From Hyphomonadaceae bacterium ML37 (GTDB taxonomy: Bacteria > Pseudomonadota > Alphaproteobacteria > Caulobacterales > Maricaulaceae), in contig CP091241.1 of the NCBI GenBank assembly GCA_027627685.1, positions 1,737,191 to 1,801,190 on the forward strand: DNA of 64,000 bases. Direction: 5' to 3'. A program made the translations under genes and the position numbers. The notes beneath the pieces were generated by a model. The model did not search any database and had not been told where the DNA came from. It saw only the letters and a list, made by a program, of their open reading frames with translations. Numbering within the stretch: position 1 is the stretch's first letter; every line of letters starts with the position of its first letter. This document shows, one piece after another, positions 1 through 64,000 of this stretch.

Positions 1-409
1 GGACCGCTATCTGCACACGCCCATGCGCTATCCGTGCAATTACGGCTTCACGCCTCACACCCTGTCCCTGGATGGCGATCCCATCGACGTGATGGTGCTG
101 GGCCAGACCGAGCTGGTTCCGGGCTGCGTCATGCGCGCCCGGCCTATCGGCGTGCTGGTCATGGAGGACGAGAGCGGTCAGGACGAGAAGATCCTCGCCG
201 TGCCCCACTCCAAGCTGACCCCTCTGTATGAAGAGATGAAAACCTATACAGACGTGCACCAGGCCCAGATCGCGCGCATCACTCACTTCTTCGAGCACTA
301 CAAGGATCTCGAACCGCGCAAATGGGTGAAGGTCCAGGGCTGGTACGGCGTGGAGCGCGCACGCGAGATGATCCTGGACTCCATCGAACGGGCCAAGACC
401 GCAGATTGA
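1..409 (+). CDS. ppa: Inorganic pyrophosphatase, 5' end outside the window
   Basis: Family I soluble inorganic pyrophosphatase, a cytoplasmic enzyme that hydrolyses the pyrophosphate released by biosynthesis. The frame is open from base 2, so the N-terminus lies upstream of the window and about 135 C-terminal residues are visible. They open with DRYLHTPMRYPCNYGF, a typical family I core, followed by the acidic metal-binding cluster DGDPIDVMV (DxDxxD). The protein ends in the usual helical tail (HYKDLEPRKWVKVQGWYG). The internal ATG at base 23 is not the true start, because the conserved block runs upstream of it. The stop is TGA at 407-409. The next gene begins about 100 bases downstream on the same strand, with no clear terminator between them. 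Confidence 0.95.
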   Translation, partial: DRYLHTPMRYPCNYGFTPHTLSLDGDPIDVMVLGQTELVPGCVMRARPIGVLVMEDESGQDEKILAVPHSKLTPLYEEMKTYTDVHQAQIARITHFFEHYKDLEPRKWVKVQGWYGVERAREMILDSIERAKTAD

Positions 410-506
410 GCAGGTCTGCCGGGGGCGGTGCTGAAACCCGCCCTCGCCTCGCTGGCGTCTGCGTGGTGTGATCACACCCGTGACAAGCGACGCGAGGAGA
501 CGGTTG

Positions 507-1355
507 ATGAAGCGTATGATCGAGACGCCTGTGGACACCCTGCCGGGCGATCCGCTGGAGGCCTATTTCAATCCCGATTTTATGAACTCGCCCACGGCGC
601 GGCCGCTGCGCATTCTGGCTGAATATCTTCAGCCCAAGGAGCGCTTCGAACAGCGCGAGATCAACGACACCATCCTGTTCTTCGGATCAGCGCGCATCCT
701 GCCCGCCGATGTGGCGCAGGCGCGCCTGGACGCGGCGCAGGCTGACGGCGGCGAGGAGGCGGTGAAGCTGGCCCAGCGCGCCGTGAGGATGTCGCGCTAT
801 TACGAAGACGCGCGCGAGCTGGCCAAACGGCTGACCCACTGGTCGCTCAATCTCGAGCCGTGCGGCGGGCGGCGCTTTGTCGTGTGCACCGGCGCCGGGC
901 CCGGCATCATGGAAGCGGCCAATCGCGGCGCCATGGAGGCGGGCGGCGAGACCGTGGGCCTGGGCATCACCCTGCCCATGGAGGAAGCCAATAACCCGTA
1001 TGTGACGCCGGACCTCAATTTCGAATTCCACTACTTCTTCACGCGCAAATTCTGGTTCCTCTATCCCGCCAAGGCGCTGGTGCTCATGCCCGGCGGGTTC
1101 GGCACGCTGGACGAATTGTTTGAGACGCTGACCCTCCTGCAGACGAAAAAGATGAAAAAGCGCCTGCCCGTGGTGCTGTTCGGGACGGAATACTGGGACA
1201 AGGTGCTCAATCTGGAGGCTCTGGTGGAGTTCGGCGCCATCAACGCCGCCGACCTCGACCTCATCCACCGCACCGACAGCGTGGACGACGCCTACACCTA
1301 CATCGTCGACGAGCTGTGCGAATACGCCCTGCCCAACCCGGGACCGGGGATGTGA
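507..1355 (+). CDS. LOG family nucleotide-binding protein (lysine-decarboxylase-like fold)
   Basis: Rossmann-fold protein of the LOG (TIGR00730-like) family. Short members release free bases from nucleoside monophosphates; the exact substrate of this longer type is not known to me. The family phosphate-binding signature PGGFGTLDE is present, as is the glycine-rich block CTGAGPGIMEAANRGA that precedes it. I place the start at ATG 507, which has GAGGAGA (494-500) six bases upstream. An in-frame GTG at 468 would add 13 residues but lacks a ribosome site. The protein would be 282 residues, longer than plant-type LOG proteins (about 200) because of an N-terminal helical extension, as seen in many bacterial homologues. 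Nothing in the neighbourhood suggests a pathway. Confidence 0.85.
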   Translation: MKRMIETPVDTLPGDPLEAYFNPDFMNSPTARPLRILAEYLQPKERFEQREINDTILFFGSARILPADVAQARLDAAQADGGEEAVKLAQRAVRMSRYYEDARELAKRLTHWSLNLEPCGGRRFVVCTGAGPGIMEAANRGAMEAGGETVGLGITLPMEEANNPYVTPDLNFEFHYFFTRKFWFLYPAKALVLMPGGFGTLDELFETLTLLQTKKMKKRLPVVLFGTEYWDKVLNLEALVEFGAINAADLDLIHRTDSVDDAYTYIVDELCEYALPNPGPGM

Positions 1356-1450
1356 GTTCTGTCCCCGGGGGCGTTCGCCTCAAGCCAGATTCTGATTGCG
1401 ATCCGGCCACTCTGCCCTGATGGTGATGCTCACCATGCGGGGGCGGGGCC

Positions 1451-2173
1451 ATGATCCTTCAGAATCTCTCCAGAGCGATCCGTGAACAGAATTACTACGC
1501 GGTGGCGCTGGAGTTCGTCATCGTCATCGCCGGCGTGGTGATCGGCTTTCAGATTCAGGCCTGGAACGAGGGCCGGTCGGACCGGGCGGATGAAAGCCGG
1601 TACCTTTTGCAGGTCGGTGCGGACCTCGCCCATGATTTGAGCCGGGTGGACCATTTTCTGGAGCTCTACGCCTCGCAGACCGCAGCGGCGCGGCGGGTGA
1701 TCGGCTATCACGAGACACAGGGCGGCGTGGATCTGGCCGCCTATTACGGCGACGTGATCGCGGTCTTGTATTTTGAGGAGCATGTCCCGCGGTACGGATC
1801 GCTCGACGCGCTTCTGGGCTCGGGCGACGTGGCCCTTCTCAGAGACCAGCGGATCATCACCCAGCTGCTTGAAATCAGTCTGCGTTATGAGGAGATCGCC
1901 AAGCTCCAGGCGCATAAGTATGACGATGTGCGCGAGTTCCTCTACGCCACCTATGGCGACACCCTGGACTAAGCCGCCGGGATCGACGCCTGGCTGGGTA
2001 ATCCGCCCCCGGTGCTGGCGCCGGAGGTGGTCGATCTGTCACGCGGCGATATGCGGATCAGGAACGGCCTCACCGTGGTGATCTTCAACAATAATCTGCT
2101 GATCGAGAAACTGCAGGCGATCCGCGCGATGATCGTCGAGGCGCAGGGGATCGTCGCAGAGGGGCGGTCATGA
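1451..2173 (+). pseudogene. DUF6090-like membrane protein, paralogue 1, interrupted by an in-frame TAA
   Basis: First member of a tandem family of membrane-anchored proteins running to base 7271. Residues 1-38 are the conserved anchor: a basic N-terminus (SRAIREQN), one hydrophobic helix (about 17-36) and QAWN. The second family block, LLGSGDVALLRDQRI, is also present. An ochre codon at 1970-1972 stops translation after 173 residues, yet the same frame stays open for 66 more codons to TGA at 2171-2173. That gives 240 codons, the normal size for its paralogues (241-259 residues), and the downstream part (LTVVIFNNNLLIEKL) looks like a genuine C-terminal helix. One substitution from CAA or GAA would create the stop, so this is a recent nonsense allele, a sequence error or a truncated protein. 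No function is known for the family. Confidence 0.75.
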
Positions 2174-2228
2174 GCGAGGCCGCACCAGTCCACAAATCAT
2201 GGATCACGCCTGAACCCGGAGAGGGCCG

Positions 2229-2777
2229 ATGACCCTTGAATCGATCTATTATATCGGCCAGACGATCGCTGTTTTCGCCATTCTGTTCTCGCTGATCGCC
2301 CTCTGGGTCCAGCGCCGGCAGACCTACAGCGTGGAGAAATCAAACGCGCAGCGCCAGTTGCTGGACGGCTGCCGGGCCTTCTTCTGGAGCCTGAGCCATG
2401 ACCGGGCGCTGTTTGAGGACGTTCGCTTCTGTCTTCACCGATACGGCGAGGCGGATGATTTTCAAAAACAGCGCTTTTCAGGCTGGGCGTTCGACATCCT
2501 GATGATGACCGAGCAGGTCTTCTATCAGCACCGCGAAAACCTCATCAATGAAGCGCAATTCAACGGCTTCACCACCGGCATGATCATGGTGATCAACACG
2601 CCCGGCGGCCGGGTGTGGTGGGACGAAGCCCGGCAGCTGATCAGCGCGGACTTCTCGAAATTTCTCCACGAACGATACGAGCGCGACGGGGCAAGCGTGC
2701 CCCGCTGGGACGAGATTCAATCCCACCTGCGGCTCCCGTCCGGGCATGACACAGGAATTGAAGGGGCCGCGCCATGA
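2229..2777 (+). CDS. Single-pass membrane protein of unknown function inside the DUF6090-like array
   Basis: A 182-residue protein not related to its neighbours. It has one N-terminal transmembrane helix (about residues 7-27, YIGQTIAVFAILFSLIALWV) followed by Arg/Gln-rich sequence (QRRQTYSVEK), suggesting the rest is cytoplasmic. The soluble part is predicted helical and rich in Trp and Phe, with a conserved-looking block NTPGGRVWWDEARQ. I recognise the general pattern of hypothetical proteins common in marine proteobacteria but no characterised family. GGAGAGG (2219-2225) lies just upstream of ATG 2229. Its stop overlaps the next start in an ATGA tetranucleotide (2774-2777), so it is translationally coupled to paralogue 2 and belongs to the same transcript. 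Its predicted topology is opposite to that of the paralogues. Confidence 0.8.
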   Translation: MTLESIYYIGQTIAVFAILFSLIALWVQRRQTYSVEKSNAQRQLLDGCRAFFWSLSHDRALFEDVRFCLHRYGEADDFQKQRFSGWAFDILMMTEQVFYQHRENLINEAQFNGFTTGMIMVINTPGGRVWWDEARQLISADFSKFLHERYERDGASVPRWDEIQSHLRLPSGHDTGIEGAAP

Positions 2778-3499
2778 TTCTTCGCCGCCTTTCCAAACAT
2801 GTGAAGGATCAGAACTGGTTCGCCGTGGCGCTGGATTTTCTGATTGTCGTGCTCGGTGTGTTCGCCGGTCTGCAAGTATCGAACTGGAATGAAGCGCGTC
2901 AGGATCGCAACCAGGCCGCCGCCTTGCTGGAACGTCTTGAGAGCGATTTCCGGGAAACACGCGCGCTCGCGATCGAACAGAATCGTGGATACTATAGCAA
3001 TACGGTCAAGCTCAATGAATTGTTAAATCGCATTGAAGACGAGCAAGACGCGATCTCTGATGCAGAAGCGGGCCGGTTGTTGAACGACGCAATGTTCTTT
3101 CGTTTGCCTCAGGCGACGCCGATCAGCTTTCAGGAAATGCTCTCCGCCGGACGGTTGGAGCTTTTGCGTGATGCGCAACTCAGAGTGACGCTGCGCGAGT
3201 ACGCCGACACGTCGAGGACCATTGTGAATGCCGCCGACCTTATCGCAACAGACTATGTGGTTATTGTTCGCGAACTGACCCCCTATTTCACCACCATCCG
3301 GTCACCAAATGAAAGCAGCTCACAGGCTGTTTCCGACATTGGCGCGCTGAATGTGGCGGCGCTGCGCGAGGACCCTCAGGCGCGTGCGCTCGTAACCCAG
3401 ATGTTCTTGGGACATGCCAATATGCAATCGCTGACCGAAGGTCAGATTGCATCAATCGACGATGTCCTCGAGGCTCTCCAAGCGTCTGGGGGACGTTGA
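2774..3499 (+). CDS. DUF6090-like membrane protein, paralogue 2
   Basis: A 241-residue member of the tandem family. The N-terminal anchor (MILRRLSKHVKDQNWF, then a helix near 17-36 ending in QVSNWN) is recognisable but more diverged than in paralogues 4-7. The second family block is FQEMLSAGRLELLRDAQLR. The region between is helical and charged, with no cysteine. By the positive-inside rule the N-terminus is cytoplasmic and the large helical domain lies in the periplasm. The start overlaps the upstream stop (ATGA, 2774-2777), and AAGGGG lies about eight bases upstream. The stop overlaps the next start as TGATG at 3497-3501. Base composition in the middle of this gene is a little lower in GC than in its neighbours. 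The role is unknown. Confidence 0.8.
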   Translation: MILRRLSKHVKDQNWFAVALDFLIVVLGVFAGLQVSNWNEARQDRNQAAALLERLESDFRETRALAIEQNRGYYSNTVKLNELLNRIEDEQDAISDAEAGRLLNDAMFFRLPQATPISFQEMLSAGRLELLRDAQLRVTLREYADTSRTIVNAADLIATDYVVIVRELTPYFTTIRSPNESSSQAVSDIGALNVAALREDPQARALVTQMFLGHANMQSLTEGQIASIDDVLEALQASGGR

Positions 3500-4236
3500 T
3501 GATCCTGCGCCGCCTCGCCACCGCCTTCCGCAAGCAGGACTGGTTCACCGTCGCGGTGGAAACGCTAATCGTGGTGTTTGGAGTGTTTATCGGTCTGCAA
3601 GTCGCCAACTGGAATTCGGCGCGTATCGATCGCGAGTTGGAGCGGGCTTATCTTTTGCGCTTGCATGAGGAAGTCTCGGTCACGATGGCGCAGCAGGAGA
3701 GCGAGCGCGCTGACGTGATGGCGAGATCAAGACGACTGGAAGAGGTTTCAGTCTATTTTGAAGCCTTTGGCACGCCGCAGGCCCTTGCCATGGAGCCCGT
3801 TGGCGATCACTGCGCAGCCGTTGTCGCCTCGCATATCTTTAGCGGAGACGTCTCGCTTCCTCCGACGATCAGTGAGCTGATTTCGACAGGCCGCATCCTG
3901 CTCGTCTCTGATGAGGCGCTGCGGATGCAGATCGTCCGGTTTTCCCAGACCATCGAGGAGTATGGGCAGCTGCGCCATGACATCCAGGTCGACCGGCTGG
4001 TTCTCGCCCGCAAGTATCCTCAGTTCATTCGGTTGGCTCGCGGAGGGTGGACAGAAAGCACCTGCGACTTTCCGGCGATGGCGCAATCTGCGGCCTTTGT
4101 GAACGACTTTCTGGACAATTCACCCCGCTTTTACGCCTACGCGGCGGAAGCCATTCAGGGCCGGCATGACTTGCACCAGCAGATGAAAACGGCGCTTGAA
4201 GAAGAACTGGGTCTGACAACTGGGGCTGCGCCATGA
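3499..4236 (+). CDS. DUF6090-like membrane protein, paralogue 3
   Basis: A 245-residue member of the family. The start is ATG 3499 and not the TTG one codon earlier, because all paralogues begin M-I-L and the TGATG overlap with the previous stop fits coupled translation. The anchor reads MILRRLATAFRKQDWF with a membrane helix at about 17-36, ending QVANWNSAR. The second block is ISELISTGRILLVSDEALR (about 124-142). Two cysteines, near residues 105 and 189, lie in the predicted periplasmic domain and could form a disulfide. The middle of the protein shares little obvious sequence with the other copies. The stop overlaps the next ATG (4233-4236). Confidence 0.8.
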   Translation: MILRRLATAFRKQDWFTVAVETLIVVFGVFIGLQVANWNSARIDRELERAYLLRLHEEVSVTMAQQESERADVMARSRRLEEVSVYFEAFGTPQALAMEPVGDHCAAVVASHIFSGDVSLPPTISELISTGRILLVSDEALRMQIVRFSQTIEEYGQLRHDIQVDRLVLARKYPQFIRLARGGWTESTCDFPAMAQSAAFVNDFLDNSPRFYAYAAEAIQGRHDLHQQMKTALEEELGLTTGAAP

Positions 4237-4997
4237 TCCTCGACAATCTCACGCGCGCCTTCAAAACCCAGAACTGGCTCGCCGTGGCGACCGAGTTCGT
4301 CATTGTCATCGCCGGCGTGGTGATCGGGTTTCAGATCAATGCGTGGGCTGAAGGGCGCAGTGATCGCGCGGCCGAGCAGGCCATTCTTTTGCAGCTGCAT
4401 GACGACTTCGCCGAATTGCGCGCGACCGAGGAGGCCTATCTCGCCCGCGCCGCGCAGCAACAGCGCCTGTCGGCGCTCTGGATCAGCGCGCTTGAGGGTC
4501 CTGAACCGCCCGGCATGGCGGGGCTGCGTCAGATCGTGCTGGACTTTTATGAGGCCGAGGATCCCGAACGCCGGGCCGTGCTCGAGCGCGGCCCGCTCCA
4601 CAATATCTTCACCGATCCCATTGGCGGGGAAAGACAGCCCGCCGCGTCGGTCGTTTTTCAGCAATTGGTGGCGAGCGGTGATCTGCGGCTGCTTCGCTCA
4701 CAGCGCCTGCGCGCCGCGCTCACGCGCCGCGAACTGCAGCGGGAGCAGTCGGTTACAGCGCTCGATCGCAACAGGACCGCCAGTGGATTTCCCATGGCTG
4801 AAGTGTTTCTTGAACCCGTCTTCCAGGCAGGCTCGCCCGATCCGGTCGCGACTCTCAACGCCGCCATGGCCCGGCCCGAGTTCGCCGCCGGGCTGAGAAC
4901 CTTCGTCGGCGTGAAGACCTATAACGAACAATGGTATCGTTTTACCTACGAGGAGACCCTGGCGGTCCTGGCCGTTCTTGAAGAGGAGTCGCCGTGA
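4233..4997 (+). CDS. DUF6090-like membrane protein, paralogue 4
   Basis: A 254-residue member of the family. The anchor is MILDNLTRAFKTQNWLAVAT, continuing into a helix with FVIVIAGVVIGFQINAW that is nearly identical to paralogues 1 and 5-7. The second block is FQQLVASGDLRLLRSQRLR. The segment between them is longer than in the siblings and contains an extra stretch around ERGPLHNIFTDPIGGERQP. There are no cysteines. The start overlaps the previous stop (ATGA) and the stop overlaps the next start (TGATG, 4995-4999). The intervening domain is predicted to be helical and periplasmic. The family has no known biochemical activity. Confidence 0.8.
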   Translation: MILDNLTRAFKTQNWLAVATEFVIVIAGVVIGFQINAWAEGRSDRAAEQAILLQLHDDFAELRATEEAYLARAAQQQRLSALWISALEGPEPPGMAGLRQIVLDFYEAEDPERRAVLERGPLHNIFTDPIGGERQPAASVVFQQLVASGDLRLLRSQRLRAALTRRELQREQSVTALDRNRTASGFPMAEVFLEPVFQAGSPDPVATLNAAMARPEFAAGLRTFVGVKTYNEQWYRFTYEETLAVLAVLEEESP

Positions 4998-5110
4998 TGA
5001 TCCTCACCCGCCTCTCCCACGCCATCCGCACCCAGAACTGGTTCGCCGTGGTGCTGGAATTCGTCATCGTCATCGCCGGTGTAGTGATCGGTTTTCAGGT
5101 GACGGCGTGG
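4997..5110 (+). repeat. Recurring 114-bp 5' gene module (copies at 1451, 4233, 4997, 5767, 6492)
   Basis: The first 38 codons of each DUF6090-like gene form a direct DNA repeat that recurs roughly every 750 bases. Copies at 4997-5110, 5767-5880 and 6492-6605 are nearly identical. Those at 4233-4346 and 1451-1564 are close, and those at 2774 and 3499 are diverged. Identity drops sharply after codon 38, at the end of the membrane anchor. The coordinates given are those of one representative copy. Confidence 0.75.
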
Positions 5111-5770
5111 AGCGCAAGACAGGCCGACCTGCAGCGCGGGCAGCTCTATCTCGACCGGCTCGCGGCCGACCTTGAGGAAAATCTCATCCGCACCCGAAAC
5201 GATATTCAGTTTCGAACCGATGTGCGCAATCTCGGCCTTGACGCTGCCGCGTTCGCAGCCGGCGAGCAGATTCCGGACTCCGCCTGGCACGTCGTGGTGA
5301 GCTATTTCAACGCCAGCCAGTCGGGGAGTTCCTACCCCGTGCACGCGACATTCGACGAGCTGATTTTCAATGGCGATCTGGGTCTGATCCGCGACATCAC
5401 GCTGCGCAGCCAGCTAACCAGCTATTACACGACGGGAAACATCGCGCAGATCACCGACGCCCAGCCGGCTTTTCGCGAACAGGTCCGAATGATCATCCCG
5501 ACCTGGATGCAGGACCATATCTGGGTGCATTGCTACCGCTCCGGGGACCAGGATGGTGGACAAACGGTCGTTGAGTGTTCCGCCCCGCCAACGCGACAGG
5601 AAGACATCGCGGAAATCGCCGATGCGCTTCTGGCCAATGACTCGTTGACCGGGCATCTGCGTTTCTGGCTGTCCACCCAATACGCAGCCCTGACCATCCA
5701 CGTTGATAACGAAAGACGCGTTCTGGCGCTTCTGGAGGACGTCCTTGCGGCTCGGGAAAGCGCACCATGA
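4997..5770 (+). CDS. DUF6090-like membrane protein, paralogue 5
   Basis: A 257-residue member of the family. ATG 4997 is preferred over the GTG at 4994 because it matches the family start M-I-L and overlaps the previous stop. GAGGAG lies eight bases upstream. The first 38 codons are almost identical in DNA to those of paralogues 6 and 7. The second block, FDELIFNGDLGLIRDITLR, lies at about residues 119-137. Cysteines at about 179 and 194 (WVHCYRSGDQ and VVECSAPP) may pair in the periplasm; paralogue 7 also has one at 179. The stop overlaps the next start (5767-5770, ATGA). Confidence 0.8.
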   Translation: MILTRLSHAIRTQNWFAVVLEFVIVIAGVVIGFQVTAWSARQADLQRGQLYLDRLAADLEENLIRTRNDIQFRTDVRNLGLDAAAFAAGEQIPDSAWHVVVSYFNASQSGSSYPVHATFDELIFNGDLGLIRDITLRSQLTSYYTTGNIAQITDAQPAFREQVRMIIPTWMQDHIWVHCYRSGDQDGGQTVVECSAPPTRQEDIAEIADALLANDSLTGHLRFWLSTQYAALTIHVDNERRVLALLEDVLAARESAP

Positions 5771-6495
5771 TCCTCGCCCGCCTCACCCGCGCCATCTGCC
5801 AGCAGAACTGGTTCGCCGTGGCGCTCGAATTCGTCATCGTCATCGCCGGTGTAGTGATCGGTTTTCAGGTCACGGCGTGGAATGCGGAGCGTCAGGATCA
5901 TGCGCGCGAAGGGCTCATCCTTTGCCGGCTGGCGAGAGATTTTGACCAGATCGAAGCCGACGTGCGCCAGCACCTGGCCGATGCGCAGACCTCTCAGGCC
6001 GCGGCCGAGGCGATCGTCGCGGCGGCACAGGCCGGTCTGACGCCCGAAATACTCGACGGGCTGGATATCGACCGGGCGCTGGCCCTGCGTGTGGCCCCGG
6101 CCGGCTCGCCAACATACGCCCAACTCGTTTCCAGCGGCGACATGGCGCTGATCCGCTCAGAGGCCGTGCGCGAGGCGCTGATCGCTTATCACGAGCAGCT
6201 GTCGCGATTTCAGCGTTCCGGCGATTCACTCGCGACGATCCTTTACGGATCGGGAGCCCGGGTGTTCGACATAAGAGGGCTGACGTCCCAAAGCATAGCC
6301 GCCTTGCCCGAGACGATTCAGGCCGACGTACTCAACCGGCTCGCCGATCCGGACGTTTATACGGCTGCGCGCGGAGTGGCCTACGCGAACATGGTTAATT
6401 TCGACTGGAAGACGACCCTCGTCGAGGACGTGGCGTGGGTGAATACCGAGCTGGCGGCCTATGGCGCCGGCTGTGCCAACGAGGCCGCCCCATGA
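5767..6495 (+). CDS. DUF6090-like membrane protein, paralogue 6
   Basis: A 242-residue member of the family. Its anchor, MILARLTRAICQQNWFAVAL with a helix ending QVTAWNAER, shares long identical DNA stretches with paralogue 5 (for example across 5821-5868). The second block is YAQLVSSGDMALIRSEAVR. The domain after the anchor is alanine- and glutamine-rich (about 55-100) and probably forms a long helix. Cysteines are at position 11, just after the membrane helix and near the C-terminus (GAGCANEAAP), a pattern different from paralogues 3, 5 and 7. The stop overlaps the next start (6492-6495, ATGA). Confidence 0.8.
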   Translation: MILARLTRAICQQNWFAVALEFVIVIAGVVIGFQVTAWNAERQDHAREGLILCRLARDFDQIEADVRQHLADAQTSQAAAEAIVAAAQAGLTPEILDGLDIDRALALRVAPAGSPTYAQLVSSGDMALIRSEAVREALIAYHEQLSRFQRSGDSLATILYGSGARVFDIRGLTSQSIAALPETIQADVLNRLADPDVYTAARGVAYANMVNFDWKTTLVEDVAWVNTELAAYGAGCANEAAP

Positions 6496-7271
6496 TCCTC
6501 GCCCGTCTCACCCGCGCCATCCGCGCGCAGAACTGGTTCGCCGTGGCGCTGGAATTCATCATCGTCATTGCAGGCGTGGTGATCGGTTTTCAGGTCACGG
6601 CATGGAATTCCGATCGCGAAGCGTCTGCGCGCGCTGAGATTCTGACCAGCCAGTTGATCGCGGATTTGCGCGGCGAGCAATGGCGGGTGGACGGCGTCAG
6701 CATTTACTATTCGCAGGTGGCCGACAACGCCCAGCGAGCCATTGATGCGCTGGAAGGCCGCAGGGATGTGGATGATGAAACGCTGGTGATCGAAGCCTTC
6801 CGCGCGACCCAGATTTTCAGCTTTCCGGTCATTCGCGCCACCTATGAAGAAATGGTGGCGACCGGAACCATTGATCTGATTTCCGATGAAGCGCTGATGA
6901 CCGCCGCCGTGGAATATTATGAAACCGGGCAGGACGAAATGAGCTTCCTGGACCGCGAGCGGGCCTACCGGCGGGCCTTTTTCCGCCTCTCCGACCGCGC
7001 GCTCTATGAAGCCCTGGTCGCCAACTGTGCCGAGCCGCTGACGCTGACCATCGGGGATTATGCCGCCTTGCCGGACATTCTCGACTTTGCGTGCGAGATC
7101 GACGGCCAGGACAGCGCAATTGCGCAGATGGCGCAGCGCCTGCGCGCCAGCGAAGACTTGCTGCCCCTGTTGCGCCAGCGCGCGGTCGAGACCTCACTCG
7201 AGAGCCAGAGTCAAACCTACTGGCGCCAGATGTTCGAGCGCATCCTCCCGCCCACGCAGACTCCGCAGTGA
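6492..7271 (+). CDS. DUF6090-like membrane protein, paralogue 7 (last of the array)
   Basis: A 259-residue member of the family. ATG 6492 is chosen because it gives the family N-terminus MILARLTRAIRAQNWF and overlaps the previous stop. An in-frame start at 6435 would sit inside paralogue 6 and add 19 residues that no sibling has. GAGG lies about seven bases upstream. The second block is YEEMVATGTIDLISDEALM at about 118-136. Cysteines are at about 179 and 201. The gene ends in PPTQTPQ and is followed by 119 bases to the opposing tRNA-Glu, where I see no convincing terminator. Like its siblings it is predicted to have one cytoplasm-to-periplasm membrane helix and a helical outer domain. Confidence 0.8.
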   Translation: MILARLTRAIRAQNWFAVALEFIIVIAGVVIGFQVTAWNSDREASARAEILTSQLIADLRGEQWRVDGVSIYYSQVADNAQRAIDALEGRRDVDDETLVIEAFRATQIFSFPVIRATYEEMVATGTIDLISDEALMTAAVEYYETGQDEMSFLDRERAYRRAFFRLSDRALYEALVANCAEPLTLTIGDYAALPDILDFACEIDGQDSAIAQMAQRLRASEDLLPLLRQRAVETSLESQSQTYWRQMFERILPPTQTPQ

Positions 7272-7390
7272 TCGTGGCTCGCCCCGGCCGCGCCTTTTGC
7301 GATCACAACAGGTGCAACCCAGTCGCACAGGCCGCCGCAAGCGGGACCGCTGCGGCTACAATCAGATCAAATTGCGATGGAAACCGCGCG

Positions 7391-7465
7391 TGGCAGGCCC
7401 TAGGGGAATCGAACCCCTCTTTCCAGGTTGAAAACCTGGCGTCCTAACCGATAGACGAAGGGCCC
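7391..7465 (-). tRNA. tRNA-Glu (anticodon UUC)
   Basis: Read on the minus strand, the sequence folds as a 75-base cloverleaf with CCA encoded. The acceptor GGGCCCT pairs with AGGGCCT (first pair G-U), the D stem is GTCT/GGAC, the anticodon stem is CCAGG/CCTGG with loop TTTTCAA (TTC at positions 34-36), and the T arm is AGGGG-TTCGATT-CCCCT. It lies between the end of the membrane-protein array and recJ. Confidence 0.95.
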
Positions 7466-7553
7466 GCGAACGCGTGGAGCGTCGATATATCCGCCCCCTC
7501 CCCCTTATGCAAGCGCCGCGCGGGGAGTTTCTTCACATCGCGCTGCGCACCGG

Positions 7554-9331
7554 TCAGCCTGCGGGGGCAAGGTCTTCCAGATGCAGCTCGGCGCGCCGGC
7601 CATAGCGGTTGTCTTCGGCGCGCAGCTTGCCCGCCACGTGGAAGCGCGCCTCGCCCGGCGCCAGCACGGCCTGGCCCATCGGACCTTCTGCGGCGCGGAA
7701 CGCAATGCCCTGCAGACGCGCGCCGCCAGCAGCCTCGAAGGTCACGCGCACATGGTTGGTCCCCACCAGCTTGGCGAAGGTGCGGCGCAGGTCGGCGAAG
7801 GCGAAGCGCGGCTCCGGATTGCCCTGGCCGAAGGGCGCGGCGGCGCTCAGCGCCTCGCAAAACTCGAACGATACCGAGGCCGGATGGGCCACGGCGTCCA
7901 GCTGCAGCGTGCGCGCCTCGTGCGCGGCGGCCCATTCGCCGGCGAGCTCGGTTTCCATGAAGGCGCGCAGATCATCGATCCTGTCCGCGGCCATGGTCAG
8001 GCCGCCGGCCATGGCGTGGCCGCCGCCTGCCACCAGCAGTCCAGCCTCACGGGCGCGCGCGATCGCTGCGCCCAGATTGACGCCGGTGCAGGAGCGGCCA
8101 GACCCCTTGGCCAGGCCCGTTTCGGGATCAATGCCAATGACGATGGAGGGACGGTTGAAGCGGTCCTTCATCCGGCCTGCGGCGATGCCGATGACGCCGG
8201 GATGCCAGTGCTCCCCGGCGGCGATCAGGATGGGCGCGCTTTCGCTCACCCCCGCCGCCTCGATCTGGGCCAGCGCGCCGTCCAGCACTCCCGCCTCGAT
8301 CTCGCGGCGCTCGCCATTGAGGCGGTCGAGCTCCTGGGCGATGGCGCGGGTTTCCTGCGCGTCGTCGCTGATCAACAGGCGCGCGCCCAGATCCGACTTG
8401 CCCACCCGGCCCCCGGCATTGATTCGCGGCCCGATGAGGAAGCCCGCGTGATATACGCCCGCCGGTCCGGTCACGCCCGCCACCTCGGCCAGCGCCTTGA
8501 GGCCGGGGCGCGCCCAGGCGCTCATGACTTTGAGGCCCTGGGCCGTGACGGCGCGGTTAAAACCGGTCAGCGGCACCACGTCGCAAATCGTACCCAGAGC
8601 CGCCAGATCGGCGAAGGCCAGCAGGTCCGGCTCGGCTTTGCCCGCAAACGCGCCGCGCTTGCGCCCCTCGCGGTTCAGCGCCGCCAGCAGCACGAACACC
8701 ACGCCCGCCGCCGCCAGATGGCCGCAGCCGGACTGGTCGCCGGGCTGGTTGGGGTTCACAAGGGCGTCGGCGTCGGGCGCGGCGCCGTCCATCAGATGGT
8801 GGTCGATCACCGCCACCGGCAGGCCCATGGCCCGCGCGCCGGCCAGCGGAACCACGGCGGCCGCCCCGCAATCGAGCGTGATGACCAGACCGGCGCCCTG
8901 ATTTTTAAGCGTCTCGAACGCGGCGGTGCTGGGGCCATAGCCCTCTTCAATCCGGTCGGGAACATAGATCAGGGGCGGCTCGCTCACCGCCGACAGCCAG
9001 CGCGAGAGCTGGGCCGCCGACGTGGCGCCGTCCACATCGTAATCGGCAAACAGGGCGATGCGCACGCCCGCCTCCACCGCGTCCCAGATCAGGCGCGCAG
9101 CCGTGTCCATGCCCTTGAAGCTCGACGGGTCAGGGAAGCTGTCGCGCAGGCGCGGCGCGAGGAAGCCCGGCGCTGTGTCCGCCGTCAGGCCGCGCGCCGC
9201 CAGCAGGCGGGCCAGCGCGTCATTGGCGCCGGTCAGGCGCGCAATCTCGCCCGCCACGCGGTCGTCGGCGGGCTTGAGCGCCCAGGCGCGCCCGCCCAGC
9301 GAGCGCGTGACGCCGAACAGCGCGCCCGCGC

Positions 9332-9335
<4 letters not shown>
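7554..9335 (-). CDS. recJ: Single-stranded-DNA-specific exonuclease RecJ
   Basis: 5'-3' exonuclease acting on single-stranded DNA in recombination and mismatch repair. The DHH superfamily motifs are in order: ADYDVDGATSA, LDCGAAAVVPL, VIDHHLMDG and ALGTICDVVP. They are followed by NAGGRVGKSDLGARLL and the DHHA1 block VAGGGHAMAGGL. A C-terminal OB-like region (NHVRVTFEAAGG) follows. I start it at GTG 9335, which overlaps the glpX stop as GTGA and gives 593 residues starting VSAGALFGVTRSLGGR, a typical alphaproteobacterial RecJ N-terminus. The open frame extends upstream inside glpX, but that sequence is not RecJ-like. The coupling to glpX suggests one transcript. Confidence 0.95.
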
Positions 9336-10291
<956 letters not shown>

Positions 10292-10342
10292 GCTTGTTTC
10301 CTTGCTCATACAGGGGGCGTCAGCGCACACCGCTGGCGCCGG

Positions 10343-10657
10343 TCATTCAGGCGGCGTTCCTAGCGCGCGCTGGCGCGCGGCGTAGTCTTCGGCGGGCTCT
10401 TGCGGATCCGGCACGCTGGCGGCGGCATCGCGCACCTGCGCGCCACGCAGCAACAGCGCACGCTCCGCAGCCGCCATGGAGGCGAGCGTGCTGCGCTCCA
10501 GCACGCGCTCGGGCACATAGACGGGAGGCGTTCCGGCCTCGTCGCCGGACAGGCGCGCCAGGGTCCAGCTTTCCGACGCTGGCTGCGGCATGTCGAGGCG
10601 CACGCAACCCGAAAGGGCGGCGGCGGCGAGCGAGACGGCGAGAATTCGCAAAATCAT
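10343..10657 (-). CDS. Small lipoprotein of unknown function
   Basis: A 104-residue protein with a classic lipoprotein signal: MILRILAVSLAAAALSGC, lipobox LSGC with cysteine at residue 18. The mature part (about 87 residues) is hydrophilic and alanine- and glutamate-rich, with no domain I recognise. Start ATG 10657 has AAGG upstream. The open frame continues further upstream, but that part overlaps the divergent PHA synthase gene and is low-complexity, so it is not coding. It lies 51 bases upstream of glpX on the same strand and could share its transcript. The tail (PQEPAEDYAARQRALGTPPE) is rich in charged residues. Confidence 0.75.
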   Translation of the reverse strand: MILRILAVSLAAAALSGCVRLDMPQPASESWTLARLSGDEAGTPPVYVPERVLERSTLASMAAAERALLLRGAQVRDAAASVPDPQEPAEDYAARQRALGTPPE

Positions 10658-10750
10658 GACGCGCCTTGCGCCTCCCGGGCATTGGATGGGGCTTCGGCTT
10701 TCTATACGCTTCTGCGCATCACTGTCACCTCCCGGGAGGCGTTGCGCGCC

Positions 10751-12853
10751 ATGGCCGACAAGAAAACCCCCGCCCGCTCGGGCAAAGCCGCCCGCAGCGC
10801 GTCCGCGAAAACCCCGCAAAAGCCTGCGGCCAAGCCCGCAGCGGGGTCCGGAACGAAGCCCAAAGCGGCCGGCAAACCAGCGCCAACGCAAGGCGCAGCC
10901 CGGGCGGCCAAAGCCAAATCAGCCTTGAAAGCAGCGTCGAAGCCGAAGGCCAAAGCGGCGCCGCGCACAGCCCAAGCCCCCGGTCCCGCTGAATCGGCCC
11001 CGACCTCGCCCGCGCCGCAGCCTGCAACCGATCCGGCGGTGCAGGCGGCAGCCTCTCTCGGCCTTCTGGGCGAAGCGGATCTGGAGCGGCTGGAGACGGT
11101 GTCGCGCAATCTCATGCAGTCGGCGCTCAAGAGCCAGAAGCTGATGAGCGACGTCATGCGCCGGTCCCTCGAAGGCGATCCGTCGCTGGCGCCCAATGCC
11201 GACCCGCTGCACGCCGCGCCGGAACTGATCAAGGCCTGGGAATCGATCCTGTCCGATCCCGAATTGGTGTTGCAGGCCCAGTCCGACCTCTACCGCAGCT
11301 ATCTGGACCTGTGGTCGTCCACCAACCGGCGCATGCTGTCGGGCGAGGCGGCGGACCCCGCCATCATGCCGGAACCCGGCGACAAGCGCTGGCGCTCCAA
11401 GGCGTGGAGCGAGCATCCGGTGTTCGACGCCATCAAGCAGTCCTACCTCATCAATCAGCGCTTCATGCTGAACCTTTTGGCGGGCGCCAAAGGGCTGGAC
11501 GAGCCTGCGCGGCGCAAAGTGAATTTCGTCACCCGCCAGATGATCGACGCCATGGCGCCGACCAATTTCGCCATGACCAATCCGGACGTGATCGAGGAGA
11601 CGGTGCGCACCCGCGGCGAAAACCTCACCCGCGGCCTCAGCCAGATGATGAGCGATCTGGAGCGCGGCAACGGGCGCCTCGCCCTGTCGCAGACCGATAT
11701 GGACGGGTTTGAGGTGGGCAAGGATCTGGCGGCGACTCCGGGCGCGGTGGTCTGGCGCAATGAGGTGATGGAGCTGATCCAGTATGCGCCCGCCACAGAC
11801 ACGGTGCGCCAGCGCCCCCTCCTCATCGCGCCGCCCTGGATCAATAAATTCTACATTCTCGACATGCGCCCCAAGGGATCGATGATCCGCTGGCTCACAG
11901 AACAAGGTTTCACGGTTTTTCTGATCAGCTGGGTCAATCCGGAAGCGGATATGAAGGACGCCAGCTTCGAGGACTATATCCGCAAGGGCCTGTTCACCGC
12001 ACTGGAGGTGATCGAGACCATCACCGGCGAGCGTCAGGTGGACACGGTGGGCTATTGCATTGGCGGCACGATGCTCGGCACGGCGCTGGCGCTGATGGCG
12101 GCCGAGGGCGATGACCGCATTGCGTCAGCGACCTTCTTCGCCGCCCAGCTCGATTTCAAGCTTGCGGGCGAGCTTCTGGTCTTCATCGATCAGGAATGGT
12201 TCAGGGAGATCGAACGCCTGATGGACGCCCAGGGCGGCGTGCTGGACGGGCGCACCATGGCCGACACGTTCAACATGCTGCGCTCCAACGATCTGGTGTG
12301 GTCGTTTGTGATCAACAACTATCTGCTGGGCCGCCAGCCCCAGGCCTTCGACCTCCTCTACTGGAACGCCGACCAGACGCGCATGCCCAAGCGGCTGCAC
12401 CTGTATTATCTCGACACCTTCTACCGCCAGAACCGTCTTTCCGAAGGCAAATTGGAGATGGCGGGCCATACGCTGAACCTCAGGAACGTGACCATTCCGG
12501 TGTTCATGCAGGCAAGCAAGGAAGACCACATCGCCCCCGCCGACAGCGTCTACCGCTCGGCGCGCCTGTTTGGCGGTCCGGTGCAGTACATGATGGCGGG
12601 GTCGGGCCATATCGCCGGCGTGGTCAACCATCCCGACGCCAACAAATACCAGCACTGGGTCAACGAGGCCCTGCCGGAAACCCGCGAAGCGTGGCTCGCC
12701 GGCGCATCCGAAACCCCCGGCTCCTGGTGGCCGCATTGGAAAGCGTGGCTGCTGTCCATGAACGATGCCCAGGTCCCGGCCCGCGAGCCCGGCGGCGGGA
12801 AGGTGGAGCCGATCTGCCCCGCGCCGGGGGAGTATGTGAAGGTGAGGAGTTAG
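10751..12853 (+). CDS. phaC: Class I poly(3-hydroxyalkanoate) synthase with a basic Lys/Ala/Pro tail
   Basis: Polymerises hydroxyacyl-CoA into PHA storage granules. The alpha/beta-hydrolase core has the PHA-synthase lipase-like box GYCIGGT with catalytic Cys at about residue 436, the acid-bearing SKEDHIAP (Asp about 592) and the histidine in GSGHIAG (about 620). The PhaC N-domain block QSYLINQRF is also present. ATG 10751 starts MADKKTPARSG, with GGGAGG 11 bases upstream, giving 700 residues against about 560-600 for typical class I enzymes. The extra length is a low-complexity tail (about residues 1-98) with some 15 lysines in AKP/KAA-like units, resembling histone H1 and the PhaF granule protein. 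No phaA, phaB or phasin gene is adjacent. Confidence 0.93.
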   Translation: MADKKTPARSGKAARSASAKTPQKPAAKPAAGSGTKPKAAGKPAPTQGAARAAKAKSALKAASKPKAKAAPRTAQAPGPAESAPTSPAPQPATDPAVQAAASLGLLGEADLERLETVSRNLMQSALKSQKLMSDVMRRSLEGDPSLAPNADPLHAAPELIKAWESILSDPELVLQAQSDLYRSYLDLWSSTNRRMLSGEAADPAIMPEPGDKRWRSKAWSEHPVFDAIKQSYLINQRFMLNLLAGAKGLDEPARRKVNFVTRQMIDAMAPTNFAMTNPDVIEETVRTRGENLTRGLSQMMSDLERGNGRLALSQTDMDGFEVGKDLAATPGAVVWRNEVMELIQYAPATDTVRQRPLLIAPPWINKFYILDMRPKGSMIRWLTEQGFTVFLISWVNPEADMKDASFEDYIRKGLFTALEVIETITGERQVDTVGYCIGGTMLGTALALMAAEGDDRIASATFFAAQLDFKLAGELLVFIDQEWFREIERLMDAQGGVLDGRTMADTFNMLRSNDLVWSFVINNYLLGRQPQAFDLLYWNADQTRMPKRLHLYYLDTFYRQNRLSEGKLEMAGHTLNLRNVTIPVFMQASKEDHIAPADSVYRSARLFGGPVQYMMAGSGHIAGVVNHPDANKYQHWVNEALPETREAWLAGASETPGSWWPHWKAWLLSMNDAQVPAREPGGGKVEPICPAPGEYVKVRS

Positions 12854-12873
12854 GGGGGCGCCTGGTTGCCCGT

Positions 12874-13000
12874 CCTTGTTTTCCCGGCCGAGCGTAGCGA
12901 GAGCCGGGACCCATCCACCGGTCCTGTCCACCGCAGAGGCGGTTGGGTTTTATGGGGGATGGGTCCCGGATATTTGCTTCGCAAATTCCGGGAAAACAGG
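12874..13000. repeat. Palindromic intergenic repeat, copy 1
   Basis: A 127-base element bounded by inverted arms (CCTTGTTTTCCCGG at 12874-12887 and CCGGGAAAACAGG at 12988-13000). A nested second pair of arms reads GGGACCCATCC (12906-12916) and GGATGGGTCCC. It would fold into one long hairpin. A related copy lies at 13685-13808. No open frame fits it. It has the look of a REP- or MITE-like element, but no transposase is visible. Confidence 0.7.
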
Positions 13001-13684
13001 GAGTGGGGATGAGACGAAACAGCCCCCCTTATCCCCGCCCTCTCCCTGCGCCTGCATACTCCCCTCACTCGCCCCGCAGGCGGGGGCGCTGCCGGAGGCG
13101 TCCACAGTTGCGCGGGGCGGGGGCGGCGCCTCAAGCGGCCGGGTGACGCGCCCGGTCGCAAAAGAGCGGGCGAGGCGGCCTGGCCGCCGCCTCACGGCCT
13201 GTTCGGACGGTCAGGCGCCGGTGATGTCCGTACGGACGCGCCCGGAGGACGATTCCTCCCGCCCAGCCACTGGGCCGCGCCGCCAGTCCCCGCTGCAAGG
13301 CCCGGCCTTCGGGTCACGCCCTGCAGCCAGGGCCCGGGGGCAAGGCTCTAGGCCGCGGGGGGCGGGCGCTGAGACCAGGCATCACCGGCGGACCTGATGA
13401 TGCGTGACGCGGCGGGGTGCAATCGGCCCCGTCCACGCCCGTTCGGCAGCCAAGTCCTGCGGGGATAATCTGCGGGAGCCGACGCCCGGATAACGCCGCT
13501 GCGCGCGGCCGGTCCCGCTGGACCCGCCGGCCATACCGCCTGGCCTTGCGGCCAGGCCACAGCCACGCAGCGGTCCTTAAGGGACCTGCCGCGCGCACCC
13601 CGCCCTCCCCGCCGGCTTCAGGCCGCGCGGCGGGTCAGCGTGGGCGGATGTCACAGGGGACGGTGATCAAACCAGCACACACTG
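13001..13684. other. GC-rich non-coding segment with many short inverted repeats
   Basis: No open frame here has gene-like composition, a ribosome site or recognisable protein similarity. The DNA is very GC-rich and full of short palindromes and hairpins: GTCCGTACGGAC near 13230, CCTGGCC-TTGC-GGCCAGG near 13542-13558, and GGTCCTTAAGGGACC near 13572-13586. I looked for RNase P RNA, tmRNA and SRP RNA signatures on both strands and saw none. It lies between two copies of the palindromic repeat. Confidence 0.5.
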
Positions 13685-13808
13685 CCTTCCCGGAAGCCGC
13701 GAAGCGGCTATCCTGGACCCATCCACCGATCCTTTCCGCCGCATAGGCGGTTGAAATATATCGGGATGGCTCCCGGATATATGATGCGCAAATTCCGGGA
13801 AAACAGGG
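13685..13808. repeat. Palindromic intergenic repeat, copy 2
   Basis: A diverged copy of the element at 12874-13000. It shares the arm CCGGGAAAACAGGG, the nested pair GGACCCATCCACC / GGATGGCTCCC, and the central CCGC-AGGCGGTTG segment (here CGCATAGGCGGTTG). It stands in the same orientation as copy 1, about 0.8 kb away. It ends next to a perfect hairpin of TCCTCCCCCG-CTTG-CGGGGGAGGA (13817-13840). Confidence 0.7.
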
Positions 13809-13816
13809 GTGCTCTT

Positions 13817-13840
13817 TCCTCCCCCGCTTGCGGGGGAGGA
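13817..13840. other. Perfect 10-bp stem hairpin downstream of the GT39 gene
   Basis: TCCTCCCCCG, loop CTTG, then CGGGGGAGGA. It sits 16 bases beyond the stop of the minus-strand glycosyltransferase and could end its transcript, but no U-run follows on that strand. It may instead be part of the adjacent repeat. Confidence 0.5.
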
Positions 13841-13855
13841 TAAGGAGGGCGTCCC

Positions 13856-15559
13856 CTACTCCGCCAACCGCAGCGCAGAGCCCTCGTTCACCAGCAGCGT
13901 CATCTCCAGCTGCGTCCCCTTGACCAGGTTGTGGCCGGAGACCGTGGCGATCGTGCGCACGGTCAGGCCGCGTTCGGCGAGCGCCGCGTCAAAGCCTTCG
14001 CGTTCAATGCCATCCACGATGGCCAGGCCGCAGGCGGGGTCGCGGGTAAGGACGTCAGCCGCCGCGTCGGCAGTATCGGCGAGCAGCGCCTGCGTACCCA
14101 GATAGAAGGCGTTGGAGGGCTCGCGATAGCCCAGCGTGGCGATGGTCAGGGTCTCGCATCCTTCCAGCGAACTGACCACCCGGCCGATCCGCTCGGACGG
14201 CCACATCGGGTCGATATTCGGGATGACCACGCCGAACATGGCGGCGTAGAGCCCCGTGGCGGCCACCGCCGACGCGGTCAGGGTACGCAAAGACGGGGCG
14301 AAAACCAGCGCCAGCACGGTGATCAGGGCCAGCACCCCTGCCCCGGCAGCGATCCAGGCGGTCAGGCCAATCTCGCCGTTAAACTCGATATGACCGGCGA
14401 TGGGCAGTGCGATCAGAACGCCCGACACCACGAGCACAGCGGCGGCCACCACGCCGTGAAACACCCGCGAGCGCCAGCCCGCCAGAAGATCGCGCGCATC
14501 GCGCAAGGCCAGGCCCATCAGGATGGCGATGGCGGGGACCGTGGGCAGGATGTAGTGGGGCAGCTTGGTGGTCACCAGCTCGAACACGAGCCAGGTCGGC
14601 ACGATCCAGGCCACCAGGAACAGGATTGTCCGGTCGGCGCGGTGTCTCCACGCCGCCAGCGCCGCCAGCGCCAGCAGGGCCGCCGCAGGCCACAGCGTCA
14701 CCGGCGACAGCATGAGATGGAAGCCCAGCGGGCCGGTATGGTTCTCGGCGGCTTCAGACACCTTGCGCAGCATGGACCAGCCGACCGCTTCGGCCAGGAA
14801 AGCGCCATTGGTCACGACTGTGATGGCGATCAGCCAGGGCGCGGCGATGGCGGCTGCTGTCAGGAGGCCGAGCCCCGGCCGGATGCGCCTTAGCAATCCG
14901 AAATCGCGCGTCAGGCCGATATAGGCGGCGAGCGTCAGCGCCGTCACCATGGTGAAGATGGGGCCCTTGATCAGGATGCACGCCCCCGTCGCCGCCCACA
15001 GCGCCAGCGGCCATCCGATGAAGCGCGGCCGGATTTCCGTGACCTTCAAAGCCAGCATGGCCAGGGATATCTGCGCCAGCATGCCGAACCCGAGCAGCAG
15101 CGCGTCGGTCTTGGCGGTGCGCGCCTCCACCTGCGCCATCAGGCACACCGCCAGCACCATGCCGGCCGCCAGCCCCACACCCGGCGAAAACAGCCGCGCG
15201 CCGAGCCACCCCGTCATCAACACCGCCGCGATGATCCCGAGCAGGCTCGGCAGGCGGTGCGCCCAAATCGGCGCGTCGGCGCCGCCAAACGGGATGCTGG
15301 TGACGACCTGCGCCCAATAAGTCCCCACCGGCTGCTTGTGGCGCGCCTCGTCCTGGAAGCGGATATCGATGAAGTCGCCGGTCTCCATCATCTGCCGGCT
15401 GGCCTGGGCGTAGCGCGACTCATCGCGGTCCATGGCCGGGATGGTGAAGAAGCCGGGCAGCATGGCCGCCAGCGCCAGTACCAGGAGGCAGGCGAACGCC
15501 ACCGGATTCAGCCCGCCCTTGGCGCCGGGCGTCAGCAAGGCGGCAAAACCGGCGTTCAT
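13856..15559 (-). CDS. Glycosyltransferase family 39 (ArnT/PMT-like) membrane protein
   Basis: A 567-residue polytopic inner-membrane glycosyltransferase that takes a sugar from a polyprenyl phosphate carrier. The ArnT-type signature is in the first periplasmic loop: MDRDESRYAQASRQM, in which the acidic pair is the catalytic site. HKQPVGTYW follows. About 11-12 hydrophobic helices and a shorter soluble C-terminal domain follow. Its start overlaps the stop of the GT2 gene (ATGA, 15556-15559). The GT2/GT39 pair resembles the ArnC-ArnT logic: one enzyme loads a sugar on undecaprenyl phosphate and the other transfers it. The acceptor (lipid A, another lipid or a protein) cannot be read from the sequence. 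Confidence 0.85.
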   Translation of the reverse strand: MNAGFAALLTPGAKGGLNPVAFACLLVLALAAMLPGFFTIPAMDRDESRYAQASRQMMETGDFIDIRFQDEARHKQPVGTYWAQVVTSIPFGGADAPIWAHRLPSLLGIIAAVLMTGWLGARLFSPGVGLAAGMVLAVCLMAQVEARTAKTDALLLGFGMLAQISLAMLALKVTEIRPRFIGWPLALWAATGACILIKGPIFTMVTALTLAAYIGLTRDFGLLRRIRPGLGLLTAAAIAAPWLIAITVVTNGAFLAEAVGWSMLRKVSEAAENHTGPLGFHLMLSPVTLWPAAALLALAALAAWRHRADRTILFLVAWIVPTWLVFELVTTKLPHYILPTVPAIAILMGLALRDARDLLAGWRSRVFHGVVAAAVLVVSGVLIALPIAGHIEFNGEIGLTAWIAAGAGVLALITVLALVFAPSLRTLTASAVAATGLYAAMFGVVIPNIDPMWPSERIGRVVSSLEGCETLTIATLGYREPSNAFYLGTQALLADTADAAADVLTRDPACGLAIVDGIEREGFDAALAERGLTVRTIATVSGHNLVKGTQLEMTLLVNEGSALRLAE

Positions 15560-16329
15560 ATGTCTGACCCTTCGCGGTCGCTGCGCCCCAGCAGGAGCTG
15601 CGGTCCGGGCGTATGGGTGCGGCGCATCAGCCAGATCACACCCATCAGATCAAAAAGCCCGGCGAAAGCTCTGCCAAGATTGGTGTATTTCGACTCGCCC
15701 GCGGCCCTTGGCCGGTTGACGACCTTCACGCTGACATAGCCAAAACCCAGATGCTTGGTGAAGGCCGGGATATAGCGGTGCAGCGCGTCAAAGAAGGGCA
15801 TGGCCAGAAACAGATCGCGCACGATCAGTTTCAGCCCGCAGGCGGTGTCGGGGCAATCATCATTGAGGAGATTGCGGCGCAGGCCATTGGCCAGGCGCGA
15901 AGCGAATTTGCGGCTGTTGCCATCGGTGCGGTTGGCGCGCCAGCCCGCGACCAAAGCGCGTTCGCCCACTGTGTCGAGATCGACCTCGGCGGCCATGTCG
16001 AGAATGGAGCGCGGATCGTCCTGCCCGTCCCCGTCCATGGTGGCGACCCAGAGCGAGCGCGCGGCGATCATGCCGGTGCGCAGCGCCGCGCTCTTCCCCG
16101 AGCGTCTGGGGTGGCGGATCAGCCGGATGCGGGGGTCTTCGGCCAGCAGCGCGGAGAGCGCCTGCGCGGTGCCATCGGTGCTGCCGTCATCAATGACGAT
16201 GAAGTCCGTCTCGGGGATGGCGGCAGTGATCACATCGCGCGCCTCGCGCACCACGCCGTCAATGCTGTCGGCCTCGTTCAGGGCCGGAATCAGCACGGTC
16301 AGACCAGGGGAGGAGACGGATCGGGTCAT
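15556..16329 (-). CDS. Family 2 glycosyltransferase (polyprenyl-phosphate sugar transferase-like)
   Basis: A GT-A fold glycosyltransferase of the dolichyl-phosphate-mannose-synthase type. It shows VLIPALNEADSIDGVV, the nucleotide-binding VIDDGSTDGT, the metal-binding ATMDGDGQDDP and a C-terminal RAAGESKYTNLGRA motif (the R-GESKY block of this subfamily). A C-terminal hydrophobic segment (AFAGLFDLMGVIWLM) probably anchors it to the membrane. The start is ATG 16329 or GTG 16335; neither has a strong ribosome site. It probably makes the lipid-linked sugar used by the overlapping GT39 enzyme downstream. The acceptor carrier is presumably undecaprenyl phosphate, which is inference. Confidence 0.87.
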   Translation of the reverse strand: MTRSVSSPGLTVLIPALNEADSIDGVVREARDVITAAIPETDFIVIDDGSTDGTAQALSALLAEDPRIRLIRHPRRSGKSAALRTGMIAARSLWVATMDGDGQDDPRSILDMAAEVDLDTVGERALVAGWRANRTDGNSRKFASRLANGLRRNLLNDDCPDTACGLKLIVRDLFLAMPFFDALHRYIPAFTKHLGFGYVSVKVVNRPRAAGESKYTNLGRAFAGLFDLMGVIWLMRRTHTPGPQLLLGRSDREGSDI

Positions 16330-16454
16330 CAGCACCAGGGCTCAATGAAGGCGAAGGCGGAGGACCCCGCCCGGATTATGAGGGGTCGGCATAGCATGGG
16401 GCCTTCATCAAGGGGAGGCGCGATCTGCCGCGCGCGCACCACCAGCCGCAACGC

Positions 16455-16481
16455 AAAACGGACGGCCCGTTGGAGCCGCCC
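16455..16481 (-). terminator. Intrinsic terminator of rplM-rpsI
   Basis: On the minus strand, GGGCGGC pairs with GCCGTCC around an 8-base loop and is followed by TTTT. It lies 31 bases after the rpsI stop. Confidence 0.75.
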
Positions 16482-16511
16482 GCCTGGGTATGCGATGGAG
16501 ACAAAAAGCTT

Positions 16512-17015
16512 TTAGCGCTTGGAGAACTGGAAGCTCCGGCGGGCTTTCTTCTTGCCATACTTCTTGCGCTCGACCACGCGGCTGTCGCGGGTCAGGAAGC
16601 CGCCGGCCTTGAGCACGCCGCGCAGGGTGGGCTCGTAATAGGTCAGCGCCTTGGAGATGCCGTGACGCACCGCGCCGGCCTGGCCCGACAGGCCGCCGCC
16701 GGTGACGGTGGCGACCACGTCATACTGGTCCTTGCGCGAGGCGGCCTCGAAGGGCTGCTGGAGCAGCATGCGCAGCACGGGGCGCGCGAAATACACGGTC
16801 TGCTCGCGGCCATTGATCGTGATCTTGCCGGCGCCCGGCTTGATCCAGACGCGCGCGATGGCGTTCTTGCGCTTGCCGGTGGCGTAGGCGCGGCCGTGCT
16901 CGTCGATTTGCGGCTCGGCCAGAACCTGCTCGGACACCGCTTCGGGAACGACGGGCGAGCCGGCGTCCTGCAGAGCGGACTTCAGATCCTCGAGGGAACG
17001 GGTTTGTTCGGACAT
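16512..17015 (-). CDS. rpsI: 30S ribosomal protein S9
   Basis: S9 contacts the P-site tRNA through its C-terminal tail. The family blocks are clear: [52 protein letters not shown] and the basic end RRSFQFSKR. At 167 residues it is longer than E. coli S9 (130) because of an acidic N-terminal extension, usual in alphaproteobacteria. GGAG lies six bases before ATG 17015. It is two bases downstream of rplM on the same transcript. Confidence 0.98.
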
Positions 17016-17017
17016 GA

Positions 17018-17482
17018 TCAGCTCCGCGCGTTCTTGGCGTTCAGGGATTTGAAGTCGAGGACTTCAGGGGTCTGCGCCTGGTGCGGATGCTCTCCGCCGG
17101 CATAGACGCGCAGCTTGGAGAACTGGGCGCGCGCCAGCGGGCTTTCCTTGGGCAGCATGCGCTTGACGGCCTGCTCGACCACGCGCTCGGGGAAACGGCC
17201 CTCCAGAATGCGGCGGGGCGAGGTTTCCTTGATGCCGCCCGGGTGGCCGGTGTGCCGGTAATACCGCTTGTTCGCGAACTTGCGGCCGGTGAACACCACT
17301 TTCTCGGCATTGATGACGATCACATGATCGCCGGTGTCGATATGCGGCGTAAAATCAGGGCGGTGCTTGCCGCGCAGACGGGTCGCGATGAACGCGGCGA
17401 GACGGCCGACAATGGCGCCCTCCGCATCGATCACGATCCATTTGTGCTCGACGTCCGCTGGCTTGGCGGTAAAGGTCTTCAT
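17018..17482 (-). CDS. rplM: 50S ribosomal protein L13
   Basis: An early-assembly large-subunit protein. It shows [42 protein letters not shown] and [17 protein letters not shown] 17482 ([15 protein letters not shown]) gives 154 residues. An upstream in-frame start exists but lacks family similarity. GAGG lies eight bases upstream. It is the first gene of the rplM-rpsI operon, with a good sigma-70-like promoter at 17549-17577. Confidence 0.98.
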
Positions 17483-17548
17483 AACAGGAGCCTCAGAAAA
17501 CAGACTTGACCCGCGCTTCGGGACCATCCCGAACGCGATCTGGCGCGG

Positions 17549-17577
17549 TCTCTACGCGCGCCTTGCATTCGCGTCAA
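17549..17577 (-). promoter_or_regulatory. Putative sigma-70 promoter of rplM-rpsI
   Basis: On the minus strand, TTGACG (17577-17572) is separated by exactly 17 bases from TAGAGA (17554-17549), about 67 bases before the rplM start. Confidence 0.55.
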
Positions 17578-17779
17578 TAGGCCTTGTGAAACAGGTTTGA
17601 ATTCAGGCGCTTGGAAATAAGGTATTCTGATACCGCACATTTTGAGGGCTGACGACCGCCCCTCGTCTGGCCCCTGACGCGAGATACATCGAGCATGTGA
17701 CGGCGCGCCAGCCGCCATGTACCATTGCACCCCTGTCAGCCCGTCCCCGCACGGGCGCTTTGAGCCGAGATATCTGATC

Positions 17780-18817
17780 ATGCTGCCTGCCCTGACAGCC
17801 CGCCTGCGCCACGCCCCCCTCGCCCGCATTCTGGCCGCCGCTGCCCTGTCAGCCGCGCTGGCCGGGTGCAATTTCTTTCCCGGCGAGGAGGAGGCCGTCG
17901 ATCCCAGCGAGGCGGAACGTACCGCCATCGTGACAGGGTCATTCAGCGCGCCGGGCGGCGCGCGCGATCTGGCCTTCCTGCCGGATGCGGAATCGCCGGG
18001 CAATGGTTTGCTGGCGGCCGCGAGCCTGCAGGGCGGAATTTCGGTCTTCAATATTGACGGGCAGGAAGTGATCTCGGGCGCCGGTCCGCGCCTTAATGGA
18101 CTGGCCGGTACGGGCGGTTTCCCGCTGCGCGGCGAGACGCTGCCCATGATCTTCGCCATGGATGAGAACGGCGCGCTGCGCGCTTTCGTCGTGGTGCGCG
18201 CGGTGGAGGACGTGATCGAGCTGCCGCTGGAGGGCGACATGCCGGGCGGCGCCAGCCTGTGCCTGTTCGGCGAGGGGATCGGCTATGTCGATCTGGCCAT
18301 ACTCGGCGATGGCGAAGAGGCGCGCATCGTGCGCCTGAGCGATGCGGGCGGAGACGGCTTGCAGGTGCGCCAGCGTGAAACCCGCGCCCTGCCCTTCCCG
18401 GCCCGCTCCTGCGCTGCGGCGGCGGATGGTGATCTGTTGATCGGCGGACCCACCGCCGGCCTCGCGCGGGTCAGCGCCAATGGCGATGTGCGCGCGAGCA
18501 CGGACCGCCTGCCGGGCTCCAACGTCGCCTACAGCGAACTGCTGGGCCGGCCCGTGGCGATGATGGTGTCGCCCGATACCGGGCTGATGCAGGTGCTGGA
18601 CGCGCGCTCTCTCGAACTGATCGCCACGGTCCGCTTTGATGCGGGCCTGGGCGCGCCGGGCTTCAACGAGCCATCAGCGCTGGCCGTCACCGACGCCAAT
18701 TTCGGCGGCGGCGCCTTCGCATCGGGCATCGCCGCCGCCTATGACCGCGGCGATGGCAGCCTGAAACTGATCGCCCGCGAAGTGATCACCCGCACGGTTC
18801 TTACCGACGAAAGCTAG
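17780..18817 (+). CDS. Lipoprotein, possible beta-propeller, function unknown
   Basis: A 345-residue protein starting at ATG 17780 with a signal peptide ending in the lipobox LAGC (ARILAAAALSAALAGCNFF). The mature part is rich in short beta-type segments with Gly/Asp turns (for example LLIGGPTAGLARVSANGDV), consistent with a beta-propeller of the kind seen in phytase-like or YncE-like proteins. I cannot assign a family. An upstream in-frame ATG at 17717 would place a polar stretch before the signal and is unlikely. The stop overlaps the ctaA stop in a CTAG tetranucleotide (18814-18817). The palindrome GGTATTCTGATACC (17621-17634) lies upstream and might be regulatory. Confidence 0.7.
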   Translation: MLPALTARLRHAPLARILAAAALSAALAGCNFFPGEEEAVDPSEAERTAIVTGSFSAPGGARDLAFLPDAESPGNGLLAAASLQGGISVFNIDGQEVISGAGPRLNGLAGTGGFPLRGETLPMIFAMDENGALRAFVVVRAVEDVIELPLEGDMPGGASLCLFGEGIGYVDLAILGDGEEARIVRLSDAGGDGLQVRQRETRALPFPARSCAAAADGDLLIGGPTAGLARVSANGDVRASTDRLPGSNVAYSELLGRPVAMMVSPDTGLMQVLDARSLELIATVRFDAGLGAPGFNEPSALAVTDANFGGGAFASGIAAAYDRGDGSLKLIAREVITRTVLTDES

Positions 18818-19884
18818 GCGCTGCCGGCCCGCACCGCCCGCGCCGACGCCCAGGCCGCTGCGCCAGCAGTCAGGAAGAGGATGATCGCGCCCGCCTGGTG
18901 GGCCAGCGACAGCGACAGAGGCGCCGCGTTGACGAGCGTGAGGATGCCCAGCGCGATCTGGGCGAACAGCACGGCGAGCATCACAAGGGCGAACCGCCCC
19001 ATGATCACATCCCCGCTGCGCCGCCACAGGATGGCCAGCGCCAGACCGCCCGCCGCCAGCGCATAGCCGGCCCAGCGGTGCTGCAGCTGGACGGCGGGGC
19101 GGCTTTCAAACACCGCCTGCCAGATCGGCAGGCCGGAGAGATAGTCCTGCGGCCAGAGCTGGCCGTTAAAGCCCGGCCAGCTGGTGTAGATCTGACCGGC
19201 ATTCAAGCCCGCCACAAACGCGCCCAATGCGACCTGGACCATCACCGCGCCCCAGAAGATCGCGCTCCATTTGAACAGGGGCGAGCGCACGGCGAGCTTG
19301 GTCTGGCCATGGCGCAATTCCAGCGCCGTCCACAGCGTCAGGCCGAGGATCAGAAACGCCATGGTGAGGTGCGTTGCGAGCCGGTACTGGCTGACATCCA
19401 CCCGCTCGGTCAGGCCAGACGCCACCATCCACCAGCCGATCGCGCCCTGCAGCCCGCCCAGCACGAACAGCACCCAGAGCCGGGGGCGCAGGCGCTTCGG
19501 CGCACGGCCGCTCCAAAGGAAGAAGACGAAGGGAATGAAGTAAACCAGGCCCAGCGTCCGCCCCAGCTGGCGATGGCCCCATTCCCACCAGTAGATGAAC
19601 TTGAAATCGCTCATCGACATGCCGCGATTGATTTCCTGGTATTGCGGGATCTGGCGGTAACGCTCCAGCTCGCGCTCCCAGCCCTCCTGGCTCAGCGGCG
19701 GGATGGCCCCGGTGATCGGGCGCCAGTCGGTGATCGACAGGCCGGAATCGGTCAGGCGCGTCGCGCCGCCCACCACGATCATGGCGCATACAAAGGCCGC
19801 GATGATCACCAGCCACCAGAACATCGCCCGGTCGGTGCCGGGTTCCGTATAGGCCTTGGGGATCGACAAAGCGGCGCAGGACAT
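18814..19884 (-). CDS. ctaA: Heme A synthase (type 2, COX15-like)
   Basis: Converts heme O to heme A for cytochrome aa3 oxidases in the inner membrane. It has eight hydrophobic helices and the conserved VGGATRLTDSGLSITDWRP motif. Histidines are in EWGHRQLGR, ATHLTMAF, LQHRWAGY and SLAHQAGA, the four expected heme-ligand positions. The long first loop (EGWERELERYRQIPQYQEIN) is typical of the alphaproteobacterial/mitochondrial type. The 356-residue length is normal. It is convergent with the lipoprotein gene, and no other cytochrome oxidase gene is in the window. Confidence 0.96.
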   Translation of the reverse strand: MSCAALSIPKAYTEPGTDRAMFWWLVIIAAFVCAMIVVGGATRLTDSGLSITDWRPITGAIPPLSQEGWERELERYRQIPQYQEINRGMSMSDFKFIYWWEWGHRQLGRTLGLVYFIPFVFFLWSGRAPKRLRPRLWVLFVLGGLQGAIGWWMVASGLTERVDVSQYRLATHLTMAFLILGLTLWTALELRHGQTKLAVRSPLFKWSAIFWGAVMVQVALGAFVAGLNAGQIYTSWPGFNGQLWPQDYLSGLPIWQAVFESRPAVQLQHRWAGYALAAGGLALAILWRRSGDVIMGRFALVMLAVLFAQIALGILTLVNAAPLSLSLAHQAGAIILFLTAGAAAWASARAVRAGSA

Positions 19885-20030
19885 GGGCGGCGGCTCCGGA
19901 CGGGCGCAGGGGTGGTCATCGGTCTGCCGCTACTTATCGGCTGAGGCGCGCATGGCAAGGAGGCCGCGCCGTTTCGCCGCAAACCGGGCGCACGCCGGGA
20001 CTGGTCAGGCGCGCGCCTTCGGCTTACCCT

Positions 20031-20044
20031 TTACGTAAACGTAA
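20031..20044. promoter_or_regulatory. ACGT-type inverted-repeat operator before the acyl-CoA dehydrogenase pair
   Basis: TTACGT-AA-ACGTAA, a perfect 6-bp inverted repeat abutting the ribosome site GGGAGG (20045-20050). The form resembles sites of MerR-family regulators such as LiuR that control branched-chain amino acid and fatty acid catabolism. No such regulator gene is in the window. Confidence 0.55.
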
Positions 20045-20057
20045 GGGAGGAAGCGCC

Positions 20058-21236
20058 ATGCCGCTCGATACATTCCGCACAGAAACCCGCGCCTGGCTGG
20101 AAGCCAATTGCCCCGCCAGCATGCGCCAGCCCATCGCCTCGGAAGCCGATATCTGCTGGGGCGGCAGGAGCTGGAAATTCGCCAGCGAGGACCAGAAAAT
20201 CTGGCTCGAACGCATGGTGGAAAAGGGCTGGACGGTCCCGACCTGGCCAAAGGAATATGGCGGCGCGGGCCTGTCCAAGGAAGAAGCCTTCATCCTCAAA
20301 GAAGAGATGAAGGCGATCAAGGCGCGCTCACCGCTGGACAGTTTCGGCATCTGGATGCTTGGCCCGGCCCTGCTGAAATACGGCACCCACGAGCAGAAGC
20401 TGGAGCATTTGCCACCCATCGCGCGCGGTGAAATCCGCTGGTGCCAGGGCTATTCCGAGCCGGGCGCGGGCTCCGACCTCGCGTCACTGCGCACCAAGGG
20501 CGTGCTGCAGGGCGATCACTACACGGTCACCGGGCAGAAGGTCTGGACCAGCTATGCGGACCAGTCCGACTGGATTTTCGCCCTCGTGCGCACCGAAGCC
20601 GACGCCGCCAAGCACCATGGCATATCCTTCCTGCTGATTGACATGAACCAGCCGGGCGTGACTACCAAGCCGATCAAGCTCATTTCCGGCAAGTCACCCT
20701 TCTGCGAGACCTTCTTCGACGACGCAAAAGCCCTCGTCGCCAATCGTCTGGGCAAGGCTGGAGAAGGCTGGGATATCGCCAAATACCTCTTGAGCCATGA
20801 GCGTGCGGGCATTGTGTCCGAAGCCGCCTTCGGCGGTCTGAACCCGGTCACCGCCGCCCACCAGTCGGGCGAAGTGGACGAAACGGGGCGCCTGGCTGAC
20901 CCCATCCTGCGCGGCGATGTCGCCCGCCTGACCATTGATGGCCTGGCGTTTGAAGCGACTTTGCGCCGCACCAAGGAAGAGGGCGACCATGGCGAGGGCG
21001 TGGGCGCACGCGCCTCCATGCTCAAATATGTCGGCACCGAGCTGAACAAGCGCCGGCACGAGCTCAACATGTCCGCGCTGGGCACGGACGGGCTGTTGTG
21101 GGAGGGCGACAAGCCCAGTGACGGCGACCCCGCCCGCACCTGGCTGCGCTCGCGCGCCAACTCCATCGAGGGCGGCACCAGCGAGGTGCAGCTGAACATC
21201 ATTGCCAAGCGCGTGCTTAATCTGCCGAGCGCGTAA
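20058..21236 (+). CDS. Acyl-CoA dehydrogenase, catalytic subunit of a two-gene pair
   Basis: FAD enzyme introducing an alpha-beta double bond in an acyl-CoA. The 392-residue chain has the flavin-site blocks WCQGYSEPGAGSDLASL and VTGQKVWTSYAD, and the C-terminal IEGGTSEVQLNIIAKRVL that supplies the catalytic glutamate. GGGAGG lies seven bases before ATG 20058. The N-terminus (ASEADICWGGRSW) is that of the long-chain/sterol FadE type and not short-chain dehydrogenases. A second dehydrogenase gene follows 28 bases later. Such pairs in other bacteria form alpha2-beta2 enzymes, so this is probably the active half. Transcription is probably controlled at the TTACGT operator. Confidence 0.9.
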   Translation: MPLDTFRTETRAWLEANCPASMRQPIASEADICWGGRSWKFASEDQKIWLERMVEKGWTVPTWPKEYGGAGLSKEEAFILKEEMKAIKARSPLDSFGIWMLGPALLKYGTHEQKLEHLPPIARGEIRWCQGYSEPGAGSDLASLRTKGVLQGDHYTVTGQKVWTSYADQSDWIFALVRTEADAAKHHGISFLLIDMNQPGVTTKPIKLISGKSPFCETFFDDAKALVANRLGKAGEGWDIAKYLLSHERAGIVSEAAFGGLNPVTAAHQSGEVDETGRLADPILRGDVARLTIDGLAFEATLRRTKEEGDHGEGVGARASMLKYVGTELNKRRHELNMSALGTDGLLWEGDKPSDGDPARTWLRSRANSIEGGTSEVQLNIIAKRVLNLPSA

Positions 21237-21264
21237 AGTCATTTAAATCAGGGGGTTATCCGCC

Positions 21265-22389
21265 ATGTCTTTCGTTTTGAACGAAGAAGAGACCATGCTG
21301 CGCGACGGCGCACAGCAATTCCTGGAAGAACAGGCGCCCGTCACCGCCCTGCGCAAGCTGCGCGATGCGGGCGACGCCCACGGCTTCTCGCGCGATCTGT
21401 GGTCCGCCATGGCCGAGATGGGCTGGTGCGGGATTCTGGTCAGCGAAGACCATGGCGGGGTCGATATGGGCTGCGCGGCGGCCGGGCTGGTGCTCGAACA
21501 GATCGGGCGCAATCTCACCGCCTCCCCCTTCCTGTCCACCGCCGTCATGGGCGCCAGCGCCTTCAAGCTGGCGGGCACGGACGCGCAGAAAGACGCCTGG
21601 CTGCCGAAGATTGCCGCGGGCGAGACCGTCATCGCCCTCGCGCTGGACGAGCGGGCGCGCCACAACCCGTCACACGTGAAGACCAAAGCGGTGAAGGACG
21701 GTAATGGCTTCCGCCTGTCGGGCGCCAAGAAATACGTGGTCAATGGCGCGGGCGCGGACCTGCTGATCGTGGCGGCGCGTACCGAGGATGACCGGATCAA
21801 TCTCTTCCTCGTCTCGCCGGACGCCGCCGGAATCACGCGCACGTCCCGGCGCACGCTGGACAGTCATGTGCCCGCCGACATCGCCTTTGACGATGTGAAG
21901 CTCGACGGCGACGCGCTGCTGGGCGGGGCTGAGGACAGCGAGGCAGCCTACCGCCATCTGCTGGACATCGGCCGCGCCGCCCAGGCCGCCGAGGCGCTGG
22001 GCGTGGGTCAGCGCGCCTTTGACATGACGCTCGATTACATCCGTGAGCGCGAACAGTTCGGCGTCGCTATCGGGACCTTCCAGGGCCTGCAGCACCGCGC
22101 CGCCCATCTCTATGGCGAACTGGAGCTGGCCCGCTCGCTGGTGCGCCGCGCCCTCACCGTACTGGACACCCAGCCCGCCCAGGCTCCGCTCTGGTGCGCT
22201 GCGGCCAAGGCCAAGGCCACGGCCGTGTCACGCCTGTCCACCAGCGAAGGCATCCAGATGTTCGGCGGCGTCGGCATGACCGACGAATACGATATCGGCC
22301 TGTACTACAAGCGCGCCCAGGCCGCCGGCGAATATCTGGGCGATGACGCCTTCAATGCAGGCGAAGTGGCGAGGCTGAGCGGGTATTGA
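21265..22389 (+). CDS. Acyl-CoA dehydrogenase-like partner subunit
   Basis: A 374-residue acyl-CoA dehydrogenase homologue with N-domain (about 1-110), beta domain and C-terminal helical domain. The usual catalytic-glutamate motif is not seen: where active enzymes have Y-E-G-T or similar, this reads GGVGMTDEYDIGLYYKRAQ. That fits a non-catalytic or FAD-completing partner of the upstream gene, as in heterotetrameric sterol side-chain dehydrogenases. The reading is inference from family knowledge. The ribosome site is weak (AGGGGG upstream of the ATG). It is the last gene of this unit, with the ABC-F gene opposing it 37 bases on. Confidence 0.88.
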   Translation: MSFVLNEEETMLRDGAQQFLEEQAPVTALRKLRDAGDAHGFSRDLWSAMAEMGWCGILVSEDHGGVDMGCAAAGLVLEQIGRNLTASPFLSTAVMGASAFKLAGTDAQKDAWLPKIAAGETVIALALDERARHNPSHVKTKAVKDGNGFRLSGAKKYVVNGAGADLLIVAARTEDDRINLFLVSPDAAGITRTSRRTLDSHVPADIAFDDVKLDGDALLGGAEDSEAAYRHLLDIGRAAQAAEALGVGQRAFDMTLDYIREREQFGVAIGTFQGLQHRAAHLYGELELARSLVRRALTVLDTQPAQAPLWCAAAKAKATAVSRLSTSEGIQMFGGVGMTDEYDIGLYYKRAQAAGEYLGDDAFNAGEVARLSGY

Positions 22390-22426
22390 GCCGGGGCCGG
22401 GACGCGGCGAGCCGTCGCGCCCCGGC

Positions 22427-24313
22427 CTAAACCCCCGCCGCCGCCTGAGCCGCCTCCAGCTTCTCTGACGCCTCCAGCCAGTTCAGCTCCGCGTCATCAA
22501 TCAGCTCCACGCAGCGCGCGCGCTTCTTGGTGAGCTCGGTGGCGAGGCCCGGGTCTTTTTCCCAAAGCCCGCCAATGGCGAGCCCGCCATCGATCTTGTC
22601 CAGCACGCCCTTGAGCCGGTCGATCTCGCGCTCCCAGCGGGCGATCTCGGCCTTGAGGGGTTTGAGCTGGTCGCGCGCGGCGGCGGTCTGGCGCCGGTCA
22701 GCCGACTTCTGGCCGCCGGCGGGCAGACCTTTGGGCCGGGGCTTGGCTTCGCTTTGCAGCATGTGCTTGCGGTAGTCGTCCAGATCACCGTCCCAAGCCT
22801 TGATCGTCCCGCCTTCAGCCACCCAGAGCCGGTCCACGCAGGTATCGATCAGGCTGCGGTCGTGGCTGATCAGTATCACCGCGCCGGGAAACTCGTTGAT
22901 CGCGTCCATGAGCGCGGCCCGGCTGTCGATATCCAAATGGTTGGTCGGCTCGTCCAGGATCAGAAGATGCGCCCCGTCAAACGTGATGAGGTTCATCAGG
23001 AGGCGCGCCTTCTCGCCGCCTGACAGGTTTCTGGCCGGCGTCTCCTGCCGGTCGCGCGGCAGGCCGAAGCGCGCCAGGCGTGCGCGGCGCTGGGCCTCGG
23101 TCTTCTCCTCCATGCGCTCGAGCACATGGTCATAGGCCGAATGGTCCGGCGACAGTGCGTCGATCTGATGCTGGGCGAAATGGGCCACCACCGCCTTCTT
23201 GTGCATGCGCATCGCGCCAGACGTCACCGGCAATGCGCCGGTGAGCAGCTTGGCGAAGGTGGACTTGCCCGCGCCATTGCGGCCCAGAAGCCCGATGCGG
23301 TCATCCACATCAATGCGCAGATTGAGCTTGCGCAGGACCGGCTTGTCCGGATCGTAGCCCGTATCGCACTCGTCAAAGCGCACCAGCGGATTGCCCATAC
23401 GCCGCTCGGCGCCGGGAAACTCGAACGGCGCTACCGGATCCTCGACCATGGTGGCGATGGGGGCGAGCTTTTCCAGACGCTTGACCCGCGACTGGGCCTG
23501 TTTGGCCTTGGTGGCCTGGGCGCGGAACCGGTCGACGAAGCCCTGCAGGCGGCGGCGCTCATCCTCCTGCTTTTCCACCATCTTCATCTGCACGCGTTGG
23601 CGCTCGGCGAGCTGGCGCTGGAAGGAGTCAAACCCGCCCTCCCAGACCGACAGCTTGCAGTCTTTCAGATGCACGATTGCGTGGACGCTGGCGTTCAGAA
23701 GCTCGCGGTCGTGGGAGATGACCAGCGCCGCGCCGGGAAATTTCGACAGATGCGTCTCCAGCCAGAGCGCGCCTTCCAGATCGAGATAGTTCGTGGGCTC
23801 GTCGAGCAGGAGCAGATCCGGCCCGGCGAACAGTGTCGCCGCCATGGCCACGCGCATGCGCCAGCCGCCGGAGAACTCCGCACACGCGCGCCCATGCGCC
23901 GCCGTGTCAAAGCCCAGCCCGCTCAGGATCGACCCCGCGCGCGCCTCGGCCGAGTGCGCGCCGATATCGGCCAGGCGCGTCTGCACTTCAGCGATGCGGT
24001 TGGGATCGCTGGCGGTTTCGGCTTCCGCCATCAGCGCCGCGCGCTCCAGATCGGCGGCCAGCACGAAGTCCATTACACTGGTGCGCCCGGCGGGCGCCTC
24101 CTGCGCGATCGTGCCGATGCGCGCGCCCGGCTGCACCCGCACATCTCCGCTTTCGGGCGAGGCGTCGCCCAGAATCAGGCGGAACAGGGTGGATTTGCCC
24201 GTGCCATTGCGCCCCACCAGCCCCATGCGGGTTTTCGCGGGCAGGAAAAGCGTCGCCTGATCAAACAGCAAGCGGCCCTGAATGCGGTGGGTGAGGTCGT
24301 TGATGTGGAGCAT
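22427..24313 (-). CDS. ABC-F family ATP-binding protein
   Basis: A duplicated ABC ATPase without membrane helices. ABC-F proteins act on the ribosome (translation factors or antibiotic protection). The first cassette has VGRNGTGKST (Walker A), FSGGWRMRVAMA (signature) and LLLDEPTNYLDLE. A charged linker of about 80 residues (QLAERQRVQMKMVEKQEDER) follows. The second cassette has LGRNGAGKSTFAKLL, NLSGGEKARLLM and LILDEPTNHLDIDS. A C-terminal coiled coil (RDQLKPLKAEIARWEREIDR) resembles the YheS/Uup type. ATG 24313 (MLHINDLTHRIQG) is chosen; upstream in-frame starts are poor. It is divergent from ndk. Confidence 0.92.
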   Translation of the reverse strand: MLHINDLTHRIQGRLLFDQATLFLPAKTRMGLVGRNGTGKSTLFRLILGDASPESGDVRVQPGARIGTIAQEAPAGRTSVMDFVLAADLERAALMAEAETASDPNRIAEVQTRLADIGAHSAEARAGSILSGLGFDTAAHGRACAEFSGGWRMRVAMAATLFAGPDLLLLDEPTNYLDLEGALWLETHLSKFPGAALVISHDRELLNASVHAIVHLKDCKLSVWEGGFDSFQRQLAERQRVQMKMVEKQEDERRRLQGFVDRFRAQATKAKQAQSRVKRLEKLAPIATMVEDPVAPFEFPGAERRMGNPLVRFDECDTGYDPDKPVLRKLNLRIDVDDRIGLLGRNGAGKSTFAKLLTGALPVTSGAMRMHKKAVVAHFAQHQIDALSPDHSAYDHVLERMEEKTEAQRRARLARFGLPRDRQETPARNLSGGEKARLLMNLITFDGAHLLILDEPTNHLDIDSRAALMDAINEFPGAVILISHDRSLIDTCVDRLWVAEGGTIKAWDGDLDDYRKHMLQSEAKPRPKGLPAGGQKSADRRQTAAARDQLKPLKAEIARWEREIDRLKGVLDKIDGGLAIGGLWEKDPGLATELTKKRARCVELIDDAELNWLEASEKLEAAQAAAGV

Positions 24314-24408
24314 GAAGCAAGCGCCTAGCATGCCTTCACAGGGGGCGGAAGCGCCGCTATAAGCCGCCGCAATCCATTCCTCCCCACGACCCACAAGGAA
24401 CTGATCCC

Positions 24409-24831
24409 ATGGCGCTGCAACGCACCTTCTCCATCATCAAGCCCGACGCCACGCGCCGCAATCTGACCGGCCAGATCAACGCCCTGATCGAGGCCGCCGG
24501 CCTGCGCATCATCGCCCAGAAGCGCCTGCACCTGACCCAGGCCCAGGCCGAGACGTTTTACGGCGTGCACCGCGAGCGCGGCTTCTTCAACGAGCTGGTG
24601 TCCTTCATGATTTCCGGCCCCGTCGTGGTCCAGGTGCTGGAAGGCGAAGACGCCATCGCCACCTACCGCAAGGTGATGGGCGCCACCAACCCGGCCAATG
24701 CCGAGCCCGGCACGATCCGCAAGGAATTTGCCGAATCCATCGAGGCCAACTCGGTGCACGGCTCGGACGCGCCGGAAACCGCCGCTGAAGAAATCGCCTA
24801 TTTCTTCGCCGGCTACGAGATTGTGGGCTAA
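24409..24831 (+). CDS. ndk: Nucleoside diphosphate kinase
   Basis: Transfers the gamma phosphate from ATP to other nucleoside diphosphates through a phosphohistidine. The 140-residue chain starts [18 protein letters not shown] and contains the active-site block [12 protein letters not shown] with the catalytic His. [15 protein letters not shown]-type sequence (here [16 protein letters not shown]) is also family-typical. AAGGAA lies upstream of the ATG. A hairpin (24848-24876) and tRNA-Thr follow. Confidence 0.98.
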
Positions 24832-24847
24832 GCTCACACCTGATTTC

Positions 24848-24876
24848 CCGCCCTCCTCAATTGCGTTGGAGGGCGG
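24848..24876 (+). terminator. Hairpin after ndk
   Basis: CCGCCCTCC pairs with GGAGGGCGG around an 11-base loop, 16 bases after the ndk stop. No U-run follows, so termination is uncertain. Confidence 0.4.
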
Positions 24877-24882
24877 CCCGGC

Positions 24883-24958
24883 GCCGGCTTAGCTCAGCTG
24901 GTAGAGCAGCGGTTTTGTAAACCGAAGGTCGGGGGTTCGATTCCCTCAGCCGGCGCCA
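24883..24958 (+). tRNA. tRNA-Thr (anticodon UGU)
   Basis: A 76-base cloverleaf with CCA encoded. The acceptor GCCGGCT pairs with AGCCGGC, the D stem is GCTC/GAGC, the anticodon loop TTTGTAA gives TGT, and the T arm is GGGGG-TTCGATT-CCCTC. The 27-43 pair is a G-A mismatch. Confidence 0.95.
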
Positions 24959-24969
24959 TTTTTCTCCTG

Positions 24970-25233
24970 TGCTCAGCCCCGTCCGGGGCTTCGCATCCTC
25001 GCTGACGCTGCGGGCGGGCTTTGTCCTTGCGAACCCTCACGGGTTCGATTTCCTGATCCTCCCTCACTCCGCTCGGTCGGTCCTCGCTAAAGCTGCGGGC
25101 GCGCGGTCGCGCTAGCGAACCCTGACGGGTTCGGTTCTCCAGATGCTCAGCCCGGTCCGGGGCTTCGCGCTCTCGCCTCGGCGAAGCCGGGGCTTCGCTC
25201 CGGCGTAGCCGGGTACGAACCCGGATGGGTTCG
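24970..25233 (+). repeat. Repeat cluster on the 3' side of tRNA-Thr
   Basis: No gene is seen in the 341 bases after tRNA-Thr; they are filled with repeats. A roughly 52-base unit occurs at 24996-25047 and 25081-25133, opening TCCTCGCT and closing in the hairpin CGAACCC-TNAC-GGGTTCG. A third hairpin, CGAACCC-GGAT-GGGTTCG, is at 25216-25233. A separate 25-base direct repeat (GCTCAGCCC-GTCCGGGGCTTCGC) occurs at about 24970 and 25144. Copies of the same unit lie beside tRNA-Phe at 30402-30566. GGGTTCGATT in the first copy matches the T arm of tRNA-Thr. Confidence 0.7.
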
Positions 25234-25290
25234 GGGGCCGCACCCTCACCTTCTTCACCCCGCTTGCCCCTGCCCAGCTTTCCCGATATT

Positions 25291-25300
25291 TGTCCGGACA
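25291..25300. promoter_or_regulatory. TGTCCGGACA palindrome, site A
   Basis: A perfect 10-bp palindrome whose last base is the A of the methyltransferase ATG. Related sites lie at 29108-29125 and 30367-30376. Confidence 0.5.
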
Positions 25301-26091
25301 TGGGTGAGCTGAGTTCTGTTTATTTTGCGTCTGACCGGAGCGCAGCCGATGAGGCTGAACGCCTGCGGCGGCTGGACGGGTTTTACGCCGCACCGACGCA
25401 GGCCTGGCTGGAGCAAGCCGTCGGTTTCACGCCGGGCATGGCGATCGCCGAGTTCGGGCCCGGGTCCGGGCGCATGCTGTCCTGGTTTGCGCAGCGCACC
25501 GGTCCTGACGGCGATGTGCTGGGCGTGGACATTGATCTGTCGCGCGCCGACCCGCCGCAGCCCCCTGTGCGCCTGATGGAGGCCGACCTGTTCGCTCCGG
25601 CGGCCGAGCCGGAACGGTTTGATCTGGTCTATGCGCGTATGGTGATCGGGCATTTGTCCGATCCGCACACCGCAATTTCCCGCCTGATGGACTGGCTGAA
25701 GCCCGGCGGCATGCTGGCGCTGGCTGATCTGGATTGCTCGGGTTCTGCGCCGGTCGACACGAGCGCGCCGGGCATGCAGGCGGTGGCGGACGCGATGGCC
25801 GATCTAATGACCTCCATGGACGCGTCGGGCCTCATGGACAGCGCGTTCGGCGCGCGTCTGGAGGCGGGCATGCGCGCAGCGGGCCTTCAGTCTGTGCAGG
25901 CGCAGCGCTTTGAGCGGATCGTCGAGACCGGATCGGACTGGGCGCGGTTTCAGGCCGACAATGTGGAGATCATCGCCGGCCTCACCGGCGCGCACGAAGC
26001 CGGGTCCCTCACCGCCCGTTTCATGCGCATGCCCGGAGCGCGCTATCATGATCAGGCGCTGGTGTTTTGCACCGGCGTCAAGCCGGGGTGA
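25300..26091 (+). CDS. Class I SAM-dependent methyltransferase
   Basis: A 263-residue methyltransferase with the Rossmann SAM motif IAEFGPGSGRM (motif I), VLGVDIDLS (acidic loop end), and MLALADLDCS after the WLKPGGML block (motif III region). The substrate is unknown; the general form is that of UbiE/Methyltransf_11 proteins. ATG 25300 has no ribosome site and is overlapped by the palindrome TGTCCGGACA, so the message may be leaderless and its transcription blocked by a repressor there. An upstream in-frame extension lies in the tRNA-Thr repeat cluster and is not coding. The cytochrome c gene follows 94 bases later on the same strand. Confidence 0.82.
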   Translation: MGELSSVYFASDRSAADEAERLRRLDGFYAAPTQAWLEQAVGFTPGMAIAEFGPGSGRMLSWFAQRTGPDGDVLGVDIDLSRADPPQPPVRLMEADLFAPAAEPERFDLVYARMVIGHLSDPHTAISRLMDWLKPGGMLALADLDCSGSAPVDTSAPGMQAVADAMADLMTSMDASGLMDSAFGARLEAGMRAAGLQSVQAQRFERIVETGSDWARFQADNVEIIAGLTGAHEAGSLTARFMRMPGARYHDQALVFCTGVKPG

Positions 26092-26185
26092 TGGCGCGCG
26101 CGCCCGAGTGTGCCGTGGCATGCGCGTTGAACCCGGGCGCGCGACGCGCTACCGGGTTATCACATTGATCGACAAGGAGCCTGTC

Positions 26186-26746
26186 ATGCGCAGCCCAACC
26201 CGACCCATCGCCTTGCCCGTTGTGACCGCCGCCGCCCTGCTGGCGCTCGCCGCCTGCAGCGAGCCTGAGCCCAGCGCGCAGACCGGGGGGGCGCCCGAGG
26301 CCCCTGTCACGGCATCGGCCCCGGAAGAAGCCTCTTCGCCCGCGGATCCGGCGCGCGAGGCGAACGCCGCAGCCGCCCTGGCCGCGCTGGGCGAGCCCTA
26401 TATGTCGGCCAATCTGGCCAATGGCGAGCGGCTGTGGCGGCGCTGCCAGTCCTGTCACACGGTCAATGAGGGCGCACGCCATCTGGTGGGGCCCAATCTG
26501 CATGGCATGTTCGGTCGCCAGGCCGGGACCGCAGAGGGGTTTCGATACTCCGATGTGGTGGCCGGAGCAGACTTTGTCTGGACGCCGGAGGCTCTGGACG
26601 ACTGGCTGACCAATCCGCGCGACTTCCTGCCGGGCAACCGGATGAGCTTTGCGGGCCTTCGCCATGAGAGCGACCGCAATGATCTGATCGCCTGGCTGGC
26701 GGCCGCCACCGCGCCGGACGAGGCGGAGACGGTGAGCGAGGACTAG
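26186..26746 (+). CDS. Lipoprotein cytochrome c (class I, single heme)
   Basis: A 186-residue membrane-tethered c-type cytochrome. A signal peptide ends in the lipobox LAAC (TAAALLALAACSEPE). A Pro/Ala/Glu-rich linker runs to about residue 60. The heme site is CQSCH (RRCQSCHTVNEG), with the Met ligand in PGNRMSFAGL and the P-N-L-H-G block after the heme typical of mitochondrial-type cytochrome c. AAGGAG lies six bases before ATG 26186. It probably shuttles electrons near the inner membrane towards a terminal oxidase, as lipid-anchored c2-like proteins do, but its partner is not in the window. It is followed by a strong terminator. Confidence 0.9.
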   Translation: MRSPTRPIALPVVTAAALLALAACSEPEPSAQTGGAPEAPVTASAPEEASSPADPAREANAAAALAALGEPYMSANLANGERLWRRCQSCHTVNEGARHLVGPNLHGMFGRQAGTAEGFRYSDVVAGADFVWTPEALDDWLTNPRDFLPGNRMSFAGLRHESDRNDLIAWLAAATAPDEAETVSED

Positions 26747-26781
26747 CATTCGCATGGGCGCGGCCCCGGCAGAATGAAGAA

Positions 26782-26810
26782 CGCCCCGGCCAGATGGCCG
26801 GGGCGCTTTT
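26782..26810 (+). terminator. Strong intrinsic terminator after the cytochrome c gene
   Basis: CGCCCCGGCC pairs perfectly with GGCCGGGGCG around loop AGAT and is followed by CTTTT. It lies 35 bases after the stop and between convergent genes. Confidence 0.85.
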
Positions 26811-26834
26811 CGTTTCGGCCTCTGAACAGAGCGA

Positions 26835-29024
26835 TCAGAACTCCAGGCGCAGGCTGGCGCTCCAGATGGCCCCATAGGTGTAGTAGCGGCTGCCGAACGA
26901 GCCCGGAGCAGCGCCCGGCGCGTTGCCGGCGAGGAAGATATCCTCGTCGGTGATGTTCTTGCCCTCCAGCTTGAGCCGCCAGCGCCCGTCGGGCGAGGTC
27001 AGCTGGGCGAACAGGTCGAACGTGGTCACTTCGTCGGAGAAGATCGCCGGTGAATTGCCCACATTGCGGGCGAACGCGCTGGAATGGGTGGCCGAACCGC
27101 CAAAGGCGAATTCGCCCAGCTCGGTGGGCTGGAAGTACACCGCGTTCAGGCGGGCCGACAGGTCGGGGAATTGCTTGCCCTCCAGCGTGTTGAAGGGAAT
27201 GCCCACCGCCGGGTCGACGCGCGTGCCTTCGTCATACTCGAAATTGGTGGTGCCCAGATTGCCCGACAGCTGGAACTGGTCGGTGGGCGCCCAGACGCCC
27301 TCCAGCTCCAGGCCGTGGACGATGGCGTCAGCGTTGATCACGCCGAACTGGAAGGTGGCGGGCTCCAGAACCGACAGCTGCAGCGCGTCATAGGTCGCGT
27401 AGAAATAGGTCGCGTTGAAGCGCAGCGAATTGTCGAACAGGTCCGAACGCAGGCCGACTTCCCACGACGCCAGTTCTTCAGGCTCATAGATATTGAACGC
27501 CACATTCTGGGTGATCGGGCGCGTGCCCGCGAGACCGCCCGCCTTGTAGCCCGTCGAGTACGAGCCATAGACCATCAGATTCTCGTTGGGCCGGTATTGC
27601 GCCACGGCGCGCCAGGAGAAATTGGTGTCGTCAAAAGACGGGTCCACATCCCAGATCGGCGCCAGCGTGTTGGGATTGAGCAAGCGCCGCTCGGCGGTCT
27701 TCTCGTCCGAGGTGTAGCGCCCGCCCAGCGTGAAGGAGAGCTGGTCATTGAGGTGGAAGGTGGTTTCACCGAACACCGCCCAGGACGTGGTGTCCTGCAC
27801 ATCATCATTGAGGCCGAAGGGCTGGCCGATAATGCCCGAGAAGATCTGGTTGAAGCGGTTGTTTGCCAGCTGTTCGACATTTTCGCGGAAATAATAGGCG
27901 CCCAGCACGTAATCGACCTGCTCATTGCCGCCCACCAGCTGGACTTCCTGGGTGAACTGCCACTGGTCCAGCTCCTGATAGAGATCGACAATGCCCGGAC
28001 CGTCGAGATCCGCTGTCAGGTCCTGGGAGAAGCTGCGATAGGCGGTGATGGAGGTGATGTCGCCCAGCGCGGTGCCAAAACGCACTTCGCCGCTAATCCC
28101 GCCGCCGCTGTATTCATGGAAGGGCGCGATGGACATATTGCCCGCACGCCGACCGAACGGCTCGGTCACCGATCCGTCGGCCTGACGCTGGATCGGGGTC
28201 GGGATGAAGGCGCCCGAATTGTCGATGGTCCAATCGCCCACGATATAGACCGACAGATCGCGATCCGACGGCTCCCACAGGAACGAGCCGCGCGCGCCGA
28301 AGCGCTCCACATTGTTCACTTCCGATTGCGGCTCGTAGGTGAAAGGTCCCGCGGTCGGCGCAGGCGTATTCAGGAGATCGAAATCGCTGCCCATATTGCG
28401 GGTGAAAAGATCGATCTTGAACCCGCTCTCACCCTCGATGATGGCCGATGACCAGGAGGCGCGCACGTCCAGGCGGTCCATCGTGCCGACGGCCACGTCC
28501 AGCACGCCGCGCGTGCCGGTGAGCTCGGGCCGGCGCGAGATAAAGCGGATCGCGCCGCCATTGGTGTTGCGGCCGTAATACGTGCCTTGCGGACCACGCA
28601 GCACCTCGACCCGCTCCAGATCGACCAGATCGATGGTGGTGCCGTTCTGCTTGCCCAGATAAACACCGTCCAGATAGATGCCCACGCCCACTTCGGCGAA
28701 GAGCGAGGATTCATCCTGGCCCACGCCGCGGATATAGACCTGGGCCGCGTTGGCCACGCCGGTATTCTTCTGGATATTCACGTTTGGCGCGGTGAAGCGC
28801 AGATCGGTGATCTCCTCGACCGCCTGACGTTCCAGCTCTTCAGCGCCGATGGCGGTGAGCGCGATCGGCACGTCCTGGGAATCGGCCTCGCGGCGCTGGG
28901 CCGTCACGGTGATACGGTCGACCCCGCGCGGCGCCGCGGTCTCGGTTTCCTGGGCGTAAGCGGCGGCGGCGAAGGCTGGCAGAGCGGCGCTGGCCATCAA
29001 GGCGGCCTGGAACAGTCGGGTCAT
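26835..29024 (-). CDS. TonB-dependent receptor
   Basis: A 729-residue outer-membrane receptor for active uptake of a bulky compound. A signal peptide (ALPAFAAAAYAQE) is followed by a TonB-box-like ITVTAQRREADSQDVPIAL. The plug domain (about 50-160) contains YIRGVGQDES, VYLGKQNGTTIDLVDLERVE and VLRGPQGTYYGRNTNGGAI, and a beta-barrel ends in the aromatic terminus SLRLEF. The QDVPIALTA/PNVNIQKNTG form is common in receptors linked to degradation of hydrophobic or aromatic compounds in sphingomonad-like bacteria, but the ligand is not known. GGGGAGA lies about six bases before the ATG. A palindrome of the TGTCCGGACA type lies 85 bases upstream. Confidence 0.95.
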   Translation of the reverse strand: MTRLFQAALMASAALPAFAAAAYAQETETAAPRGVDRITVTAQRREADSQDVPIALTAIGAEELERQAVEEITDLRFTAPNVNIQKNTGVANAAQVYIRGVGQDESSLFAEVGVGIYLDGVYLGKQNGTTIDLVDLERVEVLRGPQGTYYGRNTNGGAIRFISRRPELTGTRGVLDVAVGTMDRLDVRASWSSAIIEGESGFKIDLFTRNMGSDFDLLNTPAPTAGPFTYEPQSEVNNVERFGARGSFLWEPSDRDLSVYIVGDWTIDNSGAFIPTPIQRQADGSVTEPFGRRAGNMSIAPFHEYSGGGISGEVRFGTALGDITSITAYRSFSQDLTADLDGPGIVDLYQELDQWQFTQEVQLVGGNEQVDYVLGAYYFRENVEQLANNRFNQIFSGIIGQPFGLNDDVQDTTSWAVFGETTFHLNDQLSFTLGGRYTSDEKTAERRLLNPNTLAPIWDVDPSFDDTNFSWRAVAQYRPNENLMVYGSYSTGYKAGGLAGTRPITQNVAFNIYEPEELASWEVGLRSDLFDNSLRFNATYFYATYDALQLSVLEPATFQFGVINADAIVHGLELEGVWAPTDQFQLSGNLGTTNFEYDEGTRVDPAVGIPFNTLEGKQFPDLSARLNAVYFQPTELGEFAFGGSATHSSAFARNVGNSPAIFSDEVTTFDLFAQLTSPDGRWRLKLEGKNITDEDIFLAGNAPGAAPGSFGSRYYTYGAIWSASLRLEF

Positions 29025-29107
29025 GGGCGGTCTCCCCTGTTGCGACAGATCATCCGGTTTTCCGGCTTGGCAGAGACCAGAAGTCTAGCGCGGCGCGGCC
29101 CCGCGTC

Positions 29108-29125
29108 AATTTGTCCGGACGAATT
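29108..29125. promoter_or_regulatory. Palindromic site B of the TGTCCGGAC type
   Basis: AATTTGTCCGGACGAATT, an 18-bp palindrome with one mismatched pair, upstream of the TonB receptor gene. Confidence 0.5.
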
Positions 29126-29159
29126 GATATATCCTATGTGACATTTGCGCACCGCCCGG

Positions 29160-30326
29160 TCAGGGCTGCTCGATCAGCTCGACGATGATTCCCGAAGGCG
29201 AACGCACCGCCGCCCAGCGGATGTCTCCATAAGGCTCAAGGGTCAAGGCGGCGGGACCCGCGGACGGTGCGACGCTCAGGACCGACAGACGCGCCAGCGC
29301 GTCATCGAGGTCAGCCACCGGCAGGCGCACCGCCAGAATGCCCAGATTGGGCAAACGGGCGCGGTCAGAGAAGTCGTCCCCGTCAAATCCGTCGAAATGC
29401 ATCAGCTCAATGCGCCCGTCCTCGCCGGGGCGCTGCTGCAAGATCGCCGTGCGGCGCGGGATGACGTGGGAGAAGTTGTTGGGCAGGCCGTGATTGGTGC
29501 TGACCGGTTCAGGGTCGATATAGTCGCCCTCCCAGAATGGCGCATAGCCCAGGCCCTCCACGAAGAATGACCGCTCCGCCGCCAGGTCATGGACCATGGC
29601 CATGGTGTTGAACGGATAGGAGAAGCCTTCGAGATCATCCCAGCCCTCGATCGGCGGGTCCACGCGCGAATAGACCGCCAGATTGACCCCGTCGGGCAGG
29701 CGCACCACCACATTCTTGATGATCAGCCCGCCAAAATCGAACACCTGGGGCTGGTCGAACACGCTCCAGCCGCGCGCATGGGCGGCGTCCATGACCAGAT
29801 CCGCCTCCTCGGCGCGCACCATCAGGGAGAACAACCCGCCCTGGTCCCAGACCTGCGCGCCCGGGCGGATCAGCGCCTGCTCCACACCATCAAAGCGCAC
29901 CAGCCGCACCCAGCCCACATCCTTGCCCGGCGAGGCCATCAGCGCATATTCGCCCGACGCCCCCTCCAGACCCCAGGCGGTCAGCCAGTCGCGCGCCAGC
30001 GCGCCGGACGCGCGCACCTCATATCCCGCCACCTCAATCATAAAGTCGCGGATCGGGGCGAGATCGCGCACCGACACCACCGCCTCCTGCCAGCCCCGGC
30101 CGGTTTCGGCCATGAAGGGGGTGGTGGTGGAGGGTGTTGCGGCTTCAGAGCCGGGGCTGGCGGTGACGGGGGCCGTGGCGCCAAACTCAGAATTCAGGGC
30201 GTCAGAACGCGCGAAAGCCGCCTCTTCGTCAGCAAATCGGGACACCGCCCCCTGCCCCGGCCCCGCTCCACCGTCGCATGCCGCCAGCGCCAGCGCCGCC
30301 GTCAGGGCGGCAATGAATTTGATCAT
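29160..30326 (-). CDS. Lipoprotein with VOC (glyoxalase/dioxygenase-fold) domains
   Basis: A 388-residue protein starting at ATG 30326 with GGGAG seven bases upstream. The signal peptide ends in lipobox LAAC (ALTAALALAACDGG), and a Ser/Thr/Pro linker runs to about residue 75. Two vicinal-oxygen-chelate-like halves follow. The first begins WQEAVVSVRDLAPIRDFMIE and the second contains MAMVHDLAAERSFFVEGLGY and ends in SPSGIIVELIEQ. Its fold resembles extradiol dioxygenases and glyoxalases, but a lipid-anchored envelope VOC protein is more likely a binding or isomerising factor. Adjacent TonB receptor and a shared palindrome suggest a joint role in handling the same compound, which is inference. 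Confidence 0.8.
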   Translation of the reverse strand: MIKFIAALTAALALAACDGGAGPGQGAVSRFADEEAAFARSDALNSEFGATAPVTASPGSEAATPSTTTPFMAETGRGWQEAVVSVRDLAPIRDFMIEVAGYEVRASGALARDWLTAWGLEGASGEYALMASPGKDVGWVRLVRFDGVEQALIRPGAQVWDQGGLFSLMVRAEEADLVMDAAHARGWSVFDQPQVFDFGGLIIKNVVVRLPDGVNLAVYSRVDPPIEGWDDLEGFSYPFNTMAMVHDLAAERSFFVEGLGYAPFWEGDYIDPEPVSTNHGLPNNFSHVIPRRTAILQQRPGEDGRIELMHFDGFDGDDFSDRARLPNLGILAVRLPVADLDDALARLSVLSVAPSAGPAALTLEPYGDIRWAAVRSPSGIIVELIEQP

Positions 30327-30366
30327 GATTATCTCCCACGCGTCACAGCACGCAGGATGCCGGGTT

Positions 30367-30376
30367 TGTCCGGACA
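30367..30376. promoter_or_regulatory. TGTCCGGACA palindrome, site C
   Basis: A perfect 10-bp palindrome 41 bases upstream of the VOC lipoprotein start, on the promoter side of that minus-strand gene. Confidence 0.5.
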
Positions 30377-30401
30377 TGCAAGGGTGGGGAAGAACAGAAT
30401 T

Positions 30402-30566
30402 CCCGAACCCGTGAGGGTTCACAAGCGTGGCCGCGCGCCCGCAGCGTCAGCGAGGATCGACCGAAAAGAGTGAGGATGTGACTGGCCGAGGATCGCCGCG
30501 ATTTCCCGAACCCGCATGGTTGCTTACAAGCGCGAACGCGCGCCCGCAGCTTAAGCGAGGATCGAC
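30402..30566 (-). repeat. Repeat cluster on the 3' side of tRNA-Phe
   Basis: Two inverted copies (30402-30456 and 30505-30566) of the unit found after tRNA-Thr, with the same TCCTCGCT-A-GCTGCGGGCG core on the minus strand and the closing GAACCC-GGGTTCG motif. In both places the unit lies directly 3' of the tRNA and reads in the tRNA's own direction. There is no gene between 30327 and 30596. Confidence 0.7.
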
Positions 30567-30596
30567 CGAGTGGAGCGAGGGAGAACCAGAGAATAA

Positions 30597-30672
30597 TGGT
30601 GCCCAGGGCCGGAATCGAACCAGCGACACGCGGATTTTCAATCCGCTGCTCTACCAACTGAGCTACCTGGGC
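30597..30672 (-). tRNA. tRNA-Phe (anticodon GAA)
   Basis: A 76-base cloverleaf on the minus strand with CCA encoded. The acceptor GCCCAGG pairs with CCTGGGC, and the anticodon stem GCGGA/TCCGC carries loop TTGAAAA. Confidence 0.96.
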
Positions 30673-30952
30673 GGCGAGGCGGGCCGGTGGCGCGCCGCGC
30701 TAGGGGGCGGTTTATAGGGCGGGGCTTTTGGCCTGTCCATGCCCTTTGGGCAGATGCGCGGGCCGCGCTCCGGCGCCCTGCCCTCACCCGGCCTGACCCA
30801 TGCTCACAGACACGCCCGGCAGGTCTCCATCCGCAAAGATCAACCGGCGCAGCCTTGCCTCGCCCGCGCGGGGCTGGTACCCGCCTTCGGCCCGTTCGCC
30901 GGCTGAATCCTTTCAGCGATCCGTCCCGGTCGCGTCACGCTCTGAGGTCTCC

Positions 30953-33655
30953 ATGGTCCGTTCCCTCCCGTCCGCCCGTGTCCGTCTGTGCGCCGCTGTC
31001 AGCCTGGCCGCCCTGATCGGCGCCGGCGCCGCGCCGGTGATGGCGCAGGACGCGCCATCACCGGAGCGCGCGCAGGCACGCGACGTGATCACCATCACGG
31101 CCGGGCGGGCGTCGGGTGCGGGCGCGCTGGACCGGCCGGTGGCGCGCATCAGCCAGGATGATCTGCGCGCGGGCGGTCAGGAGGATCTGGGCCGGGCGCT
31201 GGCGTTCAATCCGGCCATTGTGGGCTCGGAATTCAATGATGATCCGGGCACGCAGAACAACACATCCGGCACAGCGAGCGTCAATCTGCGCGGGCTGGGG
31301 CTGGGCGCGTCGCTGGTGCTGATCAATGGCCAGCGCCAGACCATCACCAGCGTGGCCGCCGATGACGGCTCCACCTTTGTGGACATGAATGCGCTGGCGC
31401 CCGGTATCGCCATTGCGCGGGTGGAAATCCTCAAAGACGGCGCCTCGCCCCTGCACGGGTCGGACGCGCTGGCCGGCGTCATCAACGTCATCACCCGCGA
31501 CCGGTTTGAGGGGCTGGAGCTGGTTGTCGAAGGCCGCCGCCCGGACAGTTTCGGCGGCGCGGGAAACAGCGGTCAGGCGGCGATGATCGCCGGGCGCGAC
31601 TTTGGCGCGGTGCATCTGATGGGCGCGATCTCGGCGCGCCGCACCGATGGCGTGGAGGGGTTCGAAACTGACTTCGTGCCGGGCACCGGCATTTCGACGC
31701 TGGGCCAGCCTGGTTCCTATTACATCCAGGCGCCGGGCGGCGGGTTTGCACTGACCAATCCGGCGGGCGGACCCGTGCCGATCCTGGACCGTGATTGTGC
31801 AGCGGCCGGCGGCTTGCCGCTGGTGCTGGGCGCGGCGACGCCGTTTGGCGATCCGGGCTTGTGCCAGCTGGATTTCGGCCAGTTCTTCTCGCTGATCCCC
31901 GACGAGACACGCATCAACGCCCTGACCGCCCTCACCGCCGGTCTGGGCGGGGCCGTGCTGACCGTGCGGGCGGGGCTGGCTCATACCGAGCTGACGCGCG
32001 GCAACTCGCCGTCTCTGCCGGCGCTGAACTTCCCCACCATCCCTGTGGCCAATCCGGGCAATTATCTGGGCGCCGACGTGACCTGGCTGGGGCGCCCCCT
32101 GGGCGTGAACGCCGGCGCGGCCCGGCGCCAGTTCGAGCATTTGACCTGGCGGCTTGATGGCGAGCTCGCCGCGCCCTTCACCGCCTTTGCGCGCGTGTGG
32201 GAAGGACGGGTCAGCGCCAGCTGGTCGGCCAATACGCTGGACGCCACCATCACCGACACCATCGCCTCGCGCCTGTCGCTGGCGCTCAATGGCGTGGGCG
32301 GACCGGCCTGCCTGGCGGGGGCGGCGGCGGGAGACGCCGGATGCTTCTGGTTCAACCCGTTTGGCTCCGGCGCGCTGGTCACCGACCCGTCCGACCCGCG
32401 CTATAACGATCCGGCGCTGATGGACTGGCTGGTGCAGGAAGATTTGCGCCAATCCGAAGCCAGCCTGGGCGTGTTGGACGCCTCGGCGCAGGCCCCTTCC
32501 CTGTTCACGGCGCCCGGCGGGCCGGTCTCGCTGGCGGTGGGCGCGCAGGTGCGCCGCGAGCGATTGTCAGTGGACCATGGCGATCTGTTCAATGCCGACG
32601 CCTTCCAGTTCATCGTCGGCGGTCCGGACTTTTCCGGCTCGCGCACCGTCACCAGCGTCTACGCCGAAACCCTGATCCCGGTGAGCGCCCGCACCCGTCT
32701 TCAGGCCGCGGCGCGCCATGAGGCGCTGGACTCCTTCTCCTCGCTCGATCCCAAGCTCTCCATCGCCCACGATGTCAGCGGGAATCTGACTATGTCGGCG
32801 GGCTGGGCGCGGTCTTTCCGAGCGCCGTCTCTGCACCAGCAGATCTCGGCGACCACATCGCTGCAATCGCTCAATACCGGGGCATCCAGCAGCTTCCTGC
32901 CCGTGCGCACCGTGGGTGCGCCGGACCTGCGCCCGGAAGAGGCCGACACCTTCACTGCTGGCGCGGCGCTGGCGGCAGGCGGGTGGAGCGCGCGGCTCGA
33001 TCTGTGGCGCATCGAGGTGGAGGATGTGATCGTGCGCGAAAGCGCACAAGCCATTCTGATCGCCGCCAGCGATGGTGCGGGCGGTTTCAATGATCCGCGC
33101 GTGGAAGTCTCGCCTGCGGGCGACGTCACCCTGGTGCGTGCGGCTTACGTGAATGCGCCGTCGGTCACCACGCAAGGCGTGGACCTGACGCTCAACCGCG
33201 CGCCCATTGAAACCAACAGGTTCGGCGCGTTCGGCGCGGGCTTTGAGGGCGTGTGGATCGAGCGTTACCGCTTTGCCGACCCGGTGCTGAACCGCACCAT
33301 CGAGGCGGCGGGCAGTCGCAATTTCACCAATGCCGCCCGATCCCTGCCCCGCCTGCGCGCTTCGGCGTGGCTGGATTGGAGCGCGGGAGCCTGGAGCGCG
33401 CGCCTGCAGACGCGCCACATCTCCGCCTATGACAATGATGAAGGCGCCGGCGGGCGCGTGGGCGCCTGGACGGTGGCCGATGTGCAGGCCGGCTGGCGCG
33501 GGCAGGCGTATGGGCGCGGCTATCAGGTGACGCTGGGCGCACTGAACATCACCGGCGAGGCCGCGCCGTCCGTGCCGACCCCGCTGGGCTATGACACAAA
33601 GGTGCATGATGCGCGCGGACGCATCGCCTATCTGCGCCTGGCGGTGACGGGCTAG
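30953..33655 (+). CDS. TonB-dependent receptor, second copy type
   Basis: A 900-residue outer-membrane receptor unrelated in detail to the one at 26835. It starts at ATG 30953 (GAGG six bases upstream) with a signal peptide ending VMAQDAPSPE. The plug domain contains GQEDLGRALAFNPAI, VNLRGLGLGASLVLINGQR and VEILKDGASPLHGSDALAGV, and a long barrel carries SFRAPSLHQQIS and LRPEEADTFTAG, both typical. These features match the large receptors of Caulobacter-type bacteria that take up peptides, sugars or sterol-like substrates. The C-terminus is IAYLRLAVTG, without a terminal aromatic residue. The stop overlaps the porin stop in CTAG (33652-33655). Confidence 0.94.
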   Translation: MVRSLPSARVRLCAAVSLAALIGAGAAPVMAQDAPSPERAQARDVITITAGRASGAGALDRPVARISQDDLRAGGQEDLGRALAFNPAIVGSEFNDDPGTQNNTSGTASVNLRGLGLGASLVLINGQRQTITSVAADDGSTFVDMNALAPGIAIARVEILKDGASPLHGSDALAGVINVITRDRFEGLELVVEGRRPDSFGGAGNSGQAAMIAGRDFGAVHLMGAISARRTDGVEGFETDFVPGTGISTLGQPGSYYIQAPGGGFALTNPAGGPVPILDRDCAAAGGLPLVLGAATPFGDPGLCQLDFGQFFSLIPDETRINALTALTAGLGGAVLTVRAGLAHTELTRGNSPSLPALNFPTIPVANPGNYLGADVTWLGRPLGVNAGAARRQFEHLTWRLDGELAAPFTAFARVWEGRVSASWSANTLDATITDTIASRLSLALNGVGGPACLAGAAAGDAGCFWFNPFGSGALVTDPSDPRYNDPALMDWLVQEDLRQSEASLGVLDASAQAPSLFTAPGGPVSLAVGAQVRRERLSVDHGDLFNADAFQFIVGGPDFSGSRTVTSVYAETLIPVSARTRLQAAARHEALDSFSSLDPKLSIAHDVSGNLTMSAGWARSFRAPSLHQQISATTSLQSLNTGASSSFLPVRTVGAPDLRPEEADTFTAGAALAAGGWSARLDLWRIEVEDVIVRESAQAILIAASDGAGGFNDPRVEVSPAGDVTLVRAAYVNAPSVTTQGVDLTLNRAPIETNRFGAFGAGFEGVWIERYRFADPVLNRTIEAAGSRNFTNAARSLPRLRASAWLDWSAGAWSARLQTRHISAYDNDEGAGGRVGAWTVADVQAGWRGQAYGRGYQVTLGALNITGEAAPSVPTPLGYDTKVHDARGRIAYLRLAVTG

Positions 33656-34980
33656 AAGCGGCGCGTCAGCGCCACGAAGCTGTAAACCGTGTCGCGCGAG
33701 TCCAATGCGCCGGGCGCGGTGCGCGCAAACCGGCCCTTGAACAGGACGCCCAGCCCCGCCTCGATGCGGACCTGACTCTGCGCCAGATCATAGACGATCG
33801 AGGCGTCGACCACGGTTCCGATGCGCCGCCCGCTCTGGCCGGACGCGTCGCGCAGCCCGGCGATGCGCCAGCGATCACGCGCCGTGGCGAGCCAGGCCTC
33901 CTGCACACGCGCCTGCAGCTCCACCGGGCCGGGCCGGGCCTGATAGCGCAGGCTCGCCGAATTGAGGTTCTCACGCGCCAGCGGGCCGAACAGCGCGGCC
34001 GGTCCGAAATCCATCGACCGCCCGCCAAAGACCGGATTGAAGCGATGAAATGGGTCATTCCCGGCGCCGCTATCGCCGCCAGCGTGGACCAGATGGGCTG
34101 ACAGGCGCGTGCGCCAGGCGTCCTCGAAGGTATACCCCAGCCCCAGATGAAGGAGCGCGGCGCGGATATCGCGCTCGCCACCCGGGGCAGGCTGCCGCCC
34201 AGTCTGCAAAATGGCTTCGAGATCGGCGTCCAGCTCACCCGGCGCGGGCTGCCGCATCAGGCGCGCGCCCCAGCTGATCAGGGAGGGGCCGCCCTCTTCA
34301 TCGAGGCCGATCGCATACGCCTCGCCGCGCCAGCGGCCCGCAAGCCCGGTGCGCGTGAGGTGCAGACCGGCCAGCTGCATATTCCAGTCGCCGGCGTCGA
34401 TCCGGGACTCATTGTCGAGGAGGCTGGCGCGATCACGCGGTTCGATGCGCACGGGCGCCACGTAGAATGCATCCAACGCCCAGCGTTCGGACAGGGACTG
34501 GCGCAAGCGCGCCCCGTCAAAATTGAAGGGCGAGTTGATCGTGTGATTGTGGGCGATCAGCCGGCTCGAGCCGATGGCCATGTTGAACCGGCCGAGCTGC
34601 AGGCTCGACTGCGGTCCGGTGCGCACGCGCGCGTACAGCTGATACGGCTCCAGCGTGTTGATCAGGTTGGGCGTGAGCACGGAGCCGGAATCATTGAGCA
34701 CGCCGCGCGCATCGAGCAGTTCGGCGCCCAGCACCACTGGCCCGGCATCATATTCGGCCAGAACGCGCAGGCTCCAGGACGCCAGCTGGTCAGACCCGGT
34801 CCGCCCGGCGCGGAAGGGCGCGCTGAGGGTTTCATGCCGCAGGCGCAGCGAGCCTGACACGTCGAGCCGCCCTTGCGAGGCAGCGCCGCTGCCCGAGGCG
34901 GGTTCGTCCGCCACCGCGCCGGACGCCCCGGTCAGCATGACTGCAGCGATTATTCCTGCGTGCACAGGCCAAAAGCCCAT
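33652..34980 (-). CDS. Outer-membrane beta-barrel protein of the alginate-export type
   Basis: A 442-residue protein. ATG 34980 has GAGGAGG five bases upstream and is preferred over starts at 35013, which would precede the signal peptide with polar residues. The signal peptide (IIAAVMLTGASGAVADE) is followed by alternating beta-strand sequence throughout. It contains family-like blocks LRHETLSAPFRAGRTGSDQL, LQLGRFNMAIGSSRLIA and the closing SFVALTRRF with a terminal Phe. These features match Alginate_exp (AlgE-like) porins, which are 16-18-strand barrels for anionic or large solutes. No alginate genes are nearby, so the solute is not known. Confidence 0.82.
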   Translation of the reverse strand: MGFWPVHAGIIAAVMLTGASGAVADEPASGSGAASQGRLDVSGSLRLRHETLSAPFRAGRTGSDQLASWSLRVLAEYDAGPVVLGAELLDARGVLNDSGSVLTPNLINTLEPYQLYARVRTGPQSSLQLGRFNMAIGSSRLIAHNHTINSPFNFDGARLRQSLSERWALDAFYVAPVRIEPRDRASLLDNESRIDAGDWNMQLAGLHLTRTGLAGRWRGEAYAIGLDEEGGPSLISWGARLMRQPAPGELDADLEAILQTGRQPAPGGERDIRAALLHLGLGYTFEDAWRTRLSAHLVHAGGDSGAGNDPFHRFNPVFGGRSMDFGPAALFGPLARENLNSASLRYQARPGPVELQARVQEAWLATARDRWRIAGLRDASGQSGRRIGTVVDASIVYDLAQSQVRIEAGLGVLFKGRFARTAPGALDSRDTVYSFVALTRRF

Positions 34981-35119
34981 CACCGCCTCCTCAGCGATCA
35001 ACATTGTCCACAAATCTACAAGGGGTAACCCCGCGTCAACCGGACAGAGCGCCGCAGGCCGCGCTCAAACCGCAGGCGTCCCCTTTGCGCAGCGCGCGCG
35101 GGCGTCGTATAGCGCGCCC

Positions 35120-35581
35120 ATGCTGTTCCTCACGCCCCTTCACCTGCCCAAAGGCCCGCTGATGGCGGTTGATCCCGGCGCGAAAACGCTGGGCGTGGCG
35201 GTGTGCAATGGCGGCCGGACGCTGGTCACGCCGCTGACCACGATCTGGCGCACGAAATTTACCGAAGACGCCGCCGCCCTGCTCACGCTCTATGACGAGC
35301 GCAGTTGCGCGGGGCTGGTGGTCGGTCTGCCACTGCACATGGATGGCGGAGACGGGCGGCGCTCCCAGTCGGCGCGCTCCTTCGTGACCAATCTCTTGCG
35401 CGTACGCGATTTGCCGGTCTGCTACCAGGACGAACGCCTGACCACGTTTGACGCTTCGGAGCGTCTGTCCGAAGCCGGGGTGAAGCTGCACGAGCAGAAA
35501 GCCCGCATCGACGCGGAGGCGGCTGCGAGCATATTGCGCGCGGCGCTGGACGAGATCGCACGTGGCGGAGCCGCCCCGTGA
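35120..35581 (+). CDS. ruvX: Putative pre-16S rRNA nuclease / Holliday-junction resolvase-like RuvX
   Basis: YqgF family RNase-H-fold nuclease, in E. coli needed to finish the 16S rRNA 5' end. It shows MAVDPGAKTLGVAVC, VVGLPLHMDGGDG, YQDERLTTFDASERL and KARIDAEAAASILRAAL, with the acidic catalytic residues in the first, third and last blocks. ATG 35120 gives 153 residues. There is no clear ribosome site, so the message may be leaderless or the start is weakly used. The last codon overlaps the AEC gene start (GTGA). The upstream region runs divergently to the porin gene. Confidence 0.9.
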   Translation: MLFLTPLHLPKGPLMAVDPGAKTLGVAVCNGGRTLVTPLTTIWRTKFTEDAAALLTLYDERSCAGLVVGLPLHMDGGDGRRSQSARSFVTNLLRVRDLPVCYQDERLTTFDASERLSEAGVKLHEQKARIDAEAAASILRAALDEIARGGAAP

Positions 35582-36495
35582 ACGCGCTGACGGCGGCGCT
35601 GATCCCGGTGTTTGGCGTGATCATGCTGGGCTGGGTGCTGCGCCGGTCTCGCCTGGTGCGCGCCGAGCTGTGGGGCGGCATCAACCGGCTGGGCTATCAG
35701 GCGTTGCTTCCCGCCCTCCTGTTCAGCACCATCGCCACTGCCGACTATGACGGCCTGCCCGCGGGACCCTTCCTGATTGCGGTGACGCTGGGCTTTGTGG
35801 TGATGGCGATCGTCTCCATGGCCTTCAAGCCGGTGATCCATGACGGCCCGGCCTTCACCAGCCTGTTTCAGGGCGGGGTGCGCTGGAACGGGTTCGTGCT
35901 GCTGGCGCTCGCCGCCCCCGCATTCGGGGCCGAAGGCGCCGCGCTGGCGGCCCTGGTGTTTGCCCCCACCGTGCCGCTGATCAATGTGATGTGCGTTGCG
36001 GTGTTGTCGATCTGGGGCGCCCATGACGAACCGCCGGATTTCGCACGCGTGGCGCGGCGCATCGCCGCCAATCCGTTGATACTGGGCTGCCTGGCGGGCC
36101 TCGCGGCGAATTTCAGCGGTCTGTTCCAGACCGGCGCCATCGCCGACACCGCCGCACTGGTCGGGCGCGCCGCCCTGCCCCTCATCCTGCTGACCATTGG
36201 CGCAGGGCTCGATTTCTCGGCCCTCCGCGCGCAGCCGGGTATTCTGGCGCTGGCGGTGGCGCTGAAACTCATCGCCGCCCCGCTGGCCTTCTATGGGCTG
36301 GGTATGGCCTTCGGGGTGGAGGGTGTGGCGCTGGCGGTTCTGGTGGCCGTGGGTGCCACGCCGGGCGCGGCCGCTTCCTATGTGCTGGCCAGTGAAATGG
36401 GCGGGGATGCGCGCCTGATGGCGGGCCATGTGACGGCGACCACCCTTCTGGCCTTCATCGCCATGCCGTTCTGGATCTGGATCGCCGGCGGATGA
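35578..36495 (+). CDS. AEC family transporter
   Basis: A 305-residue inner-membrane carrier of the auxin efflux carrier family (substrates in bacteria include malate and other anions). About ten hydrophobic helices are spaced along the chain. The family blocks are IMLGWVLRRSRLVRAELWGG and NRLGYQALLPALLF near the N-terminus, and LPLILLTIGAGLDF. The GTG start overlaps the ruvX stop and the stop overlaps the next start (ATGA at 36492-36495), so it is coupled to both neighbours. It is a homologue of the next gene, and the pair may be redundant or form a dimer. Confidence 0.88.
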   Translation: MNALTAALIPVFGVIMLGWVLRRSRLVRAELWGGINRLGYQALLPALLFSTIATADYDGLPAGPFLIAVTLGFVVMAIVSMAFKPVIHDGPAFTSLFQGGVRWNGFVLLALAAPAFGAEGAALAALVFAPTVPLINVMCVAVLSIWGAHDEPPDFARVARRIAANPLILGCLAGLAANFSGLFQTGAIADTAALVGRAALPLILLTIGAGLDFSALRAQPGILALAVALKLIAAPLAFYGLGMAFGVEGVALAVLVAVGATPGAAASYVLASEMGGDARLMAGHVTATTLLAFIAMPFWIWIAGG

Positions 36496-37400
36496 CGATG
36501 ATGATCGCCTCCGCCTTTGCGCCCGTATTTGCGATGATCGCGCTGGGCTGGATCGTGCGCGCCAGCGGGCTCATGGGCCGCCCGCTGTGGAGCGGGGTCA
36601 ACGCGCTCAATCACCGCGTCCTTCTGCCCTCCTTCCTGTTCGTGCTGATCGCTCGCGCCGAGTTCGGCCAGGGCGAGGCTGGCACGCTCGTGCTGGCGTC
36701 CTCACTGGGTTCGCTGATCATGATCGCGCTGGGCCTCGCGGCGGGGCGCCTGCTCAGGCTGAAAACGACCGAGACCGCAGGCCTCGTCGCCGTGGCGGCG
36801 TTGTGGAATCTGGTGCTGACCATGGCGCTGGCCCAGCGCCTGTTCGGACCGGACACAGCCGGCGCAGCCGTGGTCCTGCCCGGCGTGCTGCTTGGCGCAG
36901 GCGCAGCGGTGGCCGGGTTCGCCATCAGCCAGGGTGCGGGCCCGCGCGCGGCGCTGATCCGTATCGTGTGCGATCCCGTGCTGATCGCCTGCGTGGCGGG
37001 GGCCGCGGCCAATCTCGCCGGCCTGGCGCGTCTTCCCGCTTTGCTTACGCCGCTGGAGATGACGGCGGCCGGATCCATGGCGGTGATCCTGCTGGCCATG
37101 GGCGCAGGGCTTGATTTCGCCGCGCTCAAAGGCCGCCTGCGCGCGCTGGCGGCTGCCGCGCTCCTGCGCAGCCTGATCTCGCCCGCGATCTATCTGGCCC
37201 TGGCGCTCGGCTTCGGATTGCGCGGTGAAGAGGCCGCCCTGCTGGCGCTCGCCGGCGGGGCCCCCGCCGCCGCCGTCACCTACGCCTTCGCCGCCGACTT
37301 CAAGGCCGAGCCGGGTCTGGTGGCGGGCATGATCACGCTGACCGTGCTGACGAGCGCGCTGACCTTGCCGCTGGTGACGGCGGTGGCGTTGCTGGTCTAG
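36492..37400 (+). CDS. AEC family transporter, second copy
   Basis: A 302-residue carrier similar to the previous gene, with matching sequence MIALGWIVRASGLMGRPLW and VILLAMGAGLDFAALKGR. The DNA is diverged, so the duplication is old. It overlaps the previous stop by four bases, and no gene follows on this strand. The likely role is export or uptake of an organic anion. The substrate cannot be inferred, as there is no metabolic neighbour gene. Confidence 0.88.
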   Translation: MTMMIASAFAPVFAMIALGWIVRASGLMGRPLWSGVNALNHRVLLPSFLFVLIARAEFGQGEAGTLVLASSLGSLIMIALGLAAGRLLRLKTTETAGLVAVAALWNLVLTMALAQRLFGPDTAGAAVVLPGVLLGAGAAVAGFAISQGAGPRAALIRIVCDPVLIACVAGAAANLAGLARLPALLTPLEMTAAGSMAVILLAMGAGLDFAALKGRLRALAAAALLRSLISPAIYLALALGFGLRGEEAALLALAGGAPAAAVTYAFAADFKAEPGLVAGMITLTVLTSALTLPLVTAVALLV

Positions 37401-37508
37401 AGCTCCATTCCCAAGCCCTCGCACGGATTAACCGGATTGCCACGCCGCCAGATCCTGGGCGCGCCAATCAATTGTGCGCTCGTCGTCTTCCACTCGCGTC
37501 CACGCCTG

Positions 37509-37529
37509 AAAACTGGTCCTGTGGGCCAG
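37509..37529 (-). terminator. Probable terminator of the YkuD-like gene
   Basis: On the minus strand, CTGG-C-CC-ACA-GG-A-CCAG (one C/A mismatch) is followed by TTTT, 14 bases after the stop of the 37543 gene. Confidence 0.5.
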
Positions 37530-37542
37530 AATTGCTGCAGAA

Positions 37543-38157
37543 TCAGTCAAAATCCGACTGCAACAACAACGTATATGTGAACGCGTTCCCAAATGAATTC
37601 ATCCCGTGCTCGCATTTCAGCATAAATTCTTCAAAGTGTCGCCGGTCAGCGAAAACTTGGCAGCCAGCAGAATAGATGCTGTTGGCGGTGTCCATGTTTC
37701 CATTCATCGGCCCACGATGAATGTTAATTCCGAACATGCCACTTTGCGGGTTTAGCATATCAAGGACGTCGTCCCTGTTATTGTCCCTGTATACGACCAC
37801 TTGCCCAAGACGCTGACAAAGCGCCTTGTGAGCGCCAGGACGCCCCCTGTTATGAATGTCGATCTTGTAGGTAGATATATACTGCCCTTCTTTAAGTATT
37901 GCAGTCCCTTTCTGATTTATTGGCGACCGCAAATACCTTGAACTCGGGTCTGCGGTAATTGGGTAATAGGTTATGTCCCATTGCCCAAGGAATCGGTGCA
38001 ATACCAGCAATGTATCGTCAAACCTGTCTCCTGATGGAGGGCTCGCTCGAACGCCAATGATATTCAAATTCCAGTCCACGCTTGGCGTATCGTAGACTCG
38101 GTAGCCTTTTCTGCTCATGACTTCGAGCACGCGTTCGACACCAGGCTTGAACGTCAT
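37543..38157 (-). CDS. YkuD-like (L,D-transpeptidase motif) protein in a low-GC patch
   Basis: A 204-residue cytoplasmic-looking protein with no signal peptide. It carries the motif H(147)-x15-S-x-G-C(166) in the segment INIHRGPMNGNM...SIYSAGCQVF. This resembles the L,D-transpeptidase signature of His followed some 14-17 residues later by Ser/Thr-x-Gly-Cys. Blocks YRDNNRDDVLD and YYPITADPSSRYL flank it. I recall similar sequences in phage and marine bacterial genomes but cannot name a family. ATG 38157 with GGAG eight bases upstream is preferred over GTG 38166. The DNA is visibly lower in GC than the rest of the window, suggesting recent acquisition. Without a signal peptide it would act on cytoplasmic substrates or be released by lysis. 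Confidence 0.6.
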   Translation of the reverse strand: MTFKPGVERVLEVMSRKGYRVYDTPSVDWNLNIIGVRASPPSGDRFDDTLLVLHRFLGQWDITYYPITADPSSRYLRSPINQKGTAILKEGQYISTYKIDIHNRGRPGAHKALCQRLGQVVVYRDNNRDDVLDMLNPQSGMFGINIHRGPMNGNMDTANSIYSAGCQVFADRRHFEEFMLKCEHGMNSFGNAFTYTLLLQSDFD

Positions 38158-38391
38158 ATCCCCCACTCCACCATTGAACCTGCACTATCACAGTGTAAAG
38201 ATGCCAGTTTGAAGATCGTTAATTCTCCTGACAAGACTCTAATTGATCTAATGGGGATTAAAAAGGTTGCACCTGTGCTCCATTCGCGCAGCGAAAGCCA
38301 ATGAGGCCGGGCAGCGCCGACACAACCACGGCCTGCTCCTGGGGATCAGTGAGTGACACATTCCGCTCGATAGAGAGGTGCGGCCTTGCGT
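38158..38391. other. AT-richer intergenic DNA, no gene seen
   Basis: Between the YkuD-like gene and the frameshifted GIY-YIG gene, this stretch is markedly lower in GC than the rest of the window. It probably holds the promoter for the minus-strand gene at 37543. I see no confident operator, RNA or open frame. Confidence 0.4.
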
Positions 38392-38629
38392 TCAGAGCCG
38401 GCGCTTCGCGAAGGCCCGCCCGGATCCTGATTTCAGGTAAGTCTCGAAATCAAACGCGCGCTGAATATCGTCGAACGCGATGTAGGTTCTCAGCTTCCAG
38501 GGGCGGAATTTCGAGGTATGGCGAACCTGGCCATGGTTATGGGCCGCGAGCCTATTGCGCAGGTTCCGGGTCACGCCGAAAATAGTGGTGCAGACCGCAG
38601 ACGCTCTCGAGAATATACACGTAATGCAT
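38392..38629 (-). pseudogene. GIY-YIG nuclease-like gene, frameshifted
   Basis: Read on the minus strand from ATG 38629, the frame gives MHYVYILESVCGLHHYFRRD and ends at an early TAG. The neighbouring frame continues the family sequence with VTRNLRNRLAAHNHGQV, KFRPWKLRTYIAFDD and FDFETYLKSGSGRAFAKRRL. One extra T in the run TATTTTCGG explains the break. Joined, the product is a normal single-domain GIY-YIG (UPF0213-like) protein of about 80 residues. It could be a genuine pseudogene or a homopolymer sequence error. GGGAG lies nine bases upstream of ATG 38629. Confidence 0.75.
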
Positions 38630-38691
38630 GCACTGAATCTCCCATGAAGGGAGATTAGCGATGCATCCGGGTTCGGTCATCAGTCCGCCAG

Positions 38692-38820
38692 CGCCTACGG
38701 CTTCGGCGCGACATCCTTCGCTCGCATGAGATTGTGAGGCTTGCCCAGTCCGCCTTCGCCTGACGGCTTCGGCGAGACATCCTTCGCTCGAATGAGATGT
38801 ATGGGCTTGCCCAGCCGAAG
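38692..38820. repeat. Two 65-bp direct repeats on the 3' side of tRNA-Tyr
   Basis: Units at 38692-38756 and 38757-38820 share the order CGCCT-ACGGCTTCGGCG, GACATCCTTCGCTCG, ATGAGAT and GGCTTGCCCAG with few changes. They lie just 3' of tRNA-Tyr, like the clusters beside tRNA-Thr and tRNA-Phe, but with a different unit. The rest of 38630-38914 holds no gene, only this repeat and short palindromes such as ATCGATCC-ACC-GGATCGAT. Confidence 0.65.
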
Positions 38821-38914
38821 CTCGCGCAGCGAGCGAAGGCCCCTGCCGGGGCATTCTACGCCTGAAATCGATCCACCGGATCGATTTCTCTGCCTTCGGC
38901 AGACCGGCTGCGAA

Positions 38915-39000
38915 TGGTGGAGGGGGTTGGATTCGAACCAACGTACGCCGAAACGGGCAGATTTACAGTCTGCTGGATTTAACCACTCTCCCACCCCTCC
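38915..39000 (-). tRNA. tRNA-Tyr (anticodon GUA)
   Basis: An 86-base class II tRNA on the minus strand with CCA encoded. The acceptor GGAGGGG pairs perfectly with CCCCTCC, the anticodon loop CTGTAAA gives GTA, and it has a long variable arm (CCCGTTTCGGCGTAC region). Confidence 0.95.
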
Positions 39001-39143
39001 AAGGGTCCGCGAAGCTGCGGTGCTGACCGGCCTGAGCCGGATCGCCGGGCCAATTCAAAAACGGCCCCGTTCAAGCGTCATTGCACTGAAGCGCAAGGCG
39101 CTTTAACGAGGCGGCTCCCTGATTTGGAGCGCGGACTATAGTC

Positions 39144-39944
39144 ATGACCCCTACACGGCGCAATACGCCCCGCAAGCCTGTTGCAGCGCGCGGTTCAGGC
39201 CTCCGCGAAAACCCCGACGAGGGTTGGATCTGGGGCCGTCACGCAGTGCTCGCCGCCCTCGCCAACAAACGGCGTAGGCGCATCTCGCTGCATGTCACGC
39301 GCAATGCCTCCAACGACCTCACAGAGGCTGACCGGGCGTATGCCCGCATCGAGATGCCCGGCGAGCTGGACGCCAAGCTGCCGCCCGGCGCGGTGCATCA
39401 GGGATTCGCGCTGAAAGCCGGGGCGCTGGAGCCCGAATTGCTTCAGGCCGTGGCCGAACCCACCCATGGCCTGTTGGTGGTGCTCGACCAGATCACGGAC
39501 CCGCAGAACGCCGGCGCGATCTTCCGCTCCGCCGCCGCCTTCGGCGCGCGCGCGATCATCACCCAGGACCGCAAGTCCCCGCCCTTGTTCGGCGCGCTGT
39601 GCAAGGCGGCTGTGGGCTGCGCCGAAGTGATCGGCCACGTACAGGTGACCAATATCGCCGACACGCTGCTCTCCTTGCGCAAATCAGGACGCTTCGTGAT
39701 CGGCCTGGCGGGCGAGGCCGAGGCGTCGCTGGGCGATCTGATCGCCGCCAACGCCGGCCCGGGCCTGGTCATCGTGATGGGCGCGGAGGGCACGGGCCTG
39801 CGGCCACGCGTAGCCGACAGCTGCGACGCGCTGGCGCGCATCCCCATGGGGCCCAAGGCGGAAAGCCTGAATGTCTCGGCGGCCGCGGCGGTGGCCCTCT
39901 ACGAGGCCTCCCGCAACGACCCGAGGATCAATCCGAAGCGCTAG
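39144..39944 (+). CDS. rlmB: 23S rRNA (guanosine-2'-O-)-methyltransferase RlmB / SpoU family
   Basis: SpoU (TrmH) family enzyme that methylates 23S rRNA, typically G2251. The 266-residue chain has an N-terminal RNA-binding-like part (WIWGRHAVLAALANKRRRRI) and the knot domain. Its three SpoU motifs are LDQITDPQNAGAIFRSAAAF, IVMGAEGTGLRPRV, and the closing IPMGPKAESLNVSAAAAVAL. A basic N-terminal tail of about 25 residues precedes it. The ribosome site is weak; ATG 39144 is the first in-frame start and gives a sensible protein. It ends 16 bases inside the convergent GIN-domain gene, a 17-base tail-to-tail overlap. Confidence 0.92.
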   Translation: MTPTRRNTPRKPVAARGSGLRENPDEGWIWGRHAVLAALANKRRRRISLHVTRNASNDLTEADRAYARIEMPGELDAKLPPGAVHQGFALKAGALEPELLQAVAEPTHGLLVVLDQITDPQNAGAIFRSAAAFGARAIITQDRKSPPLFGALCKAAVGCAEVIGHVQVTNIADTLLSLRKSGRFVIGLAGEAEASLGDLIAANAGPGLVIVMGAEGTGLRPRVADSCDALARIPMGPKAESLNVSAAAAVALYEASRNDPRINPKR

Positions 39945-40932
39945 ACGAGCTAGACGCCGGAGCGCCGCGCCCGCGCCAGCGGATCTCGCCGCTGAAGCGC
40001 TCGGCGCGCACGCCGCCCGAGCCGGATATGGCCACGTCCACGTCCACCGCCTCGCCGCCGTGACGCACGGAGCCGGAGCCGGACACCGCCGCACTGAAGG
40101 GCTGGGCGCGGCCCGATTCCACCCGCACGGAGCCGGAACCGGAGATCCGCGCCGACAGAGCGCCGGTCTGTTCGCCGGTACGCACCGAGCCGGAGCCGGA
40201 CACCACGGCATTGAGCACGCCCACCGATCCGGCGGTCAGGCTGCCCGATCCGGACACGATCGCCCGTACGCTGCCCGCCACGTCGCCGGTGCGGATATCG
40301 CCCGAACCCGACACGCGCGCATCCACGGCGCCGCCCACATCGCCGGTTGTGACCCGGCCCGAGCCTGACAAAGCGAGATCGGCCCCCTCGCCCACCGAGC
40401 CTGTGGTGAGCGCGCCGGATCCGGACATGCTCGCCGACAGCGCGCCGGACACATCGCCCGCCGTGAAGTGGCCACAGCTGCGCACAGCCAGGTCCGCCTC
40501 GCCCAAGGCGCCGGCGTCGCCTTCATAAATGCTGTCGCGGATCACCAGACCCATGGAGGCCGGGGCGGTGATGACGATGGAGGGGTAATCGCTCATCGGG
40601 CGGGCGTCGCCGCCGCCGAACCCGAACCAGCCGCCCCCGCGGCCCAACCAGGCCTCGCCATCGCGGCGCCGGCAGTTGACGCGGGACACGGTCTGCCCGC
40701 CATCAATCGCCACCACGCCGCCGGTAAGCTGCACTTGCGCCGCGGCGTCGCCGCCCGCGCCCGGGCGCGCTTCGACGACGATGGTGTCGCCGCCCTCACG
40801 CACCTCGATGCGGCCGATGAAATTGGCGATCTGGACGGTGTCCGCGTCGAATGTCTGGCCCGCCTGCGCGAACGCGCCGGGAGCGGCGCCCGTCATCAAC
40901 AAGGCCAGTCCGGCTGTGTATACCCTGATCAT
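39928..40932 (-). CDS. Secreted GIN-domain (DUF2807) repeat protein
   Basis: A 334-residue protein with a signal peptide (LLMTGAAPGAFAQAG) and a head domain (about 25-150). The C-terminal half contains eight SGSG turns, each followed by V-T/R-x-G-(D/S)-V, for example LSGSGRVTTGDV, VSGSGDIRTGDV and VSGSGSVRTG. This is the pattern of a right-handed parallel beta-helix built from short Gly-rich coils, as in DUF2807/GIN proteins of the envelope. A Gly-rich loop (LGRGGGWFGFGGG) interrupts the head. GGGAGG lies five bases before ATG 40932. The function is unknown; the family is exported and probably binds at or near the outer membrane. Confidence 0.85.
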   Translation of the reverse strand: MIRVYTAGLALLMTGAAPGAFAQAGQTFDADTVQIANFIGRIEVREGGDTIVVEARPGAGGDAAAQVQLTGGVVAIDGGQTVSRVNCRRRDGEAWLGRGGGWFGFGGGDARPMSDYPSIVITAPASMGLVIRDSIYEGDAGALGEADLAVRSCGHFTAGDVSGALSASMSGSGALTTGSVGEGADLALSGSGRVTTGDVGGAVDARVSGSGDIRTGDVAGSVRAIVSGSGSLTAGSVGVLNAVVSGSGSVRTGEQTGALSARISGSGSVRVESGRAQPFSAAVSGSGSVRHGGEAVDVDVAISGSGGVRAERFSGEIRWRGRGAPASSSSSASD

Positions 40933-41088
40933 CGAAACCTCCCTTGCGCGCGCCGTGATCAGCGCGCCTGTCACCCTTATGATGCGCGCAGGATGCCATA
41001 TGGATGCGGGGGCGGGTGTGAAATTCCGGCAATGGGCGGCGCGGCACGCCTATCGACAGACTCGTCTTCGCGCGCTTTTGTGTCGCTC

Positions 41089-42756
41089 ATGACCCATCAC
41101 GCGCCCCGCACCGAGCTCGCCACCCACGCCGTCTTCAACCAGTCGGCGCCCCTGACGGGCGTGAACTGGCATGATGACGACATCATGCTGAGCGAGGCGC
41201 TGAGCCGCGCCGGCGCGGGCGTTCACGCCGCCAGCCTGTCGGCGCTGGGCGCGGCGGCGGGCAGCGAAGCGGTGCAGGAACAGGGCCGGCTCGCCAATGA
41301 AAATCCACCCAAATTCAAACCCTTCGACCGCTTTGGTCGGCGTGTGGATGAAGTGGAGTTCCATCCCGCCTACCACGATCTGATGGCGCTAGGGCTTCAG
41401 TCTGGTGTCTCGGCGGCGGCGTGGAAAACCGATCAGGCCGGCCACACCCTGCATGCCGGATTGCTGATCCTGATGGGCCATGCGGATTCGGGCGTGTGTT
41501 GCCCCATGTCCATGACCTATGCCTGCGTGCCCGCCCTGCGCCATGCCGGCTGGGCGGGGGACTGGATCGCGGGTGCGACCAGCGGCGCCTACGACCCGCG
41601 CTTCCTGCCCATGGAGCAGAAAACCGGCCTGACCATCGGAATGGCCATGACCGAGAAACAGGGCGGCTCGGACGTGCGCGCCAACACCACCCGCGCCGAG
41701 CCGATTGCGGGCGGCGATGAGGTGCTGCTGACCGGTCATAAATGGTTCTGTTCGGCCCCCATGAGCGACGGGTTTCTCACCCTGGCCTATGAGGGCGGGG
41801 ATGCCTCAGGGGACGGGGCGGCGCTGAGCTGTTTTCTGGTCCCGCGCTGGCGCCCGGACGGCACGCGCAACACGATCGAAATCCAGAGGCTTAAAGACAA
41901 GCTGGGCGACCGCTCCAATGCCTCGTCCGAGATTGAAAACAAGCAAGCCTGGGCGCGGCGCGTGGGCGAGCCGGGGCGCGGCGTGCGCACCATCATCGAG
42001 ATGGTCAATCATACGCGGCTTGATTGCCTGGCGGGCTCCGCTGGCCTCATCCGCACCGTGAGCGCCCACGCCATCTGGCACGCCGACCGGCGCAGCGCCT
42101 TTCAGCGCCGCCTGATTGATCAGCCTTTGATGCGCGAAGTGCTCGCCGAACTGGCGCTGGAGGCTGAAGCGGCGCTGGCCCTGGCGTTCCGGGTGGCGGA
42201 AAGCTTTGACCGTGCCGCATCGGACCCGGCGCAGGCCGCCTTCGCGCGCATCGCCACGCCCATCGCCAAATACTGGATCTGCAAGCGTGCGCCCTACCTG
42301 GTCTACGAAGCCATGGAGGCCCATGGCGGCGCGGGCTATGTGGAGGAGCACCCCCTGCCCCGCATGTTCCGCCAGAGCCCGCTCAACGCCATCTGGGAAG
42401 GCTCGGGCAATGTGATCGCGCTGGACGTGCTGCGCGCGCTGAGCCGCGACGCCGCTGCGCGTGAGGCGCTGGACGCCGAGCTTGCCCCGCTGGCGGGCCT
42501 CCACCCGGCGGTGGACGCGCGCCTGACCGCCCTGCGCGACATGATGGCGGGGAACCTAAGCGAGGCGCGCGCCCGCCGCTTCACCGAATTGTCCGCCACG
42601 CTTCTCACCGCCGCCGCCCTCCAACGCGCCGGGCTCGACCCGGCTCTGGAGGCCTATCTGGGCCGGCGAATTGCGGAGAACGCCACGACGCTGGGCGCAG
42701 GTGAGGCGAGGATCGATACCGAGTGGCTTGTCCGCCGGGCGCGTCTACGGTCTTAG
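41089..42756 (+). CDS. AidB-like acyl-CoA dehydrogenase family protein
   Basis: A 555-residue flavoprotein of the AidB type (E. coli AidB is 541 residues and acts in the adaptive response to alkylation). It shows the AidB N-terminus THAVFNQSAPLTGVNWHDDD, FDRFGRRVDEVEFHPAYHDL and MAMTEKQGGSDVRANTT. The C-terminal part contains EAMEAHGGAGYVEEHPLPRM and AIWEGSGNVIALDVLRAL with the catalytic-type glutamate. ATG 41089 has no strong ribosome site; a GTG three codons upstream is equally weak. The gene is divergent from the GIN-domain gene, and the symporter starts 33 bases after its stop. Whether it protects DNA or oxidises an acyl-CoA cannot be read here. Confidence 0.9.
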   Translation: MTHHAPRTELATHAVFNQSAPLTGVNWHDDDIMLSEALSRAGAGVHAASLSALGAAAGSEAVQEQGRLANENPPKFKPFDRFGRRVDEVEFHPAYHDLMALGLQSGVSAAAWKTDQAGHTLHAGLLILMGHADSGVCCPMSMTYACVPALRHAGWAGDWIAGATSGAYDPRFLPMEQKTGLTIGMAMTEKQGGSDVRANTTRAEPIAGGDEVLLTGHKWFCSAPMSDGFLTLAYEGGDASGDGAALSCFLVPRWRPDGTRNTIEIQRLKDKLGDRSNASSEIENKQAWARRVGEPGRGVRTIIEMVNHTRLDCLAGSAGLIRTVSAHAIWHADRRSAFQRRLIDQPLMREVLAELALEAEAALALAFRVAESFDRAASDPAQAAFARIATPIAKYWICKRAPYLVYEAMEAHGGAGYVEEHPLPRMFRQSPLNAIWEGSGNVIALDVLRALSRDAAAREALDAELAPLAGLHPAVDARLTALRDMMAGNLSEARARRFTELSATLLTAAALQRAGLDPALEAYLGRRIAENATTLGAGEARIDTEWLVRRARLRS

Positions 42757-42789
42757 ACTGATGTCGTTGATTCTGCCCGGAGCTTGCCC

Positions 42790-44178
42790 TTGTCCTGGAT
42801 GATCGCCGCCCTGGCCGCCTATGTGCTTGTGCAGCTCAGCATCGCGGTGTGGGCGTCGCGCAAAATCGCTGGCGATGTGGATTACCTGGTCGCCGGACGG
42901 CGCCTGGGCATGTTCGCGGTGGGGATTTCGGTGTTCGCCACCTGGTTTGGCGGCGAGACGGTGATGGGCGCCAGCGCCACCATCGCGCAGGAAGGCATCG
43001 CGGGCGCTCGGGCCGAGCCGTTCGGTTATGCTATCTGTCTGATTCTGGCTGCCCTTCTGGTGGCCGGCGCCCTGCGGGCCAAGGGCTATATCACGCTGGC
43101 CGACTTCTTCCGCGACCGGTTCGGCGGCCGGGCGGAAATTGCGGCCGCCTGCGTCTCCATCCCCACCTCCATCGTGTGGGCGGCGGCACAGCTGCTGGCC
43201 CTGGCCGCTCTGGTGTCCACGGTGGCAGGCCTGCCGGTGGGCACGACCCTGCTGGCGGTGACCGTGCTGGTGACGGCCTACACGCTGATTGGCGGGCTGC
43301 TCGCCTCGGTGGTGACCGACATCTTTCAAAGCGCAGTGGTGCTCGTCGGCCTCGTCATCTTGCTGATCGCGCTGATCGATCATGCGGGCGGGCCGGCGAT
43401 GGCGCTCGCCTCGATACGGCCGGAGCAATTGATCCTTATCGCGCCGGGGGAAAGCTGGCTGGCGCGGCTGGACGCGTTTGCCATTCCGATCCTCGGCTCC
43501 ATCGTGGCGCAGGAGCTGATCTCGCGCTTTCTGGGCTCGAAAACCGCCAAGGTGGCGATGCGCGGCGGGCTGCTGGCGGGCGGGCTGTATCTGGTGGTGG
43601 GGTTTTTCCCGCTGGCGTTCGGCCTGATCGGGCCAGGCGCAGGATTTGACGCCTCCAATGGCGATCTGTTCCTGCCGGCGCTGGCGGCCGAGCTTCTGCC
43701 CACCGCCCTGTTCGTTGTGTTCGCAGGCGCGCTGTTTTCAGCCGTCCTGTCGACGGTGGACTCCGCCCTGCTGGCAGTCGCCGCGCTGACCACGGAGAAT
43801 TTGTACAAACGCGCCCGGCCGCGCGCCGGCCAACGCGAAACCCTGATCGCGGCGCGCGTGCTCACTGTCGCAGCGGGCGGATGCGCCTATCTGGTGGCGA
43901 CGCGCGGCGAAACGATTTACGGGCTGGTGGAGATTGCCTCCTCGCTGGGCTCGGCGGGGCTGCTGGTCTCACTCCTCATCGGGCTGCACACCAGGTTCGG
44001 CGATGAGTGGAGCGCGCTGGCCGCTTTAGCCGCCGGCCTGCTCGCGATTGGACTGGGTGGCTGGGTCTATGATCTGCCCGGCGCGTTTCTGGGCTCGATC
44101 CTGGCGGCGCTGTTGGCGTACGGGGCGGCCGCCCTGATCACCGGCGCCAGGCGCAAGATCGCACAGGCAGAGGGCTGA
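42790..44178 (+). CDS. Sodium:solute symporter family protein
   Basis: An SSS-family transporter of about 462 residues with roughly 12-13 hydrophobic helices. Family-typical blocks are SIAVWASRKIAGDVDYLVAG, SVFATWFGGETVMGASA, TAYTLIGGLLASVVTDIFQ and LFSAVLSTVDSALLAVAA. The last two carry the usual sodium-site serines. The start is TTG 42790, with GGAG seven bases upstream; TTG 42784 and ATG 42799 are alternatives. It probably takes up a carboxylate or amino acid with sodium, which fits a marine cell, but the solute is unknown. The gene lies 33 bases downstream of the AidB-like gene and may be co-transcribed. Confidence 0.87.
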   Translation: MSWMIAALAAYVLVQLSIAVWASRKIAGDVDYLVAGRRLGMFAVGISVFATWFGGETVMGASATIAQEGIAGARAEPFGYAICLILAALLVAGALRAKGYITLADFFRDRFGGRAEIAAACVSIPTSIVWAAAQLLALAALVSTVAGLPVGTTLLAVTVLVTAYTLIGGLLASVVTDIFQSAVVLVGLVILLIALIDHAGGPAMALASIRPEQLILIAPGESWLARLDAFAIPILGSIVAQELISRFLGSKTAKVAMRGGLLAGGLYLVVGFFPLAFGLIGPGAGFDASNGDLFLPALAAELLPTALFVVFAGALFSAVLSTVDSALLAVAALTTENLYKRARPRAGQRETLIAARVLTVAAGGCAYLVATRGETIYGLVEIASSLGSAGLLVSLLIGLHTRFGDEWSALAALAAGLLAIGLGGWVYDLPGAFLGSILAALLAYGAAALITGARRKIAQAEG

Positions 44179-44183
44179 CGCCC

Positions 44184-44582
44184 TCAGCCGATCACGGCTT
44201 CCGCTTCAATTTCGATGATAAATTCCGGCCCCGCCAACGCGCTGACCCCCACCATGGTGCTGGCGGGCGGGCAGGACCCGAAGACGGCCCGGTGCGCCGC
44301 GCCGACGGCGGCCTGGGTTTCCGGCGCCATGTCCGTGACGAACATGCGCGTCCGGACAACGTGGTCCGGGCGCGCACCGGCCTCAGCCAGCGCCGCCACG
44401 ATAATCTCAAGGCAGCGCGCGGCCTGCGCACCCGCGTCTCCCGGCGCAAACGGGCGTCCTTGCGCGTCCACCGCCACTGTCCCGGCCACCCAGACGTGAT
44501 CGCCCACGCGCACGGCGCGGCGATAGCCGACCCGGTCCTCCCACGGCGCGCCGGAACTGATGCGCTGGCGGTCAGATATCAT
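44184..44582 (-). CDS. RidA-like protein lacking the usual arginine
   Basis: A 132-residue protein of the RidA/YjgF/UK114 family, whose best-known members hydrolyse reactive enamine/imine intermediates from amino acid metabolism. It has the usual order RVGDHVWVAGTVAVDAQGRP, QAARCLEIIVAALAEAG and the C-terminal EFIIEIEAEAVIG. The key arginine of active RidA (in the P-A-R-S-x-V block) is replaced: the sequence here is PPASTMVGVSAL, with Ser at about 108. The enzyme is therefore not a standard imine deaminase or has shifted substrate. AAGGGA lies about seven bases before ATG 44582. It is convergent with the symporter gene. Confidence 0.8.
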   Translation of the reverse strand: MISDRQRISSGAPWEDRVGYRRAVRVGDHVWVAGTVAVDAQGRPFAPGDAGAQAARCLEIIVAALAEAGARPDHVVRTRMFVTDMAPETQAAVGAAHRAVFGSCPPASTMVGVSALAGPEFIIEIEAEAVIG

Positions 44583-44665
44583 GGCGCGTCCCTTTTGCGG
44601 ACCACATGGGCCGACCCTCTCGAAACGGGTATGACGACCCGCGTGGCCTGACAAGACCCAGACAC

Positions 44666-44700
44666 AAAAGCGCCCCCGGCGGGGGGGACAGCCGGGGGCG
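44666..44700 (-). terminator. Strong intrinsic terminator after the DUF4168 gene
   Basis: On the minus strand, CGCCCCCGGC pairs with GCCGGGGGCG around a 10-base loop and is followed by CTTTTG. It lies 65 bases after the stop. Confidence 0.85.
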
Positions 44701-44764
44701 AAGGCGGGGCCCCGCATCCGGTCGCCCGGATACGGAGAGCCCCGGTCACGATGGCCGTGTGCGG

Positions 44765-45181
44765 TCAGCCATTCTGCTCGCGGTACTCTTCAGCGATCTC
44801 GGAGATGCGCTCGCCGAGCTCCGGATCGGACTGCGCAGCCATATTGATCTCGTTATAGCGCTCGGGCGTCAGACCTTCGTCCTCGACCGCTTCGATCATC
44901 TGCGCCTGGGCGTCCTGCTGGATGAGCTGGGCTTCTTCCTGGCCGTTGGCCGCTTCAAGCTGCGGACGCAATTCTTCAACGATCCCGCTGACCTGGTCCA
45001 CGGCGCGTACGAAGTTCCAGATTTCCTCGTCGGTGACAGGCTCGATCTGGGGCTGCTGCTGCGCCGGCATGCCCTGTTGCGGGGGCGGCGGGGCCTGTTG
45101 CGCGAGGGCGGCGGGCGCGGCGTAGGCGGCGCCCAGGGCCAGAGCGAGGGCGGAAGCGGTCGTTTTGAACATCATGGTCAT
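44765..45181 (-). CDS. DUF4168 domain-containing secreted protein
   Basis: A 138-residue protein with a signal peptide ending AAPAALAQQ and a Gln/Pro-rich linker (APPPPQQGMPAQQQPQIEP). The helical domain opens TDEEIWNFVRAVDQVSGIVE and ends ISEIAEEYREQNG. This is the DUF4168 pattern, found in secreted proteins of proteobacteria and cyanobacteria with no known activity. GGAG lies ten bases before ATG 45181. It is divergent from the sigma factor gene, so it may be part of that envelope-stress response, which is a guess. A strong terminator follows. Confidence 0.8.
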   Translation of the reverse strand: MTMMFKTTASALALALGAAYAAPAALAQQAPPPPQQGMPAQQQPQIEPVTDEEIWNFVRAVDQVSGIVEELRPQLEAANGQEEAQLIQQDAQAQMIEAVEDEGLTPERYNEINMAAQSDPELGERISEIAEEYREQNG

Positions 45182-45326
45182 ATCAACAAGTCTCCATTTC
45201 AGTTTCGACGCCCGCGTGGGCAGACGTACTGATAGTTAGACGCCTGAAGAGCGGGTGATGTTGCGCGTCCTATGAATTACAATTCGGTCATGTCCGCGTA
45301 TGACTGGAAATTTTTCGCTATGATTG

Positions 45327-45355
45327 TGCAACACGCCCACGTTTTTCAGCGTCTT
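45327..45355 (+). promoter_or_regulatory. Possible ECF-type promoter of the sigma factor gene
   Basis: TGCAAC (45327-45332) and CGTCTT (45350-45355) are separated by 17 bases, the general -35 AAC / -10 CGTC form of ECF sigma promoters. It lies 27 bases before the chosen start. Confidence 0.35.
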
Positions 45356-45382
45356 ACAGACACGCCATTGAGATATTGCTTG

Positions 45383-45919
45383 ATGAACGCCAAGGATATG
45401 AGCCGCACCATCACCCGTCAGCTGACCGCCATGCGGCGGTTTGCGCGCGCGCTGGCGGGCAATGCGTTTGACGCCGATGATTTGGTTCAGATCGCAGCGG
45501 AGACCGCCATCCGCAAGCGGCGCCAGCTGCGCGAGGCCGAACGGGCGCGCAGCTGGCTGATGACCATTGTCTACCGCACCCATCTCGATCTGATGCGCCA
45601 GGCAGCCCGGCGCGAGGCACCGCTGAACGATCCCGACGCTGCGCCTGATCTGGCGGCGCCTGCAGCCCAGCAGGCACGGCTGGACTGCGCCGCGGCGCTA
45701 GATGCGCTGGACGCCCTGCCCCGCGACCAGCGCGCCGCCCTGACCCTGATCGCCATCGAGGGGCATTCGAACGAGGAAGCGGCGGCCATTCTCGATCTCA
45801 ACCCGGCCACCCTGCGCTCGCAGGTCTCCCGCGCTCGCAGCGCCTTGCGGGAGAGCCTCGCGGAGGATGCGCCCGTACCGGAAACAGAGGACCGCACCCG
45901 GCTGCACCAGGTGAAATGA
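45383..45919 (+). CDS. ECF-type RNA polymerase sigma factor
   Basis: A 178-residue group IV sigma factor. Region 2 reads RFARALAGNAFDADDLVQ through ARSWLMTIVYRTHLDLMR, and region 4 reads LPRDQRAALTLIAIEGHSNE through LDLNPATLRSQVSRARSALR. There is no region 1.1. The start is uncertain; ATG 45383 and ATG 45398 both give a full sigma fold, while starts upstream near 45272 add non-conserved, low-GC residues. The stop (45917-45919) nearly touches the anti-sigma start at 45921. It probably responds to an envelope signal relayed by the anti-sigma protein; no target promoters were proven. Confidence 0.85.
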   Translation: MNAKDMSRTITRQLTAMRRFARALAGNAFDADDLVQIAAETAIRKRRQLREAERARSWLMTIVYRTHLDLMRQAARREAPLNDPDAAPDLAAPAAQQARLDCAAALDALDALPRDQRAALTLIAIEGHSNEEAAAILDLNPATLRSQVSRARSALRESLAEDAPVPETEDRTRLHQVK

Positions 45920-45920
45920 C

Positions 45921-46631
45921 ATGACCCACGACACTGAAACGGAAAAGGAAACTCACACCGCAGGCGACGCGCGCATTGATCGGCGCATCATCGATGCGCT
46001 CGACGCTTTCGCCCGCCAACGAGCCGGCGCCGGGCTGCCCGCTGGCGTGCTGCGCGCGGCGCGCCGGGCCGAACGGCTCGACCGGATGACGCGCATGGGC
46101 GCGATGGCGGCGGCGGCGGTGGTGGTGTTCGCTGGCGGCTGGCTGGCGGCGGGATTGCATATGAGCTCAGGCCCGGCAACGGGCGAGGCGCCCGCTGAGC
46201 TGGTGCAGCTGGAGGGGCTCGCTGTGAGCGGTTCCGATACCGCCACGAGCCTGTTGTCCGACCCGGTGCTGAGCCCGCCGGAACTGACCGGCCACGGCCT
46301 GCACCTGACCGCTTCCATCGCGCGCATGGCGCAAGGCGGCGCGTTTAACGCGCTGGAATATCAAGCCTCTGACGGCGAGACCGTGCGCATTCTGGCGCGC
46401 CGGATCAGCCCGGCCGGTCCGGGCGCGCTGCAGCATTCACGGCTCGATGGCGAGCGCCTGGTGTGGTGGCGCGAGGATGATCTGGTGATCGGGGTGACTG
46501 GACCGCTGGAACGTGTTGATCTCGAAGCGATTGCCCAGACCGTGCGCAGCCAGTCCCGCGCGCCCATGGTGGCGGACTTCATGCCGGCGCCGGAGCTGGG
46601 CGTGCAGACGGTGAATGATCCCGGCGGCTGA
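45921..46631 (+). CDS. Membrane anti-sigma factor-like protein
   Basis: A 236-residue single-pass membrane protein encoded one base after the sigma factor stop. The N-terminal cytoplasmic part (about 1-57) is a plausible sigma-binding helical segment. A membrane helix lies at about 58-79 (MGAMAAAAVVVFAGGWLAAG). The C-terminal periplasmic part has no zinc-binding motif. I cannot see the Zn-anti-sigma HxxxCxxC signature. The pairing with the ECF sigma gene is the main evidence for its role. Confidence 0.75.
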   Translation: MTHDTETEKETHTAGDARIDRRIIDALDAFARQRAGAGLPAGVLRAARRAERLDRMTRMGAMAAAAVVVFAGGWLAAGLHMSSGPATGEAPAELVQLEGLAVSGSDTATSLLSDPVLSPPELTGHGLHLTASIARMAQGGAFNALEYQASDGETVRILARRISPAGPGALQHSRLDGERLVWWREDDLVIGVTGPLERVDLEAIAQTVRSQSRAPMVADFMPAPELGVQTVNDPGG

Positions 46632-46748
46632 CCCCCTGTCCCCGCCCTATCCCGCACCTTGTCCCCGCGACGCACACCGTGTGGTCCGGGGTTTTTCCGG
46701 TCAAAAGCCGCCGCGGCACGGCAAAAACCCGCGAAAATCTGTCGGCGC

Positions 46749-47489
46749 TCAGATGTCATCGGCATCCAAGGCGCGAAACAGTGTTTCACAGCCCAGAAGG
46801 TCGCGTTTGCGGTTGGCGGCGGCCTCGGCCGCCTCGGCGTCCTCACCCCAGCGCTCGGCCTGATAGCGCTCGTCCACGCGCGATGTGTCGAACAGGATTT
46901 CGGCGTCCGCCTCGCCTTCCAGCAGCGCAAACGCCAGCACGGCCGAGCCCAGGTTCGGGGCGGCGCTGACCAGAGCGGTCAGGCGGAAATTGTCGAGCGC
47001 CAGCGCCCGGCGTTCCAGCGCCGCGATCGAACTGTCGGGCTGATCGAGAGCGGTGACCGAGACCGCAGCGTGCAGCGGCGCGTCCAGCGCCATGGCGGCC
47101 CAGGCGAGCCAGGGATCCCAGGCCTCGGCCTGACGCGTAGCGAGGACGGATTCTTCGGCGCGGTGGCTCAAAAGATCGGTGCGGGCGAAGCGCGCGACTT
47201 CGGCGGCGGCCTGCGCGCGCACATCGCCGGTACGGTCCAGCGCCACATGACACAGCCGGGTGACCGGCATGGTGAAGGGATTGATGTGTTCGCTCTGGGC
47301 GGACCATTCAGCGGCGGCTGCGCGGGCCAGCGTCTCGCCGGGCAGCACCAGAACCGATTTGGCCGGCGTGCGCACCTGACGCCCGTCGAGCAGAACACGC
47401 CAGCCGCCCTCGCCCGGCGCGGCGGCGGCTTCGGTATAGAAGCGCCGCGGCAGGGGGCGGTTTTCCGCCCTGGCCTTTGACATGCTCAT
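46749..47489 (-). CDS. ATP12-type F1-ATPase assembly chaperone
   Basis: A 246-residue homologue of mitochondrial Atp12, which binds free alpha subunits during F1 assembly. ATP12-typical sequence includes VLLDGRQVRTPAKSVLVLP, INPFTMPVTRLCHVALDRT, LLSHRAEESVLATRQAEAWD and LGSAVLAFALLEGEADAEIL. It is restricted to alphaproteobacteria and eukaryotes, supporting the lineage assignment. ATG 47489 overlaps the HAD-gene stop (ATGA, 47486-47489), so it is the last gene of the crcB-rluC-HAD-atp12 operon. Confidence 0.92.
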   Translation of the reverse strand: MSMSKARAENRPLPRRFYTEAAAAPGEGGWRVLLDGRQVRTPAKSVLVLPGETLARAAAAEWSAQSEHINPFTMPVTRLCHVALDRTGDVRAQAAAEVARFARTDLLSHRAEESVLATRQAEAWDPWLAWAAMALDAPLHAAVSVTALDQPDSSIAALERRALALDNFRLTALVSAAPNLGSAVLAFALLEGEADAEILFDTSRVDERYQAERWGEDAEAAEAAANRKRDLLGCETLFRALDADDI

Positions 47490-48172
47490 GCGGCGCTCCG
47501 GTCTCCGGCGAAGACATCAAGGGCGCTGTTGAGCGCGGCGAAATCATGGTGGATGGCGTGAGGCTGGGCCTCATTGATCTCATCCACCGTGTGAAAGCCC
47601 CAGCTGACGCCCATGGCGTGGGCGTCGGCGGCGCGCGCCATGGCCATGTCCCAGAACGTGTCGCCGATCACCACGGTCTCTTTGGGGCGCGCGCCGGTGG
47701 CGGCCATGGCGTCGAGCACCATGCGCGGATGCGGCTTGCCGGGACCGCCATCCACGGTGTGCAGGGTCTGAAAATAGCGGTGCAGATCATGGTGGCCGAA
47801 CACGATGTCGAGCCCCCGGCGCGCCTTGCCGGTGGCCACGCCAAGGATCCAGCCCTCATCAGCCAGACGCTCCAGAGTCTCGCGCGCGCCGTCATAGAGG
47901 GGCTCGGAAAAGCCGGCCTCGGCGCGCTGTTCCACGAAGGCTTGCTTGTAAAACCCGGTGAGCGCCGCGACCCGCGCCTCGCCATAATCGGGCGGGGCCA
48001 GACGCGCTACGGCTTCAGACAATTCCAGACCCACAATCGTGCGCACCTGATCATAGGCGATGGCGCCCAGCCCGGCGCGCTCAAAGGCGCGGGTCATGGC
48101 GCGTGCGATCACTTCACGCGAATCCACCAGCGTGCCGTCCACATCAAACACGGCCAGTTTCAGACCCGTCAC
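47486..48172 (-). CDS. HAD-IA family hydrolase (phosphoglycolate-phosphatase-like)
   Basis: A 228-residue HAD phosphatase. The three HAD motifs are LAVFDVDGTLVDS (nucleophile Asp), VATGKARRGL (Thr motif II) with the lysine in PGKPHPRMV, and VVIGDTFWDMAMARAA (motif III acidic pair). A helical cap lies between. The Gph/phosphoglycolate-phosphatase subfamily is likely but the substrate is unproven. Both ends overlap neighbours by four bases (ATGA): it is coupled to rluC upstream and to atp12 downstream. Confidence 0.88.
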   Translation of the reverse strand: MTGLKLAVFDVDGTLVDSREVIARAMTRAFERAGLGAIAYDQVRTIVGLELSEAVARLAPPDYGEARVAALTGFYKQAFVEQRAEAGFSEPLYDGARETLERLADEGWILGVATGKARRGLDIVFGHHDLHRYFQTLHTVDGGPGKPHPRMVLDAMAATGARPKETVVIGDTFWDMAMARAADAHAMGVSWGFHTVDEINEAQPHAIHHDFAALNSALDVFAGDRSAA

Positions 48173-49149
48173 GCCAGCGTCTCCTCGGCGCGCGCGCCCG
48201 CGTCGAAGTCAAAGCCCAGCGCGGCGAAGGTCTCGCTCATATGGTCCGGCAGCGGCGCTTCCAGCACCAGCGGGCGCTGGCCGGGGCGCGGGATGACCAG
48301 CTTGCGCGCGTGCAGGTGCAGCTTGCGCGACAGGCCTTCGGGCGTGGGGATGTCGCACATGTATTTGCCGTCGCCCAGAATGGCGTGGCCAAAGCCCGCC
48401 ATGTGGACGCGCAGCTGGTGGGTGCGCCCGGTTTCGGGGCTCAGCACGACCCAGCTGGCACGGCGTCCGGCATGGTCAGCCACAGCGTAATGGGTCACCG
48501 CGTGCTGGGCGCCCTCCTCGCCATGGCGCGCCGCCATCATGCGCTCGCGGTCGCCATCGGGGCCGCTGGATTTGCGCAGGAAGCCGCTGATCTCGCCGTT
48601 GTGCGGCGAAGGCACGCCAAGGGCCACAGCCCAGTAATATTTGCGAAGGTCGCGGGTCTGGAACAGGCGCGAGAGGCGCCGGGCGCTGTCAGCGGTGCGC
48701 GCCACCACCAGAACGCCCGACGTGTCCTTGTCGAGACGGTGGACGAGACGCGGGCGTTCATCGCCCCGCCCGAACGCGTCCAGCAGACGGTCGAGATGGC
48801 GCGTGGTCTTGGACCCGCCCTGTACGGCCAGGCCGTGGGGCTTGTTCAGCGCGATCAGCTCATGGTCCTGATACAGCACCATGGAGCGGGCGAACGCCGC
48901 GTCCTCTCGCGACAAGGGCGCCTCGGCGCGGATCTCGCCCGGTTCCGGCATGGGCGGCACGCGCACGATCTGGCCCGGCTCGAGGCGCTGATTGCCCTTG
49001 GCGCGCGCGCCGTCGACGCGGACCTGACCGGTGCGCAGGAATTTCTCCACCCGCCCGTGGGGGATGTGCGGAAAATGCGCCTTGAACCAGCGGTCCAGAC
49101 GCATATCGCCTTCGGCTTGCGTGACTTCGAGGGTTTGAACCGCGCTCAT
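48169..49149 (-). CDS. 23S rRNA pseudouridine synthase, RluC/RluD type
   Basis: A 326-residue enzyme with an N-terminal S4 RNA-binding domain (MRLDRWFKAHFPHIPHGRVE) and the pseudouridine synthase domain. The latter has GLAVQGG, the catalytic RLVHRLDKDTSGVLVVART (catalytic Asp) and PETGRTHQLRVH. RluC of E. coli modifies U955, U2504 and U2580; the exact sites here are not known. ATG 49149 overlaps the crcB stop (49146-49149). The open frame continues upstream, but that part is antisense-like and Arg-rich, so it is not used. Confidence 0.92.
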   Translation of the reverse strand: MSAVQTLEVTQAEGDMRLDRWFKAHFPHIPHGRVEKFLRTGQVRVDGARAKGNQRLEPGQIVRVPPMPEPGEIRAEAPLSREDAAFARSMVLYQDHELIALNKPHGLAVQGGSKTTRHLDRLLDAFGRGDERPRLVHRLDKDTSGVLVVARTADSARRLSRLFQTRDLRKYYWAVALGVPSPHNGEISGFLRKSSGPDGDRERMMAARHGEEGAQHAVTHYAVADHAGRRASWVVLSPETGRTHQLRVHMAGFGHAILGDGKYMCDIPTPEGLSRKLHLHARKLVIPRPGQRPLVLEAPLPDHMSETFAALGFDFDAGARAEETLA

Positions 49150-49532
49150 GACGGCCACACCGTGCGCGCCAGCGCCAGCCCCACGCCCGCAGCGAGCACG
49201 CAGGCGATCAGCATGCCGCCGCCCCAGACCAGCGCCTCGAGAAAGGCCTTGCGTTCGATCATCAAGATCAGCTCCAGCGACAATGCGCTCATGGTGGTGA
49301 AGGCGCCCAGAAACCCGACGCCGAAGGCAAAGCGGATCTCGGTGGCGTCGGCGCGCCCGGCCTGCGCCAGCCAGCCCACCAGCAGCCCGACCGCCAGCGA
49401 TCCGGCCACATTGACGATCAGCACGCCCCAGGGCGCGTCCGGCCCGATCCAGCGCAGGCACGCCTGATTGACGCCATGGCGCGAGACCGCGCCCAGCGCG
49501 CCTCCGGCGGCGATGAGAAGAAGATGGTTCAT
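49146..49532 (-). CDS. crcB: CrcB-family (Fluc) fluoride channel-like protein with altered Phe box
   Basis: A 128-residue, four-helix membrane protein of the CrcB/Fluc family, which exports fluoride as a dimer. Family positions are present: GGALGAVSRHGV, LIVNVAGSLAVGLLVGW and GFLGAFTT. The usual next block is TTFS-x-F, whose two phenylalanines line the ion path; here it reads TTMSALSLE with Met 81 and Leu 84 in place of both. Whether it still conducts fluoride is unknown. It is the first gene of the crcB-rluC-HAD-atp12 operon. I looked for a fluoride riboswitch upstream and did not see its conserved core. Confidence 0.85.
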   Translation of the reverse strand: MNHLLLIAAGGALGAVSRHGVNQACLRWIGPDAPWGVLIVNVAGSLAVGLLVGWLAQAGRADATEIRFAFGVGFLGAFTTMSALSLELILMIERKAFLEALVWGGGMLIACVLAAGVGLALARTVWPS

Positions 49533-49615
49533 GACGCGCAGCGATAGGCCGCAGCGCGCTGAGGCGCAAGGCCAGGCGCCGGTGTCAGACGCGTTCCAGC
49601 GCCGCTGCAGCCCCG

Positions 49616-50086
49616 CTATTTCGCCGGATTGCGATCCGCGTCCAGCCAGTTGCGGATCGCCTGCAGGGCGGGCAGCGCCGTCTCAAACCGCCCGGCGCCC
49701 AGCGCCGCCCCCATGCGGGCAAGCTCCGGTCCAAGGGCGGCCAGGCAGCGCGCGCGCATCTCCCGCCCGGCCGGCGTGAGGAACACGCGCTTCGCGCGCC
49801 GATCTTCCGGGTCAGGCTCGATGCGCACCAGGGCGCGCGCCTCCAGCCGCTGCAGCGTGTTGGTCATGGCGCCCTTGGTGACCTGAAAGGCGCGCGCGAG
49901 GCGCACCGGCGTCCAGCCATCGCCGAGGCGCGCCATGTGGTTGAGCACGGAGAAATGCGCGATCTGCAATCCGTCGGGCAGGACTTTGAGCAGCGCGCTG
50001 GACGACAGCTGCTGGATGATGCCCACCTCGTTGAGGACCGCGAACACCAGCTCGGGATCCGGCCCGGGTCCGGGGGCGCGGCTCAT
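49616..50086 (-). CDS. MarR family transcriptional regulator
   Basis: A 156-residue winged-helix regulator with the order SSSALLKVLPDGLQIAHFSV, WTPVRLARAFQVTKGAMTN (recognition helix) and EPDPEDRRAKRVFLTPAGRE (wing). It lies directly behind the Acg-type oxidoreductase (ATGA overlap, 50083-50086), so both share a transcript and the protein probably represses it. A matching palindrome, GTTTAAC-GTTGAAC, lies at 51268-51281 before the first gene. The ligand is unknown; MarR proteins often sense aromatic or oxidising compounds. Confidence 0.9.
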   Translation of the reverse strand: MSRAPGPGPDPELVFAVLNEVGIIQQLSSSALLKVLPDGLQIAHFSVLNHMARLGDGWTPVRLARAFQVTKGAMTNTLQRLEARALVRIEPDPEDRRAKRVFLTPAGREMRARCLAALGPELARMGAALGAGRFETALPALQAIRNWLDADRNPAK

Positions 50087-51228
50087 GCCATCATCCTGCT
50101 CTCCAGCGGCCAGCGCGGCGTGCGGGCGGGCTGCGCGCCATGGCCCAGACGCGCGATCATCTGAACGCGCCCGCCGCCGGGCGCCAGCCGGTCATGGGCC
50201 TCGTCGTAGAGCGCGGCCATCGCCTCATATTCCTGCAAAGCCTGGCTCAGCGGCTGGAAGCCCAGGCCCAGCCCGCAGGCGGCGAGATTCAGGCGCAGCC
50301 AGTCGCGCCCTGCCTCCAATTGCTCGGCGCGCGTATCACCGGGCGTGGTCAGGACGGCAAACCCTCTCGCGCTGTAGATCTGGGCGCGCATCATGTCGAG
50401 GGTTTGAGAGAACGCCGTGGAGGCGGGATCGGCCAGCGTCTCGCGCGTGATCATTCCGGCCATATTGAGCGCCTCGATCATGGCGCCTTGCAGGGCAATG
50501 CCGTCGGGATTGGCTTCGATCTCGGCGCGCCCGATGCGCATCAGGTCGACGCTTTCGCGATGTGGCGCCGGCGCACGCAGCTCCACCTCCATGGCCCGCC
50601 AGGTCAGGTCGCGCAGCGCCGCCACGCCTTCTGTATCGGCGATCAGATTGGTCTCGTGGCGCGGTGCAGCCGCCTCAAGCAGCGCGCCCAGCAGGTCCGG
50701 CGCGATGGCCCGATCCTCAAACGGCGCCTTGTCGGAGCGCCTTATGGCGGCGTGGGTGAAGAGCGGATCGGGCGCGGCGTCGGCGGGCGCGAACCGCACA
50801 TGGGCGATGGGGCGGTCATCAAGGCGCGGCGCGCCGGCGCCCTCGGGGAAGGGCGTGATCTGCGCCGCCAGCCCGGCGTGCGCCGCCGCCATGCGCAACT
50901 GCTCCAGCATGCAGCCAAAACCGATGGTGATCTGGCGGTCAAACGGATCGGTGGCGGGCAGACGCCGCTCCGGATCACACCAGATACGCACCTCGTCCGC
51001 GCCCACAAGCTCAAACAGCCAGGGCTGAATATTATGGGGGTTGGGCGCCAGAATGGCCCAGGCCAGCGCCCGCAGTCGGGGGTCGCCATGGGCGCCGCTC
51101 ATCGCCGTCTCCCACGGGACCAGCGCCCGTACCGGCGTGCGGGTTGCGGTGAACACGGCCCCGGCCCCCACCACCGTCACCGCGGACGCGCCGGCGAGTT
51201 TCAGAAACAGTCTGCGGCTCTGCGCCAT
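50083..51228 (-). CDS. Tat-exported Acg-like nitroreductase-family protein
   Basis: A 381-residue protein with a twin-arginine signal (MAQSRRLFLKLAGASA), so it is exported folded, consistent with a cofactor. The fold is Acg-like FMN-binding oxidoreductase, shown by ILAPNPHNIQPWLFEL and RIWCDPERRLPATDPFDRQ. Its relatives are related to nitroreductases but often lack the ordinary enzyme activity. GGAGG lies six to seven bases before ATG 51228. A MarR regulator follows in the same unit, and an inverted-repeat operator candidate lies 40-53 bases upstream of the start codon. Confidence 0.8.
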   Translation of the reverse strand: MAQSRRLFLKLAGASAVTVVGAGAVFTATRTPVRALVPWETAMSGAHGDPRLRALAWAILAPNPHNIQPWLFELVGADEVRIWCDPERRLPATDPFDRQITIGFGCMLEQLRMAAAHAGLAAQITPFPEGAGAPRLDDRPIAHVRFAPADAAPDPLFTHAAIRRSDKAPFEDRAIAPDLLGALLEAAAPRHETNLIADTEGVAALRDLTWRAMEVELRAPAPHRESVDLMRIGRAEIEANPDGIALQGAMIEALNMAGMITRETLADPASTAFSQTLDMMRAQIYSARGFAVLTTPGDTRAEQLEAGRDWLRLNLAACGLGLGFQPLSQALQEYEAMAALYDEAHDRLAPGGGRVQMIARLGHGAQPARTPRWPLESRMMA

Positions 51229-51267
51229 GGCGCCCTCCTCCCACTTGGTTCAACGCTAATCACTTTC

Positions 51268-51281
51268 GTTTAACGTTGAAC
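51268..51281. promoter_or_regulatory. Candidate MarR operator
   Basis: GTTTAACGTTGAAC, two 7-base halves that pair with one mismatch. GTTCAACG (51248-51255) supplies a further inverted half-site to CGTTGAAC (51274-51281). It sits upstream of the Acg-like/MarR operon. Confidence 0.45.
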
Positions 51282-51507
51282 GATATGCAAGACGACTTCG
51301 GTTTGGGCCCCGCCTTGACCCGTTGCCGCGAGGGGGCGCATCCTGACACCCTAGCGTGCCGACTTCGGCACCACACGATTGACGCACCCGGCGCCTGACC
51401 CCGCTTGTGCTGATCTGCGCTGCGCCACCAGTCCGCCCCGGACCCAGGCCGCAGCTTCGCGCGTTACCGGCCCGTCGCACACCTTCCCGCCGTCACCGGA
51501 GGCCGTC

Positions 51508-51903
51508 ATGCTGACCCTTGCCGACACGATCGCGCTGAGAGCGCTGTATCTGGCCGCCGTGCTGGCGGCGGGCGGGGCGGGGCTGATCATGGTGTTCACA
51601 CCGGGCTTCGCGGCGCGCAAGCTCTTCTATGATGCAGTTCAGGTGGATGTGTATCTGCGCCTGCTGGGCGCGTTTCAGCTGAGCCTGGGCCTGCTGGCCA
51701 TTGGCGGCCTCATCTGGCCCGCACCGCTGGCGGCGATCCTGCTGGTCCAGCTGGGCGCGATGGTGATCTGGGTGGTGGCAGGCGCCGTGCCGGCCATCAT
51801 CACCGGCAAGCGCGAGACCGCGCTCCTGTTCATGACCATCGCCTTCACGGTGTGGTCGCTGGCGATCGGGTTCCTGTTCCCGTTTGCGGCGGTGTTCGGG
51901 TAA
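51508..51903 (+). CDS. Four-helix membrane protein of unknown function
   Basis: A 131-residue protein starting at ATG 51508 with GGAGG five bases upstream. Four hydrophobic helices are visible (LYLAAVLAAGGAGLIMVF, FQLSLGLLAIGGLI, VQLGAMVIWVVAGAV and LLFMTIAFTVWSLAIGF). No motif is recognised. The arrangement is that of many small integral membrane proteins of the DoxX or DUF-type in alphaproteobacteria, but I do not assign a family. It is divergent from the Acg/MarR operon and convergent with rarA (the genes are eight bases apart). Confidence 0.7.
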   Translation: MLTLADTIALRALYLAAVLAAGGAGLIMVFTPGFAARKLFYDAVQVDVYLRLLGAFQLSLGLLAIGGLIWPAPLAAILLVQLGAMVIWVVAGAVPAIITGKRETALLFMTIAFTVWSLAIGFLFPFAAVFG

Positions 51904-51910
51904 GGGCGGC

Positions 51911-53221
51911 CTAACGCCCTCGCCGCTCTTTCCTCAGCGCCCGCCAGCGGTCCAGCCGCTCTTTCAGCTGCGCCTCGCGCCCGCCGTCCTTGGGTTCGTA
52001 GAAGACCGGGCGGTCGGTCATCTCGTCGGGGAAATAGTCCTGGCCCGAGACGCCGCCGGCGGCGTCGTGATCGTATTCATAGCCCTGGCCATAGCCTTCA
52101 GCCTTCATCAGCTTGGTGGGGGCGTTGAGGATGTGTTTGGGCGGGCTCAGGGAGCCCGTGGCCTTGGCGCTGCGCACGGCGGCTTTCCAGGCCTTGTAGA
52201 CGGCGTTGGATTTGGGGGCGCAGGCGAGATGGACCACGGCCTGGGCCAGCGCCAGCTCGCCTTCGGGGCTGCCGAGGAAATCATACACGTCCTTGGCCGC
52301 CAGCGCCGCGTGGACCGCGCCGGGATCGGCCAGGCCGATATCCTCATTGGCCATGCGCACCAGGCGCCGGGCCAGAAACAGCGGGTCCTCGCCGGCCTCC
52401 AGCATGCGCGCCAGCCAGTAGAGCGCCGCGTCCGGGTCCGAGCCGCGGATGGATTTGTGCAAGGCGGAGATGAGATTGTAGTGGGAATCGCCCGCCTTGT
52501 CGTAGGAGGGCGCGCGGCGCTGCACCAGCTGGCCGAGGCCTGCAGGGTCCAGCGGCGCGTCGGGTGCGGCGGCGAAGACCTGTTCGGCCAGATTGAGCAG
52601 ATAGCGCCCGTCCCCGTCGGCCAGCGCCATCATCACGTCGCGCGCCTGCCCCGTCAGCGCCAGCGGGCGGCCCTCCAGCGCCTCGGCGCGGGCGAGCAGG
52701 CGTTCGAGCGCATCGGCGTCCAGCCGCTTGAGCACCAGCACCTGACAGCGCGACAGGAGCGCAGCGTTGAGCTCAAAGCTGGGGTTTTCGGTGGTGGCGC
52801 CCACCAGCGTCACCACCCCCTCCTCCACCACGGGCAAAAAGCCGTCCTGCTGGGCGCGGTTGAAGCGGTGGATCTCGTCGACGAACAGAAGCGTGCCCTG
52901 GCCCGAGGCGCGCCGGGCGCGGGCGCGGTCGAAGGCTTTTTTCAGGTCCGCCACGCCGGAGAACACGGCTGAAATGGCGTCAAACTCCAGCCCCGCCGCA
53001 TCGCTGAGCAGGCGCGCCAGCGTGGTCTTGCCCACGCCGGGAGGCCCCCAAAGGATGATGGAGGCCAGATGCCCGCGCGCCAGCATGCGCCCCAGCGGGC
53101 CGCCGGGGCCGATCAGGTGATCCTGACCAACCACATCGCTCAGGGATTGCGGGCGAAGCCGGTCGGCCAGCGGGCGCGGCGCGGAGGCTTCAAGACCGGC
53201 GGACTGGAACAGATTGCTCAT
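51911..53221 (-). CDS. rarA: Replication-associated recombination protein A (AAA+ ATPase)
   Basis: A 436-residue AAA+ ATPase (RarA/MgsA, WRNIP1-like) that acts at stalled replication forks. It has RLRPQSLSDVVGQDHLIG, Walker A GPPGVGKTTLA, Walker B LLFVDEIHRF, GATTENPSFELNAALLSR (sensor and arginine finger) and a C-terminal SSB-binding and tetramerising part (YLLNLAEQVF, QDYFPDEM). The length is typical. It is transcribed alone on the minus strand. Confidence 0.97.
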   Translation of the reverse strand: MSNLFQSAGLEASAPRPLADRLRPQSLSDVVGQDHLIGPGGPLGRMLARGHLASIILWGPPGVGKTTLARLLSDAAGLEFDAISAVFSGVADLKKAFDRARARRASGQGTLLFVDEIHRFNRAQQDGFLPVVEEGVVTLVGATTENPSFELNAALLSRCQVLVLKRLDADALERLLARAEALEGRPLALTGQARDVMMALADGDGRYLLNLAEQVFAAAPDAPLDPAGLGQLVQRRAPSYDKAGDSHYNLISALHKSIRGSDPDAALYWLARMLEAGEDPLFLARRLVRMANEDIGLADPGAVHAALAAKDVYDFLGSPEGELALAQAVVHLACAPKSNAVYKAWKAAVRSAKATGSLSPPKHILNAPTKLMKAEGYGQGYEYDHDAAGGVSGQDYFPDEMTDRPVFYEPKDGGREAQLKERLDRWRALRKERRGR

Positions 53222-53285
53222 GAGTGCGACTATGAGCGTGCGCTATCGCGGCGGCAACGCGCGCGGCGCAGGCACATATGAAGAA

Positions 53286-53301
53286 GGCCGCCTCAGCGGC
53301 C
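53286..53301. terminator. Weak hairpin between rarA and a small lipoprotein gene
   Basis: GGCCGC pairs with GCGGCC around loop CTCA; the minus strand then reads TTCTTC. It may end transcription of the lipoprotein gene. Confidence 0.3.
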
Positions 53302-53401
53302 CTCTTTGTGCGTCGCCGGAGCGCCGGCGACGCGCAGTTCTGTGATGCTCTTGCGTTTGTAAAGCCAGCCAGGCGCGGTCAGACCGGGTGTTAGCCTAGC
53401 C

Positions 53402-53677
53402 TTAGCCGCCGAGACCGGAGGGGTCAACGGACCGAGGCGCGTCGAACTCATCCATCGCCTGCTGGGCGTCGCGGGCTTCTTCTTCCCACTCGGCCTCGGT
53501 GCGGCAGACGCTCCCACCGAGGCGACTGCCTACCTCGTGAATGCGCCGGCAGACCACGCGCTCACCATTGCTGGCGCCAGCGATCTGGGTTTCGTCACCC
53601 GCGGTGGCCGAGCAGCCGGCAAGGCTGCCTGCACCAAGAAGGGCCAGCATGGCGGCGGAAAGCGAAAGCGTCTTCAT
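53402..53677 (-). CDS. Small lipoprotein of unknown function
   Basis: A 91-residue protein with signal peptide and lipobox LAGC (MLALLGAGSLAGCSAT), starting at ATG 53677 with GAGGGG six bases upstream. The mature part has a pattern I recall in alphaproteobacterial hypothetical proteins, CRRIHEVGSRLGGSVCRT followed by AEWEEEARDA: two cysteines, a conserved Gly-Ser-Arg-Leu and an AEW motif. The two cysteines could form a disulfide in the periplasm. The function is unknown. The gap to rarA holds only a weak hairpin. Confidence 0.72.
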   Translation of the reverse strand: MKTLSLSAAMLALLGAGSLAGCSATAGDETQIAGASNGERVVCRRIHEVGSRLGGSVCRTEAEWEEEARDAQQAMDEFDAPRSVDPSGLGG

Positions 53678-53795
53678 GGTGGACCCCTCAATGGAACAGC
53701 AGATTTGCTCCAGTATCAGACGGACATGCTGCAGGCGCAAACGCTGGTGCATTACATTCTGGTAAGGCTTGCAACGGCGCCACAGTCAAAGCGCC

Positions 53796-54011
53796 TTACT
53801 CACCACGCACCCCGAAATGCTCGCCCGCCATCATGATGGCGCCCAGCACGCCCGCGATCACGGCGGCGTAGCCGAACCAGGGCTGCCAGTTCATGGCCAG
53901 CGCCAGCGCCAGCACGGCGAAGCCGCCCAGCACCGGCGCCGCCCACAGGGCGAGCGTCATCGCCGTGACAGGTTTGCGCGCCGGCTTTGCATCTTCGGGC
54001 GGCTGACTCAT
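53796..54011 (-). CDS. Small two-helix membrane protein, unknown function
   Basis: A 71-residue protein with a polar Lys/Pro N-terminus (MSQPPEDAKPARKP) and two hydrophobic helices (LALWAAPVLGGFAVLALAL and GYAAVIAGVLGAIMMAG). It has no family match I know. The gene is divergent from the queD-like gene, 90 bases away. Such short proteins are weakly supported, but the composition and its length suit a real gene. Confidence 0.55.
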   Translation of the reverse strand: MSQPPEDAKPARKPVTAMTLALWAAPVLGGFAVLALALAMNWQPWFGYAAVIAGVLGAIMMAGEHFGVRGE

Positions 54012-54101
54012 GGACGGCTCCTCCTATCGCTTGCAGCGCCGCGCGGTTTCCATTGTGCGCTGCATTCTGTATATGGCGCGCCACGCACAGGTCAGGAAGC
54101 C

Positions 54102-54476
54102 ATGTCCGCACTCGTTCTGGAAATCTCGAAGGACTTCACCTTCGACGCCGCCCATCATTTCACCCACAAGGACGCGAGCCATCCGTTCTCGCGAATGCAC
54201 GGCCATTCCTTCGCCGGAACGGTGACCCTCTCGGGCGCCAGGTCCACCGACAGCGGCATGGTGCGTGATTTCTGGGAGATTGACGCGGAGCTGGCGAAAA
54301 TCCGCGACCAGCTGGACCACCGCCTGCTCAACGAGGTGGAGGGGCTGGAACACCCCTCGCTGGAAACCATCGCCCACTGGGTGTTCGAGCGCCTGGACGC
54401 GGCCCTGCCCGGCGTGGTCAGCGTAGAGATCCGCCGCCCCAGCTGTGGGGAAAAGGCGCTCGTGCGCCGCGCCTGA
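54102..54476 (+). CDS. 6-carboxytetrahydropterin synthase-like protein lacking the catalytic Cys
   Basis: A 124-residue member of the PTPS/QueD family, which in E. coli makes 6-carboxytetrahydropterin for queuosine. The zinc histidines are in FTFDAAHHF (His 18 or 19) and MHGHSF (His 33, 35), and FWEIDAELAKIRDQLDHRLL follows. The catalytic cysteine of QueD (in the C-x3-HGH block, for example CGRLHGH) is missing: the sequence is HPFSRMHGH, with Phe 29 at that place. The reaction is therefore probably different, or another residue substitutes. The ribosome site is AGGA four bases before ATG 54102. No other queuosine gene is adjacent. Confidence 0.8.
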   Translation: MSALVLEISKDFTFDAAHHFTHKDASHPFSRMHGHSFAGTVTLSGARSTDSGMVRDFWEIDAELAKIRDQLDHRLLNEVEGLEHPSLETIAHWVFERLDAALPGVVSVEIRRPSCGEKALVRRA

Positions 54477-54549
54477 GACGCGGTGCACGTCAAGCCAGAG
54501 GGTGTGCGCCGCGCTTAAATGCGCCTCACCTCAACCAACCGCACAAAGC

Positions 54550-54581
54550 AAAAGCCCCGCGCGATCGCTCGCGCAGGGCTT
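54550..54581 (-). terminator. Strong intrinsic terminator of rpmF
   Basis: On the minus strand, AGCCC-T-GCGCGA pairs with TCGCGC-G-GGGCT around loop GCGA, followed by TTTTGCTTT. It lies 24 bases after the rpmF stop. Confidence 0.85.
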
Positions 54582-54605
54582 CGATGCCTCCCCGGCTCGG
54601 CCGGA

Positions 54606-54788
54606 TCAGTCTTCTTTCGGCGTGAAAATCTGCTTGCCGCGATACATGCCCGACTTCAGGTCGACATGGTGCGGACGGCGCAGCTCGCCGGTGTCCTTGT
54701 CCTCGACATAGGCGGTCGTGGAGATGGAATCATGTCCGCGGCGCATATTGCGCTTGGACGGAGAGGTTTTGCGCTTGGGGACCGCCAT
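54606..54788 (-). CDS. rpmF: 50S ribosomal protein L32
   Basis: A 60-residue ribosomal protein starting [18 protein letters not shown], the L32 signature of alphaproteobacteria, which lack the zinc-finger cysteines seen in other bacteria. ATG 54788 has GGGAG seven bases upstream; upstream in-frame starts are not used. It is monocistronic and ends at a strong terminator. Confidence 0.97.
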
Positions 54789-54970
54789 GGGTCTCTCCCT
54801 CAAAGTCAAAGGTGAACCGGACTTGCGCGCGAAACGTGAAGCGTCACGCGGAAAGTGAGCGGCGGGCTATACCGGTTTCATGCCGGGCTGGCAATGGGGC
54901 GGTGTGTGGCGGGGGGCTTTGGTACGTGAAATGAGTTCGCCTGCTTTCCAGGCCGACCGCAGCCCCCCTC

Positions 54971-58039
<3,069 letters not shown>

Positions 58040-59695
58040 TCAAGCGGGCTTGAGTTCACTCAACCGCTTCCCCGGCGCAATGTCTTCGGGCGACTGGCGC
58101 ACATGGATCAGGGAGGGACGCCCCGACGTCAGCGCCGCGTCCAGCGCGGGCAGGAACTCGTCAGTGGCGGCGACGTACCAAGCGGCCATGCCGAAGCTCA
58201 GCGCCATCATTTTGAAGTCGGGATTGACCAGGCCCGTGCCCGAGACACGGCCGGGATAGGCGCGCTCCTGGTGCATGCGGATGGTGCCGTAGGTTCCGTT
58301 GTCGAACACGCACACGACGATGTTGGCGCCGTGCTGGACGGCGGTGGCAAGCTCCGGCGCGGCCATCAGGAAATCACCATCGCCACACACAGCGATGACC
58401 GGGCGGTCAGGATGGCGCAGCTTGGCGGCGATGGCGGCGGGCAGGCCATAGCCCATGGCCCCGGAGGTGGGCGCGAGCTGGCCGGGATAGGCGCTGTGAT
58501 CAAAGAAGCGATGCAGCCAGGCGGCGAAATTGCCTGCGCCATTGGTCATGATTGCGCTGTCGCCATAGCGGGCCGACACGGCGCGCCAGATCTGCGACGG
58601 ATTGACCGCACCGGTGACGCTCACAGGCTGCACCCACGCGTCGTAATCGGCGCGGCGCGCCGCGACCCAGGCCGCGCGGCGGGCGGCGTTTTGCGGTGTG
58701 GCCGCCTCTGCGATGGCGAGCATGGCGGCGCCGGGCGAGGCCGTGACGGCCATGTCGGGATGATAGACGCGGCCCAGCTCCTCCCCGCCGGGATGGATGT
58801 GGATCAGCCGGTCGCCCAACCCGCCGGGCACGTCGAACAGATCATAGCTTTGGGTGGTCATTTCGCCGAGGCGCGGCCCGATGGCGAGGATCACGTCCGC
58901 CTCGCGCAGCGCATCGCGCAGAGCCGGGTTCACGCCGATCCCCGCCTCACCCGCATAGTGGGAATGGGTGTTGTCGAACAAATGCTTGGCCCGGAAACTT
59001 GTGGCGACGGGGCAGTTCATGCGCACCGCCATATCGTGCAGCGCCGCGCGCGCCGCCGCGCTCCAGCCCGGCCCCCCGGCGAGGATCACCGGGCGCTGGG
59101 CCGCATCAAGGCGCGCAGCGATGATGCGCGCCGTATCACCGCCCGGCTCGCTCAGCGCGCGGGTGAAGGCGCGCGGCGCCGGCGCCTCGGCTTCTTCAGT
59201 CAGCATATCCTCGGGCAGGCCCACCACCACCGGGCCGGGGCGGCCGTGCAGGGCCAGAGCGTAAGCGCGCATGATCTGCTCGCCCACGCGCGCCGGATCG
59301 CGAATCTCGAACGCCGCCTTGGCGATCCCGGCGAAGGCCTGGGCGTAGTCGAGCTCCTGAAACGCCTCGCGCCCCTCATCCTCGCGGCGCACCTGGCCCA
59401 CCAGAAGCAGCATGGGCGTGGAATCCTGAAACGCCGTATGGACGCCCACCGCGGCCTGCGTCGCCCCCGGCCCTCGCGTGACGAAGCAGATGCCGGGGCG
59501 CCCGGTCAGCTTGCCGTCGGCTTCCGCCATATTCGCCGCCCCCGCCTCATGCCGGCAGGTGATGAAGGCGATCCCGCTATCGACCAGCGCATCCAGCGCC
59601 GCCAGATAACTCTCTCCCGGCACGCCGAAAATCCGCTCCACGCCCTGGGCGGCGAGCGCGTCGATCAAATGCTGGGCGCCAGTGCGCAGGGCCAT
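58040..59695 (-). CDS. Thiamine-diphosphate-dependent enzyme, acetolactate-synthase-like
   Basis: A 551-residue member of the acetolactate-synthase/oxalyl-CoA-decarboxylase/benzoylformate-decarboxylase group. Domain order is N-terminal Pyr domain with catalytic Glu in FITCRHEAGAANMA, a central FAD-like domain (VILAGGPGWSAAARAAL), and a C-terminal PP domain with the diphosphate-magnesium motif GDGDFLMAAPEL-x10-VCVFDN. No ilvN-like regulatory subunit is adjacent, so a role in branched-chain synthesis is doubtful and a stand-alone 2-oxoacid reaction is more likely. The stop is 84 bases beyond eno on the same strand. Confidence 0.88.
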   Translation of the reverse strand: MALRTGAQHLIDALAAQGVERIFGVPGESYLAALDALVDSGIAFITCRHEAGAANMAEADGKLTGRPGICFVTRGPGATQAAVGVHTAFQDSTPMLLLVGQVRREDEGREAFQELDYAQAFAGIAKAAFEIRDPARVGEQIMRAYALALHGRPGPVVVGLPEDMLTEEAEAPAPRAFTRALSEPGGDTARIIAARLDAAQRPVILAGGPGWSAAARAALHDMAVRMNCPVATSFRAKHLFDNTHSHYAGEAGIGVNPALRDALREADVILAIGPRLGEMTTQSYDLFDVPGGLGDRLIHIHPGGEELGRVYHPDMAVTASPGAAMLAIAEAATPQNAARRAAWVAARRADYDAWVQPVSVTGAVNPSQIWRAVSARYGDSAIMTNGAGNFAAWLHRFFDHSAYPGQLAPTSGAMGYGLPAAIAAKLRHPDRPVIAVCGDGDFLMAAPELATAVQHGANIVVCVFDNGTYGTIRMHQERAYPGRVSGTGLVNPDFKMMALSFGMAAWYVAATDEFLPALDAALTSGRPSLIHVRQSPEDIAPGKRLSELKPA

Positions 59696-59902
59696 GGAAT
59701 GCGTCCTCGGTCGGGTGATTCAGCCAGGGCGCGACCATCGCGCCGACGGGGCGCGGGGGCAAGTGGGGGGCGCCCCTGCCATCGTTATACAATAACCCCT
59801 TCCCTCGCCTGCCGGTTTCCGTGAGGCTGCGCGCATATCCGACAGACGACAGGGAGTCGGCGCGAGGAGCGCTGAACCCGGACGGATCGCGGGAGGGATC
59901 AG

Positions 59903-61327
59903 ATGAGACACGTATGGAACAGTCTGGGCGCGGGCGCACTGGCGCTGGCGGCCCTGACCGGGTGCAATGGCGCGGGCGATGAGGACAGCGCGAACGCCAA
60001 TGCAAATGGCGGCGGCGAGCTGGTGCGGTTCAATCCTGACCCCTACCCCTCCACCTATCAGCCGGCCCCGTCCGGCGTGACGCTGATCCGCGGCGCGAAC
60101 GTGTTCGACGGCGTCGATCAGCTGCTGGAAAACACCGACATCCTGATCGAGAACGGGCGCATCGCCGCCATCGGCCAGGGCCTCGCCGCCCCCGACGGCG
60201 CTGAAATCGTCGAGGCTGAAGGCCGCTTCGTGACGCCGGGCGTGGTGGACATCCACTCCCATCTCGGTGTCTATGCCAGCCCCTCGGTCAACGCCCATTC
60301 CGACGGCAATGAAGCCACCGCCCCGGTGACGGCGGAGGTGTGGGCCGAGCATGGCGTCTGGCCGCAGGACCCGGGCTTTGACACGGCGCTCGCCGCCGGC
60401 GTGACCACGCTGCACGTGCTGCCGGGCTCGGCCAATCTGTTCGGCGGGCGCGGCGTGACCTTGCGCAATGTGCCTGCGCGCAGCGTCCAGGCGATGAAGT
60501 TTCCCGATGCGCCCTACACGCTGAAAATGGCCTGCGGCGAGAACCCCAAGCGGGTCTACGGCAATCAGGGCCGCGCCCCGGCCTCGCGCATGGGCAATAT
60601 GGCGGGATACCGCGAAGCCTGGCAGCGCGCGGTGGAATATCGCGCCGCCTGGAACCGCTATTGGGACGAGGGCGACGCCTCCGCCACGCCGCCCACGCGC
60701 AATCTGGAGCTCGACACGCTGATGGGCGTGCTGGACGGGGAGATCCTGATCCAGATGCATTGCTACCGCGCCGACGAAATGGCGCTGGTGCTCGATATGG
60801 CCGAAGAGTTCGACTACCACGTCTCGGTCTTCCACCACGCGGTCGAGGCCTTCAAAATCCCCGACCTGCTGGCCGAGGCCGGCACCTGCGCGGCGGTCTG
60901 GGCCGACTGGGGCGGGTTCAAGATGGAGGCGTATGACTCCATCATCGAAAACCTGCCCATCACCCATTCGCTGGGCGCCTGCGCGATGATCCATTCAGAC
61001 TCTGATCTGGGCATTCAGCGCCTCAACCATGAAGTGGCGAAGGCCCTGGGCGATGGCCGGCGCATGGGGCTCGATATCTCCGACGCCGAAGCGGTGTCCT
61101 GGTTCACCTCGGCACCCGCACGAGGCCTCGGGATTTTCGAGGAGACCGGGTCCATCGAAACCGGCAAGCGTGCCGATATCGTGATCTGGTCGGCCCACCC
61201 GTTCTCCAGCTACGCCCTGGCGGACCATGTCTATATCGATGGCGCGCTGATGTATGACCGCGCCGACCCCGAGCGGCGCACGGTGCGCGACTTCATGCTT
61301 GGCCAACCCGGTGAAGGAGTGCGCTGA
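59903..61327 (+). CDS. Lipoprotein amidohydrolase, intact metal site
   Basis: A 474-residue metal-dependent hydrolase. The signal peptide ends in lipobox LTGC (LALAALTGCNGAG), followed by a polar linker. The amidohydrolase fold shows the beta-sandwich part IRGANVFDGVDQLLEN, the HxH metal motif GVVDIHSHLG, MHCYRADEM and VFHHAVEAF (His ligands) and AMIHSDSDLGIQRL (Asp). PGSANLFGGRGV follows the first metal block, as in imidazolonepropionase-like members. GGGAGG lies upstream of ATG 59903. It is coupled to the next gene through TGATG, making a two-subunit or two-step system. The substrate is not known. Confidence 0.88.
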   Translation: MRHVWNSLGAGALALAALTGCNGAGDEDSANANANGGGELVRFNPDPYPSTYQPAPSGVTLIRGANVFDGVDQLLENTDILIENGRIAAIGQGLAAPDGAEIVEAEGRFVTPGVVDIHSHLGVYASPSVNAHSDGNEATAPVTAEVWAEHGVWPQDPGFDTALAAGVTTLHVLPGSANLFGGRGVTLRNVPARSVQAMKFPDAPYTLKMACGENPKRVYGNQGRAPASRMGNMAGYREAWQRAVEYRAAWNRYWDEGDASATPPTRNLELDTLMGVLDGEILIQMHCYRADEMALVLDMAEEFDYHVSVFHHAVEAFKIPDLLAEAGTCAAVWADWGGFKMEAYDSIIENLPITHSLGACAMIHSDSDLGIQRLNHEVAKALGDGRRMGLDISDAEAVSWFTSAPARGLGIFEETGSIETGKRADIVIWSAHPFSSYALADHVYIDGALMYDRADPERRTVRDFMLGQPGEGVR

Positions 61328-62622
61328 TGACCCGCTTTTCCATACGCGCCCTTGGCGCTTTCCTCGCGCCGCTGGCGCTCGCCGCAGCCCTGCCCGTCTG
61401 CGCCGCAGCCCAAACCATCGCGGTCACCAATGGCCGCGTGATCACCAATGGCGACGCCGGGGTCATCGAATCCGGCACGGTGCTGATCCGCGATGGCGTG
61501 ATCGCCGAAGTGGGCGCGCAGGTACGCATTCCGTCGGGCGCACGCGTCATCGACGCTGAAGGCGGCTGGATCACGCCGGGCCTGTTCCATCCCCAGACCG
61601 AGCTCGGCCTCGTTGAAGTCAGCGCCGAATCCGGCGCGCGCGACAACGCCGCCTCGGGCTCGTCCTTCACCGCGTCCATGGACGTGGCCGACGCCTTCAA
61701 CCCGGCGGGCAATCATATCGCCTCGGCCCGGGTGAAGGGCGTAACGCGCTTTGCCGTGCACCCGGCTGTGGGCTCGGCCATCATCGCCGGACGCGGCGCG
61801 CTGGCTGACGCCAGCGGCGATCCGGACAGCCTGTTCGCCGACCGGCAATTCATGCTGGTGGACCTCTCTGTCTCCGGCGCGCGCACCGCTGGCGGCGCCC
61901 GCAGCGCCGCCTGGGCCTTTTTGCGGGCGGCGATTGAAGACGCGCGCTTCTATCCTGGCCGCTTCATGGCCCATCACGAAGGCGACGCCATCAACCGGTT
62001 CGATGCGGCCGCCATGGTGGACGTGGCGCGCGGGGCCATGCCGCTGATCATGCGCATGGACCGGGCCAGCGATATCCGCCGGGCCATCCAGTTCGCCGAC
62101 CGCTACCCCAATATCCGCCTGATCATCGTGGGCGGCGCCGAAGCCCATCTGATGGCCGATGAGATCGCGGACGCGGGCATCCCCGTCATCCTCGATCCCA
62201 TGCGCAATCTGCCCGAAAGCTTCGACACGCTGGCGGCCTCCAACCGTGCGGCGGCCACGCTGCATGCAGCGGGGGTGCAGCTCGCATACACCACGCTGGG
62301 CTCGGATTTATACTGGAACCCGCGCCTGCTACGTCAGCATGCCGGCATCGCCGTGGCCCACGGCGCCGACTGGGCGGATGCGTTCCGCGCCGTCACCCTG
62401 ACACCCGCTGAAATCTACGGCGTCGCCGACCGGTTCGGTTCGCTGGAGCCGGGCAAGGCGGCGGACGTGGTGGTGTGGGACGGTGACCCGCTGGAGGTCT
62501 TGAGCGCCCCCACCGCCGTGCTCATCGACGGTGAGGTCACCTCGCTGGAAACCCGCCAGACCCGCCTGCGCGACCGCTACGCGGTGATCCGCCGCGAAGG
62601 CGAGCACGGGTATGCGCATTGA
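61327..62622 (+). CDS. Secreted amidohydrolase-like protein with degenerate metal site
   Basis: A 431-residue partner of the previous gene, starting MTRFSIRALG with a signal peptide ending CAAAQT. The fold is shared (TNGRVITNGDAGVIESG, LEPGKAADVVVWDGDPLEVL), but the first metal block reads ITPGLFHPQTELG where the intact partner has DIHSHLG, so the HxH pair is lost. Later His (FMAHHEGDAINRF, GGAEAHLMAD) and Asp (TLGSDLYW) positions remain. It may be a binding or scaffolding subunit for the active partner. The two genes overlap by one base (TGATG, 61325-61329). Confidence 0.82.
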   Translation: MTRFSIRALGAFLAPLALAAALPVCAAAQTIAVTNGRVITNGDAGVIESGTVLIRDGVIAEVGAQVRIPSGARVIDAEGGWITPGLFHPQTELGLVEVSAESGARDNAASGSSFTASMDVADAFNPAGNHIASARVKGVTRFAVHPAVGSAIIAGRGALADASGDPDSLFADRQFMLVDLSVSGARTAGGARSAAWAFLRAAIEDARFYPGRFMAHHEGDAINRFDAAAMVDVARGAMPLIMRMDRASDIRRAIQFADRYPNIRLIIVGGAEAHLMADEIADAGIPVILDPMRNLPESFDTLAASNRAAATLHAAGVQLAYTTLGSDLYWNPRLLRQHAGIAVAHGADWADAFRAVTLTPAEIYGVADRFGSLEPGKAADVVVWDGDPLEVLSAPTAVLIDGEVTSLETRQTRLRDRYAVIRREGEHGYAH

Positions 62623-62688
62623 TTGAAGGGGCAGCTGCACCCTCACCCTGCCCTTCACTCTTTCAGACTAAACGCCCCGTTCCAGCCT

Positions 62689-62713
62689 CCTCTCCCCTCT
62701 TTGAGGGGAGAGG
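62689..62713. repeat. Hairpin-rich intergenic repeat between convergent genes
   Basis: A perfect 10-bp stem CCTCTCCCCT / AGGGGAGAGG (62689-62713) and a second hairpin, CCTCTCCCC / GGGGAGAGG (62792-62817), lie in the 255 bases between the amidohydrolase and smpB stops. No gene is seen. They may end transcription from both sides and are similar to purine/pyrimidine-rich repeats common in alphaproteobacterial intergenic DNA. Confidence 0.55.
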
Positions 62714-62877
62714 GTGGGGTGAGGGGTGGGGCGGTCCCGTCCAACGCGACGCAGGCAAGTTAACCGGAAAGGTCCGCCCCCTCACCTTTATCCTCTCCCC
62801 GATGAATGGGGGAGAGGGGGCCTCTCACGCTGCGTAACTCGCGGCGAGGCCGGGCGGTGGCTTTGCCGGAAAAACCC

Positions 62878-63348
62878 TCACCCGAAATTCTTCAAGATCC
62901 GCTGTTTGCTGCGGTTCCAGTCGCGTTGCTTGATGGTTTCGCGCTTGTCGACGGTCTTCTTGCCTTTGGCCAGACCGATCTGGAGCTTGGCCATGCCACG
63001 CTCGTTGAAGAACAGGCGCAGGGGTACGATGGTGAGCCCTTCTTTCTGCACTGAACCGGCGAGCTTGTTCATTTCGCGCTTGTGCAGCAGCAGCTTACGC
63101 GCGCGTTTCGGGTCATGATTGAAGCGGTTGCCGTGGCCGTAGGGCGGGATGTCGCAATTGATCAGCCAGATTTCGCCCTTCTCCGGGCTGACATAGGACT
63201 CGGCGATATTGGCCTTGCCCATGCGCAGGCTTTTGACCTCGGTGCCGGTCAGCACCATGCCCGCTTCAAACGTATCTGTGATCTCGTAATCGAACCTGGC
63301 GCGGCGGTTGACGGCGACCAGGCCCTTGTCGGGTCCCGAACTGCTCAT
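62878..63348 (-). CDS. smpB: SsrA-binding protein
   Basis: A 156-residue partner of tmRNA in trans-translation. SmpB sequence is clear: [60 protein letters not shown] and the basic tail [23 protein letters not shown] 63348 overlaps the dapA stop (63345-63348, ATGA); upstream in-frame starts lie inside dapA. The dapA-smpB order is common in alphaproteobacteria. tmRNA itself is not in the window. Confidence 0.98.
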
Positions 63349-64000
63349 ATCAGGCCGCAGCTTTCCATGGCCGCGCGCACGCGCGCCTTCACCGGCTCCG
63401 GGCACGGCGTGAGCGGCAGGCGCACCTCGTCCGAGCACAGACCCAGCAGGGACAGGCCATATTTCACCGGCGCAGGGCTGGGCGCAGCGAACAGGGCGGC
63501 GTGCAGGGGCGCGAGTTTGTCGTGCAGCGCGCGCGCCTCGTCCCAGCGCCCTTCCAGCGTGGCGGTCTGGAACCGCGCGCACAGCTGCGGCGCCAGATTG
63601 GACGTGACGGAGATGGCCCCCACCCCGCCATGGGCATTGAAGCCCAGCGCCGTGGCGTCATCGCCCGACAGCTGGATGAAGCGGTCGCCGATCAGCACGC
63701 GGTGATCGGTGACGCGCTCCATGCGCGCGCTGGCGTCCTTGCTCCCGATGACATTGGGGTGGCGCGCGAGGCGCGCCATGGTCTCTGGCAAGATGTCGAC
63801 CACCGAGCGGCCGGGGATGTTGTAAACGAAGATCGGCAGGGCGACCGCGTCGGCCACGGCCTCGATATGGGCGGCGATCCCATCCTGGGACGGCTTGTTG
63901 TAATAGGGCGCGACCACCAGGCCGGCGTCCGCGCCGACGGTCTTGGCGTGGCGCTGCACCTCGATAGTGGCGGCTGTCGCATTGCTGCCTGTCCCGGCGA
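63345..64000 (-). CDS. dapA: 4-hydroxy-tetrahydrodipicolinate synthase, 5' end outside the window
   Basis: Condenses pyruvate with aspartate semialdehyde in lysine and diaminopimelate synthesis. The frame is open to the window end, where the minus-strand sequence begins [18 protein letters not shown], the conserved early block of DapA, so about 40 N-terminal residues are missing. Visible motifs are [14 protein letters not shown], the tyrosine in [10 protein letters not shown], the Schiff-base lysine in VIGSKDAS and [11 protein letters not shown]. It is coupled to smpB by ATGA overlap. Confidence 0.97.

What the first reader, a model, noticed from the sequence alone, without database searches (positions are those of the whole stretch)
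1451..7271. Tandem array of seven DUF6090-like membrane proteins in one translationally coupled run
Seven paralogues lie head to tail. From base 2229 onward every junction is an ATGA or TGATG overlap, so at least six paralogues and an unrelated small membrane protein must be made from one mRNA. Each paralogue has a single N-in membrane helix and a helical domain of about 200 residues predicted to be periplasmic. DUF6090 proteins are uncharacterised as far as I know. A seven-copy expansion whose outer domains have diverged suggests a diversified set of binding or sensing subunits, possibly a hetero-oligomer in the envelope. This is the best candidate for an undescribed system in the window.
Basis: partly seen in the sequence, partly recalled or inferred. 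Interest (0 to 1): 0.85.

Follow-up and report, generated by a model that had tools for sequence, protein, structure and literature searches.

The report
Shuffled arrays of membrane-anchored periplasmic proteins
This marine bacterium carries a row of look-alike genes for small inner-membrane proteins that share one anchor but differ in their outer part, and related bacteria hold the same kinds of gene in different numbers and orders, as if single genes were being swapped like cards, perhaps to keep a changing set of protective or recognition proteins.

Summary
The array is real: seven paralogues at 1451-7271, and all six junctions from base 2229 on are ATGA or TGATG. Corrections: copy 1 carries an in-frame TAA (1970-1972), while its orthologue (tail 92% identical) in a relative is intact; only copies 1 and 2 touch Pfam DUF6090, both below cut-off. 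It is not a local seven-copy expansion. Each protein has a constant 38-codon head (N-in membrane helix) and a variable, predicted periplasmic helical-bundle tail whose cysteines come in pairs. Tails belong to a shared pool: all 32 multi-member types span several genomes, and array mates are no more alike than random members. In Maricaulaceae 75 of 137 genomes have members, up to 23 in one array. Of 15 gene pairs with tails 88-99% identical between genomes, 14 have a different upstream neighbour, and heads are swapped on near-identical tails (tail dS 0.03, head dS 0.99). So mostly single genes are shuffled, with boundaries in the shared head. In a close relative the whole block is absent between conserved flanks. 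Best-supported function (inferred): an exchangeable repertoire of membrane-anchored protection proteins that works like TipC/EsaG/TsaI immunity strings; no cognate toxin was found. A sensor repertoire is the main rival.

The parts
1354..7386 (.). Variable block that holds the array; absent from the close relative G012, which has a different 320-aa gene here
   Evidence: blastn to L106: window 1-1353 at 92.3% and 7387-10923 at 86.8%, no match between
1451..2173 (+). Copy 1 (tail type T26), interrupted by TAA at 1970-1972; frame open on both sides
   Evidence: intact orthologue L066:10001-10723
2229..2777 (+). Small one-helix membrane protein, not a paralogue; probably N-out (Arg-rich after the helix, by inspection). 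Its orthologue lies beside the copy-1 orthologue in L066; weak relatives border some other arrays
2774..3499 (+). Copy 2; no Cys in tail; ATGA overlap with 2229-2777
3499..4236 (+). Copy 3; tail Cys 105 and 189; TGATG junction; AlphaFold2 model pLDDT 92.4
4233..4997 (+). Copy 4 (type T20; tail 77% identical to L056:4710-5477); no Cys in tail; ATGA junction
4997..5770 (+). Copy 5 (type T9; tail 53% to G036); tail Cys 179 and 194; TGATG junction
5767..6495 (+). Copy 6 (type T31; tail 39% to G036); tail Cys 53 and 236 (a third, Cys 11, is in the head); ATGA junction
6492..7271 (+). Copy 7 (type T3; tail 77-78% to RI_462 and G036); tail Cys 179 and 201; AlphaFold2 model pLDDT 92.2; ATGA junction
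6492..6605 (+). Example of the constant head (38 codons): short helix 2-12, then membrane helix from residue 15 with E21, G28, G32, Q34, W38
507..1355 (+). Left flank: LOG/lysine-decarboxylase-like gene, found in 6 of 15 genomes of the genus
7391..7465 (-). Right flank: tRNA-Glu(TTC); conservation with G012 starts at 7387, beside its 3' end

Best explanation
The array is one local hand drawn from a shared repertoire of membrane-anchored periplasmic proteins. SHOWN by sequence comparison: every gene is a constant 38-codon head joined to one of many tail types; arrays hold up to 23 genes, mostly linked by 4-nt overlaps; tail types are shared between genomes in different combinations and nearly random order; single genes have changed neighbours, and heads have been exchanged on conserved tails; tails of one type evolve under purifying selection in the six pairs measured. 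INFERRED from predicted structures and sequence rules: the head puts one helix across the inner membrane and the tail is a disulphide-stabilised helical bundle in the periplasm. INFERRED mechanism of change: RecA-type homologous recombination between heads, the only DNA that the copies share, inserts, deletes and relocates units that run from one head to the next, which keeps reading frames and overlaps and carries along any head-less gene that sits in between. INFERRED function: each tail recognises and neutralises a different antagonist that acts in the periplasm or at the inner membrane (toxin, bacteriocin or phage protein), the head being the common anchor and perhaps an oligomerisation or partner-binding helix. 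That is, it works like strings of orphan immunity genes (TipC, TsaI, EsaG).
For: All 32 tail types with two or more members span >=2 genomes (182 members after removal of duplicates; 51 are singletons). Of 15 same-type pairs from different genomes with >=85% tail nucleotide identity, 14 have an upstream gene of another type or no family at all (upstream 90 nt 19-36% identical in all 15); the downstream gene is a member in both for 9 pairs and of a different type in 9 of 9, and in 4 pairs it is the same non-member gene, as the head-to-head unit predicts. Head swaps on conserved tails: T13 tail dS 0.028/head dS 0.994 (p 1.4e-16), T18 0.110/0.696 (3.6e-11), T26 = window copy 1 0.195/0.933 (6.4e-8), out of 286 pairs tested. 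At one chromosomal site with related flanks four genomes have 3, at least 13, about 15 and 23 copies. Tail Cys counts 0/1/2/>2 = 67/5/108/2 of 182. Tail dN/dS 0.14-0.33 in six pairs: purifying selection within a type plus presence/absence between strains, as in protective repertoires. Published parallel: recombining immunity strings EsaG and TipC; TipC is membrane-bound and faces outward; TsaI has a conserved first 75 residues and a variable rest (PMC9484751; abstract, passages and section 18 read).
Against: No toxin-like or defence-system family recurs among 77 neighbouring genes, no PADLOC hit in copies 2-7 or the small membrane protein, no T6SS sheath gene in 30 of 30 genomes searched, so no cognate antagonist is known. 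Synonymous identity of similar heads is hardly higher within arrays (0.630) than between arrays (0.594), and hardly higher for same-type than other-type heads (0.570 against 0.559), so the donors of swapped heads cannot be named and codon-level constraint on the head may contribute. One of the 15 close pairs keeps the same upstream type (T21 before T2), and shared types are in the same order somewhat more often (109) than in opposite order (71). No relative on plasmids, phages or viral contigs (copy 7 alone asked of plasmids, copy 4 alone of phages), so no vehicle is seen. dS is near or above 0.9 in four of the six dN/dS pairs, so those ratios are rough. TsaI, the closest in layout, showed little recombination in the cited paper. 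The recurring TPR neighbours fit a sensory role as well.
Confidence: 0.4

Rival explanations
1. Modular receptor repertoire: the tails are ligand-binding bundles (like the ectodomain of four-helix-bundle chemoreceptors, but without second helix or cytoplasmic output), and the constant head docks all of them onto a common signalling partner in the membrane.
For: Head conserved across unrelated tails with an acidic residue in the helix (E21 in 160 and D in 19 of 182) and small residues at 28 and 32; VIA-align Z 5-7 to chemoreceptor and NarQ sensor domains; TPR/FlgO-type membrane proteins sit in or near arrays in 8 loci of 7 genomes, and 18 of their 32 matches in 20 genomes (14 with a match; the query's own place counted) lie within 15 kb of a listed member.
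Against: Z values of this size are common for helical bundles, and de novo designs rank higher; Foldseek finds nothing at E<=0.001; the window's own genome has only one weak TPR match, about 884 kb away; no cytoplasmic output domain in the models.
Confidence: 0.25
2. Phage-facing variant of the protection idea: the proteins block phage DNA entry or lysis at the inner membrane (superinfection exclusion).
For: Predicted inner-membrane anchored periplasmic proteins with patchy presence/absence, in a variable block at a tRNA gene.
Against: No match for copy 4 in phage records or for the alignment A2 in viral contigs, no PADLOC match, no phage family among those shared by two or more of 77 neighbours.
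Confidence: 0.15
3. Birth-and-death of a redundant envelope protein family with no repertoire function; shuffling is a by-product of repeated heads.
For: Repeated homologous heads would recombine anyway; copy number varies widely; one window copy is interrupted and some members elsewhere carry stops (for example one in G036).
Against: Tails kept under purifying selection (dN/dS 0.14-0.33 in six pairs); arrays are almost non-redundant in type; types conserved across genera.
Confidence: 0.15

Closest known systems
T7SS immunity-gene strings of Firmicutes: EsaG, TipC, TsaI (PMC9484751; abstract, passages, section 18 read)
   Same: Strings of non-identical paralogues, variable number between strains, conserved block(s) plus variable region, recombination through the blocks (EsaG, TipC); TipC is membrane-bound and outward-facing; TsaI has a conserved 5' block with two membrane helices and a variable rest.
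   Different: No toxin gene recognised at the locus, Gram-negative host, 4-nt overlaps, one 5' block only, tails about 20% identical to each other and shared across genera, whole genes relocated. For TsaI the paper found little evidence of recombination. No sequence relationship was tested.
Pfam DUF6090 (PF19578)
   Same: Copies 1 and 2 and 11 of 85 relatives show a weak match.
   Different: Window copies are below the cut-off or do not match; no paper in the library names it.
Staphylococcus aureus lpl tandem lipoprotein cluster (PMC4470592; search listing only)
   Same: Tandem paralogous envelope proteins in a variable genomic island.
   Different: Lipoprotein-like proteins with described host-cell effects; no relationship tested.
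Integron gene cassette arrays (recalled)
   Same: Single genes exchanged and reordered in an array.
   Different: Here the boundary is homologous coding DNA (the head); no recombinase family is among those shared by two or more of 77 neighbours. I ran no dedicated search for an integrase or attachment sites.

Membership tests
DUF6090 (PF19578) | Score above Pfam's gathering cut-off (23.5 bits) | tested here: not met
   Copy 1 21.0 bits, copy 2 15.4, copies 3-7 none; own-genome search 0 over the cut-off; 11 of 85 members of A4 match at E<=0.01, best 3e-6
DUF6090 (PF19578) | Known function or structure | not testable with these tools
   No paper found; PDB sequence search gave nothing better than E 0.15
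Recombining immunity-gene string (EsaG/TipC type) | String of non-identical paralogues with strain-variable number | tested here: met
Recombining immunity-gene string (EsaG/TipC type) | Recombination between paralogues through shared homology blocks | tested here: met
   Head swaps and changed neighbours; no dedicated recombination program such as RDP was run
Recombining immunity-gene string (EsaG/TipC type) | Cognate toxin encoded at the locus in some strains | tested here: inconclusive
   No toxin family recurs among 77 neighbours (the 25 commonest of 110 families are shown); unrecognised toxins are possible
Recombining immunity-gene string (EsaG/TipC type) | Neutralises a toxin | not testable with these tools
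   needs experiment
Four-helix-bundle chemoreceptor ectodomain | Fold match | tested here: inconclusive
   Z 5.3-6.8, rmsd 3.7-5.1 over 122-153 residues for chemoreceptor and NarQ rows, below the level that means kinship for helical bundles
Four-helix-bundle chemoreceptor ectodomain | Second membrane helix and cytoplasmic signalling domain | tested here: not met
   The final helix ends 8 residues before the C terminus in both models (251 of 259, 237 of 245) and no further domain follows

The most novel reading that the evidence does not exclude
A previously undescribed, integrase-free cassette system of Maricaulaceae: a constant membrane-helix head doubles as recombination arm, so that whole genes for interchangeable periplasmic recognition domains are traded singly within and between genomes, giving each strain its own co-expressed repertoire (up to 23 found in one array), a bacterial analogue of a swappable receptor or immunity library.
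Probability: 0.45. Interest if true: 0.85.

Novelty: new variant of a known kind. Interest (0 to 1): 0.7.

Why it matters
It turns an uncharacterised 'DUF-like' row of genes into a testable system: a repertoire whose members are exchanged mostly one gene at a time through a shared 114-base head. If protective, it would point to unknown antagonism among marine prosthecate bacteria; if sensory, to a combinatorial receptor set built around one membrane helix. Either way it is a natural experiment in recombination shuffling of expressed genes in a Gram-negative operon.

Tried and rejected
Gene conversion of heads within each array as the main process: rejected as a general claim because synonymous identity of similar heads is 0.630 within and 0.594 between arrays, although my first look at the window alone (0.61 in heads against 0.37 in tails) suggested it; codon preference at given head positions is unusual family-wide (for example GGT at G28 and G32, 0.59 and 0.60 against 0.15 in tails). 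The 5' head of the next gene looked more alike beside conserved tails (0.86 over bases 1-30 against 0.63 in random pairs, 8 pairs), but the background was not matched by genome, so I do not build on it.

Local tandem duplication as origin: rejected for most members (6 of 136 best tail matches in the same genome); a recent local duplicate does exist in G056 (L051:3929-4702 and 5472-6245, tail dS 0.073).

Phage, plasmid or defence-island origin: no support; the PADLOC scan of neighbours gave 16 models with one member each, the strongest to Mads models (4e-31). T6SS self-immunity: VipB absent from 30 of 30 genomes, control E. coli found. Fold kinship: Foldseek against PDB and viral models gave nothing at E<=0.001; VIA-align rows are generic helical bundles and absence of a family there proves nothing. 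PDB sequence search: nothing better than E 0.15. The association of the small membrane protein with arrays (7 of 9 matches within 1 kb) is partly circular, since 6 of those 7 were rows of the query alignment; of the three others one is near.

Own errors found on checking: one search gave zero shared neighbour pairs between H. indicum and RI_462 because I had relabelled a second T2; one search repeats it and finds one (T21-T2). For the same reason 'all 15' changed upstream neighbours became 14 of 15. One search counted 34 multi-member types among 200 tails with duplicates from the overlapping loci L059 and L062; one search gives 32 after removal.

Limits: gene calls are from my own script with motif rescue, so starts may be off; scoring stopped at 20 candidates per genome; the 286 pairs are not independent, and head classes there are simple patterns of mine. 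Head dS exceeds tail dS in 19 of 36 close pairs (tail dS below 0.9) and 23 of 250 others.

Papers: searches listed nothing on this array or on DUF6090; only open-licence PubMed Central is held.
Full report
1. The observation. Copy 1 is not whole: a TAA at 1970-1972 interrupts a frame that stays open to 2173, the length of its sisters. In Oceanicaulis sp. HLUCCA04 the orthologue (L066:10001-10723) is intact, and its downstream neighbour is the orthologue of the small membrane protein 2229-2777, 91% identical. Codons after the stop have not decayed faster than those before it (dN 0.050 and 0.062), so the interruption is recent or an assembly error. Pfam DUF6090 is only a remote relative: copy 1 scores 21.0 and copy 2 15.4 bits against a cut-off of 23.5, the others do not match.

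2. Place in the genome. In G012, a close relative, the flanks are conserved (window 1-1353 at 92.3%, 7387-10923 at 86.8%) and the block between the LOG-family gene and tRNA-Glu holds a different 320-aa gene (weak DUF4886 match). G012 has no member of the family. In the other relatives read, the two flanks lie on different contigs or could not be joined, so the empty site rests on one genome. Array genes have G+C of 0.55-0.65 against 0.67 for window 12-64 kb. I did not search for an integrase; the flanking genes named are none. I call it a variable block at a tRNA gene, not a proven mobile element.

3. Anatomy. Each protein has a head of 38 residues that is conserved across types (Q13 in 179, E or D21 in 179, G28 in 176, Q34 in 166, W38 in 150 of 182) and a tail of about 200 residues that is 15-28% identical between the window's copies. 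The N side carries more net positive charge in 175 of 182, so the tail should face the periplasm. Cysteines agree: the tail has none in 67, one in 5, two in 108 and more in 2 of 182 members; with one vote per type, 32, 3, 48 and 1 (four Cys) of 84. The pairs lie at several distinct places (mainly about 90/200, 100/192, 179/195-201, 229/240, and 53-75/236-246), which suggests independent disulphides on a common scaffold. AlphaFold2 gives confident models for copy 7 (pLDDT 92.2) and copy 3 (92.4): a short helix 2-12, one long helix from residue 15 to 87-88 that would cross the membrane and continue outward, and further helices (plus a hairpin in copy 3). A motif near residue 121 (roughly E-L-x-x-x-G-x-x-x-L-I-x-D) is found in 86 of 182 tails against 1.3 in shuffled tails. 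No solved structure is a convincing relative.

4. Distribution. With a 30-row profile, 75 of 137 genomes of the family have members, with 1 to 20 scored copies (scoring stopped at 20 candidates); 6 of 240 genomes of the class sample and 7 of 299 of the phylum sample, the window's own counted in each. In the window's genus 9 of 15 genomes have 1 to 8 members and 6 have none. Hyphobacterium indicum (G020) has 25 matches, 23 of them in one array. In 50 loci of named genomes, 84 of 94 adjacent same-strand pairs overlap by exactly 4 nt; of the 10 exceptions 7 are in contigs labelled Rhodothermia, Rhodothermaceae, Rubricoccaceae, Rubrivirga or Bacteroidetes. My start choice counts some TGATG junctions as 1-nt overlaps.

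5. Not a local expansion. After removal of duplicates, 182 members fall into 32 tail types with two or more members, all of which span at least two genomes, plus 51 singletons and one type left with a single member (before removal: 34 types, 33 spanning). In the window, copy 1 is type T26, copy 4 T20 (77% to RI_462), copy 5 T9, copy 6 T31, copy 7 T3 (77-78% to RI_462 and G036); copies 2 and 3 have no close partner. Of 136 members from genomes with four or more copies, the best tail match is in the same genome for 6, about as expected if drawn at random. Arrays contain the types in different order (109 type pairs in the same order, 71 in the opposite).

6. Single genes move. Fifteen pairs of same-type genes from different genomes have tails at least 85% identical (88-99%). 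The upstream 90 nt are 19-36% identical in all 15, and the upstream gene is of another type or not a member in 14; in one pair it is the same type (T21 before T2 in RI_462 and H. indicum). The downstream gene is a member in both genomes for 9 pairs, always of a different type; in 4 pairs it is the same non-member gene (the 213-aa membrane protein, the small membrane protein, a DUF3500 protein, or the flanking glycosyltransferase) and in 2 a member faces a non-member. That head-less genes stay behind their tail is what exchange from head to head predicts. Four genomes share one chromosomal site, with glycosyltransferase-side flanks 77-91% identical; it holds 23 (H. indicum), about 15 (G036, one with a TAG), at least 13 (RI_462, cut by the fetched piece) and 3 (CG15, one short) members. 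Among the three larger arrays, which share 8, 9 and 6 types, shared neighbour pairs number 0, 1 and 0; random order gives 0.24, 0.38 and 0.15. Between H. indicum and G036, six of the ten longer DNA matches inside the array are single-gene blocks (761-912 nt, 91-95% identical) in changed order.

7. Heads are swapped. In distant same-type pairs the head is better conserved than the tail (head dS larger in only 23 of 250), but in close pairs this often reverses (19 of 36): T13 in G036 and H. indicum has tail dS 0.028 and head dS 0.994 (p 1.4e-16), T18 0.110 and 0.696 (3.6e-11), and window copy 1 against L066 0.195 and 0.933 (6.4e-8); these survive correction for 286 pairs. Other close pairs (for example T8, T24, T5) kept their heads. 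Mismatches in the swapped pairs crowd into the first 60-123 bases. By a simple pattern, 12 of 32 types carry more than one head class. The simplest reading is homologous recombination between heads, the only DNA that all copies share. Against a purely array-internal process stands the small difference in synonymous identity of heads within (0.630) and between arrays (0.594). Donors of swapped heads were not identified: the nearest other heads are 84-93% identical.

8. Partners. TPR/FlgO-type membrane proteins lie in or near arrays in 8 loci of 7 genomes, a DUF3500 protein in 5 genomes, a 213-aa membrane protein in 5 (Pfam; 'FlgO-type' is recalled). Of 32 TPR matches in 14 of 20 genomes 18 are within 15 kb of a listed member, the query's own place included. 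They are not obligatory: the window's genome has only a weak match, about 884 kb away.

9. Function. Purifying selection inside types (tail dN/dS 0.14-0.33 in six pairs, some with dS near 1), near non-redundancy within arrays, presence/absence differences between strains, a constant anchor and a variable outer domain are what a protective repertoire would look like. The nearest published parallel is the recombining immunity-gene strings of Firmicutes; TipC is membrane-bound and faces outward, and TsaI keeps its first 75 residues constant, though it showed little recombination (PMC9484751). But no toxin family or defence system recurs among 77 neighbours (77 of 96 deduplicated same-strand neighbours were scanned), copies 2-7 do not match PADLOC, and the carriers have no T6SS sheath gene (0 of 30 genomes). 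I therefore hold the protective reading at 0.4, a receptor repertoire at 0.25, phage exclusion and functionless birth-and-death at 0.15 each.

10. Verdict. I file it as a new variant of the known kind 'recombining tandem paralogue repertoire', in an uncharacterised family, with function unproven.

Noticed in passing
L106 4084-5046 (G012): A 320-aa gene (weak DUF4886 match, below cut-off) occupies the site between LOG gene and tRNA-Glu where the window has its array.
   Followed up: partly
L039 8391-13923, L041, L042 6450-8285, L060 4056-7726: TPR membrane proteins with the N-terminal motif RRRNVFRVAAAYLVVGW (or a variant) are embedded in or lie beside the arrays, in places in tandem with 4-nt overlaps among themselves.
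   Followed up: partly
heads of all members, e.g. window 6492-6605: Position-specific codon preference in the head (AAC at N14 0.96, GGT at G28/G32 about 0.6, GTG at V30 0.83) differs from the tails' usage and is seen across genera.
   Followed up: no
tails of 182 members: Cysteines come in pairs at about five alternative positions, as if disulphides arose independently.
   Followed up: partly
L046 3669-4454 (G000:C1:1059668): A solitary, divergent eighth member elsewhere in the same genome; one with a similar start is in G001 (L032).
   Followed up: no
L075, L078, L080, L086, L092, L102: Contigs labelled Rhodothermales, Rubrivirga, Rubricoccaceae or Bacteroidetes encode relatives (36-39% identity over about 135-165 N-terminal residues), mostly not overlapping one another.
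   Followed up: no
L051 3929-4702 and 5472-6245 (G056): Two nearly identical members (tail dS 0.073): a rare recent duplication.
   Followed up: no
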